Below are positions 1-64,000 of a DNA stretch of 64,000 nt, piece after piece. The notes under the pieces are model-generated. The model saw only the letters and a list, made by a program, of their open reading frames with translations. It ran no database searches and was not told where the DNA came from. Source of the stretch: Pararhizobium sp. IMCC21322 (GTDB taxonomy: Bacteria > Pseudomonadota > Alphaproteobacteria > Rhizobiales > GCA-2746425); assembly GCF_030758295.1 (NCBI RefSeq), contig NZ_CP132335.1, positions 1,526,412 to 1,590,411 on the forward strand. The letters run 5' to 3'. A program made the position numbers and the translations under genes. How positions within the stretch are numbered: position 1 is the stretch's first letter; every line of letters starts with the position of its first letter.

Positions 1-1122
1 GATGGTGTACAGAATTCCATACCAGATGAGATCGAACCCAAGCATTTTCACCAGCGGCACATAAAGCGGGGCCACGATCACCAGCATCGCCGTGTCATCC
101 AGAAACGTGCCCAAAATCAGATAGGACAATTGCATCAGGATCAGGATTTCCCACGGGCTGAGACCGAGCTGCCCAATAAAGAAACCTTCAATCGCCTTCA
201 CCGCGCCCAGCCCGTCAAACACAGCGCCAAAGCATAATGCTGCCAGAATGATCCACATGAACATGCAGGATATGGCAAGGGTCTTGCGGGTTGAGTTTTC
301 AAACACTTCCCGTGTGAAACGTCTCTTGGCGACAGCGGCCACCACAGCCGTTAACGCGCCGATTGCGGAGCTTTCCACCAGGCTTGTCCAGCCATTCACA
401 AAGGGCACCATCATGGCCGCAAAAATGATGAAGGGCAGCGCGCCTGCACGCAGCAGGCGCAGCTTCTCGGACAACGGCACATTGCGCTCATCATCGTTGA
501 GCGCAGGCCCCAGATGCGGCTGAAACTTGCAGCGGATGACGACATACAGAATGAAGAGTGTTGCCATCATCAGGCCGGGGAACACGCCTGCCAGCCACAA
601 TTGACCCACAGGTTGGCGCGCAATCATGGCATACAGCACAAGCACGACAGAGGGCGGCACCAGAATACCAAGCGAGGAGCCTGCCTGGATCACCCCCGTC
701 ACCATCTGTTTGTCATAACCCCGCTTCAGCAACTCCGGCAAGGCAATGGTGGCCCCGATGGCCATGCCGGCCACCGACAGGCCATTCATGGCTGAAATCA
801 GCACCATCAGCAGAATTGTACCAATCGCCAGACCGCCATTCAGGGGCCCCATCCACACATGGAACATCTTGTACAGATCATCCGCCATGCGGGATTCAGA
901 CAGCACATAGCCCATGAAAATGAACAGCGGCAGTGTCAGCAGCGGGTACCATTTCATCAGCTTCATGGAGGCCGAGAAAGCAATGTTAAACCCACCGGTT
1001 CCCCACAATGGCAGGGCCACGATGACCGCAACAAAGCCAATGGCTGCAAAGATGCGCTGGCCGGTCATCATCATAAGCATCATGCAGGCAAACATGATGA
1101 TGGCGATGGCTTCGTAGGACAT
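1..1122 (-). CDS. TRAP transporter large permease subunit (DctM type), partial
   Basis: Inner-membrane large subunit of a tripartite ATP-independent periplasmic transporter, the part that forms the Na+/H+-coupled translocation path for an organic acid. From the ATG at 1122 the frame is open for 374 codons to the window edge, so the C-terminus (usual family length about 425-440 residues) is missing. The protein is a run of long hydrophobic helices, with the conserved stretches PPSVVLVLYAMIARQPVGQ and GTFLDDTAMLVI typical of DctM. It directly abuts the small subunit: the TAG stop at 1125-1123 is followed at once by this ATG, which implies translational coupling. The substrate is not readable. 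The co-directional amidohydrolase suggests an N-acyl amino acid or dicarboxylate, but that is inference. Confidence 0.93.
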   Translation of the reverse strand, partial: MSYEAIAIIMFACMMLMMMTGQRIFAAIGFVAVIVALPLWGTGGFNIAFSASMKLMKWYPLLTLPLFIFMGYVLSESRMADDLYKMFHVWMGPLNGGLAIGTILLMVLISAMNGLSVAGMAIGATIALPELLKRGYDKQMVTGVIQAGSSLGILVPPSVVLVLYAMIARQPVGQLWLAGVFPGLMMATLFILYVVIRCKFQPHLGPALNDDERNVPLSEKLRLLRAGALPFIIFAAMMVPFVNGWTSLVESSAIGALTAVVAAVAKRRFTREVFENSTRKTLAISCMFMWIILAALCFGAVFDGLGAVKAIEGFFIGQLGLSPWEILILMQLSYLILGTFLDDTAMLVIVAPLYVPLVKMLGFDLIWYGILYTI

Positions 1123-1629
1123 CTAGATCTCGTCCCCGCGCAGTTTCGCGACATCCTTGAAGAAGGTCGAAATGGCCTGAAGCAGCATCAGAAGAATGCC
1201 AAAGCACATGATGATTTTTATCGGTGACATTTGGGGCCGCCATGCAGTCGGGCTGCGCTCGCCATATTGCAGCGCATAGCTCGTGCTTTCGATGCCGCCA
1301 TACAGAAGGATCACCAGATAGAAAATCAGGAAGAAAATGGTGAACGCATCAACCCAGGCCTTGGTGCGCTCCGACCATGATCCGTAGAACAAATCCATAC
1401 GCACATGCTCGCCCATCTGCATCGAATAGGCCCCGCCTAAAATGTAGTAGGCGGTTAGCGTGAATTGCGCCATTTCAAGCGTCCACAATGACGGCAACAG
1501 GAAGGTCTTCGAAAACGAAGACCACAGTAAAATGCCCATCATCACAAACAACAGATACATGGCAAACCGGCCTACGCGGTAGTTGAAGGCATCGATATAT
1601 CGGACAAGGGTTTTGATCCATTGCGGCAT
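1123..1629 (-). CDS. TRAP transporter small permease subunit (DctQ type)
   Basis: Small membrane subunit of the TRAP transporter, pairing with the large subunit encoded immediately downstream. From the ATG at 1629 (start MPQWIKTLVRYI) it is 168 residues with four predicted membrane segments, the normal size for DctQ. The frame stays open further upstream, but that extension would overlap the preceding gene and is basic and non-hydrophobic, so 1629 is preferred. The start lies 4 nt after the stop of the N-formylglutamate amidohydrolase gene, so the three genes form one minus-strand operon. The solute-binding subunit (DctP) is not in the window and may lie beyond the left edge. Confidence 0.9.
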   Translation of the reverse strand: MPQWIKTLVRYIDAFNYRVGRFAMYLLFVMMGILLWSSFSKTFLLPSLWTLEMAQFTLTAYYILGGAYSMQMGEHVRMDLFYGSWSERTKAWVDAFTIFFLIFYLVILLYGGIESTSYALQYGERSPTAWRPQMSPIKIIMCFGILLMLLQAISTFFKDVAKLRGDEI

Positions 1630-1633
1630 GATT

Positions 1634-2449
1634 TTAAGCTTGTGCTCCCGCTGAAACCGGATGCTGGATTGATGGCTGCGACAGTTCAGACAGAGCTGAC
1701 AGCAACAGGGTCTCAATGATCTGCGCCACTTTATTCTGCTGCTCTGCAGTTGCGACAAGATCGTTTCGGATTTCAAGCATCACATTCAAGATACCGCGCG
1801 GCAATGCGTGTATCTCAAGGGAATGCGCCACGCCGTCTTCCGGCCCATATGGCGCGTTTCGCAACGTCGTGAAGTCCGTGATGCGGGGCGCCACACGCAA
1901 TAATTCATCGGCCAGCCGCGTATCAGAACCATGCAGAATGCCAAGTTCAACTTCGCGCTTGTTGCCAAGATATACCGGCGTGAATGTATGAATTGTGACA
2001 AGCACCGGCATCCGATCTTCCGCCTGATGCCGGTCCAGAACCACTTCGACTGCATCATGAAACGGCTTGTAGAGGTGCTCGGTACGGGCCTGCTGATCCT
2101 GCTGTGACAGGTCTGAATTGCCTGGAATCTGGTAAATCTCACTGACCGTTCGCATGGCGTCCGGGTGCTCCGGTGGCCGGTTGAGATCATAGACCAGCCG
2201 GGAAAATCCGGCGGTCACCAACACGGCATCCAGCGATTTTGACAGCAACAGGGCAATTGCCTCGGCTCCCGGATCCCACGCTGCATGACTTTGAAGGGCA
2301 TCTTCAGACAGGCCCAATGTACCAAGTGCGCTTGGAATGCGATTGCTCGCGTGCTCACACACAAGCACGATGTTGCTTGTTCCATCGGCATTGATGGTCT
2401 GCAAAGCCGGACCATCTGATGCGTTGATAAGAGATTGTGTGGACTGCAA
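1634..2449 (-). CDS. N-formylglutamate amidohydrolase family protein
   Basis: Zinc-dependent amidohydrolase of the N-formylglutamate deformylase family (HutG-like, Pfam FGase), which releases formate and glutamate from N-formylglutamate or acts on related N-acyl amino acids. The 271-residue protein carries the family signatures CEHASNRIP near residue 32, YDLNRPP near 88, an HTFTPVY metal-binding stretch near 152 and EIRND near 226. The only plausible start is TTG at 2449, preceded by GGGA; there is no Met in the first 98 residues after it. It is the first gene of a minus-strand operon with the TRAP subunits, suggesting that it processes what the transporter brings in. No other His-pathway genes are nearby, so the substrate may not be formylglutamate itself. 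Confidence 0.85.
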   Translation of the reverse strand: MQSTQSLINASDGPALQTINADGTSNIVLVCEHASNRIPSALGTLGLSEDALQSHAAWDPGAEAIALLLSKSLDAVLVTAGFSRLVYDLNRPPEHPDAMRTVSEIYQIPGNSDLSQQDQQARTEHLYKPFHDAVEVVLDRHQAEDRMPVLVTIHTFTPVYLGNKREVELGILHGSDTRLADELLRVAPRITDFTTLRNAPYGPEDGVAHSLEIHALPRGILNVMLEIRNDLVATAEQQNKVAQIIETLLLSALSELSQPSIQHPVSAGAQA

Positions 2450-2620
2450 GTCAAATCCCGCTGCAACAATTTGTAAAAGTCTGTCTTGAAGAGGCCCGTT
2501 TTGAAGAGGATTGTACAGACAGGATTAAACTGTCAATATCTTTTCTAAAATGGATGCAGGTTTTGAACAGGCCTTGGACTTTACCAAGGCCCAGCATCGC
2601 GCCATGCCTGGAGGCCTGAA

Positions 2621-3508
2621 TTGAAAGACCACAATCCTGACCATGATGTGACCACGGTTTATGAGCGATTGCAGACCGGTTTTGATGATCTCACACGGGC
2701 TGAACGGCAATTGGCCGTGTATCTGATGGAAAACTGGCCCGTATCGGGTCTCTCCAGTATCACCAAGGTGGCGGAAAATGCCGGGGTTTCGACGCCCACT
2801 GTTGCCCGGATGATTCAAAAACTCGGCTTTTCCGGCTTCCCCTCGTTTCAGTCGGCCTTGCGGGATGAATTGGAAGCAAAGATTTCAAATCCGCTGGAAA
2901 AGCACGAGCGCTGGTCGGCCGAAGCCCCTGATACGCATATTCTCAATCGCTTCGCCGATGCAATTCTGCAAAACCTGCGGCAGACCTTTTCACACATCGA
3001 TCCTGATGCGTTTGATCAGGCCTGCCAGATGCTGGCCAATCGGGACAGCGCCATCTTCATTGCTGGTGGCCGCATAACTCATACATTGGCGGAATATCTG
3101 TTTCTGCATCTGCAGATGATCCGCTCAGGCACGGCGCTCATTCCGTCCAGTGGTGCTGCCTGGCCGCACTACGCAATGGATATGAAACCGGAAGACGTGC
3201 TTGTTATTCTGGATGTGCGCCGTTACCAGAACGATTTGTTGAAGCTTGCCGAGACTGCCAGAGAACGAGGTGTGAACATCATCCTTCTGACAGATCAGTG
3301 GCGCTCGCCCATTGCGCTTCATGCTAAACTGACCTTTAACAGCCGCATTGAAGTGCCGTCGGCCTGGGATTCCAATGCAGCTCTTCTGGTGTTGATAGAA
3401 ACCATGATCGCAGACATTCAAAAGACGATCTGGGATACAACAGAGAAGCGCATGCAGGATCTGGAAAACCTGTTTGACCGCACGCGCCTGTTCCGCAGAT
3501 TCAAATAA
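2621..3508 (+). CDS. RpiR/MurR-family transcriptional regulator
   Basis: DNA-binding regulator with an N-terminal RpiR-type helix-turn-helix (about residues 8-80, including TKVAENAGVSTPTVARMIQKLGFSG in two parts) and a C-terminal SIS sugar-phosphate-binding fold (about residues 125-270, with IFIAGGR). Length 295, normal for the family. The start is TTG at 2621: a perfect GGAGG lies at 2610-2614 with 6-nt spacing, and no in-frame ATG lies nearby. It is divergent from the amidohydrolase/TRAP operon across 171 bp and lies upstream of the purine operon, so it may control either side. SIS-domain regulators of this type govern purine and ureide catabolism in some alphaproteobacteria, which fits the downstream genes, but the effector is not readable here. 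Confidence 0.88.
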   Translation: MKDHNPDHDVTTVYERLQTGFDDLTRAERQLAVYLMENWPVSGLSSITKVAENAGVSTPTVARMIQKLGFSGFPSFQSALRDELEAKISNPLEKHERWSAEAPDTHILNRFADAILQNLRQTFSHIDPDAFDQACQMLANRDSAIFIAGGRITHTLAEYLFLHLQMIRSGTALIPSSGAAWPHYAMDMKPEDVLVILDVRRYQNDLLKLAETARERGVNIILLTDQWRSPIALHAKLTFNSRIEVPSAWDSNAALLVLIETMIADIQKTIWDTTEKRMQDLENLFDRTRLFRRFK

Positions 3509-3519
3509 CCGGAGTATTG

Positions 3520-3825
3520 ATGACTCAGAATGGGAACAAACAAACAGAATTGTTCAGATTTTCAGGTGATGTAAACAAGCCGGATTTCCTCCACTGGATT
3601 TGCCACCGTGCCAACCGACTTGGCCTCAACGGCTGGGTCCGGGAAGATGTGTCCGCAAAGTCAATTGAAGTGCTGGCAAGCGGTCCGGAAGAATTGCTTG
3701 ATGCTATGGAGCTGGGGTGTAGTTTGGGGCCAATAACCGTTTGGGTAGAAGATGTTGAGCGTTATCCACACAAATCTGACAGCCCTGTGCCCAATGGGTT
3801 CAATATCCTCAATCCGGTGGATTGA
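3520..3825 (+). CDS. Degenerate acylphosphatase-like protein
   Basis: Small protein (101 residues) with the acylphosphatase fold signature: the C-terminal half of the usual motif is recognisable as RANRLGLNGWVRE, followed by a beta-strand and a helix ending GPITVWVEDVERYP. The catalytic residues are missing: the Arg of the GVGFR phosphate cradle aligns with Leu24, and the Asn after GWVR is Glu42. Hydrolysis of acyl phosphates is therefore unlikely, and the protein may bind a ligand or another protein instead. Start chosen at ATG 3520 with GGAG at 3511-3514; an adjacent TTG at 3517 is ignored. It follows the RpiR gene by 11 nt and is probably co-transcribed with it. Confidence 0.72.
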   Translation: MTQNGNKQTELFRFSGDVNKPDFLHWICHRANRLGLNGWVREDVSAKSIEVLASGPEELLDAMELGCSLGPITVWVEDVERYPHKSDSPVPNGFNILNPVD

Positions 3826-3961
3826 TTGCCCGGCGACATAAGTGTCTGCTGGAACCTGTTGGACCGGTGGATGGCATGTAAGTTGCATGAATGATCCGGA
3901 ATAATATGACACTCGGATTGTGACCGAGATACTTTATACGAGTTGGGCAACAGGTCAGGTA

Positions 3962-4735
3962 ATGAGCGCCGATCATTCAGAAATAGCGGTAGGCCCAGGC
4001 GGTTGGATTCCGGTGGCATTGTCGGCGGATCTGCCAGAAACTGGCGTCATGCGCGCGGTCATTGACGGCACTCAGCCACTTGATCTGGTTGTCTGGCGAT
4101 CCCGATCCGGTCAGGTAAGTGCCTTTGACAATCGTTGCCCGCATCGCGGCATGCGACTGTCCTTCGGCTTTGTCAGGGGCGAGCGTCTGTCCTGCATTTA
4201 TCATGGTTGGCAATATGGCGAAGATGGTGCCTGCCGCCATGTTCCAGCACATCCCGACATGACCCCGCCCACCTCCATTTGTGCCAATGCTTATGCCTGC
4301 CGCGACCATGATGGCGTGGTCTGGATCTCACAAGACGCTGAAAATTCTGGTGAACTGCCGGACTTTGGTGGGCAGGGCCTGCGCAGCCTGTCGGTAGAAA
4401 CAGGCGAAGCGGTTTTGAGAAAGATGCTGGCGGACACCCATTTGCCGGTTTCGGTTGTAAGCGACATACCGACAGCGGAAGCTACAATTGTGACGCAAAA
4501 CCAGACAAGTCTGGTGCTGGAAGCGGGGTCTGACGCTGGAAATCTGCGCTTGATGGTTCATTTTCAAAAAATCACCCGGGACAGAACCATGCTGCATGTT
4601 CAGACCAGCCCTGAGCTACCCGCCGCACTGCGGATTTCTCTGTCTCGCTGGGCGGAGCGGTTCCGGTGGTCTGCTGAAAATTTAGGCACAATGATGAATT
4701 CATGGGATGCCACGGCGCAGGAGACACATCCATGA
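3962..4735 (+). CDS. Rieske [2Fe-2S] domain protein, candidate electron-transfer component of a split N-demethylase
   Basis: Contains a complete Rieske cluster motif: Cys59 and His61 in NRCPHRG, Cys78 and His81 in CIYHGW (spacing C-x-H-x16-C-x2-H), numbered from the ATG at 3962. The remaining roughly 140 residues lack the D-x2-H-x4-H mononuclear iron site, so the protein can carry electrons but not perform the oxygenation itself. The next gene has exactly the complementary content. An alternative GTG start at 3920 would add 14 residues; 3962 fits the domain boundary better. Its TGA overlaps the ATG of the next gene (ATGA). In the caffeine N-demethylase system an extra Rieske domain on NdmD supplies electrons to the Rieske-less NdmC; this protein could play that role as a free-standing unit. 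Confidence 0.8.
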   Translation: MSADHSEIAVGPGGWIPVALSADLPETGVMRAVIDGTQPLDLVVWRSRSGQVSAFDNRCPHRGMRLSFGFVRGERLSCIYHGWQYGEDGACRHVPAHPDMTPPTSICANAYACRDHDGVVWISQDAENSGELPDFGGQGLRSLSVETGEAVLRKMLADTHLPVSVVSDIPTAEATIVTQNQTSLVLEAGSDAGNLRLMVHFQKITRDRTMLHVQTSPELPAALRISLSRWAERFRWSAENLGTMMNSWDATAQETHP

Positions 4736-5583
4736 CGGCCTCAGATGTAGCGCGCAATGATTGGTATCCGGTCGCAATCGACAATCTGTTGAAGACGGGA
4801 CAGTCGGAAGTTGCTGTTTTGATGCAGGAAGAACTCACAATCAGCCGTGGTGATGATGGCGTGGTCAAGGTAACCGCACAAGACGGGCGCGATTGTCCTG
4901 TCACCATAAGCTACGGCCATGTCTGGTCGTCCATCGGCCACCCGGACCATGCACTGTTCGACATTCCGGAAGCCCATGAAGATGGGCGTCGAATGGTGGA
5001 TTGCGGCCCGGTGCGGGTCAAAGCCTCGCCATTGCGGGTCGTGGAAAATTTTCTCGACATTGCGCATTTTCCCTTTGTTCACACCGATATTCTGGGCGCA
5101 GAACCGCACACTGAGGTCGAGCCCTACAAGGTGGAAATCCGGGATACGGTTGATGAGGTTTGGGCCACCAAGGTTCGGTTCTTTCAGCCTCAGGCAGCCA
5201 AATCCGCTGAAGATGGGCAGATGACCGATTACATGTATCGGGTGCCGGCACCCTGTACGTCGATCTTGTATAAAACCTGCCCGCCACGACCGGGTTCATG
5301 GGATGTGATTGCTCTGTTTGTTCGGCCCATCTCGGAAGATTTGTGCGACGCTTATGCCTGGATGGCGCTTTATGACGAGACAAGCAAACAATCGGATCTC
5401 ATACAGTTTCAGCAGATGATCTTTCTGCAGGATCGCTCCATTCTGGAAAACCAGCTTCCGCGTCTGTTGCCGTTGGACCCCAAAATGGAAGTTCCCACAC
5501 GCGCTGACACAACTTCAATTGCCTATCGCCGCTGGCTGAAGCGCAAGGGCATGACCTATGGCGCGCAATTGGTGGCACGCTGA
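4732..5583 (+). CDS. Rieske-type oxygenase catalytic subunit lacking the Rieske cluster (NdmC-like)
   Basis: Non-heme iron catalytic domain of the Rieske oxygenase superfamily (VanA/NdmA-like). The mononuclear iron site is clear: Asp109, His112 and His117 in ENFLDIAHFPFVH, and the C-terminus SIAYRRWLKRKGMTYG is typical of this family. Residues 1-85 resemble a Rieske domain scaffold (WYPVA...VLMQEELTISR) from which both cluster-binding loops have been lost, so it must receive electrons from another protein, most simply the product of the gene it overlaps. Length 283. Start at ATG 4732 because AGGAG lies at 4719-4723 and it makes an ATGA overlap; the earlier ATG at 4702 lacks a good site. Predicted to demethylate or hydroxylate a purine, from context. 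Confidence 0.8.
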   Translation: MTASDVARNDWYPVAIDNLLKTGQSEVAVLMQEELTISRGDDGVVKVTAQDGRDCPVTISYGHVWSSIGHPDHALFDIPEAHEDGRRMVDCGPVRVKASPLRVVENFLDIAHFPFVHTDILGAEPHTEVEPYKVEIRDTVDEVWATKVRFFQPQAAKSAEDGQMTDYMYRVPAPCTSILYKTCPPRPGSWDVIALFVRPISEDLCDAYAWMALYDETSKQSDLIQFQQMIFLQDRSILENQLPRLLPLDPKMEVPTRADTTSIAYRRWLKRKGMTYGAQLVAR

Positions 5584-6239
5584 TGGGATTGCAGCTTTAC
5601 GATTATGTTCTGTCTGGCAGCGCTTACAAGGCGCGGCTTTTCATGGCTTTGTTGGGCCTCGACTACCAGTCAATCTCCATCGATTTTCATCCAGGTGGCG
5701 AGCACAAAAAACCGGATTTTCTGGAAATCAATCCAGCTGGAACCCTGCCGGTACTGGTCGATGGTGATGTGACCTTGTGTGATACTCAAGCCATTCTCGC
5801 TTACGTTGCACACAAATTTGATGCTACGGATCAGTGGTATCCAAACAACGATCCCGTAGCGACTGGCCGCATCTTGCAGTGGCTTGCCTTTGCCGGTCGG
5901 CTCACGGATACAGCCGGTGCTGCCCGATTGCATGACATGCTGGGCCGTTCGCTTGATATCGATGCTGCCCGCAAAGGCGCGCACAAAGCCTTGCGCGAAT
6001 TGGAAGCTCATCTCACAGAACAGGGCTTGCGTGGTGAGGCATTTCTGATCGGCTCCAAGCCGACCATCGCCGACATTGCCTGCTTCCCCTATACAGCGCT
6101 GGCACCTGATGGCGGCATAGAACATGATGATTATCCTGCGATCCGCAAATGGCTGATTGCCATTCGGCGGTTGCCTGGTTTCATAGAAATGCCCGGCATT
6201 CATCGTCTCCATGATATGCGCGACGAGGATGCCGGATGA
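5583..6239 (+). CDS. Glutathione S-transferase-like protein (possible NdmE-like structural partner)
   Basis: Two-domain GST fold, 218 residues: an N-terminal thioredoxin-like domain (residues 3-80, with NPAGTLPVLVDGD and the glutathione-contacting D-T-Q-A-I-L segment) and a C-terminal helical domain with the N-capping motif region SKPTIADIACF near residue 158. Its ATG overlaps the preceding stop (TGATG), and its own TGA overlaps the ATG of the ABC ATPase gene, so it is embedded in the purine operon. In the NdmCDE 7-methylxanthine demethylase a GST-like protein (NdmE) is a required non-catalytic partner of the Rieske-less NdmC; the same gene pairing is seen here. A conventional GST detoxifying role cannot be excluded. 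Confidence 0.82.
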   Translation: MGLQLYDYVLSGSAYKARLFMALLGLDYQSISIDFHPGGEHKKPDFLEINPAGTLPVLVDGDVTLCDTQAILAYVAHKFDATDQWYPNNDPVATGRILQWLAFAGRLTDTAGAARLHDMLGRSLDIDAARKGAHKALRELEAHLTEQGLRGEAFLIGSKPTIADIACFPYTALAPDGGIEHDDYPAIRKWLIAIRRLPGFIEMPGIHRLHDMRDEDAG

Positions 6240-7777
6240 CAGCGCTGCTGAAACTCACAGGCATTTCCAAAACCTACCCTGCCGTGGTTGCCAATGACGC
6301 GATTGATCTGACTGTCATGCCCGGAGAGATTCACGCGGTTCTGGGAGAAAACGGCGCGGGTAAATCGACATTGATGAAAATCATCTATGGCGTGACCGCA
6401 CCTGATGCTGGAACGCTGGAATGGCTGGGGACCGCCACCCGGATCAAAAATCCTGCCCATGCAAGGGCGTTGGGCATCGGCATGGTGTTCCAACACTTTT
6501 CCCTGTTTGATACGCTGACAGTGGCGGAAAATATTGCGCTGGCCATGAAGGGTTCGGTCAAAAGCATCACGCCGCGCATCAAGGCTGCCAGCGAGCGGTT
6601 TGGTCTGGATGTTGAGCCGGAAATGCGTGTGCAGTCTCTTTCTGTGGGAGAGCGCCAGCGCGTTGAAATTTTGCGCTGCATGTTGCAGGAGCCAAAACTC
6701 ATCATCATGGACGAGCCCACATCTGTCCTGCCACCGCAAGGCGTCAGCGATCTCTTCAGGACCCTGAAGAAACTGGCGAGCGAGGGCATTGGCATTCTGT
6801 TCATTTCCCACAAGCTGGATGAAATTCGAGAATTATGTGATGTCGCCACTGTGCTGCGCCATGGCAAGGTAACCGGAACTGCGGTGCCGCGCGAGGAAAC
6901 CAGCAAATCCCTGGCGCGCATGATGATTGGTCGCGACCTACCGCATGCGGAAAAACGCGGCAGCAACGCTGAAGGCAAGGTTCGTCTTACCGTTTCCGAA
7001 CTCAGTTATGTGCCAGACGATATATTTGCGACGCCGATGGAAAATGTCGCCCTGACACTGCGTGAAGGTGAAATTCTTGGCATTGCGGGCGTCTCAGGCA
7101 ATGGCCAGAACACGCTCGTTGGGTTGTTGTCAGGTGAAACCAAGCTGCCGGATGCGATGGCTGCAAACATTCGTTTGAATGGTGCCGAACTGGGCGCAAC
7201 TGGCCCGATGGATCGGCGCGAGCTTGGCCTGCATTTCGTGCCGGAAGAACGGCTGGGTCGCGGCGCAGTTCCAGAGCACGATCTGAGCGAAAACAGTTTG
7301 CTGACCGGCTTCGGGTCGGGCCTTGCCAAATACGGATTTCTGAATTTGGGCGGCATGAAGCAATTCTCCTCTGAAACAATTGACGCCTTTGATGTGCGGT
7401 GCGGCGGGCCAAATGCGACCGCGCAAAGCCTGTCCGGCGGTAATCTGCAGAAATTCATTGTAGGTCGGGAAATTTCGCTAAAGCCCAAAGTGCTGATTGT
7501 CTCGCAACCCACATGGGGTGTCGATGTTGGCGCGGCGGCAGCCATTCGTCAGAAGCTCATCGATCTGCGCGATGAAGGCGTTGCCATTCTGGTCGTGTCG
7601 GAAGAACTGGAAGAGCTGTTCGAAATCAGCGACAGGCTGCATGTCATGTTCCGGGGCCGCCTGTCACCAGCCATCAAAACGCAAAGCACCAATGTCGAAG
7701 ATATCGGCCTTGCCATGACCGGTGATTTCGAGCGTCTTGAAACACCAGCCAGCGCCAGCGTGGTTGAACATGCGTAA
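6236..7777 (+). CDS. BMP-family purine/nucleoside ABC transporter, dual ATPase subunit
   Basis: Cytoplasmic ATP-binding subunit with two tandem ABC domains (513 residues). The first has an intact Walker A (GENGAGKST, near residue 39), signature SVGERQRVE and Walker B IIMDEPTSVL. The second has a degenerate Walker A (GVSGNGQNT, no Lys), signature LSGGNLQKF and SQPTWGVDVGA, the pattern of the NupA/YufO class of nucleoside importers. ATGA overlap with the GST-like gene; the downstream permease start lies inside its 3' end. With the two permeases and the BMP binding protein it makes a complete importer. Known members move purine and pyrimidine nucleosides or deoxynucleosides; the neighbouring guanine deaminase favours purines here. 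Confidence 0.93.
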   Translation: MTALLKLTGISKTYPAVVANDAIDLTVMPGEIHAVLGENGAGKSTLMKIIYGVTAPDAGTLEWLGTATRIKNPAHARALGIGMVFQHFSLFDTLTVAENIALAMKGSVKSITPRIKAASERFGLDVEPEMRVQSLSVGERQRVEILRCMLQEPKLIIMDEPTSVLPPQGVSDLFRTLKKLASEGIGILFISHKLDEIRELCDVATVLRHGKVTGTAVPREETSKSLARMMIGRDLPHAEKRGSNAEGKVRLTVSELSYVPDDIFATPMENVALTLREGEILGIAGVSGNGQNTLVGLLSGETKLPDAMAANIRLNGAELGATGPMDRRELGLHFVPEERLGRGAVPEHDLSENSLLTGFGSGLAKYGFLNLGGMKQFSSETIDAFDVRCGGPNATAQSLSGGNLQKFIVGREISLKPKVLIVSQPTWGVDVGAAAAIRQKLIDLRDEGVAILVVSEELEELFEISDRLHVMFRGRLSPAIKTQSTNVEDIGLAMTGDFERLETPASASVVEHA

Positions 7778-8864
7778 TATTTATCTGGAACCCCGCACCG
7801 AGCGATCTGTCTTTGCGCCATTTATGGTGTCCATGCTGGCAGTCTGCCTCACCATCATTGCGGGCTCGGGCCTGTTTCTAATCTATGGCAAATCGCCCAT
7901 TGCGGGCTTTCATGCGATTTTTATTGAACCGCTGCTGACCAGTTATGGCATTGGCGAAATCCTTCTCAAATTAGGACCTTTCCTGTTGATTGCGCAGGGT
8001 CTTGCCATCGGCTTTCGCGCCCGCGTCTGGAACATCGGCGCTGAAGGTCAGTTGATCATTGGGGCCATTCTCGCCTCTGTCGTTGCCATCCGCTTCGATG
8101 GGTCAACCTCATCCCTGTTGCTGCCGGGCATGGTTCTGGCAGGCGCTCTTGGCGGCATGGGCTGGGCGGGCATCGCGGCCTGGTTGCGCACGCGCTACAA
8201 CGCCAACGAAATTCTGGTCACCTTCATGTTGTCCAGCATTGCGCTGCAAATCCTGTACTATCTTGTCACTGGCCCGTTGCGTGATCCGGAAGGCTTTAAC
8301 TTCCCACAATCGATTACCTTTTCGGCAGCCGCGACGTTCCCAATTCTCATCGAAAACACGCGCGTCAATGCTTCGCTCATCATTGCTCTCGTGGTGTCGG
8401 TTGTCGCCTGGGTCTTCATGCAGCGCAGCTTGATGGGCTACAAGCTGGTGGTTGGTGGTCTGGCCCCTCATGCAGCACGCTATGCCGGCTTTGGCGAAAA
8501 GCGCGCCATCTGGCTGGCGCTTCTGATTGGCGGCGCAGCGGCAGGCATTGCAGGTGTCGGAGAAGTGGCTGGCCCCCTTGGCATGCTGCAACGAACTGTT
8601 TCACCGGGTTACGGGTTTAGCGCAATCATCGTTGCTTTTCTGGGTGGCCTGCACCCCATCGGCATTGTGTTTTCCAGTCTGTTGATGGCGTTGATCCATG
8701 TCGGCGGAGATTTCGCTCGGCTGTCTGTTGGTCTGCCAAGTGCTGTGACCGACATTTTTCAGGGCCTGTTGTTGACTTTCTATCTGGCAAGTTCTCTCCT
8801 GCTGACCCATCGACTGCGCCTGCGCAAACCTGATGCTGTCCTGACGGCGGAGGCCGCAGAATGA
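7770..8864 (+). CDS. BMP-family purine/nucleoside ABC transporter permease 1
   Basis: Integral membrane permease of the BPD_transp_2 family, 364 residues from ATG 7770 (start MRNIYLEPRTERS), with about nine hydrophobic helices and the conserved stretch FRARVWNIGAEGQLIIGA seen in NupB/YufP proteins. The start overlaps the 3' end of the ATPase gene by 8 nt; a longer version from 7722 would overlap by over 50 nt and adds a non-conserved leader. Its TGA overlaps the ATG of permease 2. The substrate is presumed to be a purine nucleoside or nucleobase from operon context. Confidence 0.92.
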   Translation: MRNIYLEPRTERSVFAPFMVSMLAVCLTIIAGSGLFLIYGKSPIAGFHAIFIEPLLTSYGIGEILLKLGPFLLIAQGLAIGFRARVWNIGAEGQLIIGAILASVVAIRFDGSTSSLLLPGMVLAGALGGMGWAGIAAWLRTRYNANEILVTFMLSSIALQILYYLVTGPLRDPEGFNFPQSITFSAAATFPILIENTRVNASLIIALVVSVVAWVFMQRSLMGYKLVVGGLAPHAARYAGFGEKRAIWLALLIGGAAAGIAGVGEVAGPLGMLQRTVSPGYGFSAIIVAFLGGLHPIGIVFSSLLMALIHVGGDFARLSVGLPSAVTDIFQGLLLTFYLASSLLLTHRLRLRKPDAVLTAEAAE

Positions 8865-9784
8865 CTGCAACAATTATCTTCATTCTGGCCGGAACGCTGG
8901 CAGCAACGGTCCCGCTTTTGCTGGCCGCCATGGGAGAACTTGTTGCTGAGAAATCCGGCATGCTCAATCTGGGTGTTGAAGGCATGATGGCCGTTGGCGC
9001 TGCCGCGGGTTTTGTTACGGTTGCCATAACCGGGTCCCACGCTTTGGGCCTGCTTGTTGGAGGGTTGGCCGCGCTTTTGCTATCGGGCGTTTTCGCAACG
9101 CTCAGCATCGTCTTTCTCGCCAATCAGGTGGCCGCTGGGCTGGCAATAGGCATTCTGGGCCTCGGTGTTTCTGCGGGTATCGGCAAGAATTATGAAGGCA
9201 CAACAGTGGCCCCGATGCCAAAACTGCCCTTCGGCGTTCTGGGTGACATTCCCGTAATCGGCCCGGTGCTGTTTGCCCACGACGTCATGGTTTATCTGGC
9301 CATCGCCGCGGCGTTTGCCGTCTGGTTTGTGCTGCAGCGGACCAAGCTGGGTCTTATCATTCGCGCGGTCGGCGAATCCCCACAATCTGCGCATTCACTG
9401 GGTTATCCGGTTGCGCTGATCCGTACAGCGTGTGTCCTGTTTGGCGGCGCGATGGCAGGCATTGGCGGGGCTTATCTGTCCATCGCTTACACGCCTTTAT
9501 GGGCTGATGGCATGGTCGCAGGACGCGGCTGGATTGTGGTTGCCCTGGTAGTGTTTGGAACCTGGATTGTGCCGCGTGTCACGCTCGGGGCCTATTTGTT
9601 CGGTGCGATTTCTCTTTTGGAATTATCCATCCAGGGGCTGGGGCTGAATGTCCCATCGCAATTGCTGTCCGCATCACCCTATATCGTCACCATTATTGTT
9701 CTGGTGGTGATTTCCAGAAACCCGACACTCATCCAGCTCAACAGCCCTATGAGCCTTGGCCAGACCTACCGGCCAAACGGATGA
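8861..9784 (+). CDS. BMP-family purine/nucleoside ABC transporter permease 2
   Basis: Second membrane permease of the importer, 307 residues, BPD_transp_2 family. The N-terminal region LVAEKSGMLNLGVEGMMAVGA is the hallmark of the NupC/YufQ half. It forms a heterodimer with permease 1. The ATG at 8861 overlaps the preceding stop (ATGA). A 48-nt gap separates its stop from the binding-protein gene, which has its own strong ribosome-binding site, consistent with higher expression of the binding protein. Confidence 0.93.
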   Translation: MTATIIFILAGTLAATVPLLLAAMGELVAEKSGMLNLGVEGMMAVGAAAGFVTVAITGSHALGLLVGGLAALLLSGVFATLSIVFLANQVAAGLAIGILGLGVSAGIGKNYEGTTVAPMPKLPFGVLGDIPVIGPVLFAHDVMVYLAIAAAFAVWFVLQRTKLGLIIRAVGESPQSAHSLGYPVALIRTACVLFGGAMAGIGGAYLSIAYTPLWADGMVAGRGWIVVALVVFGTWIVPRVTLGAYLFGAISLLELSIQGLGLNVPSQLLSASPYIVTIIVLVVISRNPTLIQLNSPMSLGQTYRPNG

Positions 9785-9832
9785 CCCGATTTTCAAAACC
9801 AAAACCTTAGAAATTTAAAACAGGAGACAGGC

Positions 9833-10921
9833 ATGAAATTAATAAGAAAAACCATGAGGCACTTGGCTGCGGCCACGATTGCAACAGCCATGATTGCAGG
9901 TGCTGCAAGTGCAGCCGAGAAACTGAAAATTGGCTTCGTCTATCCATCGCCGGTTGGTGATGTGGGCTGGGCCTATCAATTGGATGAAGGCCGCAAGAAG
10001 CTCGAAGCCATGTTTGGCGATCAGATTGAAACAGTTGTGGTCGAAAACGTTCCCGAAGGTCCTGATGCCGCGCGCATCATGAACCAGATGGCGTCCACTG
10101 GTGCCGGTATGATTATGATCGGATCTTTTGGCTATATGAATGACGGTCTGAAGCTGGCTGCGCAAAAGCCGGATATCAACTTCATTCACGCCAGTGGCTA
10201 CAAGACAGCCGCGAACTTCGGTAATTTCCAGACCCGCAATTATGAAAGCGCCTATGTCGCTGGCATGGCGGCAGGGTATGCCAGCGAAACCAACACGCTG
10301 GGTGTTGTTGCCGCTTACGCCATTCCCGAAGTGGTCGGCATCATCAATACCTTTACGCTGGGCGCACAGAGAACCAATCCTGACATCACGGTGAAAGTGG
10401 TCTGGCTGAATTCATGGTTCAACCCATCCAAGGCTCAGGAATCAGCCAAATCTCTGATCGCCCAGTCCGCCGATGTGATCTTCTCGCTCTATCAGGATAC
10501 ACCGTCTGTTGTATCCGTGGCCGAGGAAGAGGGCGTCTATGTGGTCAACACCTCGTCTGACATGAAGAAATATGCGCCAACAAAGCTGCTGGCTTCCATG
10601 ACCATTGATTGGGGCCCACACTTTGTTAAGCAGGTAAAAGCTGCCCTTGATGGAACATTTGAAGGCACGGCCTATTGGGGCGGCATGGCTGATGACGCTG
10701 TCGGCCTAGCGTCACTGAATGATGATCTGTCTGCAGAGCAGAAAGCCGACATTCAAAGTGTCATGGATGAAATCGCTGCCGGTTCATTCCATCCCATGTC
10801 GGGGCCGATTACAGCACAGGATGGAAGCGAAAAAATCGCTGCCGGTGAGAGCATTGATGATGGCGCCATGCGTGGTATCGACTGGCTGGTTGCCGGTGTT
10901 GAGACCAAACTACCGAACTAA
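9833..10921 (+). CDS. BMP-family substrate-binding protein of the purine/nucleoside ABC transporter
   Basis: Periplasmic binding protein, 362 residues, with a Sec signal peptide (basic start MKLIRKTMRHL, hydrophobic core, likely cleavage after AGAASA near residue 25). No lipobox Cys is present, so it is probably soluble. The mature start EKLKIGFVYPSPVGDVGW is typical of the BMP/PnrA-like family that binds nucleosides and purines. AGGAG at 9822-9826 with 6-nt spacing. The gene is followed by a strong intrinsic terminator before the guanine deaminase gene, which would raise the transcript level of the binding protein relative to the downstream enzyme. Confidence 0.93.
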   Translation: MKLIRKTMRHLAAATIATAMIAGAASAAEKLKIGFVYPSPVGDVGWAYQLDEGRKKLEAMFGDQIETVVVENVPEGPDAARIMNQMASTGAGMIMIGSFGYMNDGLKLAAQKPDINFIHASGYKTAANFGNFQTRNYESAYVAGMAAGYASETNTLGVVAAYAIPEVVGIINTFTLGAQRTNPDITVKVVWLNSWFNPSKAQESAKSLIAQSADVIFSLYQDTPSVVSVAEEEGVYVVNTSSDMKKYAPTKLLASMTIDWGPHFVKQVKAALDGTFEGTAYWGGMADDAVGLASLNDDLSAEQKADIQSVMDEIAAGSFHPMSGPITAQDGSEKIAAGESIDDGAMRGIDWLVAGVETKLPN

Positions 10922-10934
10922 GCGACGTAGCTCC

Positions 10935-10967
10935 AACACCGCGCGCGTTGCGTGCGCGGTGTTTTTT
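10935..10967 (+). terminator. Rho-independent terminator between binding protein and guanine deaminase
   Basis: Stem with arms AACACCGCGC (10935-10944) and GCGCGGTGTT (10954-10963), extended inward by one G-T wobble and two more pairs around a 3-nt loop, followed by a T-run ending at 10967. It lies 13 nt after the binding-protein stop and 17 nt before the deaminase start, so it either separates two transcription units or attenuates read-through. Confidence 0.88.
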
Positions 10968-10983
10968 CAAAGAAAGCATCGAA

Positions 10984-12345
10984 ATGATGGATGATCTGAA
11001 GGGCAAGACCCTGCAAACCACTTTGATGCATGCGCCTGAGCTTGGCTCGGTGGAGATCATCAAAGATGCCTTGATCACCATTGATCATGACGGCACAATC
11101 AGCTCTGTACTGAAGCCTAGCGACCCATATTATGAAACCGCATTAGCGACTGACAATCTGGTTAAAACGGCAAAGCGACAATATCTGCTGCCGGGGTTTG
11201 TCGATTTGCACATTCACGCACCGCAATGGCCGCAACTGGGCAAAGCACTGGATGTGCCATTGGAAGTCTGGCTGCAGAAACACACTTTTCCGCTGGAAGC
11301 GCGTTATAAGGACAACGTCTTTGCTGAGCGGATCTATGGCGATCTGGTATCATCTTTGCTTGCTCATGGCACCACCAGCGCTGTTTATTTCGCCACCATT
11401 CATCAGGACGCAACCCGAACGCTGGCAGACATTTGTCTGAATTTGGGACAGCGCGCTTTCATCGGCAAAGTAGCCATGGACAATGAAGATCAATGTCCGG
11501 ATTTCTACCGCGATGCGGATGCGGCTGCAGCACTGGATGGCACCCGCGCCTTTGTCGATTATGTTCTGTCCATGCCGGGCAATGATGCAGGGTTGATCCG
11601 CCCGGTCATCACGCCGCGCTTCATTCCAAGCTGCACCGATGCTGTTCTGTCGGGCCTCGGTCAGATGGCCGCAGACTATGGCTGCCATGTACAAACCCAT
11701 TGTTCTGAAAGCGATTGGGAACATGCCTATGTGCTGGAACGCACCGGCAAAACGGACACCGAGGCACTTGATAATTTTGGCCTTCTTGGTCGCCATACCG
11801 TGTTGGCTCACAGCAATTTTCTGAGTGATGACGCCATGGATTTGATCCACAGTCGCGGCTCCGGCGTTGCCCATTGCCCGCTTTCCAACGTCTACTTCTC
11901 AAACGCAGTCTTTCCCCTGCGGAGGGCGTTGGAAAAATCGGTGCGCGTCGGATTGGGCACAGATATTTCGGGCGGCCCCAGCGCCTCCATGCTGGATTCA
12001 TGCCGCCACGCCATCTCAGCCTCTCGCAATCTGGAAGAGGGCGTAGACCCCAGCCAAAGCGGCGACCAGCGCGGCACATCTGACAGCCGCATCAGCTTCC
12101 GCGAAGCCTTTCATCTGGCAACGGCAGGCGGCGCAGATGTTCTGGATATTCCGGTTGGCCGCTTTGCAAAGGGCTGCAAGCTGGACGCCATTCTGGTCGA
12201 TGCAGACAATCAAGCTGCCTCGATTTCCATTGACGAAACCATGGATAGTCAGGACGACATTCTGCAAAAAATCATAAATGGCGCAACCCGTGCCAACATT
12301 TCTACAACGTGGGTTGCGGGCAGGACGGTTCATCAGCAGGCCTGA
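10984..12345 (+). CDS. guaD: Guanine deaminase
   Basis: Zinc amidohydrolase converting guanine to xanthine and ammonia. From ATG 10984 it is 453 residues, as expected for GuaD. Metal-binding His76 and His78 sit in PGFVDLHIHAPQWPQLG; other family signatures are THCSES, LAHSNFLSDD with the metal His, and the late Asp in GLGTDISGG. An ATG at 10987 is also possible; the longer GTG frame from 10948 would start inside the terminator hairpin and is rejected. Its place after the importer implies that guanine, or a methylated guanine, is the imported substrate or is produced from it. It feeds xanthine to urate catabolism, whose genes lie at 30-37 kb. Confidence 0.92.
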   Translation: MMDDLKGKTLQTTLMHAPELGSVEIIKDALITIDHDGTISSVLKPSDPYYETALATDNLVKTAKRQYLLPGFVDLHIHAPQWPQLGKALDVPLEVWLQKHTFPLEARYKDNVFAERIYGDLVSSLLAHGTTSAVYFATIHQDATRTLADICLNLGQRAFIGKVAMDNEDQCPDFYRDADAAAALDGTRAFVDYVLSMPGNDAGLIRPVITPRFIPSCTDAVLSGLGQMAADYGCHVQTHCSESDWEHAYVLERTGKTDTEALDNFGLLGRHTVLAHSNFLSDDAMDLIHSRGSGVAHCPLSNVYFSNAVFPLRRALEKSVRVGLGTDISGGPSASMLDSCRHAISASRNLEEGVDPSQSGDQRGTSDSRISFREAFHLATAGGADVLDIPVGRFAKGCKLDAILVDADNQAASISIDETMDSQDDILQKIINGATRANISTTWVAGRTVHQQA

Positions 12346-12398
12346 ACTTTATAAAACTGGGTAACAATCCACCAGCGAGCGCAGTCAGGCATGGCTGC

Positions 12399-12434
12399 GC
12401 TCTTGCTGATGTCTCCAGCAGCAAGAGCTTTGTT
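12399..12434 (+). terminator. Probable terminator downstream of guanine deaminase
   Basis: Perfect 10-bp arms GCTCTTGCTG (12399-12408) and CAGCAAGAGC (12419-12428) with a 10-nt loop, followed by TTTGTT. It sits between the convergent ends of guaD and the SDR gene. The T-run is short, so efficiency is uncertain. Confidence 0.6.
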
Positions 12435-12449
12435 CGTCTTCCTGATCGA

Positions 12450-13202
12450 TCAGGTTTTATTGATCGAGTTCCCGCCATCCGCAATCATGGCACTGCCTGT
12501 TACAAAGGACGCCTGATCAGAGATCAGAAACAATGCAGCCTGTGCGATTTCGGACGGGTCTGCCATTCGTTTCAGCGCATGCAGCCCGCTGATCCAATCG
12601 TGGGTGCCGGGATGATCGCCAGCCATCTGGGTTTTGGTTCCGCCCGGCAACAGCGCGTTGACGCGAATCTTGTCTGTTCCGTGCTCAACTGCGAGAACCT
12701 GAGTCAAACCGATCAGCCCCGCTTTGGCGGCAGCATAGGCCCCCATACCAGGCAGGCCAATCGTGTGGCCAACGAATGATGAGGTGAAAACTATGGAGCC
12801 ACCGCCATGTTTCCGCATGGCCGGGATTTGGTGTTTGGCTGCATGAAACCCACTGTTCAGATTGACGGATATCACCTTATGCCAAGTGTCGTCCGCCATG
12901 TCCGGAATTGGCCCCATATCACCTGTTGTCCCGGCATTGTTGAAAGCGCCATCAAGTCGTCCAAATGTCTTCTCGGCAAGCAACACCAGTTCAGCGGCAT
13001 AGTGGCCATCTTCCACATCACCAGCAAGAAAGACAGCCTCGCCTCCTTTGCCGCAAATATCATCCGTGACGTTTTCAAGAAGCTCCGAGCGTCGCGCACC
13101 GAGCACGAGCTTTGCCCCTTCATTCGCAAATAACTTGGCCGCAGCAGCTCCGATTCCACTACTTGCGCCTGTGATAATAACAATCTTGTTTTCCAACAGC
13201 AT
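12450..13202 (-). CDS. SDR-family oxidoreductase (glucose/3-oxoacyl reductase-like)
   Basis: Classical short-chain dehydrogenase, 250 residues. NAD(P) motif TGASSGIG at about residues 10-17, NNAG near 86, and the catalytic Ser/Tyr/Lys with YAAAKAG near residue 157; the C-terminal ASFVTGSAMIADGG is the usual substrate-loop end. Start ATG 13202 has AGGAGA upstream; the longer frame to 13310 would run into the LysR gene. It lies 3' of the LysR regulator on the same strand with about 100 bp between them. The substrate is not readable; the LysR and NTF2-like neighbours give no clear pathway. Confidence 0.88.
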   Translation of the reverse strand: MLLENKIVIITGASSGIGAAAAKLFANEGAKLVLGARRSELLENVTDDICGKGGEAVFLAGDVEDGHYAAELVLLAEKTFGRLDGAFNNAGTTGDMGPIPDMADDTWHKVISVNLNSGFHAAKHQIPAMRKHGGGSIVFTSSFVGHTIGLPGMGAYAAAKAGLIGLTQVLAVEHGTDKIRVNALLPGGTKTQMAGDHPGTHDWISGLHALKRMADPSEIAQAALFLISDQASFVTGSAMIADGGNSINKT

Positions 13203-13306
13203 TTTGTCTCCTTGCATGAAATTGCTGGAGACGTTTTGGCGAGCATTGCTGACCCGAGCCACCCGATTCTTGTGCGACCGAAATTGATTCCAGACAGGCC
13301 ATCCAC

Positions 13307-14215
13307 TCAAAGTGGATTGAGAGAGACTTTCTCAGCGGAAATTGAGGTCTTGATATGCTCCAGCAAGCGTCTGGTCAGCGCACTGCGCGGACCGGTCTCT
13401 GGCCAGACGGCGAAGACACCCAGTTTCTCGAGGCTCCAATTTGGCAGGACATGAACCAATCTGCCCTGTTGCATGTCATCAGCGATTTCCGTGAGTGGCA
13501 AACTCTGTAAACCCAGTCCGGCTAACACCGCCGACCGGGCCGCTCTGACCGAGTCGACCCTGATCCGTATCTGATCGTGAGACACGGTCTGCTGTTTGTC
13601 TTTGTAGCTCATGGTCTCTGTGTCGGGCACCATCTCAATCGACACGAAGTCTCGGTGTTGCAGGTCTTTTGGTGTTTTGATTGTTTCAACGCTTGCCAAA
13701 TAGGCAGGTGAGGCCACAAGGCGGCGCTCGAAATCTCCCAGCCGGCGCGCTTTCAGAGTTGAATCCTTTAACCGACCAATGCGGATCGCCAGGTCCCAGC
13801 CCTCTCCAATAATATCGACAACTTTATCGGAACTGCGCAATGTTATTGCTACGTTGGTGTATCGCGCGGCAAAACTCCATATGGCGGCCTCATAAGGGCT
13901 GTTTTGAAGAAATGCAGGTGCAGTAAGATGAAGCGCACCCGAAGGCTCTGCGCTTAGATCAGCAATCATATCCAATCCGTCAGCTGCGGCTGAGATCATC
14001 CGTTGTGCAGCCTCCAAAAGTCGCTCGCCTTCATGCGTCATCGATAAGGCACGGGTGGATCTGTAGAGCAGCGTCACACCGAGCCGTTTTTCCAGTTCAC
14101 TTACATGGTAGCTGACGACGGACGTGCCGAGATGTAACCTGCGACCCGCTGCGCTGAAGCTGCCCGTTTCAACGACTGTTGCGAAAATTGCCATGCTGCG
14201 CAGTTCATCGATCAT
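13307..14215 (-). CDS. LysR-family transcriptional regulator
   Basis: 302 residues: N-terminal winged helix-turn-helix (residues 1-60, including FSAAGRRLHLGTSVVSYHVSE) and a C-terminal LysR substrate-binding fold. It belongs to the subgroup with an AARSAVLAGLGLQSLP stretch (CrgA/DsdC-like). It is transcribed away from the double NTF2-like gene at 14324 across 108 bp, the usual LysR arrangement for controlling the divergent target, and it reads towards the SDR gene on the same strand. Effector unknown. Confidence 0.9.
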   Translation of the reverse strand: MIDELRSMAIFATVVETGSFSAAGRRLHLGTSVVSYHVSELEKRLGVTLLYRSTRALSMTHEGERLLEAAQRMISAAADGLDMIADLSAEPSGALHLTAPAFLQNSPYEAAIWSFAARYTNVAITLRSSDKVVDIIGEGWDLAIRIGRLKDSTLKARRLGDFERRLVASPAYLASVETIKTPKDLQHRDFVSIEMVPDTETMSYKDKQQTVSHDQIRIRVDSVRAARSAVLAGLGLQSLPLTEIADDMQQGRLVHVLPNWSLEKLGVFAVWPETGPRSALTRRLLEHIKTSISAEKVSLNPL

Positions 14216-14323
14216 AGTTCACCTTACGATTTGATCGGACAATGATTTCAATAATACGCATGAAGTCAAATAAAAACGCTTCCTCTAGATTGACCGCATT
14301 CATTCCATCCAGAGGAAACCGTC

Positions 14324-15163
14324 GTGAAAAAGCTACTTATCGCCGCCGCTTGCATCTCCGCCTTTGCCTCCGTGGCATTTGCAGATGTTGAGACGAACAA
14401 GGCTTCTGTCAAATCGGCATTGACGGGCGCATTCGCAGAGCATGATGTTGCAGCTGTGGATAAATATTTTGCAGATCCATACATCCAGCACAATCCGATT
14501 GCGCCATCTGGCGTGGCACCCTTGCGCGGTCTTGTCGAGCAGCTGTCGAAAGGCCCTAAGGGCGATGTCGAGATTCACCGCATCATTGGGGAAGGGGACC
14601 TGGTTGCCAGCCACACGACTTACACAGGGTTTGGTCCTGTGCCTCTCGTGGCGTTCGATGTTTTCCGTTTCAACAAGGATGGTAAAATCGTTGAACATTG
14701 GGACAATCTGGCCCCTGTCGCTGCGCCCAATGTCTCAGGGCACACGCAAACCGATGGAGCAACACAGATCGTTGACCAGGACAAGACAGAAGCCAATAAG
14801 GCACTCGTTGAGGACTTCATTTCCCGCGCGCTCATAGAGCGCGAGCAGCTTGACTTTACAAAGTTCATTTCGCCCACAACCTATATTCAGCACAACAGTT
14901 CTGCTGGCGATGGCTTTGAAGGCCTGAGTGCATTCATGCAGTATCTGGCCGAAAACAAGATCGATTTCTACTACAAGCAACGCCACCTTTTGGTAGCCGA
15001 AGGTAATTTCGTCATGGCTGCATCCGTAGGTGTCTTTGGTGATGCGCCCACAGCGTATTTTGATCTGTTCCGACTGGAAGACGGCTTGATTGTAGAGCAT
15101 TGGGATGTGATCGCTGATATGCCTTCGGGTGACCTTCCGGCCGGCTATCCGGGTAAATTCTAA
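14324..15163 (+). CDS. Secreted tandem double SnoaL/NTF2-like protein
   Basis: 279 residues with a Sec signal peptide (MKKLLIAAACISAFASVAFA, cleavage about residue 20) and two consecutive NTF2-like (SnoaL, COG4922) domains, about residues 25-140 and 155-275. Each copy carries the same landmarks: an ANKALVEDF-type first helix, a YIQHN stretch and a KIVEHWD or LIVEHWD ending. Start GTG at 14324 with AGAGGAA upstream. NTF2 folds of this type are hydrolases, isomerases or ligand-binding proteins; no specific reaction can be assigned. The next gene encodes a second double-domain paralogue without a signal peptide. The divergent LysR gene is the likely regulator. Confidence 0.83.
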   Translation: MKKLLIAAACISAFASVAFADVETNKASVKSALTGAFAEHDVAAVDKYFADPYIQHNPIAPSGVAPLRGLVEQLSKGPKGDVEIHRIIGEGDLVASHTTYTGFGPVPLVAFDVFRFNKDGKIVEHWDNLAPVAAPNVSGHTQTDGATQIVDQDKTEANKALVEDFISRALIEREQLDFTKFISPTTYIQHNSSAGDGFEGLSAFMQYLAENKIDFYYKQRHLLVAEGNFVMAASVGVFGDAPTAYFDLFRLEDGLIVEHWDVIADMPSGDLPAGYPGKF

Positions 15164-15235
15164 AGCGCCGAGGCTGGACGATCTCGCGTTGCCTGGCTTC
15201 ATGCCTGACCTGAAATTACAGATATGAGGAACCCA

Positions 15236-16009
15236 ATGAACACCGCAAAACAAAATGCCATAAATCTCTACATGGAAGGCATCCTGAAAGGAGAGCCGCG
15301 CAAGGCTGTTGAAGCTTATACGGGTGACCGATACACACAGCATTCCACTGGCGTTGCAGATGGCAGGGACGGGTTTATCGCATTTTTTGAACCCTTCATC
15401 GAGCGCAATCCCATACGTGAAATCAACATCGTAAGAGCGCTTCAGGATGGTCCGAATGTGTTTCTTCAGGCCTATCAGAACATCAACAATGGCGAAGCTG
15501 AATGGTTGACCACCGATTTCTTCGATTCAGATGAGAATGGAAAAATTGTTGAGCATTGGGATGTCATTGCGCCGGTAAAGCCCAACAATCCATCGGGGCG
15601 CAGCCAGACAGACGGCGTCACAGATGTAACTGATTTGGACAGAACTTCAGCCAACAAAGCTCTGGTGCTCGACTTTATCAATTCATGTCTCATTGAGCGT
15701 CACATCGACAGGATGGCCGACTTCATCGATACCCAGAATTATGCTCAGCACAATAGCGATATCGGCGATGGCCTTGATGCATTCGTTGAGAAGTTTGCAC
15801 AGGAAGCCTCCTCGCTTCGATATCAGGAATGTTTTCTTTGCGTGGCAGAAGGCAATTTCGTCGCCACATTGAACCGCGCCTCGTGGGATGAGCAGGACCT
15901 TTGCCAGGTCGATCTGTTCCGTGTCGAAAATGATAAAATTGTTGAGCATTGGGACAATTCAGAACCGGTCCCGCCGCGCCATGAATGGGCAAATTCGGGA
16001 AAGTTTTGA
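15236..16009 (+). CDS. Tandem double SnoaL/NTF2-like protein, cytoplasmic paralogue
   Basis: 257 residues from ATG 15236 (GAGGA at 15226-15230; an in-frame ATG at 15224 lacks a site). Two NTF2-like domains, about residues 3-120 and 130-255, sharing with the preceding gene the motifs YTQHS/YAQHN, ANKALVLDFI and KIVEHWD. No signal peptide is visible, so the pair offers one exported and one cytoplasmic double-domain protein. The gap to the upstream gene is 72 nt on the same strand. Likely product of a gene duplication after an internal domain duplication. Function unknown. Confidence 0.82.
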   Translation: MNTAKQNAINLYMEGILKGEPRKAVEAYTGDRYTQHSTGVADGRDGFIAFFEPFIERNPIREINIVRALQDGPNVFLQAYQNINNGEAEWLTTDFFDSDENGKIVEHWDVIAPVKPNNPSGRSQTDGVTDVTDLDRTSANKALVLDFINSCLIERHIDRMADFIDTQNYAQHNSDIGDGLDAFVEKFAQEASSLRYQECFLCVAEGNFVATLNRASWDEQDLCQVDLFRVENDKIVEHWDNSEPVPPRHEWANSGKF

Positions 16010-16077
16010 TTCAGAGTATAAAGATTAACCTGCGCGACTGTTGAGCTTGCTTTTCACATAGTGCGTCCGTCCAAACA

Positions 16078-16110
16078 GAAAAGGCCCCGTACATACGAGG
16101 CCTTTCTTTC
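16078..16110. terminator. Probable intrinsic terminator after the NTF2-like genes
   Basis: Arms AAAGGCC (16080-16086) and GGCCTTT (16099-16105), with three further inner pairs after one mismatch and a 4-nt loop, followed by a T-rich tail to 16109. The sequence before the left arm is A-rich, so it could also act on minus-strand transcripts from the convergent gene at 16212-16766. Confidence 0.65.
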
Positions 16111-16166
16111 ATGTCAGCTCAACCGTTCGGCGAACTCAGTTCTGTCCCGCATGCCCGTATGGTCAT

Positions 16167-16210
16167 GCGATCAAATGTGGGCTCCCGTTGTGGACGGCGA
16201 TCAAATGTGG
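16167..16210. repeat. 14-bp direct repeat with 30-bp period
   Basis: GCGATCAAATGTGG occurs at 16167-16180 and again at 16197-16210, exactly 30 bp apart, in the non-coding gap just after the stop codon of the secreted protein gene. Repeated terminal boxes of this kind occur at the ends of some insertion sequences (for example the IS21 family), but no transposase is present. Its nature is unresolved. Confidence 0.6.
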
Positions 16211-16211
16211 A

Positions 16212-16766
16212 CTAACCTCCTGTGGTGGCGTCTTCCTGCCCCAGTTCGATCTGCAGCCGCACGCCGTAGCCTTCACTCATACCAAGCAGCGTTTGGTTCA
16301 GCGTGTGGGGGCCACCCGCATAGTCGCCCGTTCCGCCGGTAACAGCTCGTGTGATGGTCGTGCCAATATCCGCCAGTTCAGGGCCATGGCTTATCAGCAG
16401 GTCGCCATCATCAAAGCGATAGATTTGCCGGGTCATCACGATGGCGCCGGTTTCAGTGCGCATGCCATCTCCCACGAAGAACCCGTCACAAGTCCACTCG
16501 CCGATGACGAGGTCAGGAAAGGCCGGATCACCATTTGGCAATGTGCCTTCGACACCGCCTTCCAGCGTGCCTGCAGGATATATATAACCCTGTGTGACGA
16601 ATGGGTTGCCATAGGCAGGCATGCCATCATCGAAAACAGGCGCGGGAGCAAAAACGAAGCGTGAGATATCCTCTGCCACGTCGAATTCTGCGCGTGGGTC
16701 GTCGGCAAAGGCGGTGAATGGCATACAGGCTATAATTGCAACAGCCAGAGTTTTATTGAGTTTCAT
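16212..16766 (-). CDS. Secreted protein with possible allene oxide cyclase/dirigent-like barrel
   Basis: 184 residues with a signal peptide (MKLNKTLAVAIIACMPFTAFA, cleavage near residue 21). The region TITRAVTGGTGDYAGG resembles the conserved AVTGGTGxYxGA strand of dirigent/allene oxide cyclase-like barrels, and the body is rich in beta-strand-like segments. The stop is TAG at 16214-16212. It is downstream of the flavin monooxygenase group on the same strand but separated by its own start region of only 24 bp, so it may be co-transcribed. No specific function can be given. Confidence 0.7.
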   Translation of the reverse strand: MKLNKTLAVAIIACMPFTAFADDPRAEFDVAEDISRFVFAPAPVFDDGMPAYGNPFVTQGYIYPAGTLEGGVEGTLPNGDPAFPDLVIGEWTCDGFFVGDGMRTETGAIVMTRQIYRFDDGDLLISHGPELADIGTTITRAVTGGTGDYAGGPHTLNQTLLGMSEGYGVRLQIELGQEDATTGG

Positions 16767-16790
16767 CTGTCTAGGTCCTTTTATTTGAAG

Positions 16791-18029
16791 TCAGGAAGTG
16801 GGTGCGGGCGCGTCAAGTGTCGCGGCTCGCCTGGGTACAGCCCTTCGCAATGAAGGGTCGTGTTTGTTTGACGGGTATTCAGTAACGGTTCCATGCAGGG
16901 CGGCCGCAACACCGTTGGCAATGCGGTCCGCTGCGATTCCCGCCGCATCGAAATAGCCGGTAAAAATGGGCCGGAAACCGGTAAACCAAAGGCCGGGATT
17001 ATCCGGGTCACTTTCACCCATCGGGTGCCTTGGCTGGCCGCTTTCATCGAGCGCACCAAGGTGCGCCAGCAAGGGTGCAAGCCCATTACGGTAGCCGGTC
17101 GCTGCGATCACAACATCCGGGTGGAACGAAGTACCGTCGGTCAGATGGATACGGGTTCGCTCGAAACGCTCGACGCCGGAAACGACCCGGAACCGTCCGG
17201 ACTTCAGCTCCGCGATATAACCATCGTCGATTGCGAACGCCACGCCATCGCGCACGAGCCGCGTGCCGCTGCCGTCGGGATGGCTTTTGAGCCCGTATCG
17301 CTCAAGATTGCCCAAGAAAAGGCGCTGGGTGATCCGAAAAGCGGGGTCGACGATCGCAAGAGGCAGCGCTGCAAAAACCCGCGCCAGCCGGTGCAGAGGC
17401 AATCCGAATATGCGCGTCGGTACCACCGCCGGGCCGTGCCGGACGGAAATGAGCACCTCTGCCGGGCGATGCCGTGCCAGATGGTTCAGGACGTCTGATC
17501 CGGAGTTTCCCGCGCCCACAACAAGCACGCGTTTGCCATCAAACCGGGATGCATCACCCAGATCGGCAGCATGGAGGAGTTCGCCTTCGAATGTCTCCCG
17601 GCCCGGCCAGTCGGGCGAATAGGGGTTACTGTCCCGCCCGGTCGCAAAAACGACATGAGCCGCCAGAAAAATCCCGGCCGTCGTCGTCACCTGCCAGCCT
17701 GTCGGACTCCGCTCAATCCCGGTTACCCGGGCGCCGAACCGGATTGGCACATCCAGGTGCGTCGCATAGCGTTCCAGATGAGCCACGACCGTGTCGCGTT
17801 TGAGAAATGGGCCATCTTCACGCGGTGCTTCCTGTCCCGGGAGCCGCACGAAGTGCCGGTGTATGTTGAGCCGCAGGGCCGGATGGCGGTTACGCCATGG
17901 CTCGGCCACTCTGTTCTGTGCTTCCAGAATAGTTACCGAGAGTCCTCGTTTTTTCAGGGCCCGAGCAGTGGCGAGGCCGGACAGACCGGCCCCAATCACC
18001 AGTGTTTCATTTTCTTGGGTCGTTTGCAT
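16791..18029 (-). CDS. Flavin-containing monooxygenase-like oxidoreductase (CzcO/FMO family)
   Basis: FAD/NAD(P)-dependent monooxygenase, 412 residues from ATG 18029. FAD motif GAGLSGLATA near residue 15, NADPH motif GAGNSGSDV near 165, and the second dinucleotide-fold end IAATGYRNGL near 300. The family oxidises soft nucleophiles (N, S) or carries out Baeyer-Villiger chemistry. Start at 18029 is preferred because AAGGA lies 7 nt upstream; ATG 18050 would begin immediately after the previous stop. The gene is visibly richer in GC than the inositol and TRAP genes elsewhere in the window, which may reflect transfer. It follows a DUF1127 gene and a methyltransferase gene on the same strand. Confidence 0.86.
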   Translation of the reverse strand: MQTTQENETLVIGAGLSGLATARALKKRGLSVTILEAQNRVAEPWRNRHPALRLNIHRHFVRLPGQEAPREDGPFLKRDTVVAHLERYATHLDVPIRFGARVTGIERSPTGWQVTTTAGIFLAAHVVFATGRDSNPYSPDWPGRETFEGELLHAADLGDASRFDGKRVLVVGAGNSGSDVLNHLARHRPAEVLISVRHGPAVVPTRIFGLPLHRLARVFAALPLAIVDPAFRITQRLFLGNLERYGLKSHPDGSGTRLVRDGVAFAIDDGYIAELKSGRFRVVSGVERFERTRIHLTDGTSFHPDVVIAATGYRNGLAPLLAHLGALDESGQPRHPMGESDPDNPGLWFTGFRPIFTGYFDAAGIAADRIANGVAAALHGTVTEYPSNKHDPSLRRAVPRRAATLDAPAPTS

Positions 18030-18053
18030 GAGATGTCCTTTCAGCGTCATGCG

Positions 18054-18269
18054 TTAGAGCTTGGGCCAGCGGTCGCTGTTGCGCCGCACATATGCGTGCT
18101 CCACCAGTCCAATGTCCTTGAGTGTTTGTTCAGAAAGATGTGACACAGCCAGCTTGTCTCGCCGCTGCCTTTTCCAAACGTGGTGTCGGGCCATCAGCCA
18201 AGTCATGAAACCGCCGATACGTCTGCGTGCAGGGCTCGGTATTTGGTCGTGATTCAATATCAGACCCAT
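18054..18269 (-). CDS. DUF1127 domain small protein
   Basis: 71-residue basic protein with the DUF1127 (YjiS-like) signature LSEQTLKDIGL at about residues 47-57, preceded by a positively charged helix. Start ATG 18269 has AAAGGA upstream; the frame stays open further but the upstream part overlaps the methyltransferase gene. DUF1127 proteins are small Arg-rich proteins, some of which bind RNA and affect phosphate or carbon metabolism in alphaproteobacteria; the role here is unknown. Located between the methyltransferase and monooxygenase genes. Confidence 0.83.
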   Translation of the reverse strand: MGLILNHDQIPSPARRRIGGFMTWLMARHHVWKRQRRDKLAVSHLSEQTLKDIGLVEHAYVRRNSDRWPKL

Positions 18270-18295
18270 GGGATCTATCCTTTGTTGGAAGTGGT

Positions 18296-19378
18296 TCAGT
18301 CGCGGGCGACGAAGTAGGCGTTGATCGGGTCGTGCGGCAGGCGGTGTGTATCGATTTGCCCGAACCCGGCCAGTGCCAGAAACTCCTGGGCAGTCTCGAC
18401 ACCCCACATGGCGCCAAGACCCGGCCCGCCCTGACCGATTGAAATCGGCGTGCAATGCATGCTGGAGATCGTGTAGAGCAGCGGTGCAAAGGGATTGCCG
18501 ATGTTTTTCTCAAGATCGCGTGAGCCGCCAATATCCTGCATCAGGAAGACGCCCCCATCATTCAGGGAACTGCGAACCAGATTAAGCAGACCTTGAGGGT
18601 CTTTCTGGTCGTGCACAGCATCAAACGCGGTCACGAGATCGAAACTGCCAATGGCGTGACCGGTCGACAGGTTACACTCTACGAATTGCAAATTCAGCAG
18701 CCTCTTGTCCCGCGCCTCAGCCTTTGCAGAAGCAAAGGCATCCGGACAGAGATCAAATCCGACGAAGCGGCTGTTCGGAAATGCTTCGGCAAGATGCAGC
18801 ATGGCCAACCCGCCACCACAACCGACATCAGCGACATCAATACCTGTCTTCAGGCGATCAATCAGTTCGGGAACAATTGGCAGAATTGCGTCGGTAAGGC
18901 TTGCCACAACAAGCTGTGCGCTGTCCTCTGCCATCACTTCATGAAACCGGTCAAAATGCTCGTAGCAGAGCCCGCCCCCGGCACGAAATCTGTCGATCAT
19001 GGCATCTTCGACCGAGGCTGCGACGCCGATGAACTGGGCGGTGGTCGCCATGTTATTGGGCGCTGCCGCGCGGGTCAGGAAGGCGGCATGTTCTGGCGGC
19101 AATGTGAAGCTGCGATCAGATGGTGCGTACTCGACCACTCCTGAGGTCACCATGACGCCAAGCCATTCGCGCAAGTAACGCGCATTTACATCGATTGCAT
19201 TGGCAAGAGCGTCGGATGTGAGCCCGGGATTGGCGGCAAGCGCGTCGAACAAGCCAACGCGGTGACCCAGCGACGTCATGATCGCCAGAGCAGCTTCCGA
19301 AAGCGTTCCGACAAATCGTACAGCGAACGCTTCCGCTTTTGCATCGTCGAAGATTGATTTGTGATGTTGAATGTTCAT
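18296..19378 (-). CDS. SAM-dependent methyltransferase with N-terminal winged helix (Rv2258c-like)
   Basis: 360 residues. An N-terminal winged-helix dimerisation domain (about 20-90, with LRAL-type segment ARYLREWLGVM) precedes a class I methyltransferase fold; SAM-binding motif I is VADVGCGGGLAMLHLA near residue 184 and the acidic motif II FVGFDLC near 206. Start ATG 19378 (MNIQHHKSI) gives proper spacing to GGGAA, whereas ATG 19384 sits on top of it. It is divergent from the GlxA-type regulator at 19518 across 139 bp, which probably controls it. Substrate unknown; its partner monooxygenase suggests a small-molecule modification pathway. Confidence 0.87.
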   Translation of the reverse strand: MNIQHHKSIFDDAKAEAFAVRFVGTLSEAALAIMTSLGHRVGLFDALAANPGLTSDALANAIDVNARYLREWLGVMVTSGVVEYAPSDRSFTLPPEHAAFLTRAAAPNNMATTAQFIGVAASVEDAMIDRFRAGGGLCYEHFDRFHEVMAEDSAQLVVASLTDAILPIVPELIDRLKTGIDVADVGCGGGLAMLHLAEAFPNSRFVGFDLCPDAFASAKAEARDKRLLNLQFVECNLSTGHAIGSFDLVTAFDAVHDQKDPQGLLNLVRSSLNDGGVFLMQDIGGSRDLEKNIGNPFAPLLYTISSMHCTPISIGQGGPGLGAMWGVETAQEFLALAGFGQIDTHRLPHDPINAYFVARD

Positions 19379-19517
19379 TGTCATTCCCTTTTGTTCTTGA
19401 GCGGAGAAATCTCCTGCTGTGTTCGGGAAGGCAATGGACTATTCAGGTGCAAAGAAATATGATGGTATTGGAATAAACCGGTGATTATCGGACCGTATTA
19501 GGGGTATTGGAGGGGGA

Positions 19518-20528
19518 ATGAATATAGATACGGTTGTAATCGGCAGTCGTTTTGCAGGCACGTCGACGCTGTTTTCAATTCTTGATGTGCTGGCATCTGT
19601 CGGACGGGATTGGGAAGCTCTGCACGGACTCCCGTCGCTGGAACCGTACTTTTCAGTCAGTCTGAGAACGCACGACGCAGCGCCTTACTGGGACATCAAT
19701 GGGCGTAAAATTACCCCGGATGCTGCCCTCAATGAACTTCCAACACCCGATCTCATCATTGTACCCGACTTGCATCTGGATCCTGCGGGCGGGCTTCCGG
19801 AGGAGTTTGCTCCGGTGGTTGACTGGATTCGCGATGCATATGCGCGCGGCGCAATGGTTACATCTGTATGCTCCGGTTCGCTTCTGCTGGGCGCGGCTGG
19901 TGCTCTTGACGGAAACGAGGCGACAACCCATTGGGGATATGCTGATATGCTCGGGCGGAATTTCCCGGAAGTCAAAGTGTGCCGAGAACGAATTCTTGTC
20001 CCGACAGGTGAGGGCCACCGGGTTGTCACGGCCGGAGGTGCTTCGGCCTGGGCCGACCTCATGCTATATTTGATCGGGCGCTTTGCGGGGGCAGATGTGG
20101 CCCGGCGGATCGCGAAAATCTATCTGATCGAGCCTCATGCTGACGGCCAGCTGACTTACGCGTCGCTGACAGCGTGCCGTCAACATGAGGACCAACTCGT
20201 AGCCGCGTCCCAGATTTGGGCTGCTGAGCATTACAACGTTTCCAGCCCTGTTGCGGCAATGGCGCGGAGCAGCCAATTGACCGATCGCGGCTTCCACCGC
20301 AGGTTCAAACGTGCGACCGGACAGGCACCCGCCGACTACGTTCAGACATTGCGTATCGAAGAAGCCAAGCAATTACTGGAAACGACCGAGATGCCGATCG
20401 ACGATATCTCTACCGAAGTTGGCTACACGGAACCTTCCAGTTTCCGATCGGCATTCCGCAAGCGCGTAGGCATTTCCGCTTCCGCATATCGCAAGAAGTG
20501 GCGGGCGCTTGCACCGACGGCAGGATAA
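19518..20528 (+). CDS. GlxA/FtrA-family AraC-type transcriptional regulator
   Basis: 336 residues: N-terminal DJ-1/PfpI (class I glutamine amidotransferase-like) sensor domain (about 3-190, with the nucleophile-elbow region VTSVCSGSLLLGAAG) and a C-terminal AraC double helix-turn-helix (about 225-325, with GFHRRFKRATGQAPADY and IDDISTEVGYTEPSSFRSAF). Start ATG 19518 is preceded by GGAGGGGG. Divergent from the methyltransferase group, its most likely target. Effector unknown. Confidence 0.91.
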   Translation: MNIDTVVIGSRFAGTSTLFSILDVLASVGRDWEALHGLPSLEPYFSVSLRTHDAAPYWDINGRKITPDAALNELPTPDLIIVPDLHLDPAGGLPEEFAPVVDWIRDAYARGAMVTSVCSGSLLLGAAGALDGNEATTHWGYADMLGRNFPEVKVCRERILVPTGEGHRVVTAGGASAWADLMLYLIGRFAGADVARRIAKIYLIEPHADGQLTYASLTACRQHEDQLVAASQIWAAEHYNVSSPVAAMARSSQLTDRGFHRRFKRATGQAPADYVQTLRIEEAKQLLETTEMPIDDISTEVGYTEPSSFRSAFRKRVGISASAYRKKWRALAPTAG

Positions 20529-20565
20529 TTTGTTTCAATGTTGATCATCATATCGAAATCCCGCC

Positions 20566-20587
20566 ACCCTGCGGACATCCGCAGGGT
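20566..20587. promoter_or_regulatory. Palindrome upstream of the DctB-like gene
   Basis: ACCCTGCGGA and its exact reverse complement are separated by 2 nt (CA). The core CTGCGGA-N2-TCCGCAG (20569-20584) recurs at 23747-23762 before the TAXI binding-protein gene. The pair is best explained as the binding site of the DctD-like regulator encoded between them. It could also end the GlxA-type gene transcript, but no T-run follows. Confidence 0.75.
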
Positions 20588-20613
20588 AATGTGACATTAA
20601 CAGCGGGGCGCGT

Positions 20614-20643
20614 TTGAACTGGGGAAGGATAATCCGGTATACC
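20614..20643 (+). promoter_or_regulatory. Candidate sigma-70 type promoter of the DctB-like gene
   Basis: TTGAAC (20614-20619) and TATACC (20638-20643) with an 18-nt spacer, 26 bp before the ATG and 27 bp after the palindrome at 20566-20587. Identified by eye only. Confidence 0.4.
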
Positions 20644-20668
20644 TCCCAAACAACAAGTTGGGAAAGAT

Positions 20669-22414
20669 ATGTCCGCCCAAAATAGAGTCGCTCTGGCTCC
20701 CGATTCCCGCCTCTTCGGCCGCAAAAGCATTGCGATCATACTCATTGCAATGGCGTTAGGCGCCAGTGCGCTGGTGTTCTTCGTATCCCAGACGTATTTC
20801 CGCTCATTGGATCAAGAAACGGCCCAAAGCAGGCTGAGCCTTTTTGAACGCTCATTGAACGAAACCCTCAGTCGCTTTCAGCATCTGCCTTTTGTGCTTG
20901 CACGGGATGCGACCGTTCGGGAAGTTTTGGGTGGAAAACCCAATACCCGGCTGAACCGCAGACTATCGGCCTTTGCAAGAGAAGCTGAACTGGAAGCCAT
21001 CTATCTGATGGATTTGAGCGGCCTGGTTATCTCGGCTTCCAACTACGATAAGACCCCATCTTTCCTGGGCAAGAATTACGGGTTCAGGCCTTATTTCAAA
21101 GCCGCAGCTGCCGGTGGCCGCGGCAATTTTTTTGGTGTTGGTGCCACAACAGGCCGGCCCGGTTATTTTGTTTCAGAGCCAGTGCGGGCGGTGGACGGCA
21201 GCACGATTGGAATTATTGCGATCAAGCTGGATGCCAGCGAACTGCAAAAGAGTTGGGAGGAGGCAGATGAAGCCGTCCTGGCAACGAACGCTGATGGGAT
21301 CGTCGTACTCGCATCCGATCGGACGTGGCTTTACAAGACGATCAATCATCTCGAACCGCAACAGCTGGAAGCGATCCGGCTCAGCAAGCAGTTTGGGAAT
21401 GTGAATGTGGTGCCCCTGTCCTGGAAAAAAGAGGGACCAGCCTCCGTCGAGTTGCTTGGAAATACCTATACATTGGCAAGCACGGATGCAGCCTTTCTGG
21501 ACTGGAAAATCCACTATTTGCTGAATGGCGCGCGCGCTTACGAGCGAACAATTTTGGCAACTTCGATATTTGGGTCATTGATTGCATTGCTGATGGGGTT
21601 TGCTGCCTATTTGCGTTCAAAACGGATACAGGCAGCGCTGGTTGCTTCGCAGTCAGATCGCCAGGAACTGGTGCACGCAAACCGCCAGCTTGAAAGCGCA
21701 CAAGCAGAATTAGCTCGCGCCAGTAAACTGGCAGCATTGGGACAATTATCAGCATCAGTGGTGCATGAACTGGGACAGCCCATCTCGGCATTGCGAAACT
21801 ATCTGACGGCGGAAGAACTCAGCAACGATACTGCCAGCCTGCCGACACTCAACAAGCTGGTTGGCGTTGTCAGCCGAATGGAGAACATCACTCGGCAATT
21901 GCGATTTTTCACCAAGCCGGGCGATGAGGCGTTTGATGTTGTCACGGTCGAAGACGTGATTTCCGATTGTCTGGAACTTACCCAACATGACATCGACTTT
22001 CAAAATGTCGATCTGACAGTTGATATTCTAACCAAGAATATGGGCGTTAAAGGCAACCGGTTAAGGCTTGAGCAGGTGTTGGTAAACCTGGTCAAAAACA
22101 GTCTCTCCTCATTGCAGGAAACCGCGGCAACAAAACTTTCAATCACAGCGTTTGAAAGTGAAGGTCGCGCCCACATCGAAGTTGCAGACAATGGTTCCGG
22201 TTTTGGTGCCCGAAATTTGGAGATCATGCAGGAACCATTCCATACGACACGCGCATCCGGCGATGGTATGGGCTTGGGGCTGTCGATTTCCTCAGCGATC
22301 ATCAGCGAGCATGATGGCACTCTGACAGCTGAAAATATTCCAGAAGGGGGCGCGAAGTTCAGAATCAGCCTGCCTCTGGCAACACATAAAAGCGAGCGTA
22401 TCGATGGCCAATGA
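20669..22414 (+). CDS. DctB-like sensor histidine kinase
   Basis: Membrane sensor kinase of the C4-dicarboxylate type, 581 residues: first transmembrane helix about 20-45, periplasmic double-PAS-like sensor domain to about 290 (including a YFVSEPVRA ligand-pocket region), second transmembrane helix about 295-315, a coiled-coil, the phospho-acceptor segment ASVVHELGQPISALRNYL (His near 368) and a HATPase domain with NLVKNSLSSL, DNGSGF and GMGLGLSIS. Its 3' end overlaps the regulator gene by 11 nt. The adjacent TAXI-TRAP genes suggest that it senses the substrate of that transporter, and not necessarily a C4-dicarboxylate. Confidence 0.9.
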   Translation: MSAQNRVALAPDSRLFGRKSIAIILIAMALGASALVFFVSQTYFRSLDQETAQSRLSLFERSLNETLSRFQHLPFVLARDATVREVLGGKPNTRLNRRLSAFAREAELEAIYLMDLSGLVISASNYDKTPSFLGKNYGFRPYFKAAAAGGRGNFFGVGATTGRPGYFVSEPVRAVDGSTIGIIAIKLDASELQKSWEEADEAVLATNADGIVVLASDRTWLYKTINHLEPQQLEAIRLSKQFGNVNVVPLSWKKEGPASVELLGNTYTLASTDAAFLDWKIHYLLNGARAYERTILATSIFGSLIALLMGFAAYLRSKRIQAALVASQSDRQELVHANRQLESAQAELARASKLAALGQLSASVVHELGQPISALRNYLTAEELSNDTASLPTLNKLVGVVSRMENITRQLRFFTKPGDEAFDVVTVEDVISDCLELTQHDIDFQNVDLTVDILTKNMGVKGNRLRLEQVLVNLVKNSLSSLQETAATKLSITAFESEGRAHIEVADNGSGFGARNLEIMQEPFHTTRASGDGMGLGLSISSAIISEHDGTLTAENIPEGGAKFRISLPLATHKSERIDGQ

Positions 22415-23744
22415 CTACCGCATTTTAGTGATTGATGACGACCGGGAAATGCGAGAGTCGCTCACGCATCTGTTGACCAAAGCCGGGTTCGAAGTTTCCA
22501 GCCTGTCGCGCGCCCAGAATGTTGAAGCACAATTATTGGCTCAGAATACAGACGTACTGCTTTGCGATGTGCGTATGCCGGGCGTGACAGGCATCGAATT
22601 GCAGGCGCAACTTCAGGAAACAAGCGACATCCCATTGGTGCTCATGACAGCCCATGGCGATATCGCGATGGCAGTAGAGGCAATTCACAACGGCGCTTAC
22701 AGCTTTCTGGAAAAGCCGTTTGATCCGCGACGGTTGCTGAAACTGTTAGAAAATGCAGCGCTGCGGCATCGATTGTCTCAAAAAACGGCCAGATTGACTG
22801 AAAGACTTACCGAGTTGTCCGGTCTTGACCGGATCATGATCGGTGACACCGAACAAATCACTGCGCTACGCACCGAGATCGTTGATCTTGCTGCCACACA
22901 ACCAAACGTCATGCTGCTCGGCGAGACCGGCACGGGAAAAGAACTTGTTGCGCGGGCGCTGCATGATCTTGGACCGCGTGCGGCCGAGCCCTTTATCGCC
23001 ATTAATTGTGCGGCAATTCCTGTGTTGCGGTTTGAGGAAATGGTGTTTGGAATTGAAGGCCAGTCATCAGGCGTGTTTGCACAGGCTGAGGGAGGCACAT
23101 TGTTCATTGATGAGCTTGGCGCTATTCCGCTGGAAGCGCAGGCCAAATTGCTGCGGTTTATTGAAACCAAAGAGTTTGCGCCTTTGGGCTCTGCCACAAC
23201 CAGGCAAGCCGACATTCGCATCGTGTCAGCAGCGAACGACAAATTGCAAATGGCGGTAGACGCAGGCGAATTTCGGGAGGACCTGTTCTTTCGCCTCAAT
23301 ACAATTATTCTCAATCTGCCACCGTTGCGTGAGCGACTCGACGACGTTCCATTGCTGTATCGCCATTATCTTGGGGTTTTTGCCGCAATCTATGAAACCG
23401 GCATTCCGCATCAAACATCTGACGATACCGCAATTCTTCTAGCGCATGACTGGCCCGGAAATGTGCGTGAATTGCGTAGCCTTTGTGAACGTCATGTTTT
23501 GGCCGCGCGGCGCGGTGATGTGTCTGTGCGTGAGTTGTTGCTGTATCCGGCTAATGAAGTTTCCGCACCGGAAACCTTGCGTGAAGCTGTGGCAGCCTTT
23601 GAGCGGGAACTGATTGGAAAAGCACTGACTTCACAGGGCGGGCGAATGGATGATGTTGCTGATGCATTGGGAATTGGCCGCCGAACACTGAATGAGAAGA
23701 TCGTAAAACTTGGTATTGAAAAATCCACGCTTCTGGAGTCCTGA
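22404..23744 (+). CDS. DctD-like response regulator lacking the GAFTGA loop
   Basis: 446 residues: receiver domain with phospho-acceptor Asp55 (LLCDVRMPG) and Lys104, a central AAA+ domain with Walker A GETGTGKE (173-180) and sensor stretch RLNTIILNLPPLRER, and a C-terminal Fis-type helix-turn-helix (DVADALGIGRRTLNEKI). The segment between the conserved FG (215-216) and GGTLFIDE (230-237) is shortened, and the GAFTGA loop that contacts sigma-54 is absent. It is therefore unlikely to activate sigma-54 promoters and may act as a conventional regulator, as with other GAFTGA-less NtrC-family proteins (HupR, Rhodobacter NtrC). Probable binding sites are the two CTGCGGA-N2-TCCGCAG palindromes flanking the dctB-dctD pair. 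Confidence 0.88.
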   Translation: MANDYRILVIDDDREMRESLTHLLTKAGFEVSSLSRAQNVEAQLLAQNTDVLLCDVRMPGVTGIELQAQLQETSDIPLVLMTAHGDIAMAVEAIHNGAYSFLEKPFDPRRLLKLLENAALRHRLSQKTARLTERLTELSGLDRIMIGDTEQITALRTEIVDLAATQPNVMLLGETGTGKELVARALHDLGPRAAEPFIAINCAAIPVLRFEEMVFGIEGQSSGVFAQAEGGTLFIDELGAIPLEAQAKLLRFIETKEFAPLGSATTRQADIRIVSAANDKLQMAVDAGEFREDLFFRLNTIILNLPPLRERLDDVPLLYRHYLGVFAAIYETGIPHQTSDDTAILLAHDWPGNVRELRSLCERHVLAARRGDVSVRELLLYPANEVSAPETLREAVAAFERELIGKALTSQGGRMDDVADALGIGRRTLNEKIVKLGIEKSTLLES

Positions 23745-23746
23745 GC

Positions 23747-23762
23747 CTGCGGAAATCCGCAG
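23747..23762. promoter_or_regulatory. Palindrome upstream of the TAXI binding-protein gene
   Basis: CTGCGGA-AA-TCCGCAG, two nt after the regulator's stop codon and 107 bp before the binding-protein ATG. Both 7-bp arms are identical to those of the palindrome upstream of the DctB-like gene. A second inverted repeat, TTGCG (23771-23775) and CGCAA (23781-23785), follows. Confidence 0.75.
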
Positions 23763-23868
23763 ACCCTTTATTGCGATTTGCGCAATTTCCTTCATAGCGA
23801 CCGCTTGGCGCTGTCCTCTACGTTGCAGAAACGTGCCGTGGAGGCGGCGCATCATGGAGGATTACCCG

Positions 23869-24867
23869 ATGAAAAAACTCACCACTTTTGTGGCTGGTGC
23901 AATGCTTGCGCTATCCACCACGGCAGTTCTTGCCGAATCCAAAGATTATATTTTGAACACCGCTTCAACTGGCGGAACCTATCACCCTGTTGGCACGGCC
24001 ATTTCGACTTTGTCGAAAGTGAAGCTTTTGCCAAGTCAGAAATTTAGCCTGACTGCTGTGAACTCAGCAGGCTCCGGTGCCAATGTTCAGGCCTTGGGCG
24101 CAGGCACTGCTGATTTTGCTATTCTGCAAGGCCTTTACGGTTCCTATGCGGCAACCGGTACCGGCCCCGTTTCGGAACCACAGCAGAATATCCGCTCGGT
24201 GAGCATGCTCTGGCAGAATGTCGAACAGTTCGTCATTGCTGCTGACTTGGTCAAAAGCGGCACTGTCGAAGACCTTGTTGCGCTGAAAGGCAAATCCGTT
24301 GGGATGGGCAAGCAAAATTCTGGCACGATTGGCTCCAACACTGTGCTGCTTTCGGGACTTGGTCTCGATGTTGAGACAGACTTTACGCTGATCCATGCAG
24401 GTTATGGTCCAACCGTTGATGCAATGGCGAATGGGCAAGCGGTTGCCGCTGGCATTCCGTCTGGCCCGCCTACCGGAGCAATCACCAAGCTGATGGCTGC
24501 CAAAGAAGGCAAATTTGTCATTCTTGATGTCACTGACGAACAGGCGAAAATGATGGATGGTGACCGCAATCTGTGGACACGTTTTGTCATTGAAGCCGGT
24601 ACTTATCCTGGCCAGGACAAGGACGTGAACACGATTGCTCAACCAAACTTCCTGGCAGTTAATGCAGATGTGGACGAAGAGCATGTCTACCAGCTCACCA
24701 AGACCATGTTTGAAAATCTTGGCTTCCTGACTGCCATTCATCCGGCAACAAAAGCCATGTCGGTCGAAAAGGCTATGGCTGGTTTGCCGGTTGCATTGCA
24801 TCCCGGTGCCGCACGTTACTACACAGAAATCGGTCTGGATGTTCCTGATCGTCTGATGGCCAAATAA
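23869..24867 (+). CDS. TAXI-family TRAP transporter solute-binding protein
   Basis: Periplasmic binding protein of the TAXI (TRAP-associated extracytoplasmic immunogenic) family, 332 residues. Signal peptide MKKLTTFVAGAMLALSTTAVLA, cleavage near residue 22; the mature protein begins with ILNTASTGGTYHPVGTAIS, the family hallmark, and has the AGTADFAILQG segment near residue 86. Start ATG 23869 has GGAGG at 23856-23860 with 8-nt spacing; a longer frame to 23710 overlaps the regulator gene and lacks a signal peptide. Followed by an intrinsic terminator and the fused permease. TAXI proteins bind dicarboxylates, glutamate or other small acids; the ligand here is unknown. Confidence 0.93.
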   Translation: MKKLTTFVAGAMLALSTTAVLAESKDYILNTASTGGTYHPVGTAISTLSKVKLLPSQKFSLTAVNSAGSGANVQALGAGTADFAILQGLYGSYAATGTGPVSEPQQNIRSVSMLWQNVEQFVIAADLVKSGTVEDLVALKGKSVGMGKQNSGTIGSNTVLLSGLGLDVETDFTLIHAGYGPTVDAMANGQAVAAGIPSGPPTGAITKLMAAKEGKFVILDVTDEQAKMMDGDRNLWTRFVIEAGTYPGQDKDVNTIAQPNFLAVNADVDEEHVYQLTKTMFENLGFLTAIHPATKAMSVEKAMAGLPVALHPGAARYYTEIGLDVPDRLMAK

Positions 24868-24889
24868 TGTCCTGAAACAGGACGGTCTG

Positions 24890-24923
24890 GGGGAGCTGGA
24901 ATTTGGTTCCGCTCCCCTTTTTT
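24890..24923 (+). terminator. Intra-operon terminator between TAXI binding protein and permease
   Basis: GGGGAGC (24890-24896) pairs with GCTCCCC (24911-24917), an inner GGAA/TTCC continues the stem after a one-base bulge, and six T follow (24918-24923). It lies 20 bp before the permease ATG and would give more binding protein than permease mRNA. Confidence 0.85.
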
Positions 24924-24942
24924 GTGACGTTGCGAGGGCATC

Positions 24943-27141
24943 ATGAGCGATTCTACAACAACCGAAACGACTGATCAGTCTGTCTGGCTGTCTCTCAAAG
25001 ACATTGATGGCAGTCCGTTACGCGGATTTGTCTGTCTTTTCGCAATTGTTTTCGGAATTTGGCATGTTGTCACCAATGTCTATCTGAACGAACCGGGTCT
25101 GTGGCAAAACGCGATCCATTTCGCGGGCTTCGCCTTCCTCGCCGCAGTCACCGTGCCGCTTGTTTCCAGGCAGAAAGCCACAAAACTCAATACCACTTTG
25201 AACGTCATATATGGTTCGTTTGTCGCCGCTGCAGCGCTTTGGGTTGCCGCTTCCGAAAGCTCACTTTACGAGCGGTCTCTGGCTGTCACCGGGCAGGCCT
25301 GGCAATTCAACCTCATTGACTGGTTAGCCGGAGGGCTGCTCATTTTTGCAGCACTGGATCTGTCCCGCCGCGTATCAGGATGGGTCATTCCCATTTTGAT
25401 CATGCTGTCACTGTCCTACATTCTGTTTCTGGGTTCACATTTGCCCGGTGTTTTCCGCGCCGCAAGCCTGCCCGCAAACGATGTGCTGTTCCGTACGCTT
25501 TATAATGACGAGGGCATGTTCGGCATTCTTGCCAGCATTTCATCTGTCAACATTACCCTGTTCATGATCTTCGGCGGGTTCCTTGTTGCCTCCGGTGCCA
25601 GCAATTTCGTGATCGAAGTATCGAAAGTGGTTGCTGGCCGCATTCGTGGCGGTGCGGCTTTTGTCGCTGTTCTATCGTCGGCCCTGACCGGAACCATCAG
25701 CGGGTCTGCAATTGCCAACACGGCCTCTACCGGGGTGATCACGATTCCCTTGATGAAGGCCAATGGGTTCCGCCCAAAATTTGCAGCAGGCGTTGAGGCC
25801 GCTGCATCGACCGGCGGGCAGCTCATGCCGCCTATCATGGGCGCAGGAGCTTTCGTGATGGCAAGCTATACGTCGATACCTTACTCGACCATCGTGTCCG
25901 TATCGGTGATGCCGGCCATTCTGTATTTTCTGTCTGTCGCTTTCATTGTCCGTATAGAAGCCGTCAAGCATCAGGTCGGTCAGGATATCGATCTGGTCGT
26001 GAACAAGGGAAAGTTACTCTCTGGTGGTCTGGTCTTTGTCATACCACTCACGGTGATGATCTGGTTTCTGATGAGCGGTGTCACGCCCGCCTATGCAGCT
26101 TCCTGGGCCATTGCCTCGCTCATTATCGTCTCATGGGGCACAAGTCTGCTCGCAGCAATCATAAAGCAGTCCGGGTTTGAGCCAGTGGTCATGGGGCCAC
26201 GCCAGATTGCTGACGCATTGTTGATCGGTATGCGTACTGCCATCATGACGGGAATTCTTCTGGTGGCCATTGGCATCATGAACAATGCCATTGTTACAAG
26301 CGGCATCGGCAACGGGTTCTCATTGATGATCGCCCAATGGTCACAAGGCTCTATTGTCTTGGCGATATTGCTGATCGGGTTGGCATCGCTGGTCCTCGGC
26401 ATGGGCCTTCCTGTTACAGCGGCCTATATCATCCTCGCCATCCTGACAGCGCCCGCCCTTGCCGGAATTTTGGCCGATACAATTATTGTCGAGCAACTGA
26501 TCTCGGGGATTGCCGATCCAGCCAAGTCAGCCATTTTTGCATTGGTTGATAGTCCGCATGTTGCCAAGGTGGCCGACGGCATGACGCGTGAGGAGGCTGT
26601 TGCTCTTCTTGGCGCAATGCCGTTTGAACTTGCCATTACCGTGCGTCCGCTTCTGGTGGATCCAACTCAGCAGGCGGTTTTTCTTCTGACCGCACATCTG
26701 ATTATCTTCTGGCTCAGCCAGGACAGCAACGTCACACCACCTGTCTGCCTGGCCGCATTCGCAGCCGCGGGGATCGCCGGTTCGAAACCGATGGAGACCG
26801 GGTTCCAGTCGTGGAAAATTGCCAAGGGCCTCTACATTGTTCCGTTGATGTTTGCCTACACGCCGCTGATATCAGGCGACTGGTTGCAGATCATGCAAAT
26901 TGGCTTGTTCGGGCTGTTCGGCATGTATGCAGTGAATGCTCTGATTCAGCTTCACGCGGAAGGCCCCTTGAATTTGCTGACAGGAAGTCTGCTGATTATC
27001 GGGGGGATTGGGTCGTTCTGGCCGCTAAACCTGCCTTTGAACATTCTTGGTGCAGGCATCGTAGTGATGGCAGTGGTGCTTTCGGCGCGCGCCATGCGTC
27101 ATAAACTTGACCGATCTGAGCCGAGTATATCTCCTGTGTAG
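24943..27141 (+). CDS. TRAP transporter fused permease (4TM/12TM, TAXI-associated)
   Basis: Fused small and large TRAP permease subunits in one 732-residue polypeptide, the usual form for TAXI systems. The N-terminal about 200 residues hold the DctQ-like helices and the rest the DctM-like domain, with SGSAIANTASTGVITIPLMK near residue 250 and EAAASTGGQLMPPIMGAGAF near 285, both diagnostic of the family, and GMGLPVTAAYIILAILTAPAL near 490. Start ATG 24943 with GAGGG upstream. Forms the transporter with the preceding binding protein; expression probably depends on the DctBD-like pair. Confidence 0.93.
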   Translation: MSDSTTTETTDQSVWLSLKDIDGSPLRGFVCLFAIVFGIWHVVTNVYLNEPGLWQNAIHFAGFAFLAAVTVPLVSRQKATKLNTTLNVIYGSFVAAAALWVAASESSLYERSLAVTGQAWQFNLIDWLAGGLLIFAALDLSRRVSGWVIPILIMLSLSYILFLGSHLPGVFRAASLPANDVLFRTLYNDEGMFGILASISSVNITLFMIFGGFLVASGASNFVIEVSKVVAGRIRGGAAFVAVLSSALTGTISGSAIANTASTGVITIPLMKANGFRPKFAAGVEAAASTGGQLMPPIMGAGAFVMASYTSIPYSTIVSVSVMPAILYFLSVAFIVRIEAVKHQVGQDIDLVVNKGKLLSGGLVFVIPLTVMIWFLMSGVTPAYAASWAIASLIIVSWGTSLLAAIIKQSGFEPVVMGPRQIADALLIGMRTAIMTGILLVAIGIMNNAIVTSGIGNGFSLMIAQWSQGSIVLAILLIGLASLVLGMGLPVTAAYIILAILTAPALAGILADTIIVEQLISGIADPAKSAIFALVDSPHVAKVADGMTREEAVALLGAMPFELAITVRPLLVDPTQQAVFLLTAHLIIFWLSQDSNVTPPVCLAAFAAAGIAGSKPMETGFQSWKIAKGLYIVPLMFAYTPLISGDWLQIMQIGLFGLFGMYAVNALIQLHAEGPLNLLTGSLLIIGGIGSFWPLNLPLNILGAGIVVMAVVLSARAMRHKLDRSEPSISPV

Positions 27142-27289
27142 CAAACTCTAATGTCTGCAAACCCTTGGTCCGCTTCGAGCCCTTAGCGACAGCGCCAATG
27201 AGTTTTGCGACCACCATTTGCGACACCTAAATGGTTGGTGTTGTTGCCCTGCAAAAGCTGTTGCAAAAACCATCGGTTTCGCAACGCTC

Positions 27290-28039
27290 TTATCTGTCGG
27301 GAGGTATCCAATCGCTTTCAACAGATTTGCGGCGGCTCAAACGCAGAGCAAGGCCAACCGACACGCCAACACCAATGGCCACAGTCAAATCGACAAGAAC
27401 GGTCAAAACGAGTGTGAGAAGTAAAAGCAGGATATCACTTTTCCTGCCGCGAGCGTATTCACCCCATTTGTGTGGCTCAGTCATATTCCACGCAGTAACA
27501 ATGAGAAGTGCGGCAAGTGCAGGCATTGCCAAATAGCTTGCTAGTGGAGCGGCGAGCAACATCACCAGCAAAATAACAGCCGCATGAACAATTCCCGCTA
27601 CAGGTGTTTTGCCGCCTGCCTTGATATTGGTGGCAGTTCGCGCAATCGCGCCTGTTGCGGGAAGACCCGTGAACAGTGCCGAGGCGATATTTGCGATACC
27701 TTGAGCTGTTAGCTCCGCATTTGGTCTGTGTTTTCCCCCAATCATTTTGTCAGCGACCATGGCCGATAGAAGCGATTCAACAGCAGCCAAGAAAGCAATG
27801 ATGAAAGCTGAGGGAAGAAGCTCAATGATCCGAGTTGGTGAAAGGTGAGGCAGTTGAGGCCAAGGTAGTTGGCTTGGAAGTTCGCCAAAGCGAGAGCCCA
27901 GGGTGTCGACGGGCAAGGAAACGAAGGCCACGAGAGCAGAGCCAAACCCAACGGCCACGATGAGACCGGGAAAGCGCGGAGCTACTCGTCGCAGAAACAC
28001 AATCAAGATGAGTGTTACAAGCGCAATGGCAAGAGTTAC
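27290..28039 (-). pseudogene. SulP-family anion transporter, 3' fragment (interrupted by IS)
   Basis: C-terminal 249 codons of a SulP/SLC26-type inorganic anion transporter: helices with AAVESLLSAMVADKMIGGKHRPNAEL (in two parts) and the family stretch ANIASALFTGLPATGAIARTATN. The piece reads in frame with the 5' fragment at 28883-29398 when the insertion element and one CTAG copy are removed. The reconstructed protein would be 421 residues, ending shortly after the last helix without a STAS domain. Inactive as it stands unless the C-terminal piece is expressed alone. Confidence 0.9.
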
Positions 28040-28114
28040 TAGGGTCCAGACCCTTTAACGGGATTCCCAATTGTTTTGTTATGTGATTCAATCCCCTTTT
28101 TTGGAGGATTGCAA

Positions 28115-28504
28115 ATGTCTGATTTGTTTTGGTTTTCCGATGCACAATGGGCTCGTATTGAACCACTATTGCCAAGCAACACACGTGGCTTGAAACGTGT
28201 TGATGATCGCCGTGTTTTGAGTGGCATTGTCCATGTCATCCGCTCCGGCGGTCGGTGGGTGGACGCTCCTGCTGATTACGGTCCCAGGAAAACCCTGTAT
28301 AATCGGTTCCAACGCTGGGCAGAACGCGGCATATGGGAAGATATTTTCTCCGCACTTGCGGGGCGTGAAGATGTTCCGGACAGGCTCATGATCGATAGTA
28401 CAATCGTCAAGGCGCACCGCTCTTCAAGTGGTGCAAAAGGGGGGCCTTGGCTCATGGTATCGGCTTATCAAAAGGCGGAAGAACGACCAAAATCCACTGC
28501 GTGA
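28115..28504 (+). CDS. IS5-family transposase, upstream frame (OrfA)
   Basis: First part of the DDE transposase, starting MSDLFWFSDAQW after GGAGG at 28103-28107. It contains the N-terminal DUF4096-like domain and the first catalytic Asp in LMIDSTIVKAH. The frame runs past the run AAAAGGGGGG at 28435-28444 and then ends in non-conserved sequence. The conserved protein continues in the -1 frame, so the active transposase is expected from a programmed -1 frameshift near this run. Confidence 0.9.
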   Translation: MSDLFWFSDAQWARIEPLLPSNTRGLKRVDDRRVLSGIVHVIRSGGRWVDAPADYGPRKTLYNRFQRWAERGIWEDIFSALAGREDVPDRLMIDSTIVKAHRSSSGAKGGPWLMVSAYQKAEERPKSTA

Positions 28505-28869
28505 CCGATGGACGTGGAAGGCCGTGTGTTCTGGCGATAACTCCAGGAAACACCAGTGATCACAAGGCAGCGCATCAATGTCTGGCAGCCATGCCACCTG
28601 CAACACATCTTATCGCTGACAAGGGCTATGACAGCACGGCATTTCGTGATTGGCTGACGTCCCGTGGCACTATTCCAGTCATTCCGCCACGCTCAAATCG
28701 CAAAATCCAATATCACTACGACAGGAAACTCTACCGTGAGCGAAACATCATCGAACGCACCTTCAATCGCTTCAAGGATTTCCGACGAATAGCAACCCGC
28801 TATGACCGAAAACTCAAAACCTATATGGCTGCACTGTGCCTCATCGCATCCGTGGTATGGTGGCTGTAA
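28447..28869 (+). CDS. IS5-family transposase, downstream frame (OrfB)
   Basis: Second part of the transposase in the -1 frame relative to OrfA, carrying KGGRTTKIHCVTDGRGRP, the second catalytic Asp in IADKGYDS and the Glu of the YREN-type motif ERNIIERTFNRFKDFR. The listed start (TTG at 28447) is only the first possible initiator; synthesis is more likely by frameshifting from OrfA. The DDE triad is intact and there is no internal stop, so the element may be active. Confidence 0.88.
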   Translation: MAHGIGLSKGGRTTKIHCVTDGRGRPCVLAITPGNTSDHKAAHQCLAAMPPATHLIADKGYDSTAFRDWLTSRGTIPVIPPRSNRKIQYHYDRKLYRERNIIERTFNRFKDFRRIATRYDRKLKTYMAALCLIASVVWWL

Positions 28870-28882
28870 AGAGTCCGGACCC

Positions 28883-29398
28883 TAGGCTGAGCGTTTCCCG
28901 CGCATCCCATAGCGCGGGAATTTTTTCCAAAAAATCGGCGGGGACCTTATCGACGGCCAAACCAAGGAAATCCTTTAATTGGCTGGTGGCAATAATGATG
29001 CCAATTCCAATGGTGAAACCGTTCACCACGGCCTCTGGAACAAAGGCAATCAGGTTCCCTGCGCGAAAATAGCCCCCAATGAGCAAGATGATGCCTGCCA
29101 TAAAGGTTGCCAGAACAAGGCCATCATAGCCATGTTGGGCAATGACCCCGAACACAACGACGATGAACGCCCCAGTCGGGCCACCAATCTGAACGCGACT
29201 GCCGCCAAAGAGCGAGATCAAAAAACCGCCGACAATAGCGGTCACAATCCCCTTGGCTGGGTCAGCACCAGAAGCAATGGCAATGGCGAGACTTAAAGGT
29301 AGGGCAACCATGGCAACTGTTGCCCCTGCCAGTAGGTCACTTACAAAAAGCTGCCAGCTATAAGTCTGAATTGTTGTGAGAATCTTTGGTTGACGCAT
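28883..29398 (-). pseudogene. SulP-family anion transporter, 5' fragment (interrupted by IS)
   Basis: N-terminal 172 codons from ATG 29398: LLAGATVAMVALPLSLAIAIASG and the SulP signature stretch FGGSRVQIGGPTGAFIVVVFG, then VPEAVVNGFTIGIGIIIATSQL. The frame is broken by the IS element after the codon CTA (28885-28883), which belongs to the target-site duplication. The same codon occurs at 28042-28040 at the other junction, so precise excision would restore the gene. Confidence 0.92.
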
Positions 29399-29510
29399 TT
29401 CGAGAGCCCATTGTTAAATTTGAGAGATTCTACCTCTCGCTTCATGCAGCTTTGAGCGGTGAAATCGTCGGCAGAGCTGTCGGCGGTCGCCGTCGCGACT
29501 TGGCTGATAT

Positions 29511-29783
29511 TTAGTGCGGCCTTCCAGACAGAGACGTTGGGTTTTTAAGTCGAACCCCACGCCCGCCTGGGTCGCTGCGTGCGTAATCCCCGATGAGTTC
29601 TATACCCGCTTTGTCGAGGGCTGCCGCCACCTTGGTAAGGGTGTCGATGATGCCACGGACATTACCATCGCTCGCTTCCATCCGTTGTATCGTTGGCAAT
29701 GAAACGCCTGCCATAGCGGCGAGAGTTTTTTGATCTATTCCAAGAAGTGCTCGAGCGGCACGCAACTGTGAAGCAGTGATCAT
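29511..29783 (-). CDS. XRE-family small helix-turn-helix protein
   Basis: 90 residues from ATG 29783 with a Cro/C1-type helix-turn-helix at about residues 5-60 (SQLRAARALLGIDQKTLAAMAGVSLPTIQRME in overlapping segments), followed by a segment typical of small stand-alone regulators (AALDKAGIELIGD). An upstream in-frame ATG at 29807 would add 8 residues. No toxin-like partner gene is visible on either side, so it is probably a solitary regulator. Its target is unknown. Confidence 0.8.
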   Translation of the reverse strand: MITASQLRAARALLGIDQKTLAAMAGVSLPTIQRMEASDGNVRGIIDTLTKVAAALDKAGIELIGDYARSDPGGRGVRLKNPTSLSGRPH

Positions 29784-30202
29784 GGTTTCGCTCTCTTTTG
29801 TTAGCACCTAATATAAATGTATAAGCCAAATATAATGATGTTTCAAACATGAATAATGGCATATTATTCATTATATGGAGGAGCCTCACTTCCGTACGCA
29901 AAGACCGTTCATCAAAGGTATTCAGTGCCAGCAAAGAAGCCCGCATAGCGGTCTTTGCCGCATAATTGAATATATGGAACATCCGTCTGTTAGCGGCAGG
30001 TGGGCTTGGTCGCTTTGTCCGCACAGCGGACCCACGCGGTTTGTAGCGCCTCCTTCCATTTTAGGTATTTTAGGACCCTCAATTTTTGCTCACATCGGCG
30101 TGCCGAGGAGCAGCTTCGGTTGGTAGAAAATTCTTGATAGGTCAGGCAGGTGAGGACGGTCATTCGGCCGACAGGTTGGAAGGATGCTTGTCCTATAACT
30201 CG
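29784..30202. other. Gene-poor region between XRE gene and purine permease
   Basis: About 420 bp without a convincing gene: the frames present are short, overlap the XRE gene or lack start signals and homology. It holds an inverted repeat with 10-bp arms GCAAAGACCG (29898-29907) and CGGTCTTTGC (29950-29959), and ends in the strong hairpin at 30203-30230. A small RNA ending at that hairpin is possible but nothing else supports it. Confidence 0.5.
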
Positions 30203-30235
30203 GAAAGGCCCCGCCAAAGCGGGGCCTTTCGTTTT
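30203..30235. terminator. Strong hairpin terminator 3' of the purine permease gene
   Basis: Perfect 12-bp arms GAAAGGCCCCGC (30203-30214) and GCGGGGCCTTTC (30219-30230) with loop CAAA, followed on the + strand by GTTTT. On the minus strand the T-run is weak, but the position just after the permease stop (30260) suggests that it also ends that operon. No + strand gene precedes it. Confidence 0.75.
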
Positions 30236-30259
30236 AGCTCAGTTCAGAACTTTTGAAGT

Positions 30260-31657
30260 TCAGTCGTGTCCGGCATGCCCGCCGGAGATTTCATCCGTTT
30301 GCTCATCGGACAATTCTTCCGGAAGTACCAGGTTGAGAACAATCGCAATAACCGCCGCAGGCAGCAGGCCTGTGGTGGCCAGAAGCCTGATCGTGTCGGG
30401 CAGATGCTGCAGGGCACCTGGCTCCAATTGCAGACCAAGACCTATGGACAGGGCCACAGCAAAGATGACCATGTTGCGTCGGTTCCAGTTCACATCAGAC
30501 AGCATGGACACACCAGCTGCCACAACCATTCCGAACATTACAATGACGCCGCCACCCAGAACTTCAATGGGGATGGTGGAAATCGCAGCACCCACTTTCG
30601 GCACCAGACCGGCTGCAATCAGGAATAGCGCACCAATGGTCACCACGTGACGGCTCATGACGCCGGTCATTGCAATCAAGCCGACATTCTGGCTGAAAGA
30701 GGTGTTCGGCAGGCCGCCAAAGATGCCAGCCAAGGCTGACCCGATACCATCGGCGTAAGTCGCGCCGGTGATTTCCTTGTCGGTTGCTTCACGGCCTGCA
30801 CCACCTTTTGTGATACCAGACACGTCACCAACGGTTTCCACCGCCGACACGAAAGCCATCAGGCAGAAGCCGATAATCGCTGCAATGCTGAACTCAAAAC
30901 CATAACGAAGCGGATCGGGAACAGCGAAATCTGCTGCACGACCCACATTGTCAAAACTCACCATGCCAAGTGCATATGCAACAACATAGCCCGCGATCAA
31001 TCCCAGAAGCACTGCTGATACTGAGAGCATGCCTTTTGTGAAGAACTTCAGACCCAATGTGACCACAATGACCACCAGAGCCACAGACCAGTTCAACAGG
31101 CTGCCATATTCCGGTGTGCCGATGGCTGGAACGCCGCCCGCAGCATATTGAATGCCCACTTTTACCAGTGCCAGACCGATCATTGTCACGATCAGGCCGG
31201 TGACCAGCGGAGGCAGGGCAAAGCGGATGCGACCGATGAATGTGCCGATCAGGGCATGGAACAGACCACCCACAATCACGCCACAGAACAAGGCAGGAAG
31301 CGCATCAACGCCCTTGCCGGCCACCAGTGGAATCATGATGGGTACAAATGCAAAACTTGTCCCCTGCACAATCGGCAGCCTTGCGCCAACCGGTCCCAAT
31401 CCGATTGTTTGCAAAAGGGTGGCGATGCCAGCAAAGAACATCGACATCTGGATCAGATAGATCAGTTCAGGAAAATCCGGCGAATTGGACCCAAATCCAA
31501 ATCCCGCAGCCCCTGCAATGATGATGGCTGGTGTTACGTTTGACACAAACATGGCCAGAACATGCTGAATGCCCAATGGCACTGCTTTGTGCAGTGGGGG
31601 TGTGTAGTTCGGATCGCGGAGTTGCTCCGGGGTTCCGATAGATGTGTCTGCTGTCAT
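30260..31657 (-). CDS. NCS2-family xanthine/uric acid permease
   Basis: Proton-coupled purine permease, 465 residues, about 12-14 membrane helices. Family landmarks: GIQHVLAMF (the QH of the first helix), the substrate-contacting Glu in FVSAVETVGDVSG and the GGLPNTSFSQNVGLI segment, the pattern of UapA/XanQ/UacT-type carriers. Start ATG 31657 with AGGAGG upstream. Last gene of the minus-strand allantoin operon, 52 bp after the ureidoglycolate lyase gene. Operon content favours urate, xanthine or allantoin-related purines as substrate, most likely urate or xanthine. Confidence 0.91.
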   Translation of the reverse strand: MTADTSIGTPEQLRDPNYTPPLHKAVPLGIQHVLAMFVSNVTPAIIIAGAAGFGFGSNSPDFPELIYLIQMSMFFAGIATLLQTIGLGPVGARLPIVQGTSFAFVPIMIPLVAGKGVDALPALFCGVIVGGLFHALIGTFIGRIRFALPPLVTGLIVTMIGLALVKVGIQYAAGGVPAIGTPEYGSLLNWSVALVVIVVTLGLKFFTKGMLSVSAVLLGLIAGYVVAYALGMVSFDNVGRAADFAVPDPLRYGFEFSIAAIIGFCLMAFVSAVETVGDVSGITKGGAGREATDKEITGATYADGIGSALAGIFGGLPNTSFSQNVGLIAMTGVMSRHVVTIGALFLIAAGLVPKVGAAISTIPIEVLGGGVIVMFGMVVAAGVSMLSDVNWNRRNMVIFAVALSIGLGLQLEPGALQHLPDTIRLLATTGLLPAAVIAIVLNLVLPEELSDEQTDEISGGHAGHD

Positions 31658-31709
31658 GATTGCCTCCTATGACGAGCAATAAAACCCAATTGGGTCAGTT
31701 CAACATTGG

Positions 31710-32204
31710 TCAGTTGTCCGCAATTACATACGGGGTTTCAAACCAGTGCTCTTCCAGATTTTTGCCATCGCCAATGCGATCAACAACGGCAAACAAGCCC
31801 GGCTCGGACAATGGTGTCAGTACGCCATGCCAGGTATTTCGGTGGTAATTCACACCCTGTCCGGGTGTGGTGATGAACGCTAGTGGTGTACCGGGTTTCC
31901 CGTCTGTATCCGGCGCTACTATGGTCAGGAATGGGTGGGCGGTCATGGGAATGAAGGCCTGACTGCCCAGTGGATGACGTTCCATCATATCAAGTCTGTA
32001 GGGCAGGCTGCGCGCTTCAGAGTTGAAAAAACTGATGCCGGCTGTCGCGTCGCTGCCGACAATATCGATCCTCGCAAGATCATGAAAGCGGCTGCACAGG
32101 CCCTGATTGATGATCATGTCAGGCTTATCGCCAATCTCCAGAACATCACCAAATGGAGCAAATGCATCCTGGCTCAGTGATTGGGTCTGAAGGGTAAGGC
32201 TCAT
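31710..32204 (-). CDS. allA: Ureidoglycolate lyase
   Basis: Cleaves ureidoglycolate to glyoxylate and urea, the last ring-derived step of purine breakdown. 164 residues from ATG 32204, the usual AllA length, with FAPFGDVLE near the start, the conserved SFFNSEARSLP and the C-terminal NYHRNTWHGVLTPL and DRIGDGKNLEEHWF stretches. The start lies 2 nt after the stop of the aminohydrolase gene (TAG at 32209-32207). The longer frame to 32366 overlaps that gene and is rejected. Confidence 0.92.
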   Translation of the reverse strand: MSLTLQTQSLSQDAFAPFGDVLEIGDKPDMIINQGLCSRFHDLARIDIVGSDATAGISFFNSEARSLPYRLDMMERHPLGSQAFIPMTAHPFLTIVAPDTDGKPGTPLAFITTPGQGVNYHRNTWHGVLTPLSEPGLFAVVDRIGDGKNLEEHWFETPYVIADN

Positions 32205-32206
32205 CC

Positions 32207-33055
32207 CTAACGCCTCCCGGTGCCTGAAGCGCCGACTGTCAGCTTCATATGGCGGTTGACGTCCTTGTAAAGCAGATAGCGGAATTGGCCCGGGCCGCCC
32301 GCATAACAGGCCTGCGGGCAAAAGGCGCGCAACCACATATAATCGCCAGCCTCGACTTCCACCCAATCCTGATTAAGCCGATAGACCGCTTTGCCTTGCA
32401 GCACATAAAGCCCGTGCTCCATGACATGGGTTTCCGCAAATGGAATGACCGCACCGGGTTCAAGGGTCACAATATTTACATGCATGTCATGGCGGATATC
32501 GTCAGGTTCGACAAAGCGGGTTGTCGCCCATGTGCCATTTGTTTTGGCCATGGGAATGGGTGCCACATCCTGCTCGCGGGTCACGAACGGCGGAGGCCCA
32601 TCAATGCCTTCAACAAATTCATAGGCTTTGCGAACCCAGTGGAACCGCACTGCATCCGTACCAGAATTCAGAACGGTCCAGGCTGTTCCCGGTGGCAGGA
32701 ACGCATAACCGCCCGGTGCCAATTCATGCGTTTCGCCCTCTATGGTCAGCGTCAACGCGCCTTCAACGACAAATAAAACACCCTCAGCATCGGAGTCGAG
32801 CTCAGGTTTCTGACTGCCACCGCCGGGTTGAACTTCCATAATGTATTGGGAGAAGGTTTCCGCAAATCCTGACAAGGGCCGTGACAGAACCCATAGCCGG
32901 GTTTTCTCCCAGAACGGAAGAAAGCTGGTAACGATATCCTGCTGAACGCCTTTCGGAATCACCGCATAGGCATCGGTAAACACTGCCCTGTCTGTCAGCA
33001 ACTGGGTCTGCTCGGGCAGGCCGCCATGGGGCGCGTAATAGGTGGGGTTAGTCAA
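32207..33055 (-). CDS. allE: (S)-ureidoglycine aminohydrolase (bicupin)
   Basis: Mn2+-dependent bicupin enzyme converting ureidoglycine to ureidoglycolate and ammonia. 282 residues; both cupin halves are visible, and the second carries the metal-binding ETHVMEHGLYVLQGKAVYRL (residues about 205-225, in overlapping pieces). The N-terminal YYAPHGGLPEQTQLLTDRAVFT matches UGHY/YlbA proteins. The start appears to be TTG at 33055, with a GGGATGGA stretch upstream; no in-frame ATG fits. It follows the allantoinase gene by 18 nt. Allantoate amidohydrolase, needed to make its substrate, is not in the window. Confidence 0.92.
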   Translation of the reverse strand: MTNPTYYAPHGGLPEQTQLLTDRAVFTDAYAVIPKGVQQDIVTSFLPFWEKTRLWVLSRPLSGFAETFSQYIMEVQPGGGSQKPELDSDAEGVLFVVEGALTLTIEGETHELAPGGYAFLPPGTAWTVLNSGTDAVRFHWVRKAYEFVEGIDGPPPFVTREQDVAPIPMAKTNGTWATTRFVEPDDIRHDMHVNIVTLEPGAVIPFAETHVMEHGLYVLQGKAVYRLNQDWVEVEAGDYMWLRAFCPQACYAGGPGQFRYLLYKDVNRHMKLTVGASGTGRR

Positions 33056-33073
33056 AATCGTTCCATCCCGTTG

Positions 33074-34492
33074 TCATGGCAGCATATCGCTCAGGCGCAG
33101 AAGCGCTATGCGCTCAACTTGTCGGCAGGCCTCAGAGAATTCCGTTTCGCGGTCATGATTGATGCGGGTCTGGAAGGCTGACAGGATCGCGTCCTTGGTC
33201 AGCCCCTTCACCGCAATGATGAACGGAAAGCCGAATTTGTCCGTATAGTCTGTATTCAGCTTCTGAAATTCGGCGCGCTCGGCATCGGTCAATGCATCCA
33301 AGCCGGCAGATGCCTGTTCGGATGTGGATTCAGCTGTCAGCCGTTTTGCCGCTGCCAGCTTTCCGGCAAGATCCGGGTGCGCTGTCAGAACAGCCAGCCG
33401 CTCGTCGTCACTGGCAGAACGGAATTTACGTGCAAGCCCGTAGGACAAGCCAAGCGCTGTATCGTGCGCGGGTCCCAACTCATCATCGAAAGCACGTTCG
33501 GCAATCCAGGGCGAATGCTCGTAAACGCCGCCAAAACTGTCAACGAAAACACGTTTTTCCATCTGTGAAGGGGCGGATGTTCTTGCGGGCGCAGGATGGG
33601 TTTTCTGCCAATGCCGCGCAATATCGATGCGCCGGGCAAACCATACTTTCTCATGGGACTTTGCATATTCCATGAATCGGCGCAGGGCCATGACACGGCC
33701 CGGTCGGCCAATCAGTCGGCAATGCAGTCCGATATTCATCATTTTCGCCTGACCAGCCGCACCTTCTGCATAAAGCGCATCAAAGCTGTCTTTCAGATAG
33801 GTGAAAAACTGGTCGCCGGAATTGAAGCCCTGAGGTGTCGCAAAGCGCATATCATTGGCATCAAGCGTGTAAGGAACGATCAACTGGTCGCGGTCCTCGC
33901 TCTGGTGCCAATACGGCAGATCATCAGCATAGCTGTCCGAAAGGTAGTCAAAGCCACCTTCTTCTGTCGCCAGATCAATAGAGTTCATCGAGCAGCGCCC
34001 AATATACAGGCCTTGGGGGCGCTTGCCTGTCACGTCCTTATGCAAGCGAATGGCTTCCATCAGATCAGCACGCTCATCCTCAGGCGTATAGTCCTTGTAT
34101 TCGATCCATTTGAGGCCGTGACTGGCAATTTCCCAATCCGCCGCTTGCATGGCCGCTACCTGAGCCGGAGACCGGGCGAGGGCCGTTGCCACACCATAAA
34201 CAGTGACTGGAATATCCAATTCAGTGAACAGACGATGGAGCCGCCAGAATCCGGCGCGGGCGCCGTATTCGTAAATGCTTTCCATATTCCAGTGCCGCTG
34301 ACCCTGCCATGCTGCAGCACCGACAATTTCCGACAAGAAGGCTTCGGACGCCGCATCGCCGTGGAGAATGTTATTCTCCCCGCCTTCTTCGTAATTAATG
34401 ACAAATTGAACGGCGATGTTTGCGCCACCAGGCCATTTCGGATCTGGTGTTCTGGAACCATAGCCTTGCATATCACGCGGATAGCGACTCAC
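33074..34492 (-). CDS. puuE: Bifunctional allantoinase (PuuE type)/OHCU decarboxylase
   Basis: Fusion of two urate-pathway enzymes, 472 residues. Residues about 1-300 are a metal-independent allantoinase of the polysaccharide deacetylase fold (YPRDMQGYGSRTPDPKWPGG; NYEEGGENNILHGD; GLYIGRCSMNS). Residues about 320-472 are OHCU (2-oxo-4-hydroxy-4-carboxy-5-ureidoimidazoline) decarboxylase with FVDSFGGVYEHSPWIAERAF near the start and FGFPFIIAVKG near the end. Together they turn OHCU into allantoin and allantoin into allantoate. The likely start is GTG at 34492 with GGGGGA upstream; the open frame extends to 34681 but would overlap the LysR gene. First enzyme gene of the minus-strand operon. Confidence 0.91.
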   Translation of the reverse strand: MSRYPRDMQGYGSRTPDPKWPGGANIAVQFVINYEEGGENNILHGDAASEAFLSEIVGAAAWQGQRHWNMESIYEYGARAGFWRLHRLFTELDIPVTVYGVATALARSPAQVAAMQAADWEIASHGLKWIEYKDYTPEDERADLMEAIRLHKDVTGKRPQGLYIGRCSMNSIDLATEEGGFDYLSDSYADDLPYWHQSEDRDQLIVPYTLDANDMRFATPQGFNSGDQFFTYLKDSFDALYAEGAAGQAKMMNIGLHCRLIGRPGRVMALRRFMEYAKSHEKVWFARRIDIARHWQKTHPAPARTSAPSQMEKRVFVDSFGGVYEHSPWIAERAFDDELGPAHDTALGLSYGLARKFRSASDDERLAVLTAHPDLAGKLAAAKRLTAESTSEQASAGLDALTDAERAEFQKLNTDYTDKFGFPFIIAVKGLTKDAILSAFQTRINHDRETEFSEACRQVERIALLRLSDMLP

Positions 34493-34637
34493 ATTGATTC
34501 CCCCAGAACACGACCAGTCGTTATTTAACAATATAGCAAAACAATGAGGTTGATTTTCAAAAAAACCAATTAAGAGTTTCGCGCTTATAGGGGCAGTTTT
34601 TGAAGCCGAAGGAGCGAGCAGGTGGCGAGCATAGTCC

Positions 34638-35555
34638 TCAAACCAGCTTCCGCTTGTCCAACTCCATACGACATTTTGCAATCATGAAATCAATGAACAG
34701 GCGGATTTTTGGGTCCTGAAAAGTTCTGTGAGGATAGAGGCATGCCAATTGCACAGGTACCGGCGGTGTGGCCTTGGCAACTTCAACCAATGCACCGGAT
34801 TTCAGATGTTCGACCACTTCAAAGACCGGCTTGTTGACAATGCCACGTCCTTCCAGTGCCCATTGGGTAAGCACATCACCATCATCGGATTCAAACGGGC
34901 CTGCCACTTCGAAACCGTTCGGTCCGTCCCCGGTCTGCAGCAGCCAGCGAAATTCCGGCGAGCCGGGAAAGCGCAATTGCAGACAATCATGCTGCCGATT
35001 TGCCAATTCACTGCCATGGGCAGGATGACCCCGCACTTTGATATAGTCCGGAGAAGCGCAAAGCACCCGGTCACAGTCGGCAATCATCCGGGCTTTGAGG
35101 TTTGAATCCTTCAGATGGCCCAGAACAAAAGCAACATCCAGTCCTTCCTCGGCCATGTTGATTTTTCGGTCTGACAGGCGCAGCCGCACATCAATTTCCG
35201 GGTAATGGTCCTTGAAGGGCGGTACGTGTGGCGCGATGAATTGCCGCCCGACGCCAAGTGGAGCTGCCACAAAAATGGACCCACGCGGATTTCGTGTGAT
35301 TTCCATCACCGCCGCTTCTGCGTCCTCAATGGTTTCCAGAACTTTAGTGGCACCGCTGTAAAACACCTTGCCATGCTCGGTTGGTTGCAGGCGGCGCGTC
35401 GTGCGGTTAAACAACCGCACACCAAGGTGTTTTTCCAGTTCCGCTATTCGGCTTGAGGCAACTGCGGCAGACACACGCAGATCCCGTGCAGCGGCCGACA
35501 TATTTCCCAGTTCAAAAACCCGCACAAACATGCGTACATTGACAACATAGCTCAT
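34638..35555 (-). CDS. LysR-family regulator of the urate/allantoin genes
   Basis: 305 residues: N-terminal helix-turn-helix (MFVRVFELGNMSAAARDLRVS region, residues 8-60) and a LysR effector domain (about 90-295). It lies between, and is divergent from, the PuuD urate hydroxylase gene, and is upstream on the same strand of the allantoinase gene (146-bp gap). This fits a regulator responding to urate or a downstream intermediate. A candidate binding site with TTTGA/TCAAA arms lies at 35602-35618 in the divergent promoter region. Confidence 0.89.
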   Translation of the reverse strand: MSYVVNVRMFVRVFELGNMSAAARDLRVSAAVASSRIAELEKHLGVRLFNRTTRRLQPTEHGKVFYSGATKVLETIEDAEAAVMEITRNPRGSIFVAAPLGVGRQFIAPHVPPFKDHYPEIDVRLRLSDRKINMAEEGLDVAFVLGHLKDSNLKARMIADCDRVLCASPDYIKVRGHPAHGSELANRQHDCLQLRFPGSPEFRWLLQTGDGPNGFEVAGPFESDDGDVLTQWALEGRGIVNKPVFEVVEHLKSGALVEVAKATPPVPVQLACLYPHRTFQDPKIRLFIDFMIAKCRMELDKRKLV

Positions 35556-35601
35556 GCCCTGAAACTACGATCTTTTGGAAAAATTTGAAAGTCTTGGAGA
35601 A

Positions 35602-35618
35602 TTTGAGCGCTATTCAAA
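35602..35618. promoter_or_regulatory. Candidate LysR operator between regulator and urate hydroxylase genes
   Basis: TTTGA-N7-TCAAA, an interrupted palindrome of the T-N11-A type expected for LysR proteins, 47 bp before the LysR start and 54 bp before the PuuD start. Found by eye; the region is AT-rich, so chance is possible. Confidence 0.45.
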
Positions 35619-35671
35619 ATAATATGAACCATCCATAGTGTACTCAAAGAGCAGCCGACAGGAGACAGGGC

Positions 35672-36913
35672 ATGTATGATCTGGCAATTTTCACCGAGTG
35701 GCTGCACTTCGCAGTGCGTTGGGTGCATGTCATCACGGCAATCGCCTGGATTGGATCTTCTTTCTATTTCATAGCGCTGGATTTGGGCTTGACCAAAGCG
35801 CCCAATATGCCAGACGGCGTTTCAGGGGAAGAGTGGCAGGTTCACGGTGGCGGCTTCTATCATTTGCGTAAATATCTGGTTGCACCTGCTGAAATGCCAG
35901 AGCATCTGACCTGGTTCAAATGGGAAAGCTACATGACGTGGGTTTCCGGTTTTGCCCTGCTATGGCTGGTTTATTATCTGGGCGCGGATTTGTATCTGAT
36001 CGATCCTGCTGTCGCCGATATCTCCGTCATGACAGCCATTGCTATTTCTCTTGCCTCTATCGTGTTCGGCTGGCTGGCTTATGACCAGCTTTGCAAAAGC
36101 CGCCTGGGGCAGAACAGCACTTTCTTGATGGTCTTGCTGTTTGGCGTTCTGGTGGCCATGTCCTGGGGGTTCACACAGGTGTTTTCCGGGCGCGCAGCGC
36201 TGTTGCATCTGGGCGTTTTCACCGCAACCATCATGTCCGCCAATGTGGCCTTCATCATAATCCCCAATCAGAAAGTCGTGGTGGCTGATCTGAAGGCCGG
36301 GCGCAAGCCGGACCCGAAATACGGCATCATCGCCAAGCAGCGCTCAACCCATAACAACTATCTGACCCTGCCAGTGATCTTCTTCATGCTGTCCAACCAC
36401 TATCCGCTGGCCTTTGCGACGGAATACAACTGGATTATCGCCAGTCTGGTGTTTCTGATGGGCGTAACCATTCGCCATTACTTCAACTGTCGTCATGCCC
36501 GGACCGGCGATCCCACATGGACATGGCTTGCAACCGCCCTGATTTTTTCGGTTATCATGCTGTTGTCTCTGGCACCGCTCTATCAGGCGGATAAGGCAGA
36601 GGATGCAGCGGCGGCGGTGATTACGCCCACTCAGCAGAAATATGTTGATGCCGCGTCTTTTGAAGAGGTCAGCAGCATTGTTTCAACCCGCTGTTCCATG
36701 TGCCACGCAAACGAACCTGTTTGGGAGGGCATTTTGTGGCCACCAAAGGGCGTGCGTCTGGAAACGCCGCAGCAGGTTGCCCAACATGCCAGATCTATTT
36801 TTCTGCAAGCGGGTGTAACCCATGCCATGCCGCCAGCCAATGTCAGCTGGATGGAAGAAGACGAGCGCCGAATTATCGTCAACTGGTTCCGCGCTGCACA
36901 AAGCGGTTCCTGA
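35672..36913 (+). CDS. puuD: Membrane-bound urate hydroxylase with C-terminal cytochrome c domain
   Basis: Oxidises urate to 5-hydroxyisourate using a membrane urate oxidase domain coupled to a fused c-type cytochrome, instead of O2-dependent uricase. 413 residues: about eight membrane helices (opening with EWLHFAVRWVHVITAIAWIGSSFYF, in pieces), then a periplasmic cytochrome domain with the heme motif CSMCH at 341-345 and a probable distal Met in HAMPP near 386. Start ATG 35672 with GGAGACAGGG upstream. Divergent from its LysR regulator. The next enzyme, 5-hydroxyisourate hydrolase, is not in the window, but OHCU decarboxylase and allantoinase are. Confidence 0.93.
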   Translation: MYDLAIFTEWLHFAVRWVHVITAIAWIGSSFYFIALDLGLTKAPNMPDGVSGEEWQVHGGGFYHLRKYLVAPAEMPEHLTWFKWESYMTWVSGFALLWLVYYLGADLYLIDPAVADISVMTAIAISLASIVFGWLAYDQLCKSRLGQNSTFLMVLLFGVLVAMSWGFTQVFSGRAALLHLGVFTATIMSANVAFIIIPNQKVVVADLKAGRKPDPKYGIIAKQRSTHNNYLTLPVIFFMLSNHYPLAFATEYNWIIASLVFLMGVTIRHYFNCRHARTGDPTWTWLATALIFSVIMLLSLAPLYQADKAEDAAAAVITPTQQKYVDAASFEEVSSIVSTRCSMCHANEPVWEGILWPPKGVRLETPQQVAQHARSIFLQAGVTHAMPPANVSWMEEDERRIIVNWFRAAQSGS

Positions 36914-36986
36914 TCAGGCGTTGCCATAGATTTTATTGTGTTCCGCTGCCCAAACGCCCATATCCTTTCAAAAAGGAAGGTTCATT

Positions 36987-37391
36987 ATGCAGCGCGACCA
37001 GGTGACTTTAGCAACCCAAACCATCCACCGTGAGGATGAGCCACGGCATTTCATGCGTCTGAAGCCGGTGCCACGGCGCATTCGCATTCTCAAAGACAGT
37101 CAGGTTTTGGCAGACACAGAAGCGGCACTTCGACTGACAGAAGTGGGCAGGGATATTTATGATCCTGTCTTCTACATTCCCGAGGCCGATGTGCAGGTGG
37201 ATCTGGTTCCCATTATTGGAAAAAGCACCCATTGCCCATTGAAAGGCGATGCCAGTTATTTCGCCCATACAGGTGATGAGCCGATTGCCTGGACCTATGA
37301 CAGGCCCCTTGCTGCAACCGAAGCCCTGAAGGGGCTGATTGCATTTTATCCTGATCAGGTCGTGGTAGAGGAAATAGGCCAGAAAGCTTAG
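36987..37391 (+). CDS. DUF427 domain protein
   Basis: 134 residues from ATG 36987 (AAGGAAGG at 36974-36980). A small beta-rich DUF427 protein with the characteristic RIRILKDSQVLADTEAAL, YIPEADV and ACHCPLKGDASYF-like stretch (here STHCPLKGDASYF) and YDRPLAATEALKGLIAFY. The function of DUF427 is not established; members often sit near oxidoreductase genes. 73 bp after puuD on the same strand, so possibly in the same transcript. Confidence 0.88.
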   Translation: MQRDQVTLATQTIHREDEPRHFMRLKPVPRRIRILKDSQVLADTEAALRLTEVGRDIYDPVFYIPEADVQVDLVPIIGKSTHCPLKGDASYFAHTGDEPIAWTYDRPLAATEALKGLIAFYPDQVVVEEIGQKA

Positions 37392-37419
37392 GTTAAACGT
37401 CAGGGGAGGCTTGAACACT

Positions 37420-38088
37420 ATGCGTTCATTTGATGCCTTATTTGAAATTGCGGCAGATCGAAAGGGCGGGGTGGACGCGCTGAGCAAACTCTTGCAGCCG
37501 CCCGCCAATGTGGAAGACATCAAGCAGATCAGCGATGATCGCTGGCTCTCCGGCATGTCCAAATCCGTTTTTCAGGCGGGCTTCAACTGGAAAGTTGTCG
37601 ACAAGATGTGGCCCGGTTTTGAAGCTGCGTTTCATGGTTTTGATCTGGGGCGCTGCGCCATGCTGACCGATGAAGATTTGGCGGATCTGGTCTCCGACAA
37701 ACGGATTGTCCGCCACGGAACCAAAATCCGTTCAGTTCAGGCAAACGCCGTTTTTCTGATTGATCTGGCCAACGAACATGGCAGCGCCGCCAAGGCATTT
37801 GCGGATTGGCCTTCAAATGATTTCGTCGGCCTGTTGGCACTTTTGAAAAAACGCGGATCAAGATTGGGCGGTATGACCGGGCAATATTGTTTGCGTTTTA
37901 TGGGGTGCGACAGCTTTATTCTGTCTCGCGACGTGACGGCACGCCTGATTGCAGAAGGCGTTGTCGACAAGACACCAGGCTCACAAAAATCCATGCGTGC
38001 CGTTCAGGATGCTTTCAATGTCTGGACTTCCCAATCCGGCAGATCACTAAAGGAAGTCAGCCGTGTTCTGGCGATGAGCATTGGTTGA
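37420..38088 (+). CDS. DNA-3-methyladenine glycosylase I-like (Tag family, HhH-GPD)
   Basis: 222 residues of the Tag-like branch common in alphaproteobacteria: ADRKGGVDAL, DDRWLSGMSKSVFQAGFNWKV (in parts), IVRHGTKIRSVQANA, the hairpin segment LKKRGSRLGGMTGQYCLR and a C-terminal QSGRSLKEVSRVLAMS. The N-terminal Cys-containing zinc motif of E. coli Tag (RCPW) is absent. Tag enzymes release 3-methyladenine from DNA. ATG 37420 with GGGGAGG ten nt upstream. It follows DUF427 by 28 nt and abuts the carbonic anhydrase gene convergently (4-nt gap). Confidence 0.83.
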   Translation: MRSFDALFEIAADRKGGVDALSKLLQPPANVEDIKQISDDRWLSGMSKSVFQAGFNWKVVDKMWPGFEAAFHGFDLGRCAMLTDEDLADLVSDKRIVRHGTKIRSVQANAVFLIDLANEHGSAAKAFADWPSNDFVGLLALLKKRGSRLGGMTGQYCLRFMGCDSFILSRDVTARLIAEGVVDKTPGSQKSMRAVQDAFNVWTSQSGRSLKEVSRVLAMSIG

Positions 38089-38092
38089 TGCT

Positions 38093-38698
38093 CTAGATTT
38101 TGTCAGGGTGTAATCCGCAAGTACAATCCAGATCACGCAACAGACCATCAGTCAGGCCGTAAACCCAGCCATGGATTTCAATGTCTTTTCCATCACGCCA
38201 GGCCGATTGTATGGTTGGCGTGCGCGACAGGGTTTCCACCTGTGTCTCAATCGATAATTCACAAAGCCTGTTGAAACGCTCTTCCTCATTGGTGATGGAT
38301 GAGAGTTCCTCATGCGCCTTTGTCGCGACATCGCGGACCGGCTGGAGCCAATGATCGATCAGACCGTGCCGCTGCCCATCAATGGCAGCCCTGACGCCAC
38401 CACAGCCATAGTGTCCGCAAACGATGATGCGCTTCACCTCAAGGCTCTCAACGGCATATTCCAGCACTGAAAGGAGATTCATATCGCCGCGGTGGACCAG
38501 ATTGGCAACGTTGCGATGAACGAACACTTCGCCGGGCTCCAGACCCGTAATCACATTGGCAGGCACGCGACTGTCGGAGCATCCGATCCACAGAAAGTCC
38601 GGGCGTTGAAGCGATGACAGGCGACTGAAATATTCTGGGTCCTCTTTGGATCGCTCCGTGGCCCAGCGCAGATTATGGTCAAGCAGATCGTCAAGCAT
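38093..38698 (-). CDS. Beta-class carbonic anhydrase
   Basis: Zinc enzyme interconverting CO2 and bicarbonate, 201 residues. Zinc ligands Cys40, His96 and Cys99 with the Asp42-Arg44 dyad are all present (GCSDSRVP and VCGHYGCGGV). Start ATG 38698 with AGGGA upstream; a longer frame to 38761 lacks conserved sequence. Convergent with the Tag-like gene. Urea-releasing purine catabolism nearby gives a possible use for bicarbonate handling, but that link is inference. Confidence 0.93.
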   Translation of the reverse strand: MLDDLLDHNLRWATERSKEDPEYFSRLSSLQRPDFLWIGCSDSRVPANVITGLEPGEVFVHRNVANLVHRGDMNLLSVLEYAVESLEVKRIIVCGHYGCGGVRAAIDGQRHGLIDHWLQPVRDVATKAHEELSSITNEEERFNRLCELSIETQVETLSRTPTIQSAWRDGKDIEIHGWVYGLTDGLLRDLDCTCGLHPDKI

Positions 38699-38879
38699 TG
38701 GGCATTCCCTGAAATGAATCGTCTCGGCTGTTTGACACCATAGACGAGGCATGATCACCAAGACTATCCATAGGCGATAATTTAATCAGGCCTGCCAACA
38801 GCGCAAATTGCGGCGTGCGGCAATGCGGAGCCGGTCCAAAGAGAATACTTATTGCTTTCAAGTGTTTGCGTTTCTGCAA

Positions 38880-39656
38880 TCAGATCGCCAGATATTCCTG
38901 ACGCAATTCTTCATTATCCAGAACATCCTGGGCAGTGCCGTCAAACACGATATTACCCATATCCAGAATAATCGCGCGGTCTGCCAGATGCAGAGCGGCA
39001 ATGGCATTTTGCTCCACAATAATTGTGGTCATGCCCAGGGATTTGATCTCCTCCAGCGTGCGCTCAATTTCCTGAACAATCACCGGAGCCAGGCCTTCAT
39101 AAGGCTCATCCAGAAGCAACAGTTTGATATCGCGCGCAAGAATGCGGGCAAGCGCGAGCATCTGTTGCTCGCCGCCAGAAAGCGTTGTTCCTTCTTGATT
39201 GCGACGCTCGGCAAGACGCGGGAACAAATCGTAGATACGTTCCAGTGACCAGCCCTGAGGCGGTGCAATCTGGGACAGTTTCAGATTTTCTTCAACGGTC
39301 AGACCTTGAATGATCCGTCGGTCTTCTGGCACGAGGCCGATACCATTTTGAGCCGCCTGGTATGATTTCATTTCATGAAGCGGCTGGCGATCAAGCCAGA
39401 TCTCTCCGTGTTTCAGGGCCGGGTCGTCCATGCGTGCAATGGCGCGCAAGGTGGATGTTTTGCCAGCACCATTGCGGCCCAAAAGCGCGACAATTTCGCC
39501 TTCGCGCACATTGAAGCTGACGCCTTGCACGATGTAGCTCTCACCATAATAGGCGTGAATGTCCCAAACCGAGAAATAGGCTGGTTGACCACCGACTGCC
39601 TTGCTGGGGGCAACGCCAGGTGTTGGGCCGGAGCCTTGGACTAACGTGTCGTTCAT
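38880..39656 (-). CDS. Liv-type ABC transporter ATPase 2 (LivF-like)
   Basis: 258 residues with Walker A GRNGAGKTS near residue 60, signature LSGGEQQMLALAR and Walker B LLLLDEPYEGLAP. A LivF-type protein of the branched-chain amino acid/amide/urea class. N-terminal extension of about 25 residues before the domain (MNDTLVQGSGPTPG...). Its ATG overlaps the stop of the LivG-like gene (ATGA). Last gene of the five-gene minus-strand operon. Confidence 0.92.
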   Translation of the reverse strand: MNDTLVQGSGPTPGVAPSKAVGGQPAYFSVWDIHAYYGESYIVQGVSFNVREGEIVALLGRNGAGKTSTLRAIARMDDPALKHGEIWLDRQPLHEMKSYQAAQNGIGLVPEDRRIIQGLTVEENLKLSQIAPPQGWSLERIYDLFPRLAERRNQEGTTLSGGEQQMLALARILARDIKLLLLDEPYEGLAPVIVQEIERTLEEIKSLGMTTIIVEQNAIAALHLADRAIILDMGNIVFDGTAQDVLDNEELRQEYLAI

Positions 39657-40411
39657 AATTGTGCTCCTCCCAGATAGGCTTCCTGAACCTTTGGGTTGCC
39701 TTTGATGTCTTGTGGCAGGCCCTCGGCAATGATCGAGCCTTGTGCCAGCACAGAAATTTTTTCAGCAAGCGAAAACACCACATGCATGTCATGCTCGATG
39801 ACGACCATTGTAATGTCGCGTTTTTCCTTGATTTCTTTCAGCAGATCGATGGTGTTGTTGGTATCGGCGCGTGCCATGCCAGCGGTTGGTTCATCAAGCA
39901 GCAGCAGCTTTGGCTCTTGCACCAGGCACATCGCCATTTCCAGCCGACGCTTGTCGCCGCGTGACAGAGCGCCTGCGTGCATGTCTTTCTTCGTGTGCAT
40001 GTTCAAGTCGCGCAAGATGCTTTCCGCTTTGTCCATAAGGTCATGTTCGTGGGACACGGATTCGTAGGCATGCATGCGGAACGGGCCGTCGCGTTTGGCA
40101 AAACAGGGGATCACCACATTTTCAAGAACCGTCAAATCGGCAAAGATCTCCGGCGTCTGAAAGACCCTCGAAATACCCATCTGGTTGATCTGGTGTGGGG
40201 CAAGACCAAGCACTGGTTTTCCATCAAACATCACCGAGCCAGTATCCGGATCAAGCTTCCCGATAAGGCAATTCAGCAAGGTGGATTTACCAGCTCCATT
40301 AGGTCCGATGATAGCGTGGATGGTATTTTCCACGATATCAAGATTGACATCACCAAGTGCCTGTAATCCACCAAAGCGCTTGTTGACACCGCTGACTTCC
40401 AAAATACCCAT
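39653..40411 (-). CDS. Liv-type ABC transporter ATPase 1 (LivG-like)
   Basis: 252 residues with Walker A GPNGAGKST near residue 36, signature LSRGDKRRLEMAMCL (Arg instead of Gly at the third position) and Walker B LLLLDEPTAGMAR. Typical LivG features include the PEIFADLTVLENV segment. The gap to the LivM-like gene is 11 nt. Works with LivF, M and H in import of an amino acid-like or amide substrate that cannot be read from the sequence. Confidence 0.92.
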   Translation of the reverse strand: MGILEVSGVNKRFGGLQALGDVNLDIVENTIHAIIGPNGAGKSTLLNCLIGKLDPDTGSVMFDGKPVLGLAPHQINQMGISRVFQTPEIFADLTVLENVVIPCFAKRDGPFRMHAYESVSHEHDLMDKAESILRDLNMHTKKDMHAGALSRGDKRRLEMAMCLVQEPKLLLLDEPTAGMARADTNNTIDLLKEIKEKRDITMVVIEHDMHVVFSLAEKISVLAQGSIIAEGLPQDIKGNPKVQEAYLGGAQL

Positions 40412-40422
40412 AGCGCTTGTCC

Positions 40423-41628
40423 TTACTCTGCTGGTTCGGCTTTTGCGGATGCCGGGGGCATGCCGCTTGATTTATCCTTGCGGCGGAGTAGCCGTGCAAT
40501 GCGTTGGGCTCCTTCAACCAGGCCACCTGGCAGGAAGATGACCACCAGCATGAACACAATGCCAAGGGTCAAATGCCAGCCCTTACCGATGAAAGGATAG
40601 GTGAGGTTCACAACCAAATCTTCCAATCCATCAGGTAGGAAAGAAAACCAGGAATGCAGAATTTCCGTGTTGATCTTGGAAATGATGTTTTCCATGTATT
40701 TGATCGCACCAGCACCTAATACGGGTCCAATCAGCGTTCCAACGCCACCCAAGATAGTCATCAGGACCACCTCACCCGAGGCTGTCCAGAACATGCGTTC
40801 AGGCCCCACCTGGGTATCCATGGCCACCATCAGACCGCCAGCCAGACCTGCATACATGCCTGAAATGACAAAGGCCGCCAATGTGTAGGGCTTGGGGTTG
40901 AGTCCGGTGTATTTCATGCGATTCTGGTTGGATTTGACGGCACGCAGCATCATGCCGAAAGGCGAGCGGAAGATGCGGATGGCTAGATAGAAACTCAACA
41001 GCATCACCACGGCCGCTACATAATAGCCAGCGTTGAAGGTGAAGAGCCAATTTCCGATTTCCAGCTCATAGCTTGAGCGCATCGACAGACCAAACAGATT
41101 GGCAGTGGGTGTAGCGCCATCCACCAATGCACCATCCAGCAGACGCGGATCATTCACTTTTGGCTGTAGACCGGTCTCTCCACCAGTGATGGGGGTCAGC
41201 ACGGAATAGGCGAGCTGATAGGACATCATTGCAAAGGCCAGAGTCAGAATGGAAAAATAGATGCCTGATCTGCGCAGCGAAATATAGCCGACGACGACAC
41301 TGAACAGACCGGCGACCACGACTGCCACGAGGATCGCCGGGATCACATTCATGGTCAGCAGTTTCATCATCCAGATTGCAGCATAGGATCCCACGCCGAG
41401 GAATGCCGCATGGCCGAAGCTCAGATAGCCAGTCAGACCAAACAGAATATTGAAGCCAATGGCAAAAATACCAAAGATCACAAATCGCTGCATGAGATCA
41501 GGATAACCAGCATTGAACTGGGCCAGCGCCGAACCTTCCGGAAAGGGGTTCAGCACGAATGGCGCCAGCATGGTCAGCATGGTGACAATCACTAGAAGCA
41601 AAAAATCTTTTTTGTTCAATCCAAGCAT
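40423..41628 (-). CDS. Liv-type ABC transporter permease 2 (LivM-like)
   Basis: 401-residue membrane permease with about ten hydrophobic helices and the conserved [21 protein letters not shown] near residue 65 and [18 protein letters not shown] near 300, both standard for LivM. The C-terminal 25 residues are a charged tail ([20 protein letters not shown]). ATG 41628 is 3 nt from the LivH stop. Forms the membrane channel with the LivH-like protein. Confidence 0.92.
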
Positions 41629-41631
41629 GGC

Positions 41632-42663
41632 CTAATCCTCCATCACGCCTTTGCGGCCCATAAGACCACGCGGGCGTGTGAGCAAAATAATGATCGCCAC
41701 CAGATAGATGATGACCTGATTGATGCCGGGAACGAGCGCCACGACTTCTTGAAGAGAGGCAAGACTTTCCAGAATGCCGAGCAAAAACCCGGCCAGTACA
41801 GCGCCTGGCAGCGAGCCCATACCTCCCACAACAACGACCACGAAGGAGAGCACAAGGAAATCCATGCCCATATGGTAGTTGGGCGATACAATGGGCGCGT
41901 ACATCACTCCCGCCAGACCAGCCACAGCGGCTGCGATGCCGAACATAAGCGTGAAGCGCTTGTCGATATCGATCCCAAGCAGGCCAACGGTTTCCCTGTC
42001 GGCCATGCCAGCGCGCACCACCATGCCAAAGGTCGTGAATTGCAGGAAGGCAAACACGGCTGCCACAATCACCATGGCAAAGCCAAAGTAGATCAGGCGC
42101 CAGTATGGATAGAGGATTTCGCCTGTACCAAACCCGATCACGGCACCAATGTCGAACACGCCTTCAAATGCATCCGGCATGGGGGTCTGGATTGGATTGG
42201 CACCGTAGAAATATTTGACGATTTCCTGCAACACGATGGCAAGACCAAATGTTACCAGAATCTGGTCTGCATGGGCACGTTTGTAGAAATGGCGAATCAG
42301 GCCACGTTCCATGATCACCCCAATGACGATCATGACGGGTATGGCGAATAAGATGGAAAGCGGCACGGCCCAATCAATAATGACGGACCCCGTGGCCTCT
42401 CCGAAAAAATCATAAATGTAAGGCACATCCACCTTTGCCGGATTGCCCAGAAAGTCAGTACGTGTCTCATCAACCACTTCGTGACTGAATGTCAGGATAC
42501 GGCTGAGTGTCACGGCACAAAATGCACCGATCATGAACAAGGCGCCATGCGCAAAGTTCACCACGCCAAGGGTGCCGAAGATCAGCGTCAGACCGAGAGC
42601 AATCAAAGCATAGGCGGACCCTTTGTCGAGCCCGTTCACCATCTGCTGAATATAGACTTCCAT
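41632..42663 (-). CDS. Liv-type ABC transporter permease 1 (LivH-like) with an insertion
   Basis: 343-residue permease, longer than the usual 290-310 for LivH. The extra length is a polar loop at about residues 55-105 (TFSHEVVDETRTDFLGNPAK) between the first and later helices. Family landmarks are LIALGLTLIFGTLGVVNFAHGAL near residue 18 and GMGSLPGAVLAGFLLGILESL near 285 (in parts). Start ATG 42663. The insertion suggests contact with a specific binding protein or partner. Confidence 0.91.
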   Translation of the reverse strand: MEVYIQQMVNGLDKGSAYALIALGLTLIFGTLGVVNFAHGALFMIGAFCAVTLSRILTFSHEVVDETRTDFLGNPAKVDVPYIYDFFGEATGSVIIDWAVPLSILFAIPVMIVIGVIMERGLIRHFYKRAHADQILVTFGLAIVLQEIVKYFYGANPIQTPMPDAFEGVFDIGAVIGFGTGEILYPYWRLIYFGFAMVIVAAVFAFLQFTTFGMVVRAGMADRETVGLLGIDIDKRFTLMFGIAAAVAGLAGVMYAPIVSPNYHMGMDFLVLSFVVVVVGGMGSLPGAVLAGFLLGILESLASLQEVVALVPGINQVIIYLVAIIILLTRPRGLMGRKGVMED

Positions 42664-42702
42664 TTTGATCCCACCCCTTTGAAACCGAGCCGTTTACGAT
42701 AA

Positions 42703-42733
42703 GGCCGGCCGCACTAACATTGCGCGACCGGCC
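42703..42733. terminator. Intergenic hairpin between binding protein and LivH-like gene
   Basis: GGCCGG (42703-42708) pairs with CCGGCC (42728-42733), with further inner pairs. No strong T-run follows on either strand, so on the minus-strand mRNA it is more likely a stability or attenuation hairpin protecting the abundant binding-protein message than a full terminator. Confidence 0.6.
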
Positions 42734-42751
42734 ATTTGAATCAACTCAGGC

Positions 42752-44101
42752 TTATGCGCCCGGGTTACAAGTTCCAAGTGTCGCTTCTGCGCCGCCCATC
42801 TGTGGGTGGTCAGGGGAATACATGACCTGGCTGACCGGCGTGACTTCCACAACTTCCAGAAGATCGAACTCATTTTCCGGGTTTTCTTTACCGCGCACAA
42901 CAAGAACGTCCTTGAAGCACTGGTGATCTTCCGCACGATAGAGTGTCGGTCCATTACCAAGACCATCAAACTCAAAGCCTTCCAGAGCTTCGCCAACCGC
43001 ACATGGGTTGAAGGAACCTGCACGGTTCACTGCATCAGCATAAAGAAGGGTCTGCACGTAGCAGGTATGAGCTGCCTGGCTGGGCGGGAAACCGTATTTG
43101 GTGCCGAAGGATTTCACGAAAGCCTTGGAGGCATCATCCTGCAACGACCAGTGCCAGTTGGTGGATCCGTAAATACCGGCAACGTTGGAACCGGCACCTC
43201 GGGCCATCAGGCGCGAATAGAGCGGCACAACGATTTCGAAGTTCTTGCCGTTGGCTTGCGCTGCACGCAGGCCAAACTGAACAGCATTTGTCAGCGAGTT
43301 CACCATGTTGCCGCCGTAGTGGTTCAGAACCAGAACATCGGCGCCAGACTGCAGAACCGGAGCGATATAGGATGAGAAGTCGGTCTGTGTCAGCGGTGTT
43401 TTCACAGCGTTGACAGTTTCCCAGCCCATAGCTTCGGTCGATTCGCGAACAGCCTGCTCTGTGGTGTAACCCCAGTTGTAGTCAGCTGTCAGGTGATAGG
43501 CCTTGCGGTCTGTTCCGTAAGCTTTTGACAGCACAGGTGCAAGTGCAGCACCGGACATGTAGGAGTTAAAGAAGTGGCGGAAACCGTTTGCTTTGCGGTC
43601 TTTGCCGGTTGTGTCGTTTGAGTGGGTCAGACCTGCCATGAAGATAACGCCAGCTTCCTGACACAGAGCCTGCACAGCCACAGCCACACCGGAGGATGAA
43701 CCGCCAGTGATCATGACGGCACCGTCTTTTTCGATCATCGAGCGAGCCGATGCGCGGGCAGCGTCAGATTTGGTCTGTGTATCCCCGGTTACGTATTCGA
43801 CTTTTTTGCCGAAAATACCGTTACCTTCGAGCGTCTTGGAGCTGAACGTGGCGAGCATGCCACCATCTCCGCCGCCGTTCAGATGCTCCACCGCAAGCTC
43901 ATAAGCGCGCAACTCATCGGCACCCTCATCAGCGTATGGGCCAGTCTGTGGCACGTTGAAGCCAAGGGTCACACTGTCGCCCGTTGGCTCATTCGTAAAT
44001 GCATTTGCGCCACGAATGAAAAACTGTGGCGCTGATAGGCCTACACCCACAGCAGCCGCACCCTTCATCAGGCCACGACGATTCATTTTAAGATCAATCA
44101 T
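42752..44101 (-). CDS. Liv-type ABC transporter substrate-binding protein, probable Tat substrate
   Basis: 449 residues. The N-terminus MIDLKMNRRGLMKGAAAVGVGLSAP has a twin-arginine motif (N-R-R-G-L-M-K) followed by a hydrophobic stretch and a likely cleavage near GANAF (about residue 35), so it is probably exported folded by Tat. The body is a Peripla_BP_6-type fold (VTLGFNVPQTGPYADEGADE). Start ATG 44101 with GAGGA upstream; ATG 44086 would also preserve the signal. First gene of the Liv operon. Ligand unknown: amino acids, amides or urea are family options. Confidence 0.9.
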   Translation of the reverse strand: MIDLKMNRRGLMKGAAAVGVGLSAPQFFIRGANAFTNEPTGDSVTLGFNVPQTGPYADEGADELRAYELAVEHLNGGGDGGMLATFSSKTLEGNGIFGKKVEYVTGDTQTKSDAARASARSMIEKDGAVMITGGSSSGVAVAVQALCQEAGVIFMAGLTHSNDTTGKDRKANGFRHFFNSYMSGAALAPVLSKAYGTDRKAYHLTADYNWGYTTEQAVRESTEAMGWETVNAVKTPLTQTDFSSYIAPVLQSGADVLVLNHYGGNMVNSLTNAVQFGLRAAQANGKNFEIVVPLYSRLMARGAGSNVAGIYGSTNWHWSLQDDASKAFVKSFGTKYGFPPSQAAHTCYVQTLLYADAVNRAGSFNPCAVGEALEGFEFDGLGNGPTLYRAEDHQCFKDVLVVRGKENPENEFDLLEVVEVTPVSQVMYSPDHPQMGGAEATLGTCNPGA

Positions 44102-44277
44102 ATTAGCTATCCTCTAACGTTTCCCGGCAACCGCATGAAGCGATTGCGAACCCCTCGCGTGTTTTTTTATTTTTATTCGCGATCCACACAATTTCTAGAA
44201 TTCCAGAGAAATGCGCAACACGACTTTCGGCTAGTGCCGGTGCCGCCAGACCCGTTATTGTGTCCAATACCCATCAG

Positions 44278-44575
44278 GAGCTGCCTGGCAAATTGGCAGA
44301 AACGGCTTCGCGCAATGCAGAGCTGAAAGCCATGCGCAGTTCAGTGCCAATGTTGATTTTTGACACGCAAATTTTGAAGGAGATTTTGGGGCAAGTTTCG
44401 GCTGGAATGCCGTTGCCGCCACGCAAATCGGTGGCAAACGGGTGAATCCTTCTCAGGCCCGCAGTGCTGCAAAATCAATTGCAGCACTCGTTCAGGTTTG
44501 AACGCGAAAATCGGCGATGGAAGTAACCTTCTCTTTTGCGCTGATTTCCCGATCAATCCGAGCAGTCTATGTCTG
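44278..44575 (-). pseudogene. Relic of a class II aldolase gene
   Basis: On the minus strand this stretch matches the 3' half of the intact aldolase gene at 53064-53897. One frame reads NGIPAETCPK...VSKINIGTELRMAFSSALREAVSANLP, against SGIPTDIRRK...VSKFNIGTELRMAFGSALRETLAANP in the intact gene, and the preceding TRLPPIC lies in a different frame. DNA similarity continues to about 44575. No start, frameshifted and truncated: a decayed paralogue that once belonged with the SDR and dehydratase genes upstream of it. Confidence 0.85.
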
Positions 44576-44584
44576 CAGCTTGCC

Positions 44585-45328
44585 TTAAAACGTCGTTCGG
44601 CCACCTGACAGATCGAATGTTGCTGCCGTGGTGAAGCTGTTTTCCTTGCTGACAAGCCATGCCACCATAGCGGCGGCTTCATCAACCTCGAGAAGGCGGC
44701 CGCGCGGAATACGCGAGCGCATATATTCGATTTGCTCTGCTGTAATCTGCTCAAGAATACGGGTTTGCGCCGTTGCCGGAGAGATGCAGTTTACCGCAAT
44801 GTCATATTCGGCCAATTCCTTGCCTAGTGATTTGGTCAGTCCAATCACTGCGGCCTTTGACGCTGAATAGGCTGCAGCATTCGGGTTGCCTTCCTTGCCA
44901 GCGACAGAGGCGATGTTGACAATGCGTCCATAATTTCGCGTCTTCATGCCGGGCACAATCGCCCTGTTGACGTAAAAGGTGCCATTGACATTGATGTCCA
45001 TGACCTTTTTCCACATGTCGATATCGTAGACATCAAGGGGCGCAGCTGGTCCCGCGATTCCTGCCGAATTAACCAGGATCGAGATATCACCATATCCGTC
45101 AGTTTCAGAGCGCGCGGCGTCGACTGCGTCCCAATCGGAAACATCGACAAAGATTGTGCTCGCGGCCTCACCGAGTTCCTGTTTTGCACTCGCAAGACGT
45201 TCTTCATCCATATCCCACAGAGTAACAGTGGCTCCAGAGGCGACGAAACGCTTGGCCATTGCAAACCCCAGACCCTGAGCGCCACCGGTCACAACGGCGT
45301 GCTGATTATTTAAATCAATCTTGTTCAT
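44585..45328 (-). CDS. SDR-family dehydrogenase of a sugar-acid pathway
   Basis: 247 residues with TGGAQGLGFAMA near residue 14 (NAD-binding), NSAG near 85, Ser139 region IASVAGKEGNPNAAAYSASKAA with the Tyr-Lys pair, and the C-terminal FTTAATFDLSGGRTTF. Start ATG 45328 with AGGAG about 11 nt upstream; the longer frame to 45397 has no such site. Lies downstream of the UxaA-type dehydratase gene with 151 bp between and is followed by the aldolase relic. The set dehydratase-dehydrogenase-aldolase suggests oxidation of a 2-keto-3-deoxy sugar acid; the actual substrate is not readable. Confidence 0.87.
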   Translation of the reverse strand: MNKIDLNNQHAVVTGGAQGLGFAMAKRFVASGATVTLWDMDEERLASAKQELGEAASTIFVDVSDWDAVDAARSETDGYGDISILVNSAGIAGPAAPLDVYDIDMWKKVMDINVNGTFYVNRAIVPGMKTRNYGRIVNIASVAGKEGNPNAAAYSASKAAVIGLTKSLGKELAEYDIAVNCISPATAQTRILEQITAEQIEYMRSRIPRGRLLEVDEAAAMVAWLVSKENSFTTAATFDLSGGRTTF

Positions 45329-45479
45329 GCTGGGTATTTCTCCTGCGTTTAAAAATCTTGGTTTTCTGTAATGCTGAATCCAAACAGATTTCAACATTTA
45401 TATATTGGAGACCCGGACACAAGGGCTGGGGAAGCGGGGCTAATTGACCTGGCAGAATGCGATTTTGGCACAGGATCGA

Positions 45480-46991
45480 TTACATCGTGGCGCCGAGGCT
45501 CCAAGGTACGAATTCATTATCACCGTAGCCAATCGCTTCTGATTTGGTTTGGCCGCCGGACGCGACGCGAAGAATTTCTGCGAAAATTTCTTCGGCCTTT
45601 TCGGTCAAAGTTACACCATCAAGAATGTCTCCGCAGTTGATATCCATGTCTTCATTCATCTGTTTATAAATATAGGAATTGGAAGCCAGTTTGATGGAAG
45701 GGGTTGGCTTGCAACCAAAGGCAGACCCGCGTCCGGTGGTGAAGCAAAGAACGTTTGCACCGCCGGCAACTTGTCCGGTAGCTGAGACTGGATCATAACC
45801 CGGCGTATCCATGAAGACGAGGCCACGTTCCGTGATAGTTTCGGCATATTCAAACACGGCACGCAAATTTGTGCTGCCACCTTTGGCAGCCGCGCCCAGA
45901 GATTTTTCCAGAATGGTCGTCAGCCCGCCCAGCTTATTGCCCGGTGAAGGATTGTTGTTCATCTCCATATCGTGCTTGGCAGTGTAATCCTCCCACCAGC
46001 GAATACGTTCAATGAGTTTTTCGCCAACATCGCGCGTCTCGGCCCGCAATGTCAGCAGATGCTCAGCCCCATAGATTTCCGGCGTTTCTGAAAGCACAGC
46101 CGTGCCGCCCTGAGCGACAAGGAGATCAACAGCTGCGCCCAGAGCAGGATTGGCGCTAATTCCCGAATACCCGTCAGAACCACCACATTGCAGCGCCAAA
46201 AGAAGCTCTGATGCAGGCTGAGGGGTTCTTTGCGCGGCGTTGACGGTCGGCAACATCTCAATAATGGCCTTTACACCGGCTTCCACGGTTTTGCGCGTGC
46301 CGCCGACTTCCTGAATAGTCAATGTGCGAAAGAGGGTGCTTTCTTCTATGTTGTAGGTCTTCATCCACCGTGGAATCTGGAACGCTTCACAGCCCAGGCC
46401 GACCATCAGCACGCCGCCAACATTCGGGTTTGTAGCAAATCCCCACTGGGTTCGCTTCAGAACGTCGTAGGCCGATCCCTTCACATCAATCCCGCAGCCG
46501 GTGCCGTGAACAAGCGAGATCACACCATCAATGTTGGGGAAATCTTTCAGCACACCCGAATTATTGACTTCAGAGGCTATGAAACGGGCTGCACTGGCCG
46601 AGCAATTCACAGAAGTCAGGACAGCAATATAGTTGCGTGTGCCGACTTTGCCGTTCGCCCGGCTATATCCCATGAAAGTGGCGCGGTCTGCTTCCGGTAC
46701 AATCGCAGTAGGCTTGGCTTCAGTGCCGAATACATAATTGCGTTCGAATTCGCGCACATAGACATTGTGCTCATGCACCCAGTCACCAGCGGAAATCGGC
46801 TCACGTGCAAAGCCAATGGTCTGGCCGTATTTCGTGATCGCTTCGTCAGCGCAGATATCGCGAATTGCCATTTTATGTCCGCTCGGGATTCGGGCTTTGG
46901 CAATCACGTCCCCGGCAGGGTCGCCAGCCTTCAGCGGGTCGATTGCAAGAAGAATGTTGTCGGTATTCGAGAGCTTTATGAAACGAGCCAT
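45480..46991 (-). CDS. UxaA-family sugar-acid dehydratase (altronate dehydratase-like)
   Basis: Iron-dependent hydro-lyase of the altronate/galactarate dehydratase family, 503 residues from ATG 46991: an N-terminal SAF domain (about 1-90) and a C-terminal catalytic UxaA domain with SVNCSASA near residue 128, HGTGCGID near 163, GGSDGYSGISANPA near 283 and the conserved late Cys-containing region DINCGDILDGV. The family makes 2-keto-3-deoxy sugar acids from aldonates or aldarates. The substrate is undetermined; the neighbouring SDR and absent UxaB/UxaC argue against a standard galacturonate pathway. The GntR operator copy at 47051-47065 is 60 bp upstream. Confidence 0.89.
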   Translation of the reverse strand: MARFIKLSNTDNILLAIDPLKAGDPAGDVIAKARIPSGHKMAIRDICADEAITKYGQTIGFAREPISAGDWVHEHNVYVREFERNYVFGTEAKPTAIVPEADRATFMGYSRANGKVGTRNYIAVLTSVNCSASAARFIASEVNNSGVLKDFPNIDGVISLVHGTGCGIDVKGSAYDVLKRTQWGFATNPNVGGVLMVGLGCEAFQIPRWMKTYNIEESTLFRTLTIQEVGGTRKTVEAGVKAIIEMLPTVNAAQRTPQPASELLLALQCGGSDGYSGISANPALGAAVDLLVAQGGTAVLSETPEIYGAEHLLTLRAETRDVGEKLIERIRWWEDYTAKHDMEMNNNPSPGNKLGGLTTILEKSLGAAAKGGSTNLRAVFEYAETITERGLVFMDTPGYDPVSATGQVAGGANVLCFTTGRGSAFGCKPTPSIKLASNSYIYKQMNEDMDINCGDILDGVTLTEKAEEIFAEILRVASGGQTKSEAIGYGDNEFVPWSLGATM

Positions 46992-47050
46992 TAATTCCAA
47001 ACACTGAAGGTTTTACGATCATGTGGACAATCGTGTGAATGTCAAAATGT

Positions 47051-47065
47051 ATACTAATATAATAG
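47051..47065 (-). promoter_or_regulatory. GntR operator copy A, upstream of the UxaA-family gene
   Basis: CTATTATATTAGTAT on the minus strand. The same 15-mer occurs at 48484-48498, and with one change at 48007-48021. It contains the imperfect palindrome TTATA-N4-TATAA when extended, as expected for a GntR/FCD dimer. It is 60 bp before the dehydratase ATG. Confidence 0.8.
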
Positions 47066-47182
47066 AACGATTATGGTCAAGCATCTGCGCCGACTTCAAG
47101 AAAACCTCTGCCTTAAATTATTGGGTAATTGTCAGTCGTTGTGAAAGGCTTCTGCGGCACGTTTCAGAGGTCGCTTTTGATA

Positions 47183-47857
47183 TCAACCAAGAAGGTCAGC
47201 CGCCACTTCAAGCGTGTTGTGAAACGATGTTTCCAGGTGATCCCGCATGGCTTCAGCCGCGCCTTCAGCATCATGACGTTTCAGCGCATCAAGAATAGCC
47301 TGATGTTGTTGAATGGTTTGTTCGCCATAGCCGGGTTTGGGAATCGCCAGATAACGCCCACGATCCATTTGTGCTTTCGAAATATCAACGGCCCGCCAGA
47401 TCATTGGAAAACCGCAGATTTCCGCAATAGTGCGGTGAAAGTCATCGTCGAGCTGAATGGCGTTGGCGAACTTCCCGCGGGATATTGCCAGGCGGTGGGC
47501 CGCAATATTGTCCTCAAGCGTCTCACCTGCAGAGGGCGTAAACTTGTCGGCAGCACGCCGGGCGCTGTCCATCTCCAATGCCCGGCGGATGACATAGGCT
47601 TCTTCCAGATCATCACGCAAAATGGGGGCAACATAAGTGCCTGTCTGCGCCAGAACTTTGACGAGGCCTTCATCGCTGATGCGTTTTACGGCTTCCCGTA
47701 CAGGCGTTCGGGACACACCGAGAGCTGCGGCAATCGCTACTTCGTTGATGGTCTCTCCGGGCTGCATTGAGCCACTGACAATCATCGTGCGAATTTTCTG
47801 ATAGATTTGATCGCGAAGCGGCAGTGCCCGGTTCAAAGTACTGGGATCAAGTTCCAT
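47183..47857 (-). CDS. GntR-family (FadR/FCD) transcriptional regulator
   Basis: 224 residues from ATG 47857: N-terminal winged helix (residues 10-75, with GETINEVAIAAALGVSRTPVREAVKRI split across the recognition helix) and a C-terminal FCD effector domain with the metal/ligand His and Asp region LDDDFHRTIAEICG. FCD regulators commonly sense sugar acids such as uronates. It lies between the UxaA/SDR genes and the ABC operon, and three copies of one operator flank it, so it probably represses both sides. Confidence 0.91.
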   Translation of the reverse strand: MELDPSTLNRALPLRDQIYQKIRTMIVSGSMQPGETINEVAIAAALGVSRTPVREAVKRISDEGLVKVLAQTGTYVAPILRDDLEEAYVIRRALEMDSARRAADKFTPSAGETLEDNIAAHRLAISRGKFANAIQLDDDFHRTIAEICGFPMIWRAVDISKAQMDRGRYLAIPKPGYGEQTIQQHQAILDALKRHDAEGAAEAMRDHLETSFHNTLEVAADLLG

Positions 47858-48006
47858 CCCGCCCCTCACTTTTCTTATTTGGCTCCGAAAGGATCACTAT
47901 CACAATAGAATGTCAAACGCAGAAGCCGTCATCCGCGCGGCAAATTTCTTGAGTTTTGCCATCCTTGCTGCTCGCTCATGGCGCATTGGGGAAGGCCTTG
48001 TTGCAA

Positions 48007-48021
48007 CTATTATATTAGTGT
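48007..48021 (+). promoter_or_regulatory. GntR operator copy B, upstream of the GntR gene
   Basis: CTATTATATTAGTGT, one change from copies A and C, 150 bp before the GntR start. Probably autoregulation, or it once served a gene now lost from the 48.0-48.5 kb interval. Confidence 0.75.
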
Positions 48022-48483
48022 AATAATTGCAATATACACATTGTTTCTTGCGCTGCAACCGAAAGCTGGCTTGAGGGTTGCAGTCGAAAACCCGTATCAT
48101 CCAAGCCATATCACCCATGTCTGGAGGGACGTTGATCGTGGGCTCACATCAGCATCTTTGGCAGGCGGATTGTGGTGCGTGTCACCAGATGCATTCAGAC
48201 AGTGCAGTGTCTGCCATGACGGAGCAGGGGCGCATCACCAAAGGTGTCGCAACGTGGCTCCATTCTAACCAGTCCAACTTTTCGGTGGGCCACGTCAGCT
48301 TGATTGAGGCGTTACTTTTCCCGGCACACACCTTCCATTTCATGGCCTGCCCGCTCAGAATTTTTGGTTCCGCTCCTATCCCCAATGAGAAGCCACCAAA
48401 GACAGTTTTCGCGGCAAATGCGATCGGTTTTAACCAACTGGCGCAGTGATGAATATCTACAGCTTAATCCCCCCTTGAAACCA

Positions 48484-48498
48484 CTATTATATTAGTAT
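48484..48498 (+). promoter_or_regulatory. GntR operator copy C, upstream of the sugar ABC operon
   Basis: CTATTATATTAGTAT, identical to copy A, 65 bp before the ATG of the ABC ATPase gene. The spacing to the start mirrors that of copy A to the dehydratase gene, consistent with joint repression by the GntR regulator. Confidence 0.8.
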
Positions 48499-48563
48499 AA
48501 CGTCAAATTTAAAGGCTTGGTGGGATGGATCAGAGCCTGGTGGGGTAGGAGCCGAAACCTGAA

Positions 48564-50063
48564 ATGAACTCAGCAGATTACGCCTTGAATATGAGGGGCA
48601 TCAGCAAAACATTTCCGGGGGTCAAGGCGCTTTCCGATGTCAACTTTTCAGTAAAATTTGGCACCGTTCACGCTGTGGTCGGTGAGAATGGCGCCGGTAA
48701 GTCGACACTGATGAAGGTCCTCAGCGGCTCTTACCAACCCACATCCGGGACCATTGAGGTGGGTGGAGTTGAGGCGCGATTGCGTCGCCCTGCTGATGCG
48801 CAGGCCCTTGGAATTCGGATGGTTCATCAGGAGCTGAATCTGGTTCCCGATCTGACCGTGGCAGAAAACGTCTATCTGGGCCGCATGCCGGGCAAATGGG
48901 GTTTTCTCGACAAGAAAGAGATGTTGCAGAAAGCCACCGCAGTTCTGAAAGAGCAGGGGACGGCCATAAATCCTCAGGAACGCCTTGGAAATCTGTCGAT
49001 TAGCCAGCAGCAATTGGTCGAGATTGCAAAGGCCTATGCTGCCGACCCCAGGATCATCGTTCTGGACGAGCCGACGTCGAGCCTGAGTGAGCATGAAACA
49101 GCCGCGCTTTTCAGGATTCTGCGCAAAATGCGCGATGCCGGCATTGCAATTGTATATATCAGCCATCGCTTGAAGGAAGTGCTTGAGATCGCGGATGAAG
49201 TAACAGTGCTTCGTGATGGAAGCATGATCGAAACGCGACCAATTGCAGGGGTTTCTGCAAGTGACATGATCCAGCTGATGGTTGGCCGCGAAGTCAGCAA
49301 CGTGTTCCCCAAAAGCCCTGCCAGGATTGGCGAGCCTGTTCTGCGTGTCAACGCGATCAGTGACGGATCGAATTTTCGTGATGTCAGCTTTGATGTACGG
49401 GAAGGGGAGATACTGGGCTTGATTGGGCTGGTTGGTGCCGGACGCACAGAAGTGGCACGGGCCATATTTGGCCTTGCTGATGTGGTGGAGGGCACACTTA
49501 CCCTGAAGGGCGAAAAAATCGTCATCAATTCACCGGCCGAGGCTGTCAAAGCCGGGATCGCTTACGTGCCGGAAGATCGAAAAGGTGATGGAATTATTCC
49601 AGGTATGTCGATCCGGGAGAATATCAGCCTTCCTGTTTTGAAAAGACTGACCACTTTGGGCCGGATAAGAAGAAATGCGGACCGATCTCTGGCTGAGCAG
49701 TATGTAAAGCAGTTTTCAATCTCACCACCAGATCCGGAAAGACGCGTCAATCTCCTGTCAGGGGGAAATCAGCAAAAGACCGTGATAGCCAAATGGCTTG
49801 CTGCAACGCCATCCGTACTCATTCTTGACGAGCCCACACGCGGCGTGGATGTGGGCGCCAAGGCTGAAATTCATCACATCATCGGACAACTCGTCGCGGA
49901 CGGAATGGCCGTCGTGATGATCTCATCGGAATTACCGGAAATCCTCGGGGTTTGCGACCGGATTGTGGTGATGCGTGACGGGCAGGCATCGCCGCCTATT
50001 GATCGTCAGGATTTGACCGAAGAACGAATTATGGCTTTGGCCACCGGGGAGGAGGTGGCGTGA
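48564..50063 (+). CDS. Sugar ABC transporter dual ATPase (RbsA/XylG-like)
   Basis: 499 residues with two ABC domains: first Walker A GENGAGKST near residue 41, signature LSISQQQLVEIAKA and Walker B IIVLDEPTSSLSEHE; second domain with the usual degenerate Walker A GLVGAGRTE, signature LSGGNQQKTVIAKW and LILDEPTRGVDVG. A CUT2-type sugar importer ATPase. Start ATG 48564. Followed by two permeases and a binding protein with overlapping junctions. The shared operator with the UxaA-type gene suggests that it imports the sugar acid or parent sugar degraded there. Confidence 0.92.
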   Translation: MNSADYALNMRGISKTFPGVKALSDVNFSVKFGTVHAVVGENGAGKSTLMKVLSGSYQPTSGTIEVGGVEARLRRPADAQALGIRMVHQELNLVPDLTVAENVYLGRMPGKWGFLDKKEMLQKATAVLKEQGTAINPQERLGNLSISQQQLVEIAKAYAADPRIIVLDEPTSSLSEHETAALFRILRKMRDAGIAIVYISHRLKEVLEIADEVTVLRDGSMIETRPIAGVSASDMIQLMVGREVSNVFPKSPARIGEPVLRVNAISDGSNFRDVSFDVREGEILGLIGLVGAGRTEVARAIFGLADVVEGTLTLKGEKIVINSPAEAVKAGIAYVPEDRKGDGIIPGMSIRENISLPVLKRLTTLGRIRRNADRSLAEQYVKQFSISPPDPERRVNLLSGGNQQKTVIAKWLAATPSVLILDEPTRGVDVGAKAEIHHIIGQLVADGMAVVMISSELPEILGVCDRIVVMRDGQASPPIDRQDLTEERIMALATGEEVA

Positions 50064-51058
50064 GCGAGATTGCTTCAGAAATCAACAGCGAGAGCTCCAA
50101 TGAACGTTTCGCGCGAGGCAGCCGGCTCGTTGATCTGCTGTCAAAAACCGGATTGTCCTTGGCAATTGTAATCGTAATTCTTTATGGCTCCATATCCAGC
50201 CCGGTATTTTTCACAACAGGAAATTTCCTCAATATCCTGACGTCAATGTCGATCATCGGCATTGTTGTTGTTGGCATGACATTTGTTCTTGTAGTTGGCG
50301 GTCTGGCTGATCTTTCTGTTCCTGCCACAATTGCGTGCGGAGCCATTCTGTCTCTTGGATTGCAACCCATTATCGGGCCTGTCCCTGCCTTCATTGTTGC
50401 GGTTGCGCTGGCCGGGTTGATCGGATCTGTAAACGGAGCTCTGGTCGGATATCTGGGCGTTAATCCCATCATCGCGACCCTTGGCATAGGCACGGTTGCC
50501 TTGGGCATTGTTCAAGCGGCTGTTGGCGGTGTCATTGTCTATGGCGCAAATCCAAGCTCTGCAGAATTCGTCAAAGGTCGCCTGTTTGGCATTCCTGTCG
50601 TGGTTCTCATTTTTCTGATCATAGCGCTGATCGGTCACTTCATTCTTTCCCGTTCATTCTGGGGGCGATGGACACTTGCAACCGGTGGCAATTACAGCGC
50701 AGCGGAAGCAAGTGCGGTGCCCGTGAAGGCGGTTAAGGCCGGAGCATTCGTGATTACTGCATTGGCAGCCGGCATCAGTGGTGGCCTGCTTGGTCTCACG
50801 CTCCAGAGCGCCCGGCCACTCATCGGTCAGGGCTACGAGTTCAGCGCAATTACCGCCGTCGTGGTTGGTGGCGTATCCATCATGGGCGGTTTTGGCTCAG
50901 TGCCGCGCGCAATCGCGGGGCTGATCTTCGTGCAATTGTTGACCAATGTGATGGTGCTCGAAGGCGTGCGGACGCCGGTCCAAGGGTTTGTGCTTGGCAT
51001 ATTGATCGCTGGCGCAGTGGGAATGGATTCAGCTCTACGCAAGCGGGGCGTTGCCTGA
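50060..51058 (+). CDS. Sugar ABC transporter permease 1 (RbsC-like)
   Basis: 332-residue membrane permease, BPD_transp_2 family, with GMTFVLVVGGLADLSVPATIA near residue 72 (the usual GxDLSVG is changed to ADLSVP) and TAVVVGGVSIMGGFGSV near 270. GTG start at 50060 overlapping the previous stop, with GGAGG upstream. Its stop overlaps the ATG of the second permease by 1 nt. The two permeases are distinct, implying a heterodimeric channel. Confidence 0.91.
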   Translation: MSEIASEINSESSNERFARGSRLVDLLSKTGLSLAIVIVILYGSISSPVFFTTGNFLNILTSMSIIGIVVVGMTFVLVVGGLADLSVPATIACGAILSLGLQPIIGPVPAFIVAVALAGLIGSVNGALVGYLGVNPIIATLGIGTVALGIVQAAVGGVIVYGANPSSAEFVKGRLFGIPVVVLIFLIIALIGHFILSRSFWGRWTLATGGNYSAAEASAVPVKAVKAGAFVITALAAGISGGLLGLTLQSARPLIGQGYEFSAITAVVVGGVSIMGGFGSVPRAIAGLIFVQLLTNVMVLEGVRTPVQGFVLGILIAGAVGMDSALRKRGVA

Positions 51059-52056
51059 TGCCTCGCATGATTGCGCTTATCCTAAAGCATAGGGTCGCCA
51101 TTATTCTGGCCCTCACGCTCACAATATCCGGGCTGATCGTTCCAGGTTATCTGAGTGGAACGACCCTCAGTCTGGGCCTTGATCGGGCCGCCGCAATTGG
51201 CCTGATTGCTACCGGATTGACGGTGTTGCTGATTGCCGGTCAGATCGACCTGTCCGGTGGCGCCATTTTTGCGCTCGCGGGCATAGTTTCAGTTATTCTG
51301 CAACCAAGCATCGGCATTTTGCCTGCTGCCTTTGTAGGTGTTCTGGTCGGTGGCCTGTCCGGGGCAATCAATGGATTGCTGGTGGTTGGCCTGAAGGTAA
51401 ATTCTCTGGTCTTGACGCTTGCGACCATGCTGATTTTCCGTGCTGTGGCGCACTGGATCACAAACAGTCAGCCAGTGAGTGGCATTGACATAATGTTCTC
51501 GCTCACCATGGCGCAGATCTATCTTGATATCTTCTCCATACGCAGCACTCTTTTCATCGTCTTGATAGTGCTTTTGCATGTTTGGCTGACGCGCACCATT
51601 CCGGGCAGAAACGTGTTCGCGGTCGGATCAAACCCCACTGCCGCAGAGGAAAGTGGCATCCGCTCTGGTCGGATCATCTTCTTCGGCTTTGTTTTCGCCG
51701 GATCGCTGGCGGGCGTCGCTGGCGTTCTGCAAAGTCTTGTAACCAATACAGGGTCGCCTGTTTTTGGATCGGAATTAACCGTCGCTGTCATCGCTGCCGT
51801 GGTGGTTGGCGGTACCAGACTTGAGGGCGGGCGCGGCTCTGCGCTCGGCACCCTTGGCGGCGTGCTGATCATGGCTGCGCTGACCATGGCCATGGAGTTT
51901 CAATCGGTTCCCGCGTACATCCAACAGGTCGTTTCAGGACTTATCCTGATCCTGTTGGTGGTGCTCGACCGAACCGTACACACAAGAGGGAGGACTGCAG
52001 GCGCAATCCCCCTTCTCGTAACGCAGAATCCAATCACCACAGGAGGAAAAAAATGA
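51058..52056 (+). CDS. Sugar ABC transporter permease 2 (RbsC-like)
   Basis: 332-residue permease with GLTVLLIAGQIDLSGGAIFALAG near residue 52 (RbsC-type motif) and AVVVGGTRLEGGRGSALGTLGG near 245. ATG 51058 overlaps the previous stop. The 3' end overlaps the binding-protein ATG at 52053. Confidence 0.91.
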   Translation: MPRMIALILKHRVAIILALTLTISGLIVPGYLSGTTLSLGLDRAAAIGLIATGLTVLLIAGQIDLSGGAIFALAGIVSVILQPSIGILPAAFVGVLVGGLSGAINGLLVVGLKVNSLVLTLATMLIFRAVAHWITNSQPVSGIDIMFSLTMAQIYLDIFSIRSTLFIVLIVLLHVWLTRTIPGRNVFAVGSNPTAAEESGIRSGRIIFFGFVFAGSLAGVAGVLQSLVTNTGSPVFGSELTVAVIAAVVVGGTRLEGGRGSALGTLGGVLIMAALTMAMEFQSVPAYIQQVVSGLILILLVVLDRTVHTRGRTAGAIPLLVTQNPITTGGKK

Positions 52057-52991
52057 TTGGCAAGAAGAGTATGATTTATGTCGCAGTGACCGCTGCGATG
52101 CTGGCATCCACAAGCATGGGTTACGCGAAAACCGTTTGCTATGTGACGGCGGCTGATTCCCACGCCTACGTCACGCCAGCTAATCTGGCACTGCAGGAAC
52201 GTGCTGCAGAACTGGGTATCGAAATCCTGAGCCTTAGCCAGGAATTTGATGTGCAGAAGGGCACTGAGCAGCTTAACACCTGTGTTGCGCGCGGTGTCGA
52301 CGGCATTATTCTATGGCCGCTGGACCCTCAAGCCTATATCCCGGGTTTGGCACGCGCTCAACAGGCCGACATTCCATCCATCCTGATCAACTCTCCAATG
52401 GATGAGGCAGCCAACCAGTTTATCAAGTCGTTCACAGGACCCGATGTCTATGAGGAAGGCGAAATGGCTGCTGATGCCCTCAGCGAGGCAATGGGCGCCA
52501 AGGGGACTGTCGTCGTTATCGCAGGTCAGGCTGGCAATGGCACGACCATTGGACGGGTTGCCGGCTTTGTAGATCGTCTCAAGGAAACCAATGCACAGAT
52601 CGAGATTCTTGACACGGTCAATGCTGATTTCGATCAACAAAAAGCGCTTGTTGTCAGTCGCGATCTGATCACCCGGTTTGGTGACAAGATACAAGGCGTC
52701 TATGCCAATGATGACACGATGGCACGTGGCTTCATTGATGCATGGAAAGAAGCAAACCCGTCTAAGCCTACCCCTCCCATCGTCGGCATTAATGGCCAGA
52801 AGGATGCGTTTGAATCAATTCGCACCGACGAGATGTACGCGACTATCGTTCAGTCTCCGATCGAAGACGGAAAACTTGCGATTGATACAATGGCGGAAAT
52901 TCTCGATGGCAAGGAAGTCGATAGCCGGCTTCCAATCCCGTTGACCGTCGTAACGAAAGACAATGTTGAGTCCGTAGAACCGGCTTTTTGA
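52053..52991 (+). CDS. Sugar ABC transporter substrate-binding protein
   Basis: Periplasmic binding protein (Peripla_BP_4, RbsB-like), 312 residues with signal peptide MIGKKSMIYVAVTAAMLASTSMGYA (cleavage near 25) and the family segments CVARGVDGIILWPLDPQAY and GVYANDDTMARGFIDAW (near 218). AGGAGG upstream gives a strong initiation site although the ATG overlaps the permease stop. It is the last gene of the operon, the reverse of the usual order, followed by a strong terminator. Ligand unknown. Confidence 0.91.
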   Translation: MIGKKSMIYVAVTAAMLASTSMGYAKTVCYVTAADSHAYVTPANLALQERAAELGIEILSLSQEFDVQKGTEQLNTCVARGVDGIILWPLDPQAYIPGLARAQQADIPSILINSPMDEAANQFIKSFTGPDVYEEGEMAADALSEAMGAKGTVVVIAGQAGNGTTIGRVAGFVDRLKETNAQIEILDTVNADFDQQKALVVSRDLITRFGDKIQGVYANDDTMARGFIDAWKEANPSKPTPPIVGINGQKDAFESIRTDEMYATIVQSPIEDGKLAIDTMAEILDGKEVDSRLPIPLTVVTKDNVESVEPAF

Positions 52992-52998
52992 TACTAAG

Positions 52999-53028
52999 GA
53001 CTGGCCCGGTATTCCGGGCCAGTCTTCC
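52999..53028 (+). terminator. Terminator of the sugar ABC operon
   Basis: Perfect 11-bp arms GACTGGCCCGG (52999-53009) and CCGGGCCAGTC (53014-53024) with loop TATT, then TTCC. It lies 8 bp after the binding-protein stop, before the convergent aldolase gene. Confidence 0.82.
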
Positions 53029-53063
53029 ACTGCATAAGCAACAAATTTATACGTAAAAAAGCT

Positions 53064-53897
53064 CTAGCTCAGCGGTCCGATCCCTGTCAGAACTTTTGCA
53101 GCAACCTGCCTTACGGGAGCAATGGTTGGTTTGAGCAGCGCAACGCGGTCATAGCTGTCCGGGTTGGCTGCCAGGGTTTCGCGTAACGCAGAGCCAAAGG
53201 CCATGCGCAGTTCAGTGCCAATATTGAACTTTGAAACGCGCGATTCTGAAGCCAGTTTGCGGCGGATGTCAGTTGGAATCCCACTGCCGCCATGCAGAAC
53301 CAATGGCAAGCGGGTGACCGCTTCAATGGCACGCAATGCTGCAAAATCAATTCCAGCACTCTTTTCGGTTTGAAGATGGACATTGCCGATGGAAATTGCC
53401 ATTGCATCGGCGCCGCTTTCCCGGTCAAACCGTTCCGCTTCCTCAGGCGTTGTGCCTGCAGATGCCGGGCCGTCAGCATAGCCGACATAGCCAACTTCGC
53501 CCTCAAGAGAAACGCCAGCAGCATGCGCCTTTTCAGCAATGCTTGCGGTTTTATCAATATTCTCCGAAAGCGGCAGTTTTGAACCATCAAACATCACGGA
53601 TGTAAAACCGCAGTCGATTGCTTCAAAACACTCTTCGCGCTTATAACCATGGTCCAGATGACACACCACCGGAATGCTGGCCTGTTCTGCCAGATGCCGA
53701 AACATTTTTCCCAAAATTGGCATCGGCGTATAAGCGCGGCAGCCAGGCCCGGCCTGAAGAATGACCGGCATTCCGGTTTCTTCCGCGGCCTCCACATAGG
53801 CTTTCGCATCTTCCCAGCCCAGAACCACAAGCCCGCCAATGGCGTATCCGTTCGCCATGGCCGGTTGCAGGACATCGGTAAGCGTCGCGATGGTCAT
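53064..53897 (-). CDS. Class II aldolase, probable IolJ (DKGP aldolase)
   Basis: 277 residues of the class II fructose-bisphosphate/tagatose-bisphosphate aldolase fold. Zinc-binding HLDHG near residue 80, then EGEVGYVG near 130, LHGGSGIP near 208 and NIGTEL near 230. In this operon it most likely splits 2-deoxy-5-keto-gluconate 6-phosphate into dihydroxyacetone phosphate and malonate semialdehyde (IolJ role). Its ATG overlaps the IolB stop (ATGA). A broken paralogue lies at 44278-44575. Confidence 0.85.
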   Translation of the reverse strand: MTIATLTDVLQPAMANGYAIGGLVVLGWEDAKAYVEAAEETGMPVILQAGPGCRAYTPMPILGKMFRHLAEQASIPVVCHLDHGYKREECFEAIDCGFTSVMFDGSKLPLSENIDKTASIAEKAHAAGVSLEGEVGYVGYADGPASAGTTPEEAERFDRESGADAMAISIGNVHLQTEKSAGIDFAALRAIEAVTRLPLVLHGGSGIPTDIRRKLASESRVSKFNIGTELRMAFGSALRETLAANPDSYDRVALLKPTIAPVRQVAAKVLTGIGPLS

Positions 53898-54736
53898 TTG
53901 AATTTCGCGATCATGTCCTTGATGCCTGGAATGGTTTCAATCTGGTAGGCATGGTCCGGCTGGAAATACTGGACCAGAGAGCGCTGCGAAAGACCGCCCA
54001 AAATGGTGAAATAATACATCTCGTAGCCAGGCCCGGTGACACAGGGGTGATAACCTTTTTCCAGCGTGATCGTAGACCCGTCTACCAGATGATACGCATC
54101 GCCGACCTTGCCATCCTCGCGCTGCACCAACTGCATGCCAAAGCCATGATTGGGGCGGAACCTGAAATTGTAGGTCTCATCATGGCGGGTTTCATCCGGC
54201 AGGCGATCCGTGTCGTGTTTATGCGGCGGAAAACCTGACCAGCCACCCTGTCCGACAGTGAACAATTCGGAGACCAGAAGACGGCCAACCTTGTCATGAT
54301 ATTTGGTGCCAAGAATGTGCTTGATCTTGCGATGTGTCTTGGTCTCGTCAGAGCCGTATTGAACCTTGTCGATGTCAGCAGTGCGCACAGCAAACGGATC
54401 AAGCACTTTGTCATAGCGTGCGCCGGCAATAAACACTTCTGCCGTATCGGTGAGGCATTCAAATGTAGCCTTTGCGCCGGTTGGCACATAGACGCCTTCC
54501 GGCTCTCCATCCCAGACATCAACCGTTCGGTTGCCGATGGAATCGTAGGTTTCGCCTTCAACATCCACATTCACGCTGCCGGTGGCCGGTGCAATACAGG
54601 TCTCGTACCCGGGGACTGCATAGCTGAAAGCCTGACCCTTGGTCAGTTTGACAATGTTGAAGTAGTTGAGCGGTACACTGGAATCGTCAATATCCACGAT
54701 GGGTTTATTCTGATTGTCAAACGGTGGAATGTGCAT
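53894..54736 (-). CDS. iolB: 5-deoxy-glucuronate isomerase
   Basis: Converts 5-deoxy-glucuronate to 2-deoxy-5-keto-gluconate in inositol breakdown. 280 residues with a bicupin fold and the IolB segments GWSGFPPHKHDTDRLPDETRHDE (in parts), near 165, containing the metal His residues, and a C-terminal YYFTILGG. ATG 54736, 17 nt after the IolC stop. Confidence 0.94.
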   Translation of the reverse strand: MHIPPFDNQNKPIVDIDDSSVPLNYFNIVKLTKGQAFSYAVPGYETCIAPATGSVNVDVEGETYDSIGNRTVDVWDGEPEGVYVPTGAKATFECLTDTAEVFIAGARYDKVLDPFAVRTADIDKVQYGSDETKTHRKIKHILGTKYHDKVGRLLVSELFTVGQGGWSGFPPHKHDTDRLPDETRHDETYNFRFRPNHGFGMQLVQREDGKVGDAYHLVDGSTITLEKGYHPCVTGPGYEMYYFTILGGLSQRSLVQYFQPDHAYQIETIPGIKDMIAKFK

Positions 54737-54753
54737 CGTGGTGGTCCTTGTGA

Positions 54754-55740
54754 TCAGGCATGAACCGGGCTGAGCCCGGAATGGGTTTTGATGAAACTGT
54801 TCAGCTCATCCGGAGTGGGCATGGCAGGGGCGCAGCCGACACGCGAGACAACGATTGCGGCAGCCGCCGAGCCGCGCGCAACGCTGTCTTCCACGGATTG
54901 TCCGCCTGCAAGTGAAGCGATGAAGGCACCAAGAAAGGAATCGCCCGCGCCGGTTGGTTTTAACGCTTCGACACGGAAAATTCCTGTGTCAAAAGACCGT
55001 CCGTCGTAAAAGGTGGTCGATCCGAATTCGCCTTTTTTGTAGACAATTATCCGGCCAGGCTTCTGCGCAAGTTTCTGTGCAAGCGGAAAACCGTCGGCCT
55101 TGCGCCCGGCCATGACGCCAAATTCGTCATCATTGCCAATTATGATATCGCAATATTCTGCGGCCTTGGAATAGACGCTTGCGGCTTCTTCACCGGATGT
55201 CCAGGAATAGGGCCGGTAATCGACGTCAAAGATTATGGGTACGCCTGCGTCTTTCGCAGCTTGAAAAGCTTTCAGCGTTGCATCCCGTGAAGGTTGCGCT
55301 GCCAGGACGGTTCCGGTTGTAATCAGCGCGCCGAATGCGCTGAAATCAACTCGGTCGATATCAGCATCATTCATTTGAAAATCTGCGGCATTGTTGCGAT
55401 AGATTACAGATTGATGGTCTTCAATCCGTGTTTCCACCACGGCCAGTGATGTGCGCACTTCGCCGCTGACAGACCGAACGTGGCTGGCATCAATGCCGTA
55501 TTTGGCCAGTTCATTCACCGCAAGCCGGCCCAGCGCATCATCAGACACACAGGTGACCAGCGAAGCCTGTCCACCCAGCTTGACGATGGCAACACCAATA
55601 TTCGCCGATGAGCCGCCAAGGCAGGAGAAGAATTGTGTGGCTTCTTCTGTCTTGGTTCCCGGCGGATCAGCATAGAAATCAATTCCAGCCCGACCAATAA
55701 TGACAAATTTGTTTTGTCTGATTTGATTCAGCAAATTCAT
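54754..55740 (-). CDS. iolC: 5-dehydro-2-deoxygluconokinase
   Basis: PfkB-family sugar kinase phosphorylating 2-deoxy-5-keto-gluconate. 328 residues from ATG 55740. Family signatures GGSSANIGVAIVKLGG near residue 42 and the catalytic ATP-site motif GAGDSFLGAF near 267, with the catalytic Asp in GDS. The start overlaps the IolD stop by one nt (TGATG). A longer frame to 55779 overlaps iolD further and is not needed. Confidence 0.93.
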   Translation of the reverse strand: MNLLNQIRQNKFVIIGRAGIDFYADPPGTKTEEATQFFSCLGGSSANIGVAIVKLGGQASLVTCVSDDALGRLAVNELAKYGIDASHVRSVSGEVRTSLAVVETRIEDHQSVIYRNNAADFQMNDADIDRVDFSAFGALITTGTVLAAQPSRDATLKAFQAAKDAGVPIIFDVDYRPYSWTSGEEAASVYSKAAEYCDIIIGNDDEFGVMAGRKADGFPLAQKLAQKPGRIIVYKKGEFGSTTFYDGRSFDTGIFRVEALKPTGAGDSFLGAFIASLAGGQSVEDSVARGSAAAAIVVSRVGCAPAMPTPDELNSFIKTHSGLSPVHA

Positions 55741-57626
55741 CACACGCCTTTTCTCTGACGACCGCGATCGGATTCCCAATCTTCATGAGCCTTCAACACT
55801 GATGGGTCTTCCGAAACTGAGGGTGTGCCGACCTCCCACCAGGAATGGCCTTCCTGTGTCCAGCCATCATGGGCGTCGACCTGAATGCAGATTACATAGG
55901 TTTTGCTGGAAGCTTTCGCCCGGCCAAACGCTTCGCCCAGTTCGGCAATGGAATGGACAGTTTCGCCTGCTGCACCCATGGATTTGGCATGCGCCTCAAA
56001 GTCGACCGCAAACGGCTCAACTGCCAGATTACAGTCCTCAATCAGATTGTTAAATGATTGGTTTCCTGTGTTTTTCTGCAGCTTGTTGATAACTGCAAAA
56101 CCACCATTGTCACACACCAGAACAATCATTTTCATGCCCGTCAAAACCGACGAGTAAATATCGGAGTTGAGCATCAGATAGGACCCGTCGCCGGTAAAGA
56201 CGATTGTGTCCTGATCTTTCTGCTTTTCGGCTTGGGCAATACGTGCGCCCCAACCGCCGGCAATTTCGTAACCCATGCAGGAAAAGCCGAATTCCACATC
56301 GACAGAGCCGATGCTTTTCGTGCGCCAATTGGCTGTCACTTCTGCTGGCAGGCCACCGGCAGCTGCCACAACACGGTCATTCGGGTCGCAAAGTTCGTTC
56401 ACCTTGCCAATAACTTGCGCATAGGAAGCAGGCCGATTGTTTCCGGCCTTGTCAGTTGGGTCGATATTGTCATCCACATAGGCATTCCATGCGGTGCGCT
56501 CGCTGGCTGCCAGATCACTCCAGCTCTTATCGGTGCGGTAGTCGCCCAGAGCATCATTCAGCAGCGCCAGCCCTTTGCGCGCATCACCAACAACAGGTGT
56601 TGAAAGGTGCTTGCTGGCATCGTGCCGGGCCACATTCAGCGACACGATTTTCGCGTCATGCGAAAACACGGTCCACGAACCGGTGGTGAAATCCTGCAAT
56701 CTTGTGCCGACGGCAAAAACCACATCGGCCTGTTCCGCCAAAGTGTTGGCTGAGTTGGAACCGGTTACACCAATCGGGCCGCAATTGAGCGCATGGTCGA
56801 ACAACAGGTTTGCACGCCCGGCAATGGTTTCAACCACGGGGATATTATGCTTTTCCGCCAATGCGGTCAGTTCCGCTTCTGCTCCGGAATATTGCACACC
56901 GCCACCGGCGATGATCAACGGACGTTTTGCAGATTTGAGGACATCAACGGCGTCAGAGATTTCCCGCTCATCCGGTGTAACCCGGCGCATACAGTGGGTC
57001 TTTTCCGCAAAGAAGGTTTCCGGGTAATCATAAGCCCAGCCCTGCACATCCTGCGGCAGCCCCAGAAAGGCTGGTCCGCAATCTGCCGGATCAATCAGCG
57101 TGTTGATGGCAGCGGGCAGGGACTGGATAATCTGAGCAGGATGCGTGATCCGATCCCAGTAGCGCGACACGCATTTAAAGGCGTCATTTACCGAGATTGT
57201 CGGATTGTTGAAATGCTCCACCTGTTGCAAAACAGGATCGGGCAACCGCGTAATGAAGGTATCGCCACACAGCAGCAGCAAGGGCAGCCTGTTTGTATGA
57301 GCAATACCGGCAGCAGTTAAAATGTTGGTGGTGCCTGGCCCGGCAGAGCTGGTGGCAAACATGAAACGCTGGCGCAATTTCTGTTTTGCATAAGCGACAG
57401 CGGCCATGGCCATGGATTGCTCATTCTGTCCCCGGTAAAGCGGTAACTCTTCGCGGTGCTGATACAGAGCCTCACCAAGGCACGTAACATTGCCATGGCC
57501 GAAAATACCAAAGCCACCGGCGCACAAGCGCACCCGCTCGCCATCAATTTCAACATATTGATTGGCAAGATATCGAATAATGGCTTGCGCCATGGTTAGT
57601 CTGATTGTCTTTGTGGGCACCGACAT
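55740..57626 (-). CDS. iolD: 3D-(3,5/4)-trihydroxycyclohexane-1,2-dione hydrolase
   Basis: Thiamine diphosphate-dependent ring-opening hydrolase of inositol catabolism, 628 residues, acetolactate synthase-like. Catalytic Glu region RGQNEQSMAMAAVAYAK near 65-80, and the TPP-binding motif GDGSYLMLNSDIYSS...DNGG near 500-540. Start ATG 57626 with GAGGG upstream; the frame extends to 57704 without a site. First gene of the minus-strand iolD-C-B-J unit; a LacI operator is at 57743-57764. Confidence 0.94.
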   Translation of the reverse strand: MSVPTKTIRLTMAQAIIRYLANQYVEIDGERVRLCAGGFGIFGHGNVTCLGEALYQHREELPLYRGQNEQSMAMAAVAYAKQKLRQRFMFATSSAGPGTTNILTAAGIAHTNRLPLLLLCGDTFITRLPDPVLQQVEHFNNPTISVNDAFKCVSRYWDRITHPAQIIQSLPAAINTLIDPADCGPAFLGLPQDVQGWAYDYPETFFAEKTHCMRRVTPDEREISDAVDVLKSAKRPLIIAGGGVQYSGAEAELTALAEKHNIPVVETIAGRANLLFDHALNCGPIGVTGSNSANTLAEQADVVFAVGTRLQDFTTGSWTVFSHDAKIVSLNVARHDASKHLSTPVVGDARKGLALLNDALGDYRTDKSWSDLAASERTAWNAYVDDNIDPTDKAGNNRPASYAQVIGKVNELCDPNDRVVAAAGGLPAEVTANWRTKSIGSVDVEFGFSCMGYEIAGGWGARIAQAEKQKDQDTIVFTGDGSYLMLNSDIYSSVLTGMKMIVLVCDNGGFAVINKLQKNTGNQSFNNLIEDCNLAVEPFAVDFEAHAKSMGAAGETVHSIAELGEAFGRAKASSKTYVICIQVDAHDGWTQEGHSWWEVGTPSVSEDPSVLKAHEDWESDRGRQRKGV

Positions 57627-57742
57627 CCGTTTTCCCTCGCCTTGTCTTCTTGCAAATTTTATTGTCAGAAATTGATGCAAAGCGCATTTGGGCGCAAACT
57701 GCAATTCGGTTCTTGACGGGCGATCCTAATTAGAGTTTAGAT

Positions 57743-57764
57743 TTTTTGCAACCGGTTGCAAAAA
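57743..57764. promoter_or_regulatory. LacI-type operator between iolD and the dehydrogenase gene
   Basis: Perfect 22-bp palindrome: TTTTTGCAACC followed directly by its reverse complement. Identical in sequence to the site at 60928-60949. It lies between the divergent starts of iolD (57626) and the Gfo/Idh gene (57771), so it can control both operons. Confidence 0.93.
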
Positions 57765-57770
57765 TAATCG

Positions 57771-58910
57771 ATGGAAATGATCTTGGCTATGAGAAATATC
57801 GGAATTGGCATTGTTGGTGGCGGATATATGGGCAAAGCGCATTCTGTGGCTATGCAGGCTGTTGGATCCGTTTTTGAAACCAGCTTGAGACCGGTTTGCG
57901 AAATGATCTGCACAACGTCCCAGGCTGGTGCAGAGCAGAAGGCGAAGGCGTTCGGGTTTAACCGAGCGACGGCAGACTGGAAGACGCTGGTCAACGATCC
58001 GGCGGTGGAAGCCATCGTCATCGCCTCGCCACAGGAAACCCATCGTGAAATTGCGCTGGCAGCCTTTGATCTTGGAAAACCGGTTTTCTGCGAAAAACCG
58101 TTAGGGGCCAGTCTGGCCGACAGCCGCCTGATGGTGAAGGCTGCGGAAGAGAGCGGACTGCCCAATATGGTCGGCTTCAATTATATCCGCACGCCCGCCT
58201 CGCAATTGGCCCGTAACATTATTGCTTCCGGTGAAATTGGCGCGATCACCTATTTCCGTGGCGAACATACGGAAGACTTTTTCTGTGATCCAGATATGCC
58301 CGGCACCTGGCGCACGCAGGGCCGCTCAAACGGAACCATGGGCGATCTGGCACCGCACATGATCAACGGAGCGCTGGCCTTGGCCGGCCCCATGACAAGC
58401 TTGTGTGCCGACATTGAAACCGTCCACAAAACCCGCCCCGCCGCAGATGGAAAAGGCGAGGAGACCGTTACAAACGACGATCATGGCCAGTTCATGTGCC
58501 GCTTTGAAAACGGGGCCATGGGGATGCTGTATTTCAGCCGCGTCGCGACCGGGCGAAAAATGGGCTACGCCTACGAAATATTTGGCACAAAGGGTTCGAT
58601 CCGCTTCGATCAGGAAGATCAGAATGCGCTATGGCTCTACAAGGGAGACGCTGCATCAGACCGTCAGGGCTTTACCAAAATCCTCGCAGGTCCGGAGCAT
58701 CCTGATTATCTGCCGTTCTGTCAGGGCCCCGGCCATGGCACAGGCTATCAGGATCAGATCATCATCGAGGCCCATGATTTCCTGAAAGCCATTGAAGCCG
58801 GGTCCAGCATCTGGCCCGACTTCCGCGATGGCATGCAGGTCAACCAGATTATCGAGGCGGCCTGGGCTTCCTCAGACGACCGCCGTTGGGTATCAATCAA
58901 CGAATTTTAA
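57771..58910 (+). CDS. Gfo/Idh/MocA-family dehydrogenase of inositol metabolism
   Basis: NAD-dependent dehydrogenase, 379 residues: Rossmann fold with GIVGGGYMGKAHS near residue 13 and the catalytic EKPLG motif (CEKPLGASL) near 106. It probably oxidises myo- or scyllo-inositol or an inosose, as its gene is next to iolE under the LacI operator. Several starts are possible (57771, 57777, 57789); none has a clear ribosome-binding site, and homology begins at RNIGIGIVGG. It does not closely match standard IolG in length, so the exact substrate is uncertain. Confidence 0.88.
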   Translation: MEMILAMRNIGIGIVGGGYMGKAHSVAMQAVGSVFETSLRPVCEMICTTSQAGAEQKAKAFGFNRATADWKTLVNDPAVEAIVIASPQETHREIALAAFDLGKPVFCEKPLGASLADSRLMVKAAEESGLPNMVGFNYIRTPASQLARNIIASGEIGAITYFRGEHTEDFFCDPDMPGTWRTQGRSNGTMGDLAPHMINGALALAGPMTSLCADIETVHKTRPAADGKGEETVTNDDHGQFMCRFENGAMGMLYFSRVATGRKMGYAYEIFGTKGSIRFDQEDQNALWLYKGDAASDRQGFTKILAGPEHPDYLPFCQGPGHGTGYQDQIIIEAHDFLKAIEAGSSIWPDFRDGMQVNQIIEAAWASSDDRRWVSINEF

Positions 58911-58942
58911 GACAACACTTCAGGTATAAGAAAGAGACTTCA

Positions 58943-59836
58943 GTGACGATACGAATTGGAAATGCACCCTGTTCATGGGGTGTCGAGTTTGCAGATGATC
59001 CGCGCAATCCGGCCTGGCAATCAGTTTTGGACGATTGCAAATCCGCCGGTTACAAAGGCATTGAACTGGGCCCTGTCGGCTTTTTGCCGGAAGATCCGTC
59101 GGAACTGGCGGATGCTTTGGGGCAACGGGAACTGACCTTGATTGGCGGCGTTGTATTCCGCGCCTTTCATGACAAGGACAAGTGGGAGGATGTGATGGAC
59201 GGTGCGGTACGCACTTGTAAATCTCTGGTTGCCCATGGCGCAAAGCACCTTGTTTTGATCGATTCCATCTCCCCGCGCCGCGCGCCAACCGCTGGTCGGC
59301 CTGCGGAGGCTGAACAGATGGATCAAGCGGAATGGGCGGAATATGCGTCCCGCTTTGAGGACATCTGCAAATTGGGAACGCAGGAATACGGCCTTGATGT
59401 CAGCATCCATCCTCATGCTGGTGGCTTCATGGATTTCGAGCCCGAAGTTGAGCGCCTCCTGCAGGATATTGATGCAGATTTGCTGAAAATCTGTCTCGAC
59501 ACTGGCCACAGCCACTATGCGGGGTTTGATCCCGTAGCCTTCATGAAACGCCACATGGACCGTATCACCTATGTGCATTTCAAGGACATTGATCCGAAGG
59601 TGAAGGCAAATGTAGTGGCCAACAGGATCAATTTCTACGACGCTTGCGGGCAGGGCATTTTCTGCAATTTGGGAGATGGCGAAACCGATTTCCCGGCAGT
59701 CCGCCAATTGCTGCTCGACAGCGGCTATGAAGGCTGGTGCACCGTCGAGCAGGATTGTGATCCTGAAGGCGATACGTCACCCATTAACGACGCCATCGCC
59801 AACCGCACCTATCTGGAATCCATTGGCTTCAAATGA
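58943..59836 (+). CDS. Inosose dehydratase-like sugar isomerase (IolE type)
   Basis: TIM-barrel protein of the xylose isomerase/IolE fold, 297 residues from GTG 58943 (AAGAGA upstream). IRIGNAPCSWGVEF is typical of IolE, with ELGPVGFLP, KICLDTGHSHYAG and the metal-binding YVHFKDIDP. Predicted to dehydrate 2-keto-myo-inositol to the trihydroxycyclohexanedione acted on by IolD. Its stop touches the convergent LacI stop with no gap. Confidence 0.9.
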   Translation: MTIRIGNAPCSWGVEFADDPRNPAWQSVLDDCKSAGYKGIELGPVGFLPEDPSELADALGQRELTLIGGVVFRAFHDKDKWEDVMDGAVRTCKSLVAHGAKHLVLIDSISPRRAPTAGRPAEAEQMDQAEWAEYASRFEDICKLGTQEYGLDVSIHPHAGGFMDFEPEVERLLQDIDADLLKICLDTGHSHYAGFDPVAFMKRHMDRITYVHFKDIDPKVKANVVANRINFYDACGQGIFCNLGDGETDFPAVRQLLLDSGYEGWCTVEQDCDPEGDTSPINDAIANRTYLESIGFK

Positions 59837-60838
59837 TCAGGACTTAAGCGGCTTCAATGTGCCGCGTTCAACCACGGAGCACGGAAAAATCCGTGTCTCC
59901 ATGGCGCGTCCCGGATCATCAACCAGCGAAACAACCAGTTCGATCGAACTTAAAATAATATCAGGTGTTGGTTGGCGAATGGTCGATAGATTATAGGCCG
60001 ACCAGGCCGACATATGCATGTCATTGAAGCCCAGAAACCCTATATCACCCGGGATCGAGAGCCCGTTATTGCGGGCAGCATCCATGGCCCCCATACAGAT
60101 CAGATCATCCCCGCAAAAAATTGCTTCGACCTGTTGATTTCCCAACAATTCCAGCATGGCTTCCTGACCGGCATCATAATTATAGGCCGTCGCATAAACG
60201 ACGTCTGCAATTTCGATATTCGAAGCTTTCAACTGGCTGAGGAAACCGCTGGCTCTGTCCTGGGTGGATGTCGCCATTTGCGGCCCACCGAGAAATGCAA
60301 TCTTCTTGTAGCCGTGTCGCATCAGCGTATCTGCGGCCATGCGTCCACAGGCCAGATTATCAATGCCAACAACGTGTACAGGTGAGCCTTGTTCAAATCG
60401 GCCAAAGGCATGAACCACAGGCATATTGGCATTTTTGAAAGCGCGCGAGAATCGGGGTTGCAGCGTTGATGTGGCAACAATTACACCGTCCACATTGTAT
60501 TGCCGCAGCATCTGAACCGAGTGTTCCGGATTGGTTTCATTGGTCAGATTGACGAGGAGGGGACGCAACCCCCGCTCTTGAAGGGCACGTGTGTAGAGAT
60601 CAAACACCTCCAAGAAAATTGGGTTCTGAAAATTATTGGCCACCAGACCAATAAGTTTGGTGCGGTTTGTTGCCAGGCTCCGGGCGATCAGGCTTGGACT
60701 ATAGCCCAACTCACGGGAAGCTTTTTCCACTTTTTTGCGGGTCTTTTCAGAGACACTTGCCCCTTCTGTATAGGTCCGCGAAACAGCAGAGCGGGAGACG
60801 CCTGCGCGCTCTGCCACATCTTTCAGGGTTACCACCAT
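59837..60838 (-). CDS. LacI-family repressor of the inositol genes
   Basis: 333 residues with an N-terminal LacI helix-turn-helix (TLKDVAERAGVSRSAVSRTYTEG in pieces, residues 3-27; hinge about 45-60) and a periplasmic-binding-like effector domain (about 62-330). Two identical 22-bp GCAACCGGTTGC-centred palindromes lie beside the iol operons and upstream of the transporter gene, the expected arrangement for this repressor. The second site is 90 bp before its own start, so it may be autoregulated. Confidence 0.93.
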   Translation of the reverse strand: MVVTLKDVAERAGVSRSAVSRTYTEGASVSEKTRKKVEKASRELGYSPSLIARSLATNRTKLIGLVANNFQNPIFLEVFDLYTRALQERGLRPLLVNLTNETNPEHSVQMLRQYNVDGVIVATSTLQPRFSRAFKNANMPVVHAFGRFEQGSPVHVVGIDNLACGRMAADTLMRHGYKKIAFLGGPQMATSTQDRASGFLSQLKASNIEIADVVYATAYNYDAGQEAMLELLGNQQVEAIFCGDDLICMGAMDAARNNGLSIPGDIGFLGFNDMHMSAWSAYNLSTIRQPTPDIILSSIELVVSLVDDPGRAMETRIFPCSVVERGTLKPLKS

Positions 60839-60927
60839 TTTATGCTGCGTCTCTCATTCTGGTTGTTTGCGGTTGCACGCTAATATCACCAATGTTTCCA
60901 GTGCTTAGTCAGAAAGTCCAAACATTT

Positions 60928-60949
60928 TTTTTGCAACCGGTTGCAAAAA
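60928..60949. promoter_or_regulatory. LacI-type operator upstream of the inositol ABC transporter
   Basis: Perfect 22-bp palindrome, TTTTTGCAACC plus reverse complement, identical to the site at 57743-57764. Located between the LacI start (60838) and the binding-protein start (61032). Confidence 0.93.
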
Positions 60950-61031
60950 CTAAAATTCCGTGATTACCTGAAGGCGGGAGATGCTTATCTGACCCGGTAA
61001 GATCTGTTTGAATTTTTTGGGAGGAACCAAA

Positions 61032-61985
61032 GTGAAAAGAATTACAAAACACCTGATGGGCGCCGTTCTTGGAGCCGCTGTTGCAGTGACAGGATTCGCC
61101 ACCACCGCTCAGGCGGAAGGCGAAAAATACATTCTTGTCAGCCACGCACCGGATTCCGATAGCTGGTGGAACACCATCAAAAACGGCATCGCACTTGCCG
61201 GTGAGCAGATGGGTGTGGAAGTCGAATACCGTAATCCACCAACTGGCGATCTGGCCGATATGGCCCGCATCCTCGAGCAGGCCGCGGCATCTGGCCCTGA
61301 TGGCATCATCACAACGCTGGCTGATTTTGATGTGCTGAGCGGACCGATCAGAGCAGCTGTTGATCAGGGCATCAACGTTATCATCATGAATTCAGGCACA
61401 CCTGAGCAAACACGCGAAGTTGGTGCTTTGATGTTTGTTGGCCAGCCTGAATATGATGCGGGCCTTGCGGCCGGTATTCGCGCCAAGGGCGACGGAATTG
61501 GCTCATTCGTTTGCGTGAACCACGTCATTTCCAACACTGTTGTGGCAGAACGTTGCCGCGGCTTTGCTGATGGTTTGGGTGTTGATCTTGGCAGCCAGAT
61601 GATCGATAGCGGACAGGATCCGTCTGAAATCAAAAATCGTGTTCAAGCCTATCTGACAGCCAATCCTGATACAGATGCGGTTCTGACACTTGGACCAACA
61701 TCTGCTGACCCAACCATTCTTGCTCTGCAGGAAATGGGTCTGGCCGGTGATATCTACTTTGGTACATTCGATCTTGGAACCGAGATCGTGAAAGGCATCA
61801 AAGACGGCATCATCCAGTGGGGCATCGATCAACAGCCATTCCTGCAGGCCTATCTGCCGGTTGTGATCCTCACAAACTATGACCGCTACGGTGTATTGCC
61901 GGGCAACAACATCAACTCTGGTCCTGGCTTCGTCACAAAAGACGCTTTGGCACAAGTTGAAAAATGGGCTGGCGAATACCGCTAG
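61032..61985 (+). CDS. Inositol-type ABC transporter substrate-binding protein
   Basis: Periplasmic binding protein (Peripla_BP_4 family), 317 residues with signal peptide VKRITKHLMGAVLGAAVAVTGF ending near TTAQA (residue about 28). Mature start EGEKYILVSHAPDSDSWW and later GTFDLGTEIVKGIKDGIIQWGIDQQPFLQAY (in parts). GTG start 61032 with GGGAGGAA upstream. Inositol is the likely ligand because of the shared LacI operator and IolB/C/D/E genes; the sequence alone does not prove it. Confidence 0.88.
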   Translation: MKRITKHLMGAVLGAAVAVTGFATTAQAEGEKYILVSHAPDSDSWWNTIKNGIALAGEQMGVEVEYRNPPTGDLADMARILEQAAASGPDGIITTLADFDVLSGPIRAAVDQGINVIIMNSGTPEQTREVGALMFVGQPEYDAGLAAGIRAKGDGIGSFVCVNHVISNTVVAERCRGFADGLGVDLGSQMIDSGQDPSEIKNRVQAYLTANPDTDAVLTLGPTSADPTILALQEMGLAGDIYFGTFDLGTEIVKGIKDGIIQWGIDQQPFLQAYLPVVILTNYDRYGVLPGNNINSGPGFVTKDALAQVEKWAGEYR

Positions 61986-61999
61986 AACCCCTTTCTTCG

Positions 62000-62036
62000 G
62001 CGGCGCTCCCAGAATTTGGGGGTGCCGCAGCTTTTT
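62000..62036 (+). terminator. Terminator after the inositol binding-protein gene
   Basis: Stem CGGCGCTCCCA (62001-62011) with TGGGGGTGCCG (62017-62027), two G-U pairs, loop of 5 nt, one more outer pair, and five T at 62032-62036. Partial attenuation before the permease gene is likely. Confidence 0.82.
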
Positions 62037-62103
62037 CTGTTCAGTTTCCAATTAGGGTCGGGCTCAAGGGTTTTGGCCCCTATTCATATTAGGGACACAT
62101 AAA

Positions 62104-63216
62104 ATGTCAGACGCTGCGCAAGGTGACGAGCGTATCAAGGAAATTTCAGGTTTCCGAAAATCGCTTATCCGGCCCGAATTAGGCGGAATTGTTGGAGCAA
62201 TTGCCGTCTTTACATTCTTCATTCTATTCGCTCACGATAGCGGAATGTTCAACAGCCAGGGCGTGTTGAACTGGTCTATCGTATCCGCGCAATTCATGAT
62301 TATCGCCGTTGGCGCATGTCTGCTGATGATCGCCGGTGAGTTCGATCTCAGTGTCGGTTCCATGATCGGCTTTGCCGGCATGATGATTGCCATATTCAGT
62401 GTTACACTGGGTTGGCCGGTCTGGATGGCCATTCTGGTGACCTTCGTGCTGTGCGTCGCAATCGGCGGGCTGAATGGGTACATCGTCGTGCGAACAGGAC
62501 TGCCAAGTTTTATTGTCACGCTGGCGTTTCTGTTCATCCTGCGTGGCTTCACCATCTTCCTTCCTCAGACTGTTGAGCGCAAAACCATTATTGGCGGTAT
62601 TCGCGATGTGGCAGAAGGTGATTGGCTTGCACCGGTATTCGGCGGAAAAATTGGCGGACCAATTTTCCAGTGGATGGGGGAAGCAGGTCTGATTGCTGTT
62701 TTCGAACGAGGAAATCGTGCAGGTCAGCCGGTTGTAGATGGCATCCCGATGCTGATCGTCTGGGCGCTTGTTCTGGTCGCTTTCGGGCATTTCCTTCTAA
62801 CCCGCACCCGCTTCGGTAACTGGATTTTCGCTTCAGGTGGCGATGCTCAGGCCGCGCGTTATGTCGGTGTCCCTGTCAACAAGGTGAAAATCCTGATGTT
62901 CATGTTCACGGCATTCTGTGCCACGGTATTTGCAACCTGTCAGGTCATGGAATTTGGCTCGGCTGGCGCGGATCGCGGTTTGCTGAAAGAGTTTGAGGCC
63001 ATCATTGCAGTGGTGATCGGTGGTGCATTGCTTACCGGCGGTTATGGCTCGGTTATTGGTGCCGCTCTCGGGGCGCTAATCTTTGGCGTCGTCCAGCAGG
63101 GACTGTTCTTTGCCGGTGTTGAAAGTTCGCTGTTCCGGGTGTTCCTCGGAGTCATTCTTTTGATGGCGGTGATTTTGAACACCTATATTCGTCGCATGAT
63201 TACAGGGGAGCGATAA
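62104..63216 (+). CDS. Inositol-type ABC transporter permease
   Basis: 370-residue CUT2-type membrane permease with ACLLMIAGEFDLSVGSMIGFAGM near residue 75 and AVVIGGALLTGGYGSVIG near 300. Larger than RbsC (about 320) owing to a polar loop at about 155-210 (RDVAEGDWLAPVFGGKIGG). Start ATG 62104 after the terminator. Only one permease gene is present, so the channel is probably a homodimer. Confidence 0.9.
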   Translation: MSDAAQGDERIKEISGFRKSLIRPELGGIVGAIAVFTFFILFAHDSGMFNSQGVLNWSIVSAQFMIIAVGACLLMIAGEFDLSVGSMIGFAGMMIAIFSVTLGWPVWMAILVTFVLCVAIGGLNGYIVVRTGLPSFIVTLAFLFILRGFTIFLPQTVERKTIIGGIRDVAEGDWLAPVFGGKIGGPIFQWMGEAGLIAVFERGNRAGQPVVDGIPMLIVWALVLVAFGHFLLTRTRFGNWIFASGGDAQAARYVGVPVNKVKILMFMFTAFCATVFATCQVMEFGSAGADRGLLKEFEAIIAVVIGGALLTGGYGSVIGAALGALIFGVVQQGLFFAGVESSLFRVFLGVILLMAVILNTYIRRMITGER

Positions 63217-63217
63217 G

Positions 63218-63997
63218 ATGGCTGATCCAATCATTCGAATGAGCAACATCGAAAAGCACTTTGGCAGTGTGATCGCGCTGGCCGGAGTGACCCTGGAAGT
63301 GAATCCCGCCGAATGCCATTGCCTTCTGGGCGATAATGGTGCCGGTAAATCCACTTTCATCAAAACCATGTCCGGCGTTCATAAGCCAACCAAGGGCGAG
63401 ATTTATTTCGAAGGTAAACCTTTGTCTTTCGCCGAGCCTCGGGATGCGATCACAGCTGGCATTGCAACCGTGTATCAAGATCTGGCGATGATCCCGCTCA
63501 TGTCTGTCAGCCGCAACTTTTTCATGGGCAATGAGCCCACGAAGAAAAAGTTCGGCGTTTCTGTCTTTGATCACGAATATGCCAATGAAGTGACTATGAC
63601 TGAAATGAAGACGATGGGCATTAATCTGCGTGGTCCCGATCAGGCGGTGGGAACACTGTCCGGCGGGGAACGCCAGACAGTCGCAATCGCCAGAGCGGTC
63701 CATTTCGGCGCCAAGGTTCTGATCCTGGATGAGCCGACATCAGCTCTTGGTGTGCGCCAGACGTCCAATGTTCTGGCGACCATCGACAAGGTGCGCAAAA
63801 GTGGCATTGCCGTTGTTTTCATCACCCACAATGTACGCCATGCCATGGCTGTGGGTGACCGGTTCACTGTGTTGAATCGGGGCAAGACATTGGGAACGGC
63901 ACTGAAAGGTGAAATCACACCTGAAGAGCTACAGGATCTGATGGCTGGCGGGCAGGAACTGGCAACCCTTGAAGGATCTCTGGGCGGCACTGTTTAA
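63218..63997 (+). CDS. Inositol-type ABC transporter ATPase (single domain)
   Basis: 259-residue single-ABC-domain ATPase: Walker A GDNGAGKST near residue 39, signature LSGGERQTVAIARA and Walker B LILDEPTSALG. It lacks the second half found in RbsA-type proteins, so it must dimerise. ATG 63218 follows the permease stop by 1 nt. Ends 4 nt before the window edge with a complete stop. Confidence 0.92.
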   Translation: MADPIIRMSNIEKHFGSVIALAGVTLEVNPAECHCLLGDNGAGKSTFIKTMSGVHKPTKGEIYFEGKPLSFAEPRDAITAGIATVYQDLAMIPLMSVSRNFFMGNEPTKKKFGVSVFDHEYANEVTMTEMKTMGINLRGPDQAVGTLSGGERQTVAIARAVHFGAKVLILDEPTSALGVRQTSNVLATIDKVRKSGIAVVFITHNVRHAMAVGDRFTVLNRGKTLGTALKGEITPEELQDLMAGGQELATLEGSLGGTV

Positions 63998-64000
63998 GCT

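Follow-up and report, generated by a model that had tools for sequence, protein, structure and literature searches.

The window, a stretch of 64,000 nucleotides from a contig of Pararhizobium sp. IMCC21322, carries a run of forward-strand genes that leads from an RpiR/SIS-type regulator, through a set of oxygenase-related genes and an ABC importer, to a guanine deaminase (Table 1). An earlier note on this DNA had described a three-gene unit encoding a Rieske protein (R), a Rieske-less catalytic subunit (CAT) and a GST-like protein. These three genes lie in the order described and are joined by ATGA and TGATG overlaps on the plus strand, but the unit is larger than was thought, since the gene for an acylphosphatase-fold protein (AcP) upstream of R belongs to it too, giving four genes. 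The same note had placed the genes in a purine-uptake operon. The purine part of that description is upheld by the guanine deaminase, the sole protein of the genome to score above the TIGR02967 cut-off. That the importer carries purines we infer; for its permeases and binding protein the best named models were ‘putative B6’ importers, all under cut-off. An N-formylglutamate amidohydrolase-family gene (PF05013; window 1634-2449, minus strand) adjoins the operon. A neighbour of this family was seen in 5 of 126 loci (L061, L062, L070, L084 and the window), and no family of further neighbour genes recurred in more than 11 of the 126.

Table 1 Genes of the operon, with window coordinates.
Product	Position	Strand	Remark	Best supporting match
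RpiR/SIS-type regulator	2621..3508	+	just 5' of the four genes	Pfam SIS 5.9e-20, HTH_6 1e-14
AcP, acylphosphatase-fold, 102 aa	3517..3825	+	start possibly ATG 3520	Pfam Acylphosphatase (PF00708) 9.6e-8; PDB 4hi2 1.9e-5
R, Rieske subunit, 257 aa	3962..4735	+		Pfam Rieske (PF00355) 4.9e-22
CAT, catalytic subunit, 283 aa	4732..5583	+		Pfam VanA_C (PF19112) 2.9e-23
GST-like protein, NdmE type, 218 aa	5583..6239	+		Pfam GST_N 3.1e-15
ABC importer ATPase	6236..7777	+		Pfam ABC_tran 1.1e-44
ABC permease 1	7722..8864	+		Pfam BPD_transp_2 1.9e-41
ABC permease 2	8861..9784	+		Pfam BPD_transp_2 5.9e-30
BMP/PnrA-like substrate-binding protein	9833..10921	+		Pfam Bmp 1.8e-45
Guanine deaminase	10948..12345	+		TIGR02967 415.8 bits, cut-off 375.4

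The known system closest in design is NdmCDE, the 7-methylxanthine N7-demethylase of Pseudomonas putida CBB5, which PMC4408171 presents as the first reported Rieske oxygenase with its Rieske domain split onto the reductase, and of which homologues are reported there in Sinorhizobium and Mesorhizobium. At our locus R is a separate protein without reductase domains. Its Rieske ligands C59, H61, C78 and H81, already named in the earlier note, are invariant across a 15-row R alignment. CAT has the D109, H112 and H117 that were assigned to it and no Rieske motif, but D109 was taken for an iron ligand, and this we revise. E105, N106, D109, H112, H117 and D234 are each kept in 110 of 110 CAT rows from loci with a free R, and one CAT row of the fused group, a broken ORF, leaves gaps at several sites of this comparison. 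The third iron ligand of CAT is most likely D234, which we assume to bind the iron. D109 probably corresponds to the conserved Asp linking the cluster and iron sites, judging by the role given to such an Asp in PMC12445004.

The cluster and the iron site that a canonical Rieske alpha-subunit holds in one chain are thus divided between R and CAT, which very probably form a heteromeric split oxygenase. By sequence and modelled fold, R has the [2Fe-2S] site together with an iron-less remnant of a catalytic domain, CAT has the iron site together with a vestigial Rieske domain whose cluster loops are deleted, and the two look reciprocally degenerate. Direct profile comparison of the R C-terminus with the catalytic domain was not significant (3.6%); we read this region as a catalytic-domain remnant because of its match to the NdmD linker (67%, 5e-5) together with a fold match. 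This extra domain is common to R and the N-terminal module of NdmD. A complete Rieske domain in CAT was ruled out, none appearing on closer alignment or fold comparison, and a non-functional remnant was rejected in view of the invariant catalytic and cluster residues.

We placed both proteins in trees with NdmC/D/E-type references from plasmids of K. pneumoniae (L037), P. putida (L178) and Paraburkholderia caffeinilytica (L180), which are not the CBB5 originals. In the CAT tree of 53 rows, the 44 without a Rieske cluster all fall in one clade (97/97) that includes the NdmC-type proteins of the three plasmids and has the single-chain oxygenases of L048 and L059 as its sister. The free-R CAT clade is less certain (91/79), and the fused-type CAT rows do not resolve (55/0.6). 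The Rieske tree places the free-R clade (97/88) beside the clade of NdmD modules (100/98) and sets both, with L048/L059, apart from NdmA/B- and HpxD-type oxygenases (96/91); a group of R and the NdmD N-terminal module without L048/L059 is unsupported (79/5.6), leaving the root position weak. Some loci overlap or are repeated (L073/L074 and L064/L085, for instance), so that the 108 R rows and 133 CAT rows are not all independent. Rows of L040, L056, L058, L061-L063, L066, L067 and all but 12 of L084-L163 were omitted before the trees were built, as were L074 from the Rieske tree and 12 further rows from the CAT tree; SxtT and GxtA are in neither tree. The proposed kinship with NdmC/D/E is supported: CAT falls in the NdmC clade, R beside the NdmD module, and the GST-like protein is close to NdmE-type proteins, while a grouping of CAT with HpxD-type or NdmA/B-type oxygenases, checked in the trees, is absent. 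The description of the system as a free-standing version of NdmC/D/E holds in that R is a separate protein, but its clade lies beside the NdmD modules and not inside them.

Several loci show other arrangements of these parts. The oxygenases of L048 (8308-9318, minus strand) and L059 (8380-9390, plus strand) are single chains of 336 aa with both metal sites and adjoin a BMP importer, and the L048 gene has a guanine deaminase nearby as well; as sisters of the whole split family, they give a possible picture of its ancestor. The early-branching free-R locus L047 (2079-5483) has a separate gene for an NdmD-like reductase (328 aa) and no AcP, and may represent the state before fusion into NdmD. On pSymA of Sinorhizobium meliloti (L038:11986-13797), two tandem Rieske-less CAT genes are followed by a fused NdmD, and a BMP importer is encoded divergently. 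Rhizobium etli CFN 42 (L036) is one of the bacteria that carry the four genes as the window does.

Across 397 genomes of the window’s order, CAT was matched at E<=1e-5 in 73, of which 61 matched at 1e-55 or better; the 12 weaker genomes may hold ordinary Rieske oxygenases. A full-length fused NdmD was present in 21 of the 61 and only a free R in 40. At least 524 loci were detected, of which the best 80 were named. Every one of these 80 has R, CAT and GST side by side in a single orientation; 78 also have AcP and hence all four genes, with AcP at most 400 bases 5' of R in 76. The 73 genomes with CAT matches and the constant adjacency of R, CAT and GST argue that the R/CAT arrangement is beyond chance. 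The literature searched, with most subscription papers outside its scope, gave no description of a free-standing (free-R) form of NdmC/D/E, of AcP in company with Rieske oxygenases, or of a 7-methylguanine demethylase.

The third protein is GST-like, as the earlier note had it. Its identity to four NdmE-type proteins is 45-50%, whereas the closest of 14 further GSTs compared from its own genome, which has 21 other GST_N matches, reaches 34%; the branch that parts operon GSTs from own-genome GSTs in the GST tree is weak (72).

AcP shares the fold family of acylphosphatase (PF00708), an enzyme in which an Arg and an Asn have catalytic roles. Aligned to 4hi1, AcP has L25 at the position of the Arg, the Asn position is not Asn either, and a CxLGP motif is present instead. 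Only one row of a 14-row AcP alignment has Arg at the catalytic position. The motif reads ExxCSLGP, with CxLGP conserved; G17, G56, G71 and P72 are kept in 100 of 100 rows and C68 in 93. A profile of the 14 AcP proteins, searched against the 397 genomes of the order, separated two groups: 39 genomes scored at least 65 bits, and the next match had 55 bits, from where downward the matches are presumably ordinary acylphosphatases. Each of these 39 also has a strong CAT match and belongs to the set of 61, and their distribution follows the form of the Rieske module: AcP was present in 39 of 40 free-R genomes versus none of 21 fused-NdmD genomes (Fisher 1.8e-15, the genomes being related and so not independent events). 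The one free-R genome without AcP, G225, is that of locus L047, where a separate gene encodes the reductase; G010 has its AcP and CAT genes on different contigs. Another sample, of 385 genomes from the class, gave AcP at 1e-16 in two (the window’s and G703), both with CAT, and CAT at 1e-50 in eight. A strict scan for the AcP motif in the DNA upstream of R found it for 81 of 108 R rows. AcP is nevertheless present in at least seven of the misses (L102, L119, L131, L137, L151, L153 and L163), mostly with an altered motif, and the profile found none within the loci L110, L112, L047 and L055.

The window’s genome encodes five Rieske domains. An NdmD-type reductase was sought there with an NdmD query, and the only match at 1e-10 was R itself (1.3e-23); the weaker matches (4.7e-6 and 4.2e-4) look, by reading, like an NqrF-type protein and like a flavin reductase that lacks a 2Fe-2S domain. 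Another NdmD match at 1e-10 was likewise missing from 14 of the 40 free-R genomes, the window’s included, and at least one was found in the other 26. Of the 80 best loci out of at least 524, two contain an NdmD-like ORF. General candidates in the window’s genome comprise 10 2Fe-2S ferredoxin-type and four NAD-binding reductase domain matches. Since no dedicated reductase was found, R would receive its electrons from a general ferredoxin or reductase. In L158 (6851-7960, plus strand), an NdmD-like reductase ORF without a Rieske domain (369 aa, 24%) is located upstream of a complete AcP-R-CAT-GST set.

The operon’s guanine deaminase and the purine context of its relatives make a purine-type substrate likely. 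Within the set of the 80 best loci, drawn from at least 524, 74 encode a guanine-deaminase-related amidohydrolase. When the 107 amidohydrolase ORFs of relatives were clustered, 74 fell in an 8-oxoguanine-deaminase-like cluster, whose representative scores 372.5 bits, below the 532 cut-off, and 14 in the guanine deaminase cluster; with most of these enzymes 8-oxoguanine-deaminase-like, the substrate may be something other than a methylguanine. In one relative (L071:8289-9749, minus strand) a protein encoded directly beside a CAT gene exceeds the 8-oxoguanine deaminase cut-off (617.7 versus 532 bits). The window’s genome also has a molybdenum xanthine dehydrogenase, so that purine products can probably be degraded.

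As to the reaction, the position of CAT in a clade with NdmC-type proteins tips the balance slightly towards N-demethylation; the nearest solved relatives of CAT are hydroxylases and not demethylases, which counts against it. At the pair Q227/F231, free-R rows have Q in 105 of 110 and F in 110 of 110, the same as all three NdmC-type rows, and the corresponding residues are Q/L in NdmB-type proteins, N/F in HpxD and T/I in the single-chain sisters L048 and L059. We take the equivalent pair to set the N1/N3 preference in NdmA/B, where PDB titles name an ‘NdmA QL mutant’. The T/I of L048/L059 implies that substrates may differ across the wider family. As a tentative leading guess, the substrate could be methylated at N7 (7-methylguanine or 7-methylxanthine).

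Two other readings concern the chemistry. The enzyme might act as HpxD does and hydroxylate a purine ring carbon, C8 of guanine or xanthine for instance, with no methyl group being removed. This reading, which we consider unlikely, draws on the hydroxylases SxtT and GxtA as the closest solved structures, on HpxD among the more distant CAT matches, and on the 8-oxoguanine-deaminase-like partner in relatives. HpxD-type oxygenases, however, fall outside the CAT clade, and for xanthine such a step would be redundant here given the molybdenum enzyme. They also have G where CAT, NdmB-type and NdmC-type proteins have N106, a weak argument, as L185, beside formaldehyde genes, has G too. It is rather less probable still that the substrate is no purine at all and that another N-heterocycle or N-methyl compound is imported, with the guanine deaminase there for another reason. 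The ‘putative B6’ importer models and the saxitoxin-type substrates of the closest solved oxygenases would fit such a compound; the above-cut-off deaminase of the operon, the frequency of related amidohydrolases among the named loci, and the BMP importer and guanine deaminase of the single-chain sister L048 all speak for purines. So do the clusters of the NdmC-type relatives, which contain an NdmB relative adjoining the genes in L037 (PDB 6icl, 1.4e-186) or hpxO in P. putida (L178). In L180, formaldehyde-detoxification genes adjoin the NdmC/D/E-type (caffeine) cluster.

A further alternative concerns origin, namely a secondary fission in which an NdmCDE-type system lost the reductase half of NdmD and R is what was left over. 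The extra domain shared by R and the NdmD N-terminal module would be expected from such a loss, yet R branches beside that module without being nested in it, weak as the root is, and L047, an early branch, already has its reductase as a separate gene; we regard fission as improbable, and the least probable of these alternatives.

The reading that we prefer, by a narrow margin over even odds, is that the four gene products make up a split Rieske non-heme iron monooxygenase predicted to N-demethylate a purine. Electrons in Rieske oxygenases pass from the cluster to the iron of the next subunit, 12 A away versus 45 A within the chain, via a conserved Asp (PMC12445004). Because this transfer crosses subunits, R and CAT could alternate in a mixed ring, in which each R cluster would face a CAT iron through D109. 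The GST-like protein, as proposed for NdmE, and AcP might hold or dock the assembly. The CAT iron would activate O2 and hydroxylate the methyl group on a purine nitrogen, formaldehyde would then be released, and guanine deaminase and xanthine dehydrogenase would complete purine breakdown.

This four-gene system probably works like NdmCDE, with which it has in common a Rieske-less catalytic subunit of the NdmC clade, a Rieske module that is separate from it and has the extra domain, an NdmE-like GST and a purine context. We set it beside NdmCDE because two defining features of the latter fail here: the Rieske cluster is on free R and not fused to an FMN/NADH/2Fe-2S reductase, and an NdmD-type reductase was not found in the window’s genome. 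What the system has in addition is the AcP gene and, in the window’s operon, a guanine deaminase and a BMP importer. NdmA and NdmB, the methylxanthine N1- and N3-demethylases, resemble CAT in their VanA-type fold and E-N-x-x-D-x-x-H-x4-H site and form a mixed alpha3/alpha-prime3 hexamer (PMC12445004), but each chain has both metal sites and their clade is separate from that of CAT, in a tree where an NdmB relative and two more oxygenases stand for this group. The SxtT/GxtA (SxtDIOX) hydroxylases are ahead of NdmA/B as the nearest solved structures to CAT, by sequence and fold, and to R, by sequence; unlike CAT, they are single chains with a complete Rieske domain and other substrates. HpxD, a molybdenum-free xanthine hydroxylase, is another purine-acting Rieske oxygenase of weak similarity to CAT (29-31%); it differs in being single-chain and adjoining its own reductase.

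The free-R form is a lineage separate from that with fused NdmD, frequent in the window’s order and with an unrecognised fourth gene. It makes testable how intersubunit electron transfer lets a metalloenzyme be divided, what roles the GST-like and acylphosphatase-like proteins have, and which methylated purine from nature might be used by these bacteria. Speculatively, and with considerable doubt, one may picture a four-subunit Rieske oxygenase built on two reciprocally crippled paralogues with one reaction between them, requiring a dead acylphosphatase and served by no dedicated reductase, whose native task in alphaproteobacterial purine salvage would be to demethylate 7-methylguanine or 7-methylxanthine from nucleic-acid turnover, and whose lineage would be the source of the caffeine NdmCDE recruited later.

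Three pairs of loci, L071/L072, L073/L074 and L077/L078, have a second CAT gene, with a single AcP/R/GST set in each stretch and an amidohydrolase gene in the second locus or nearby; here several catalytic subunits may draw on a single electron module.
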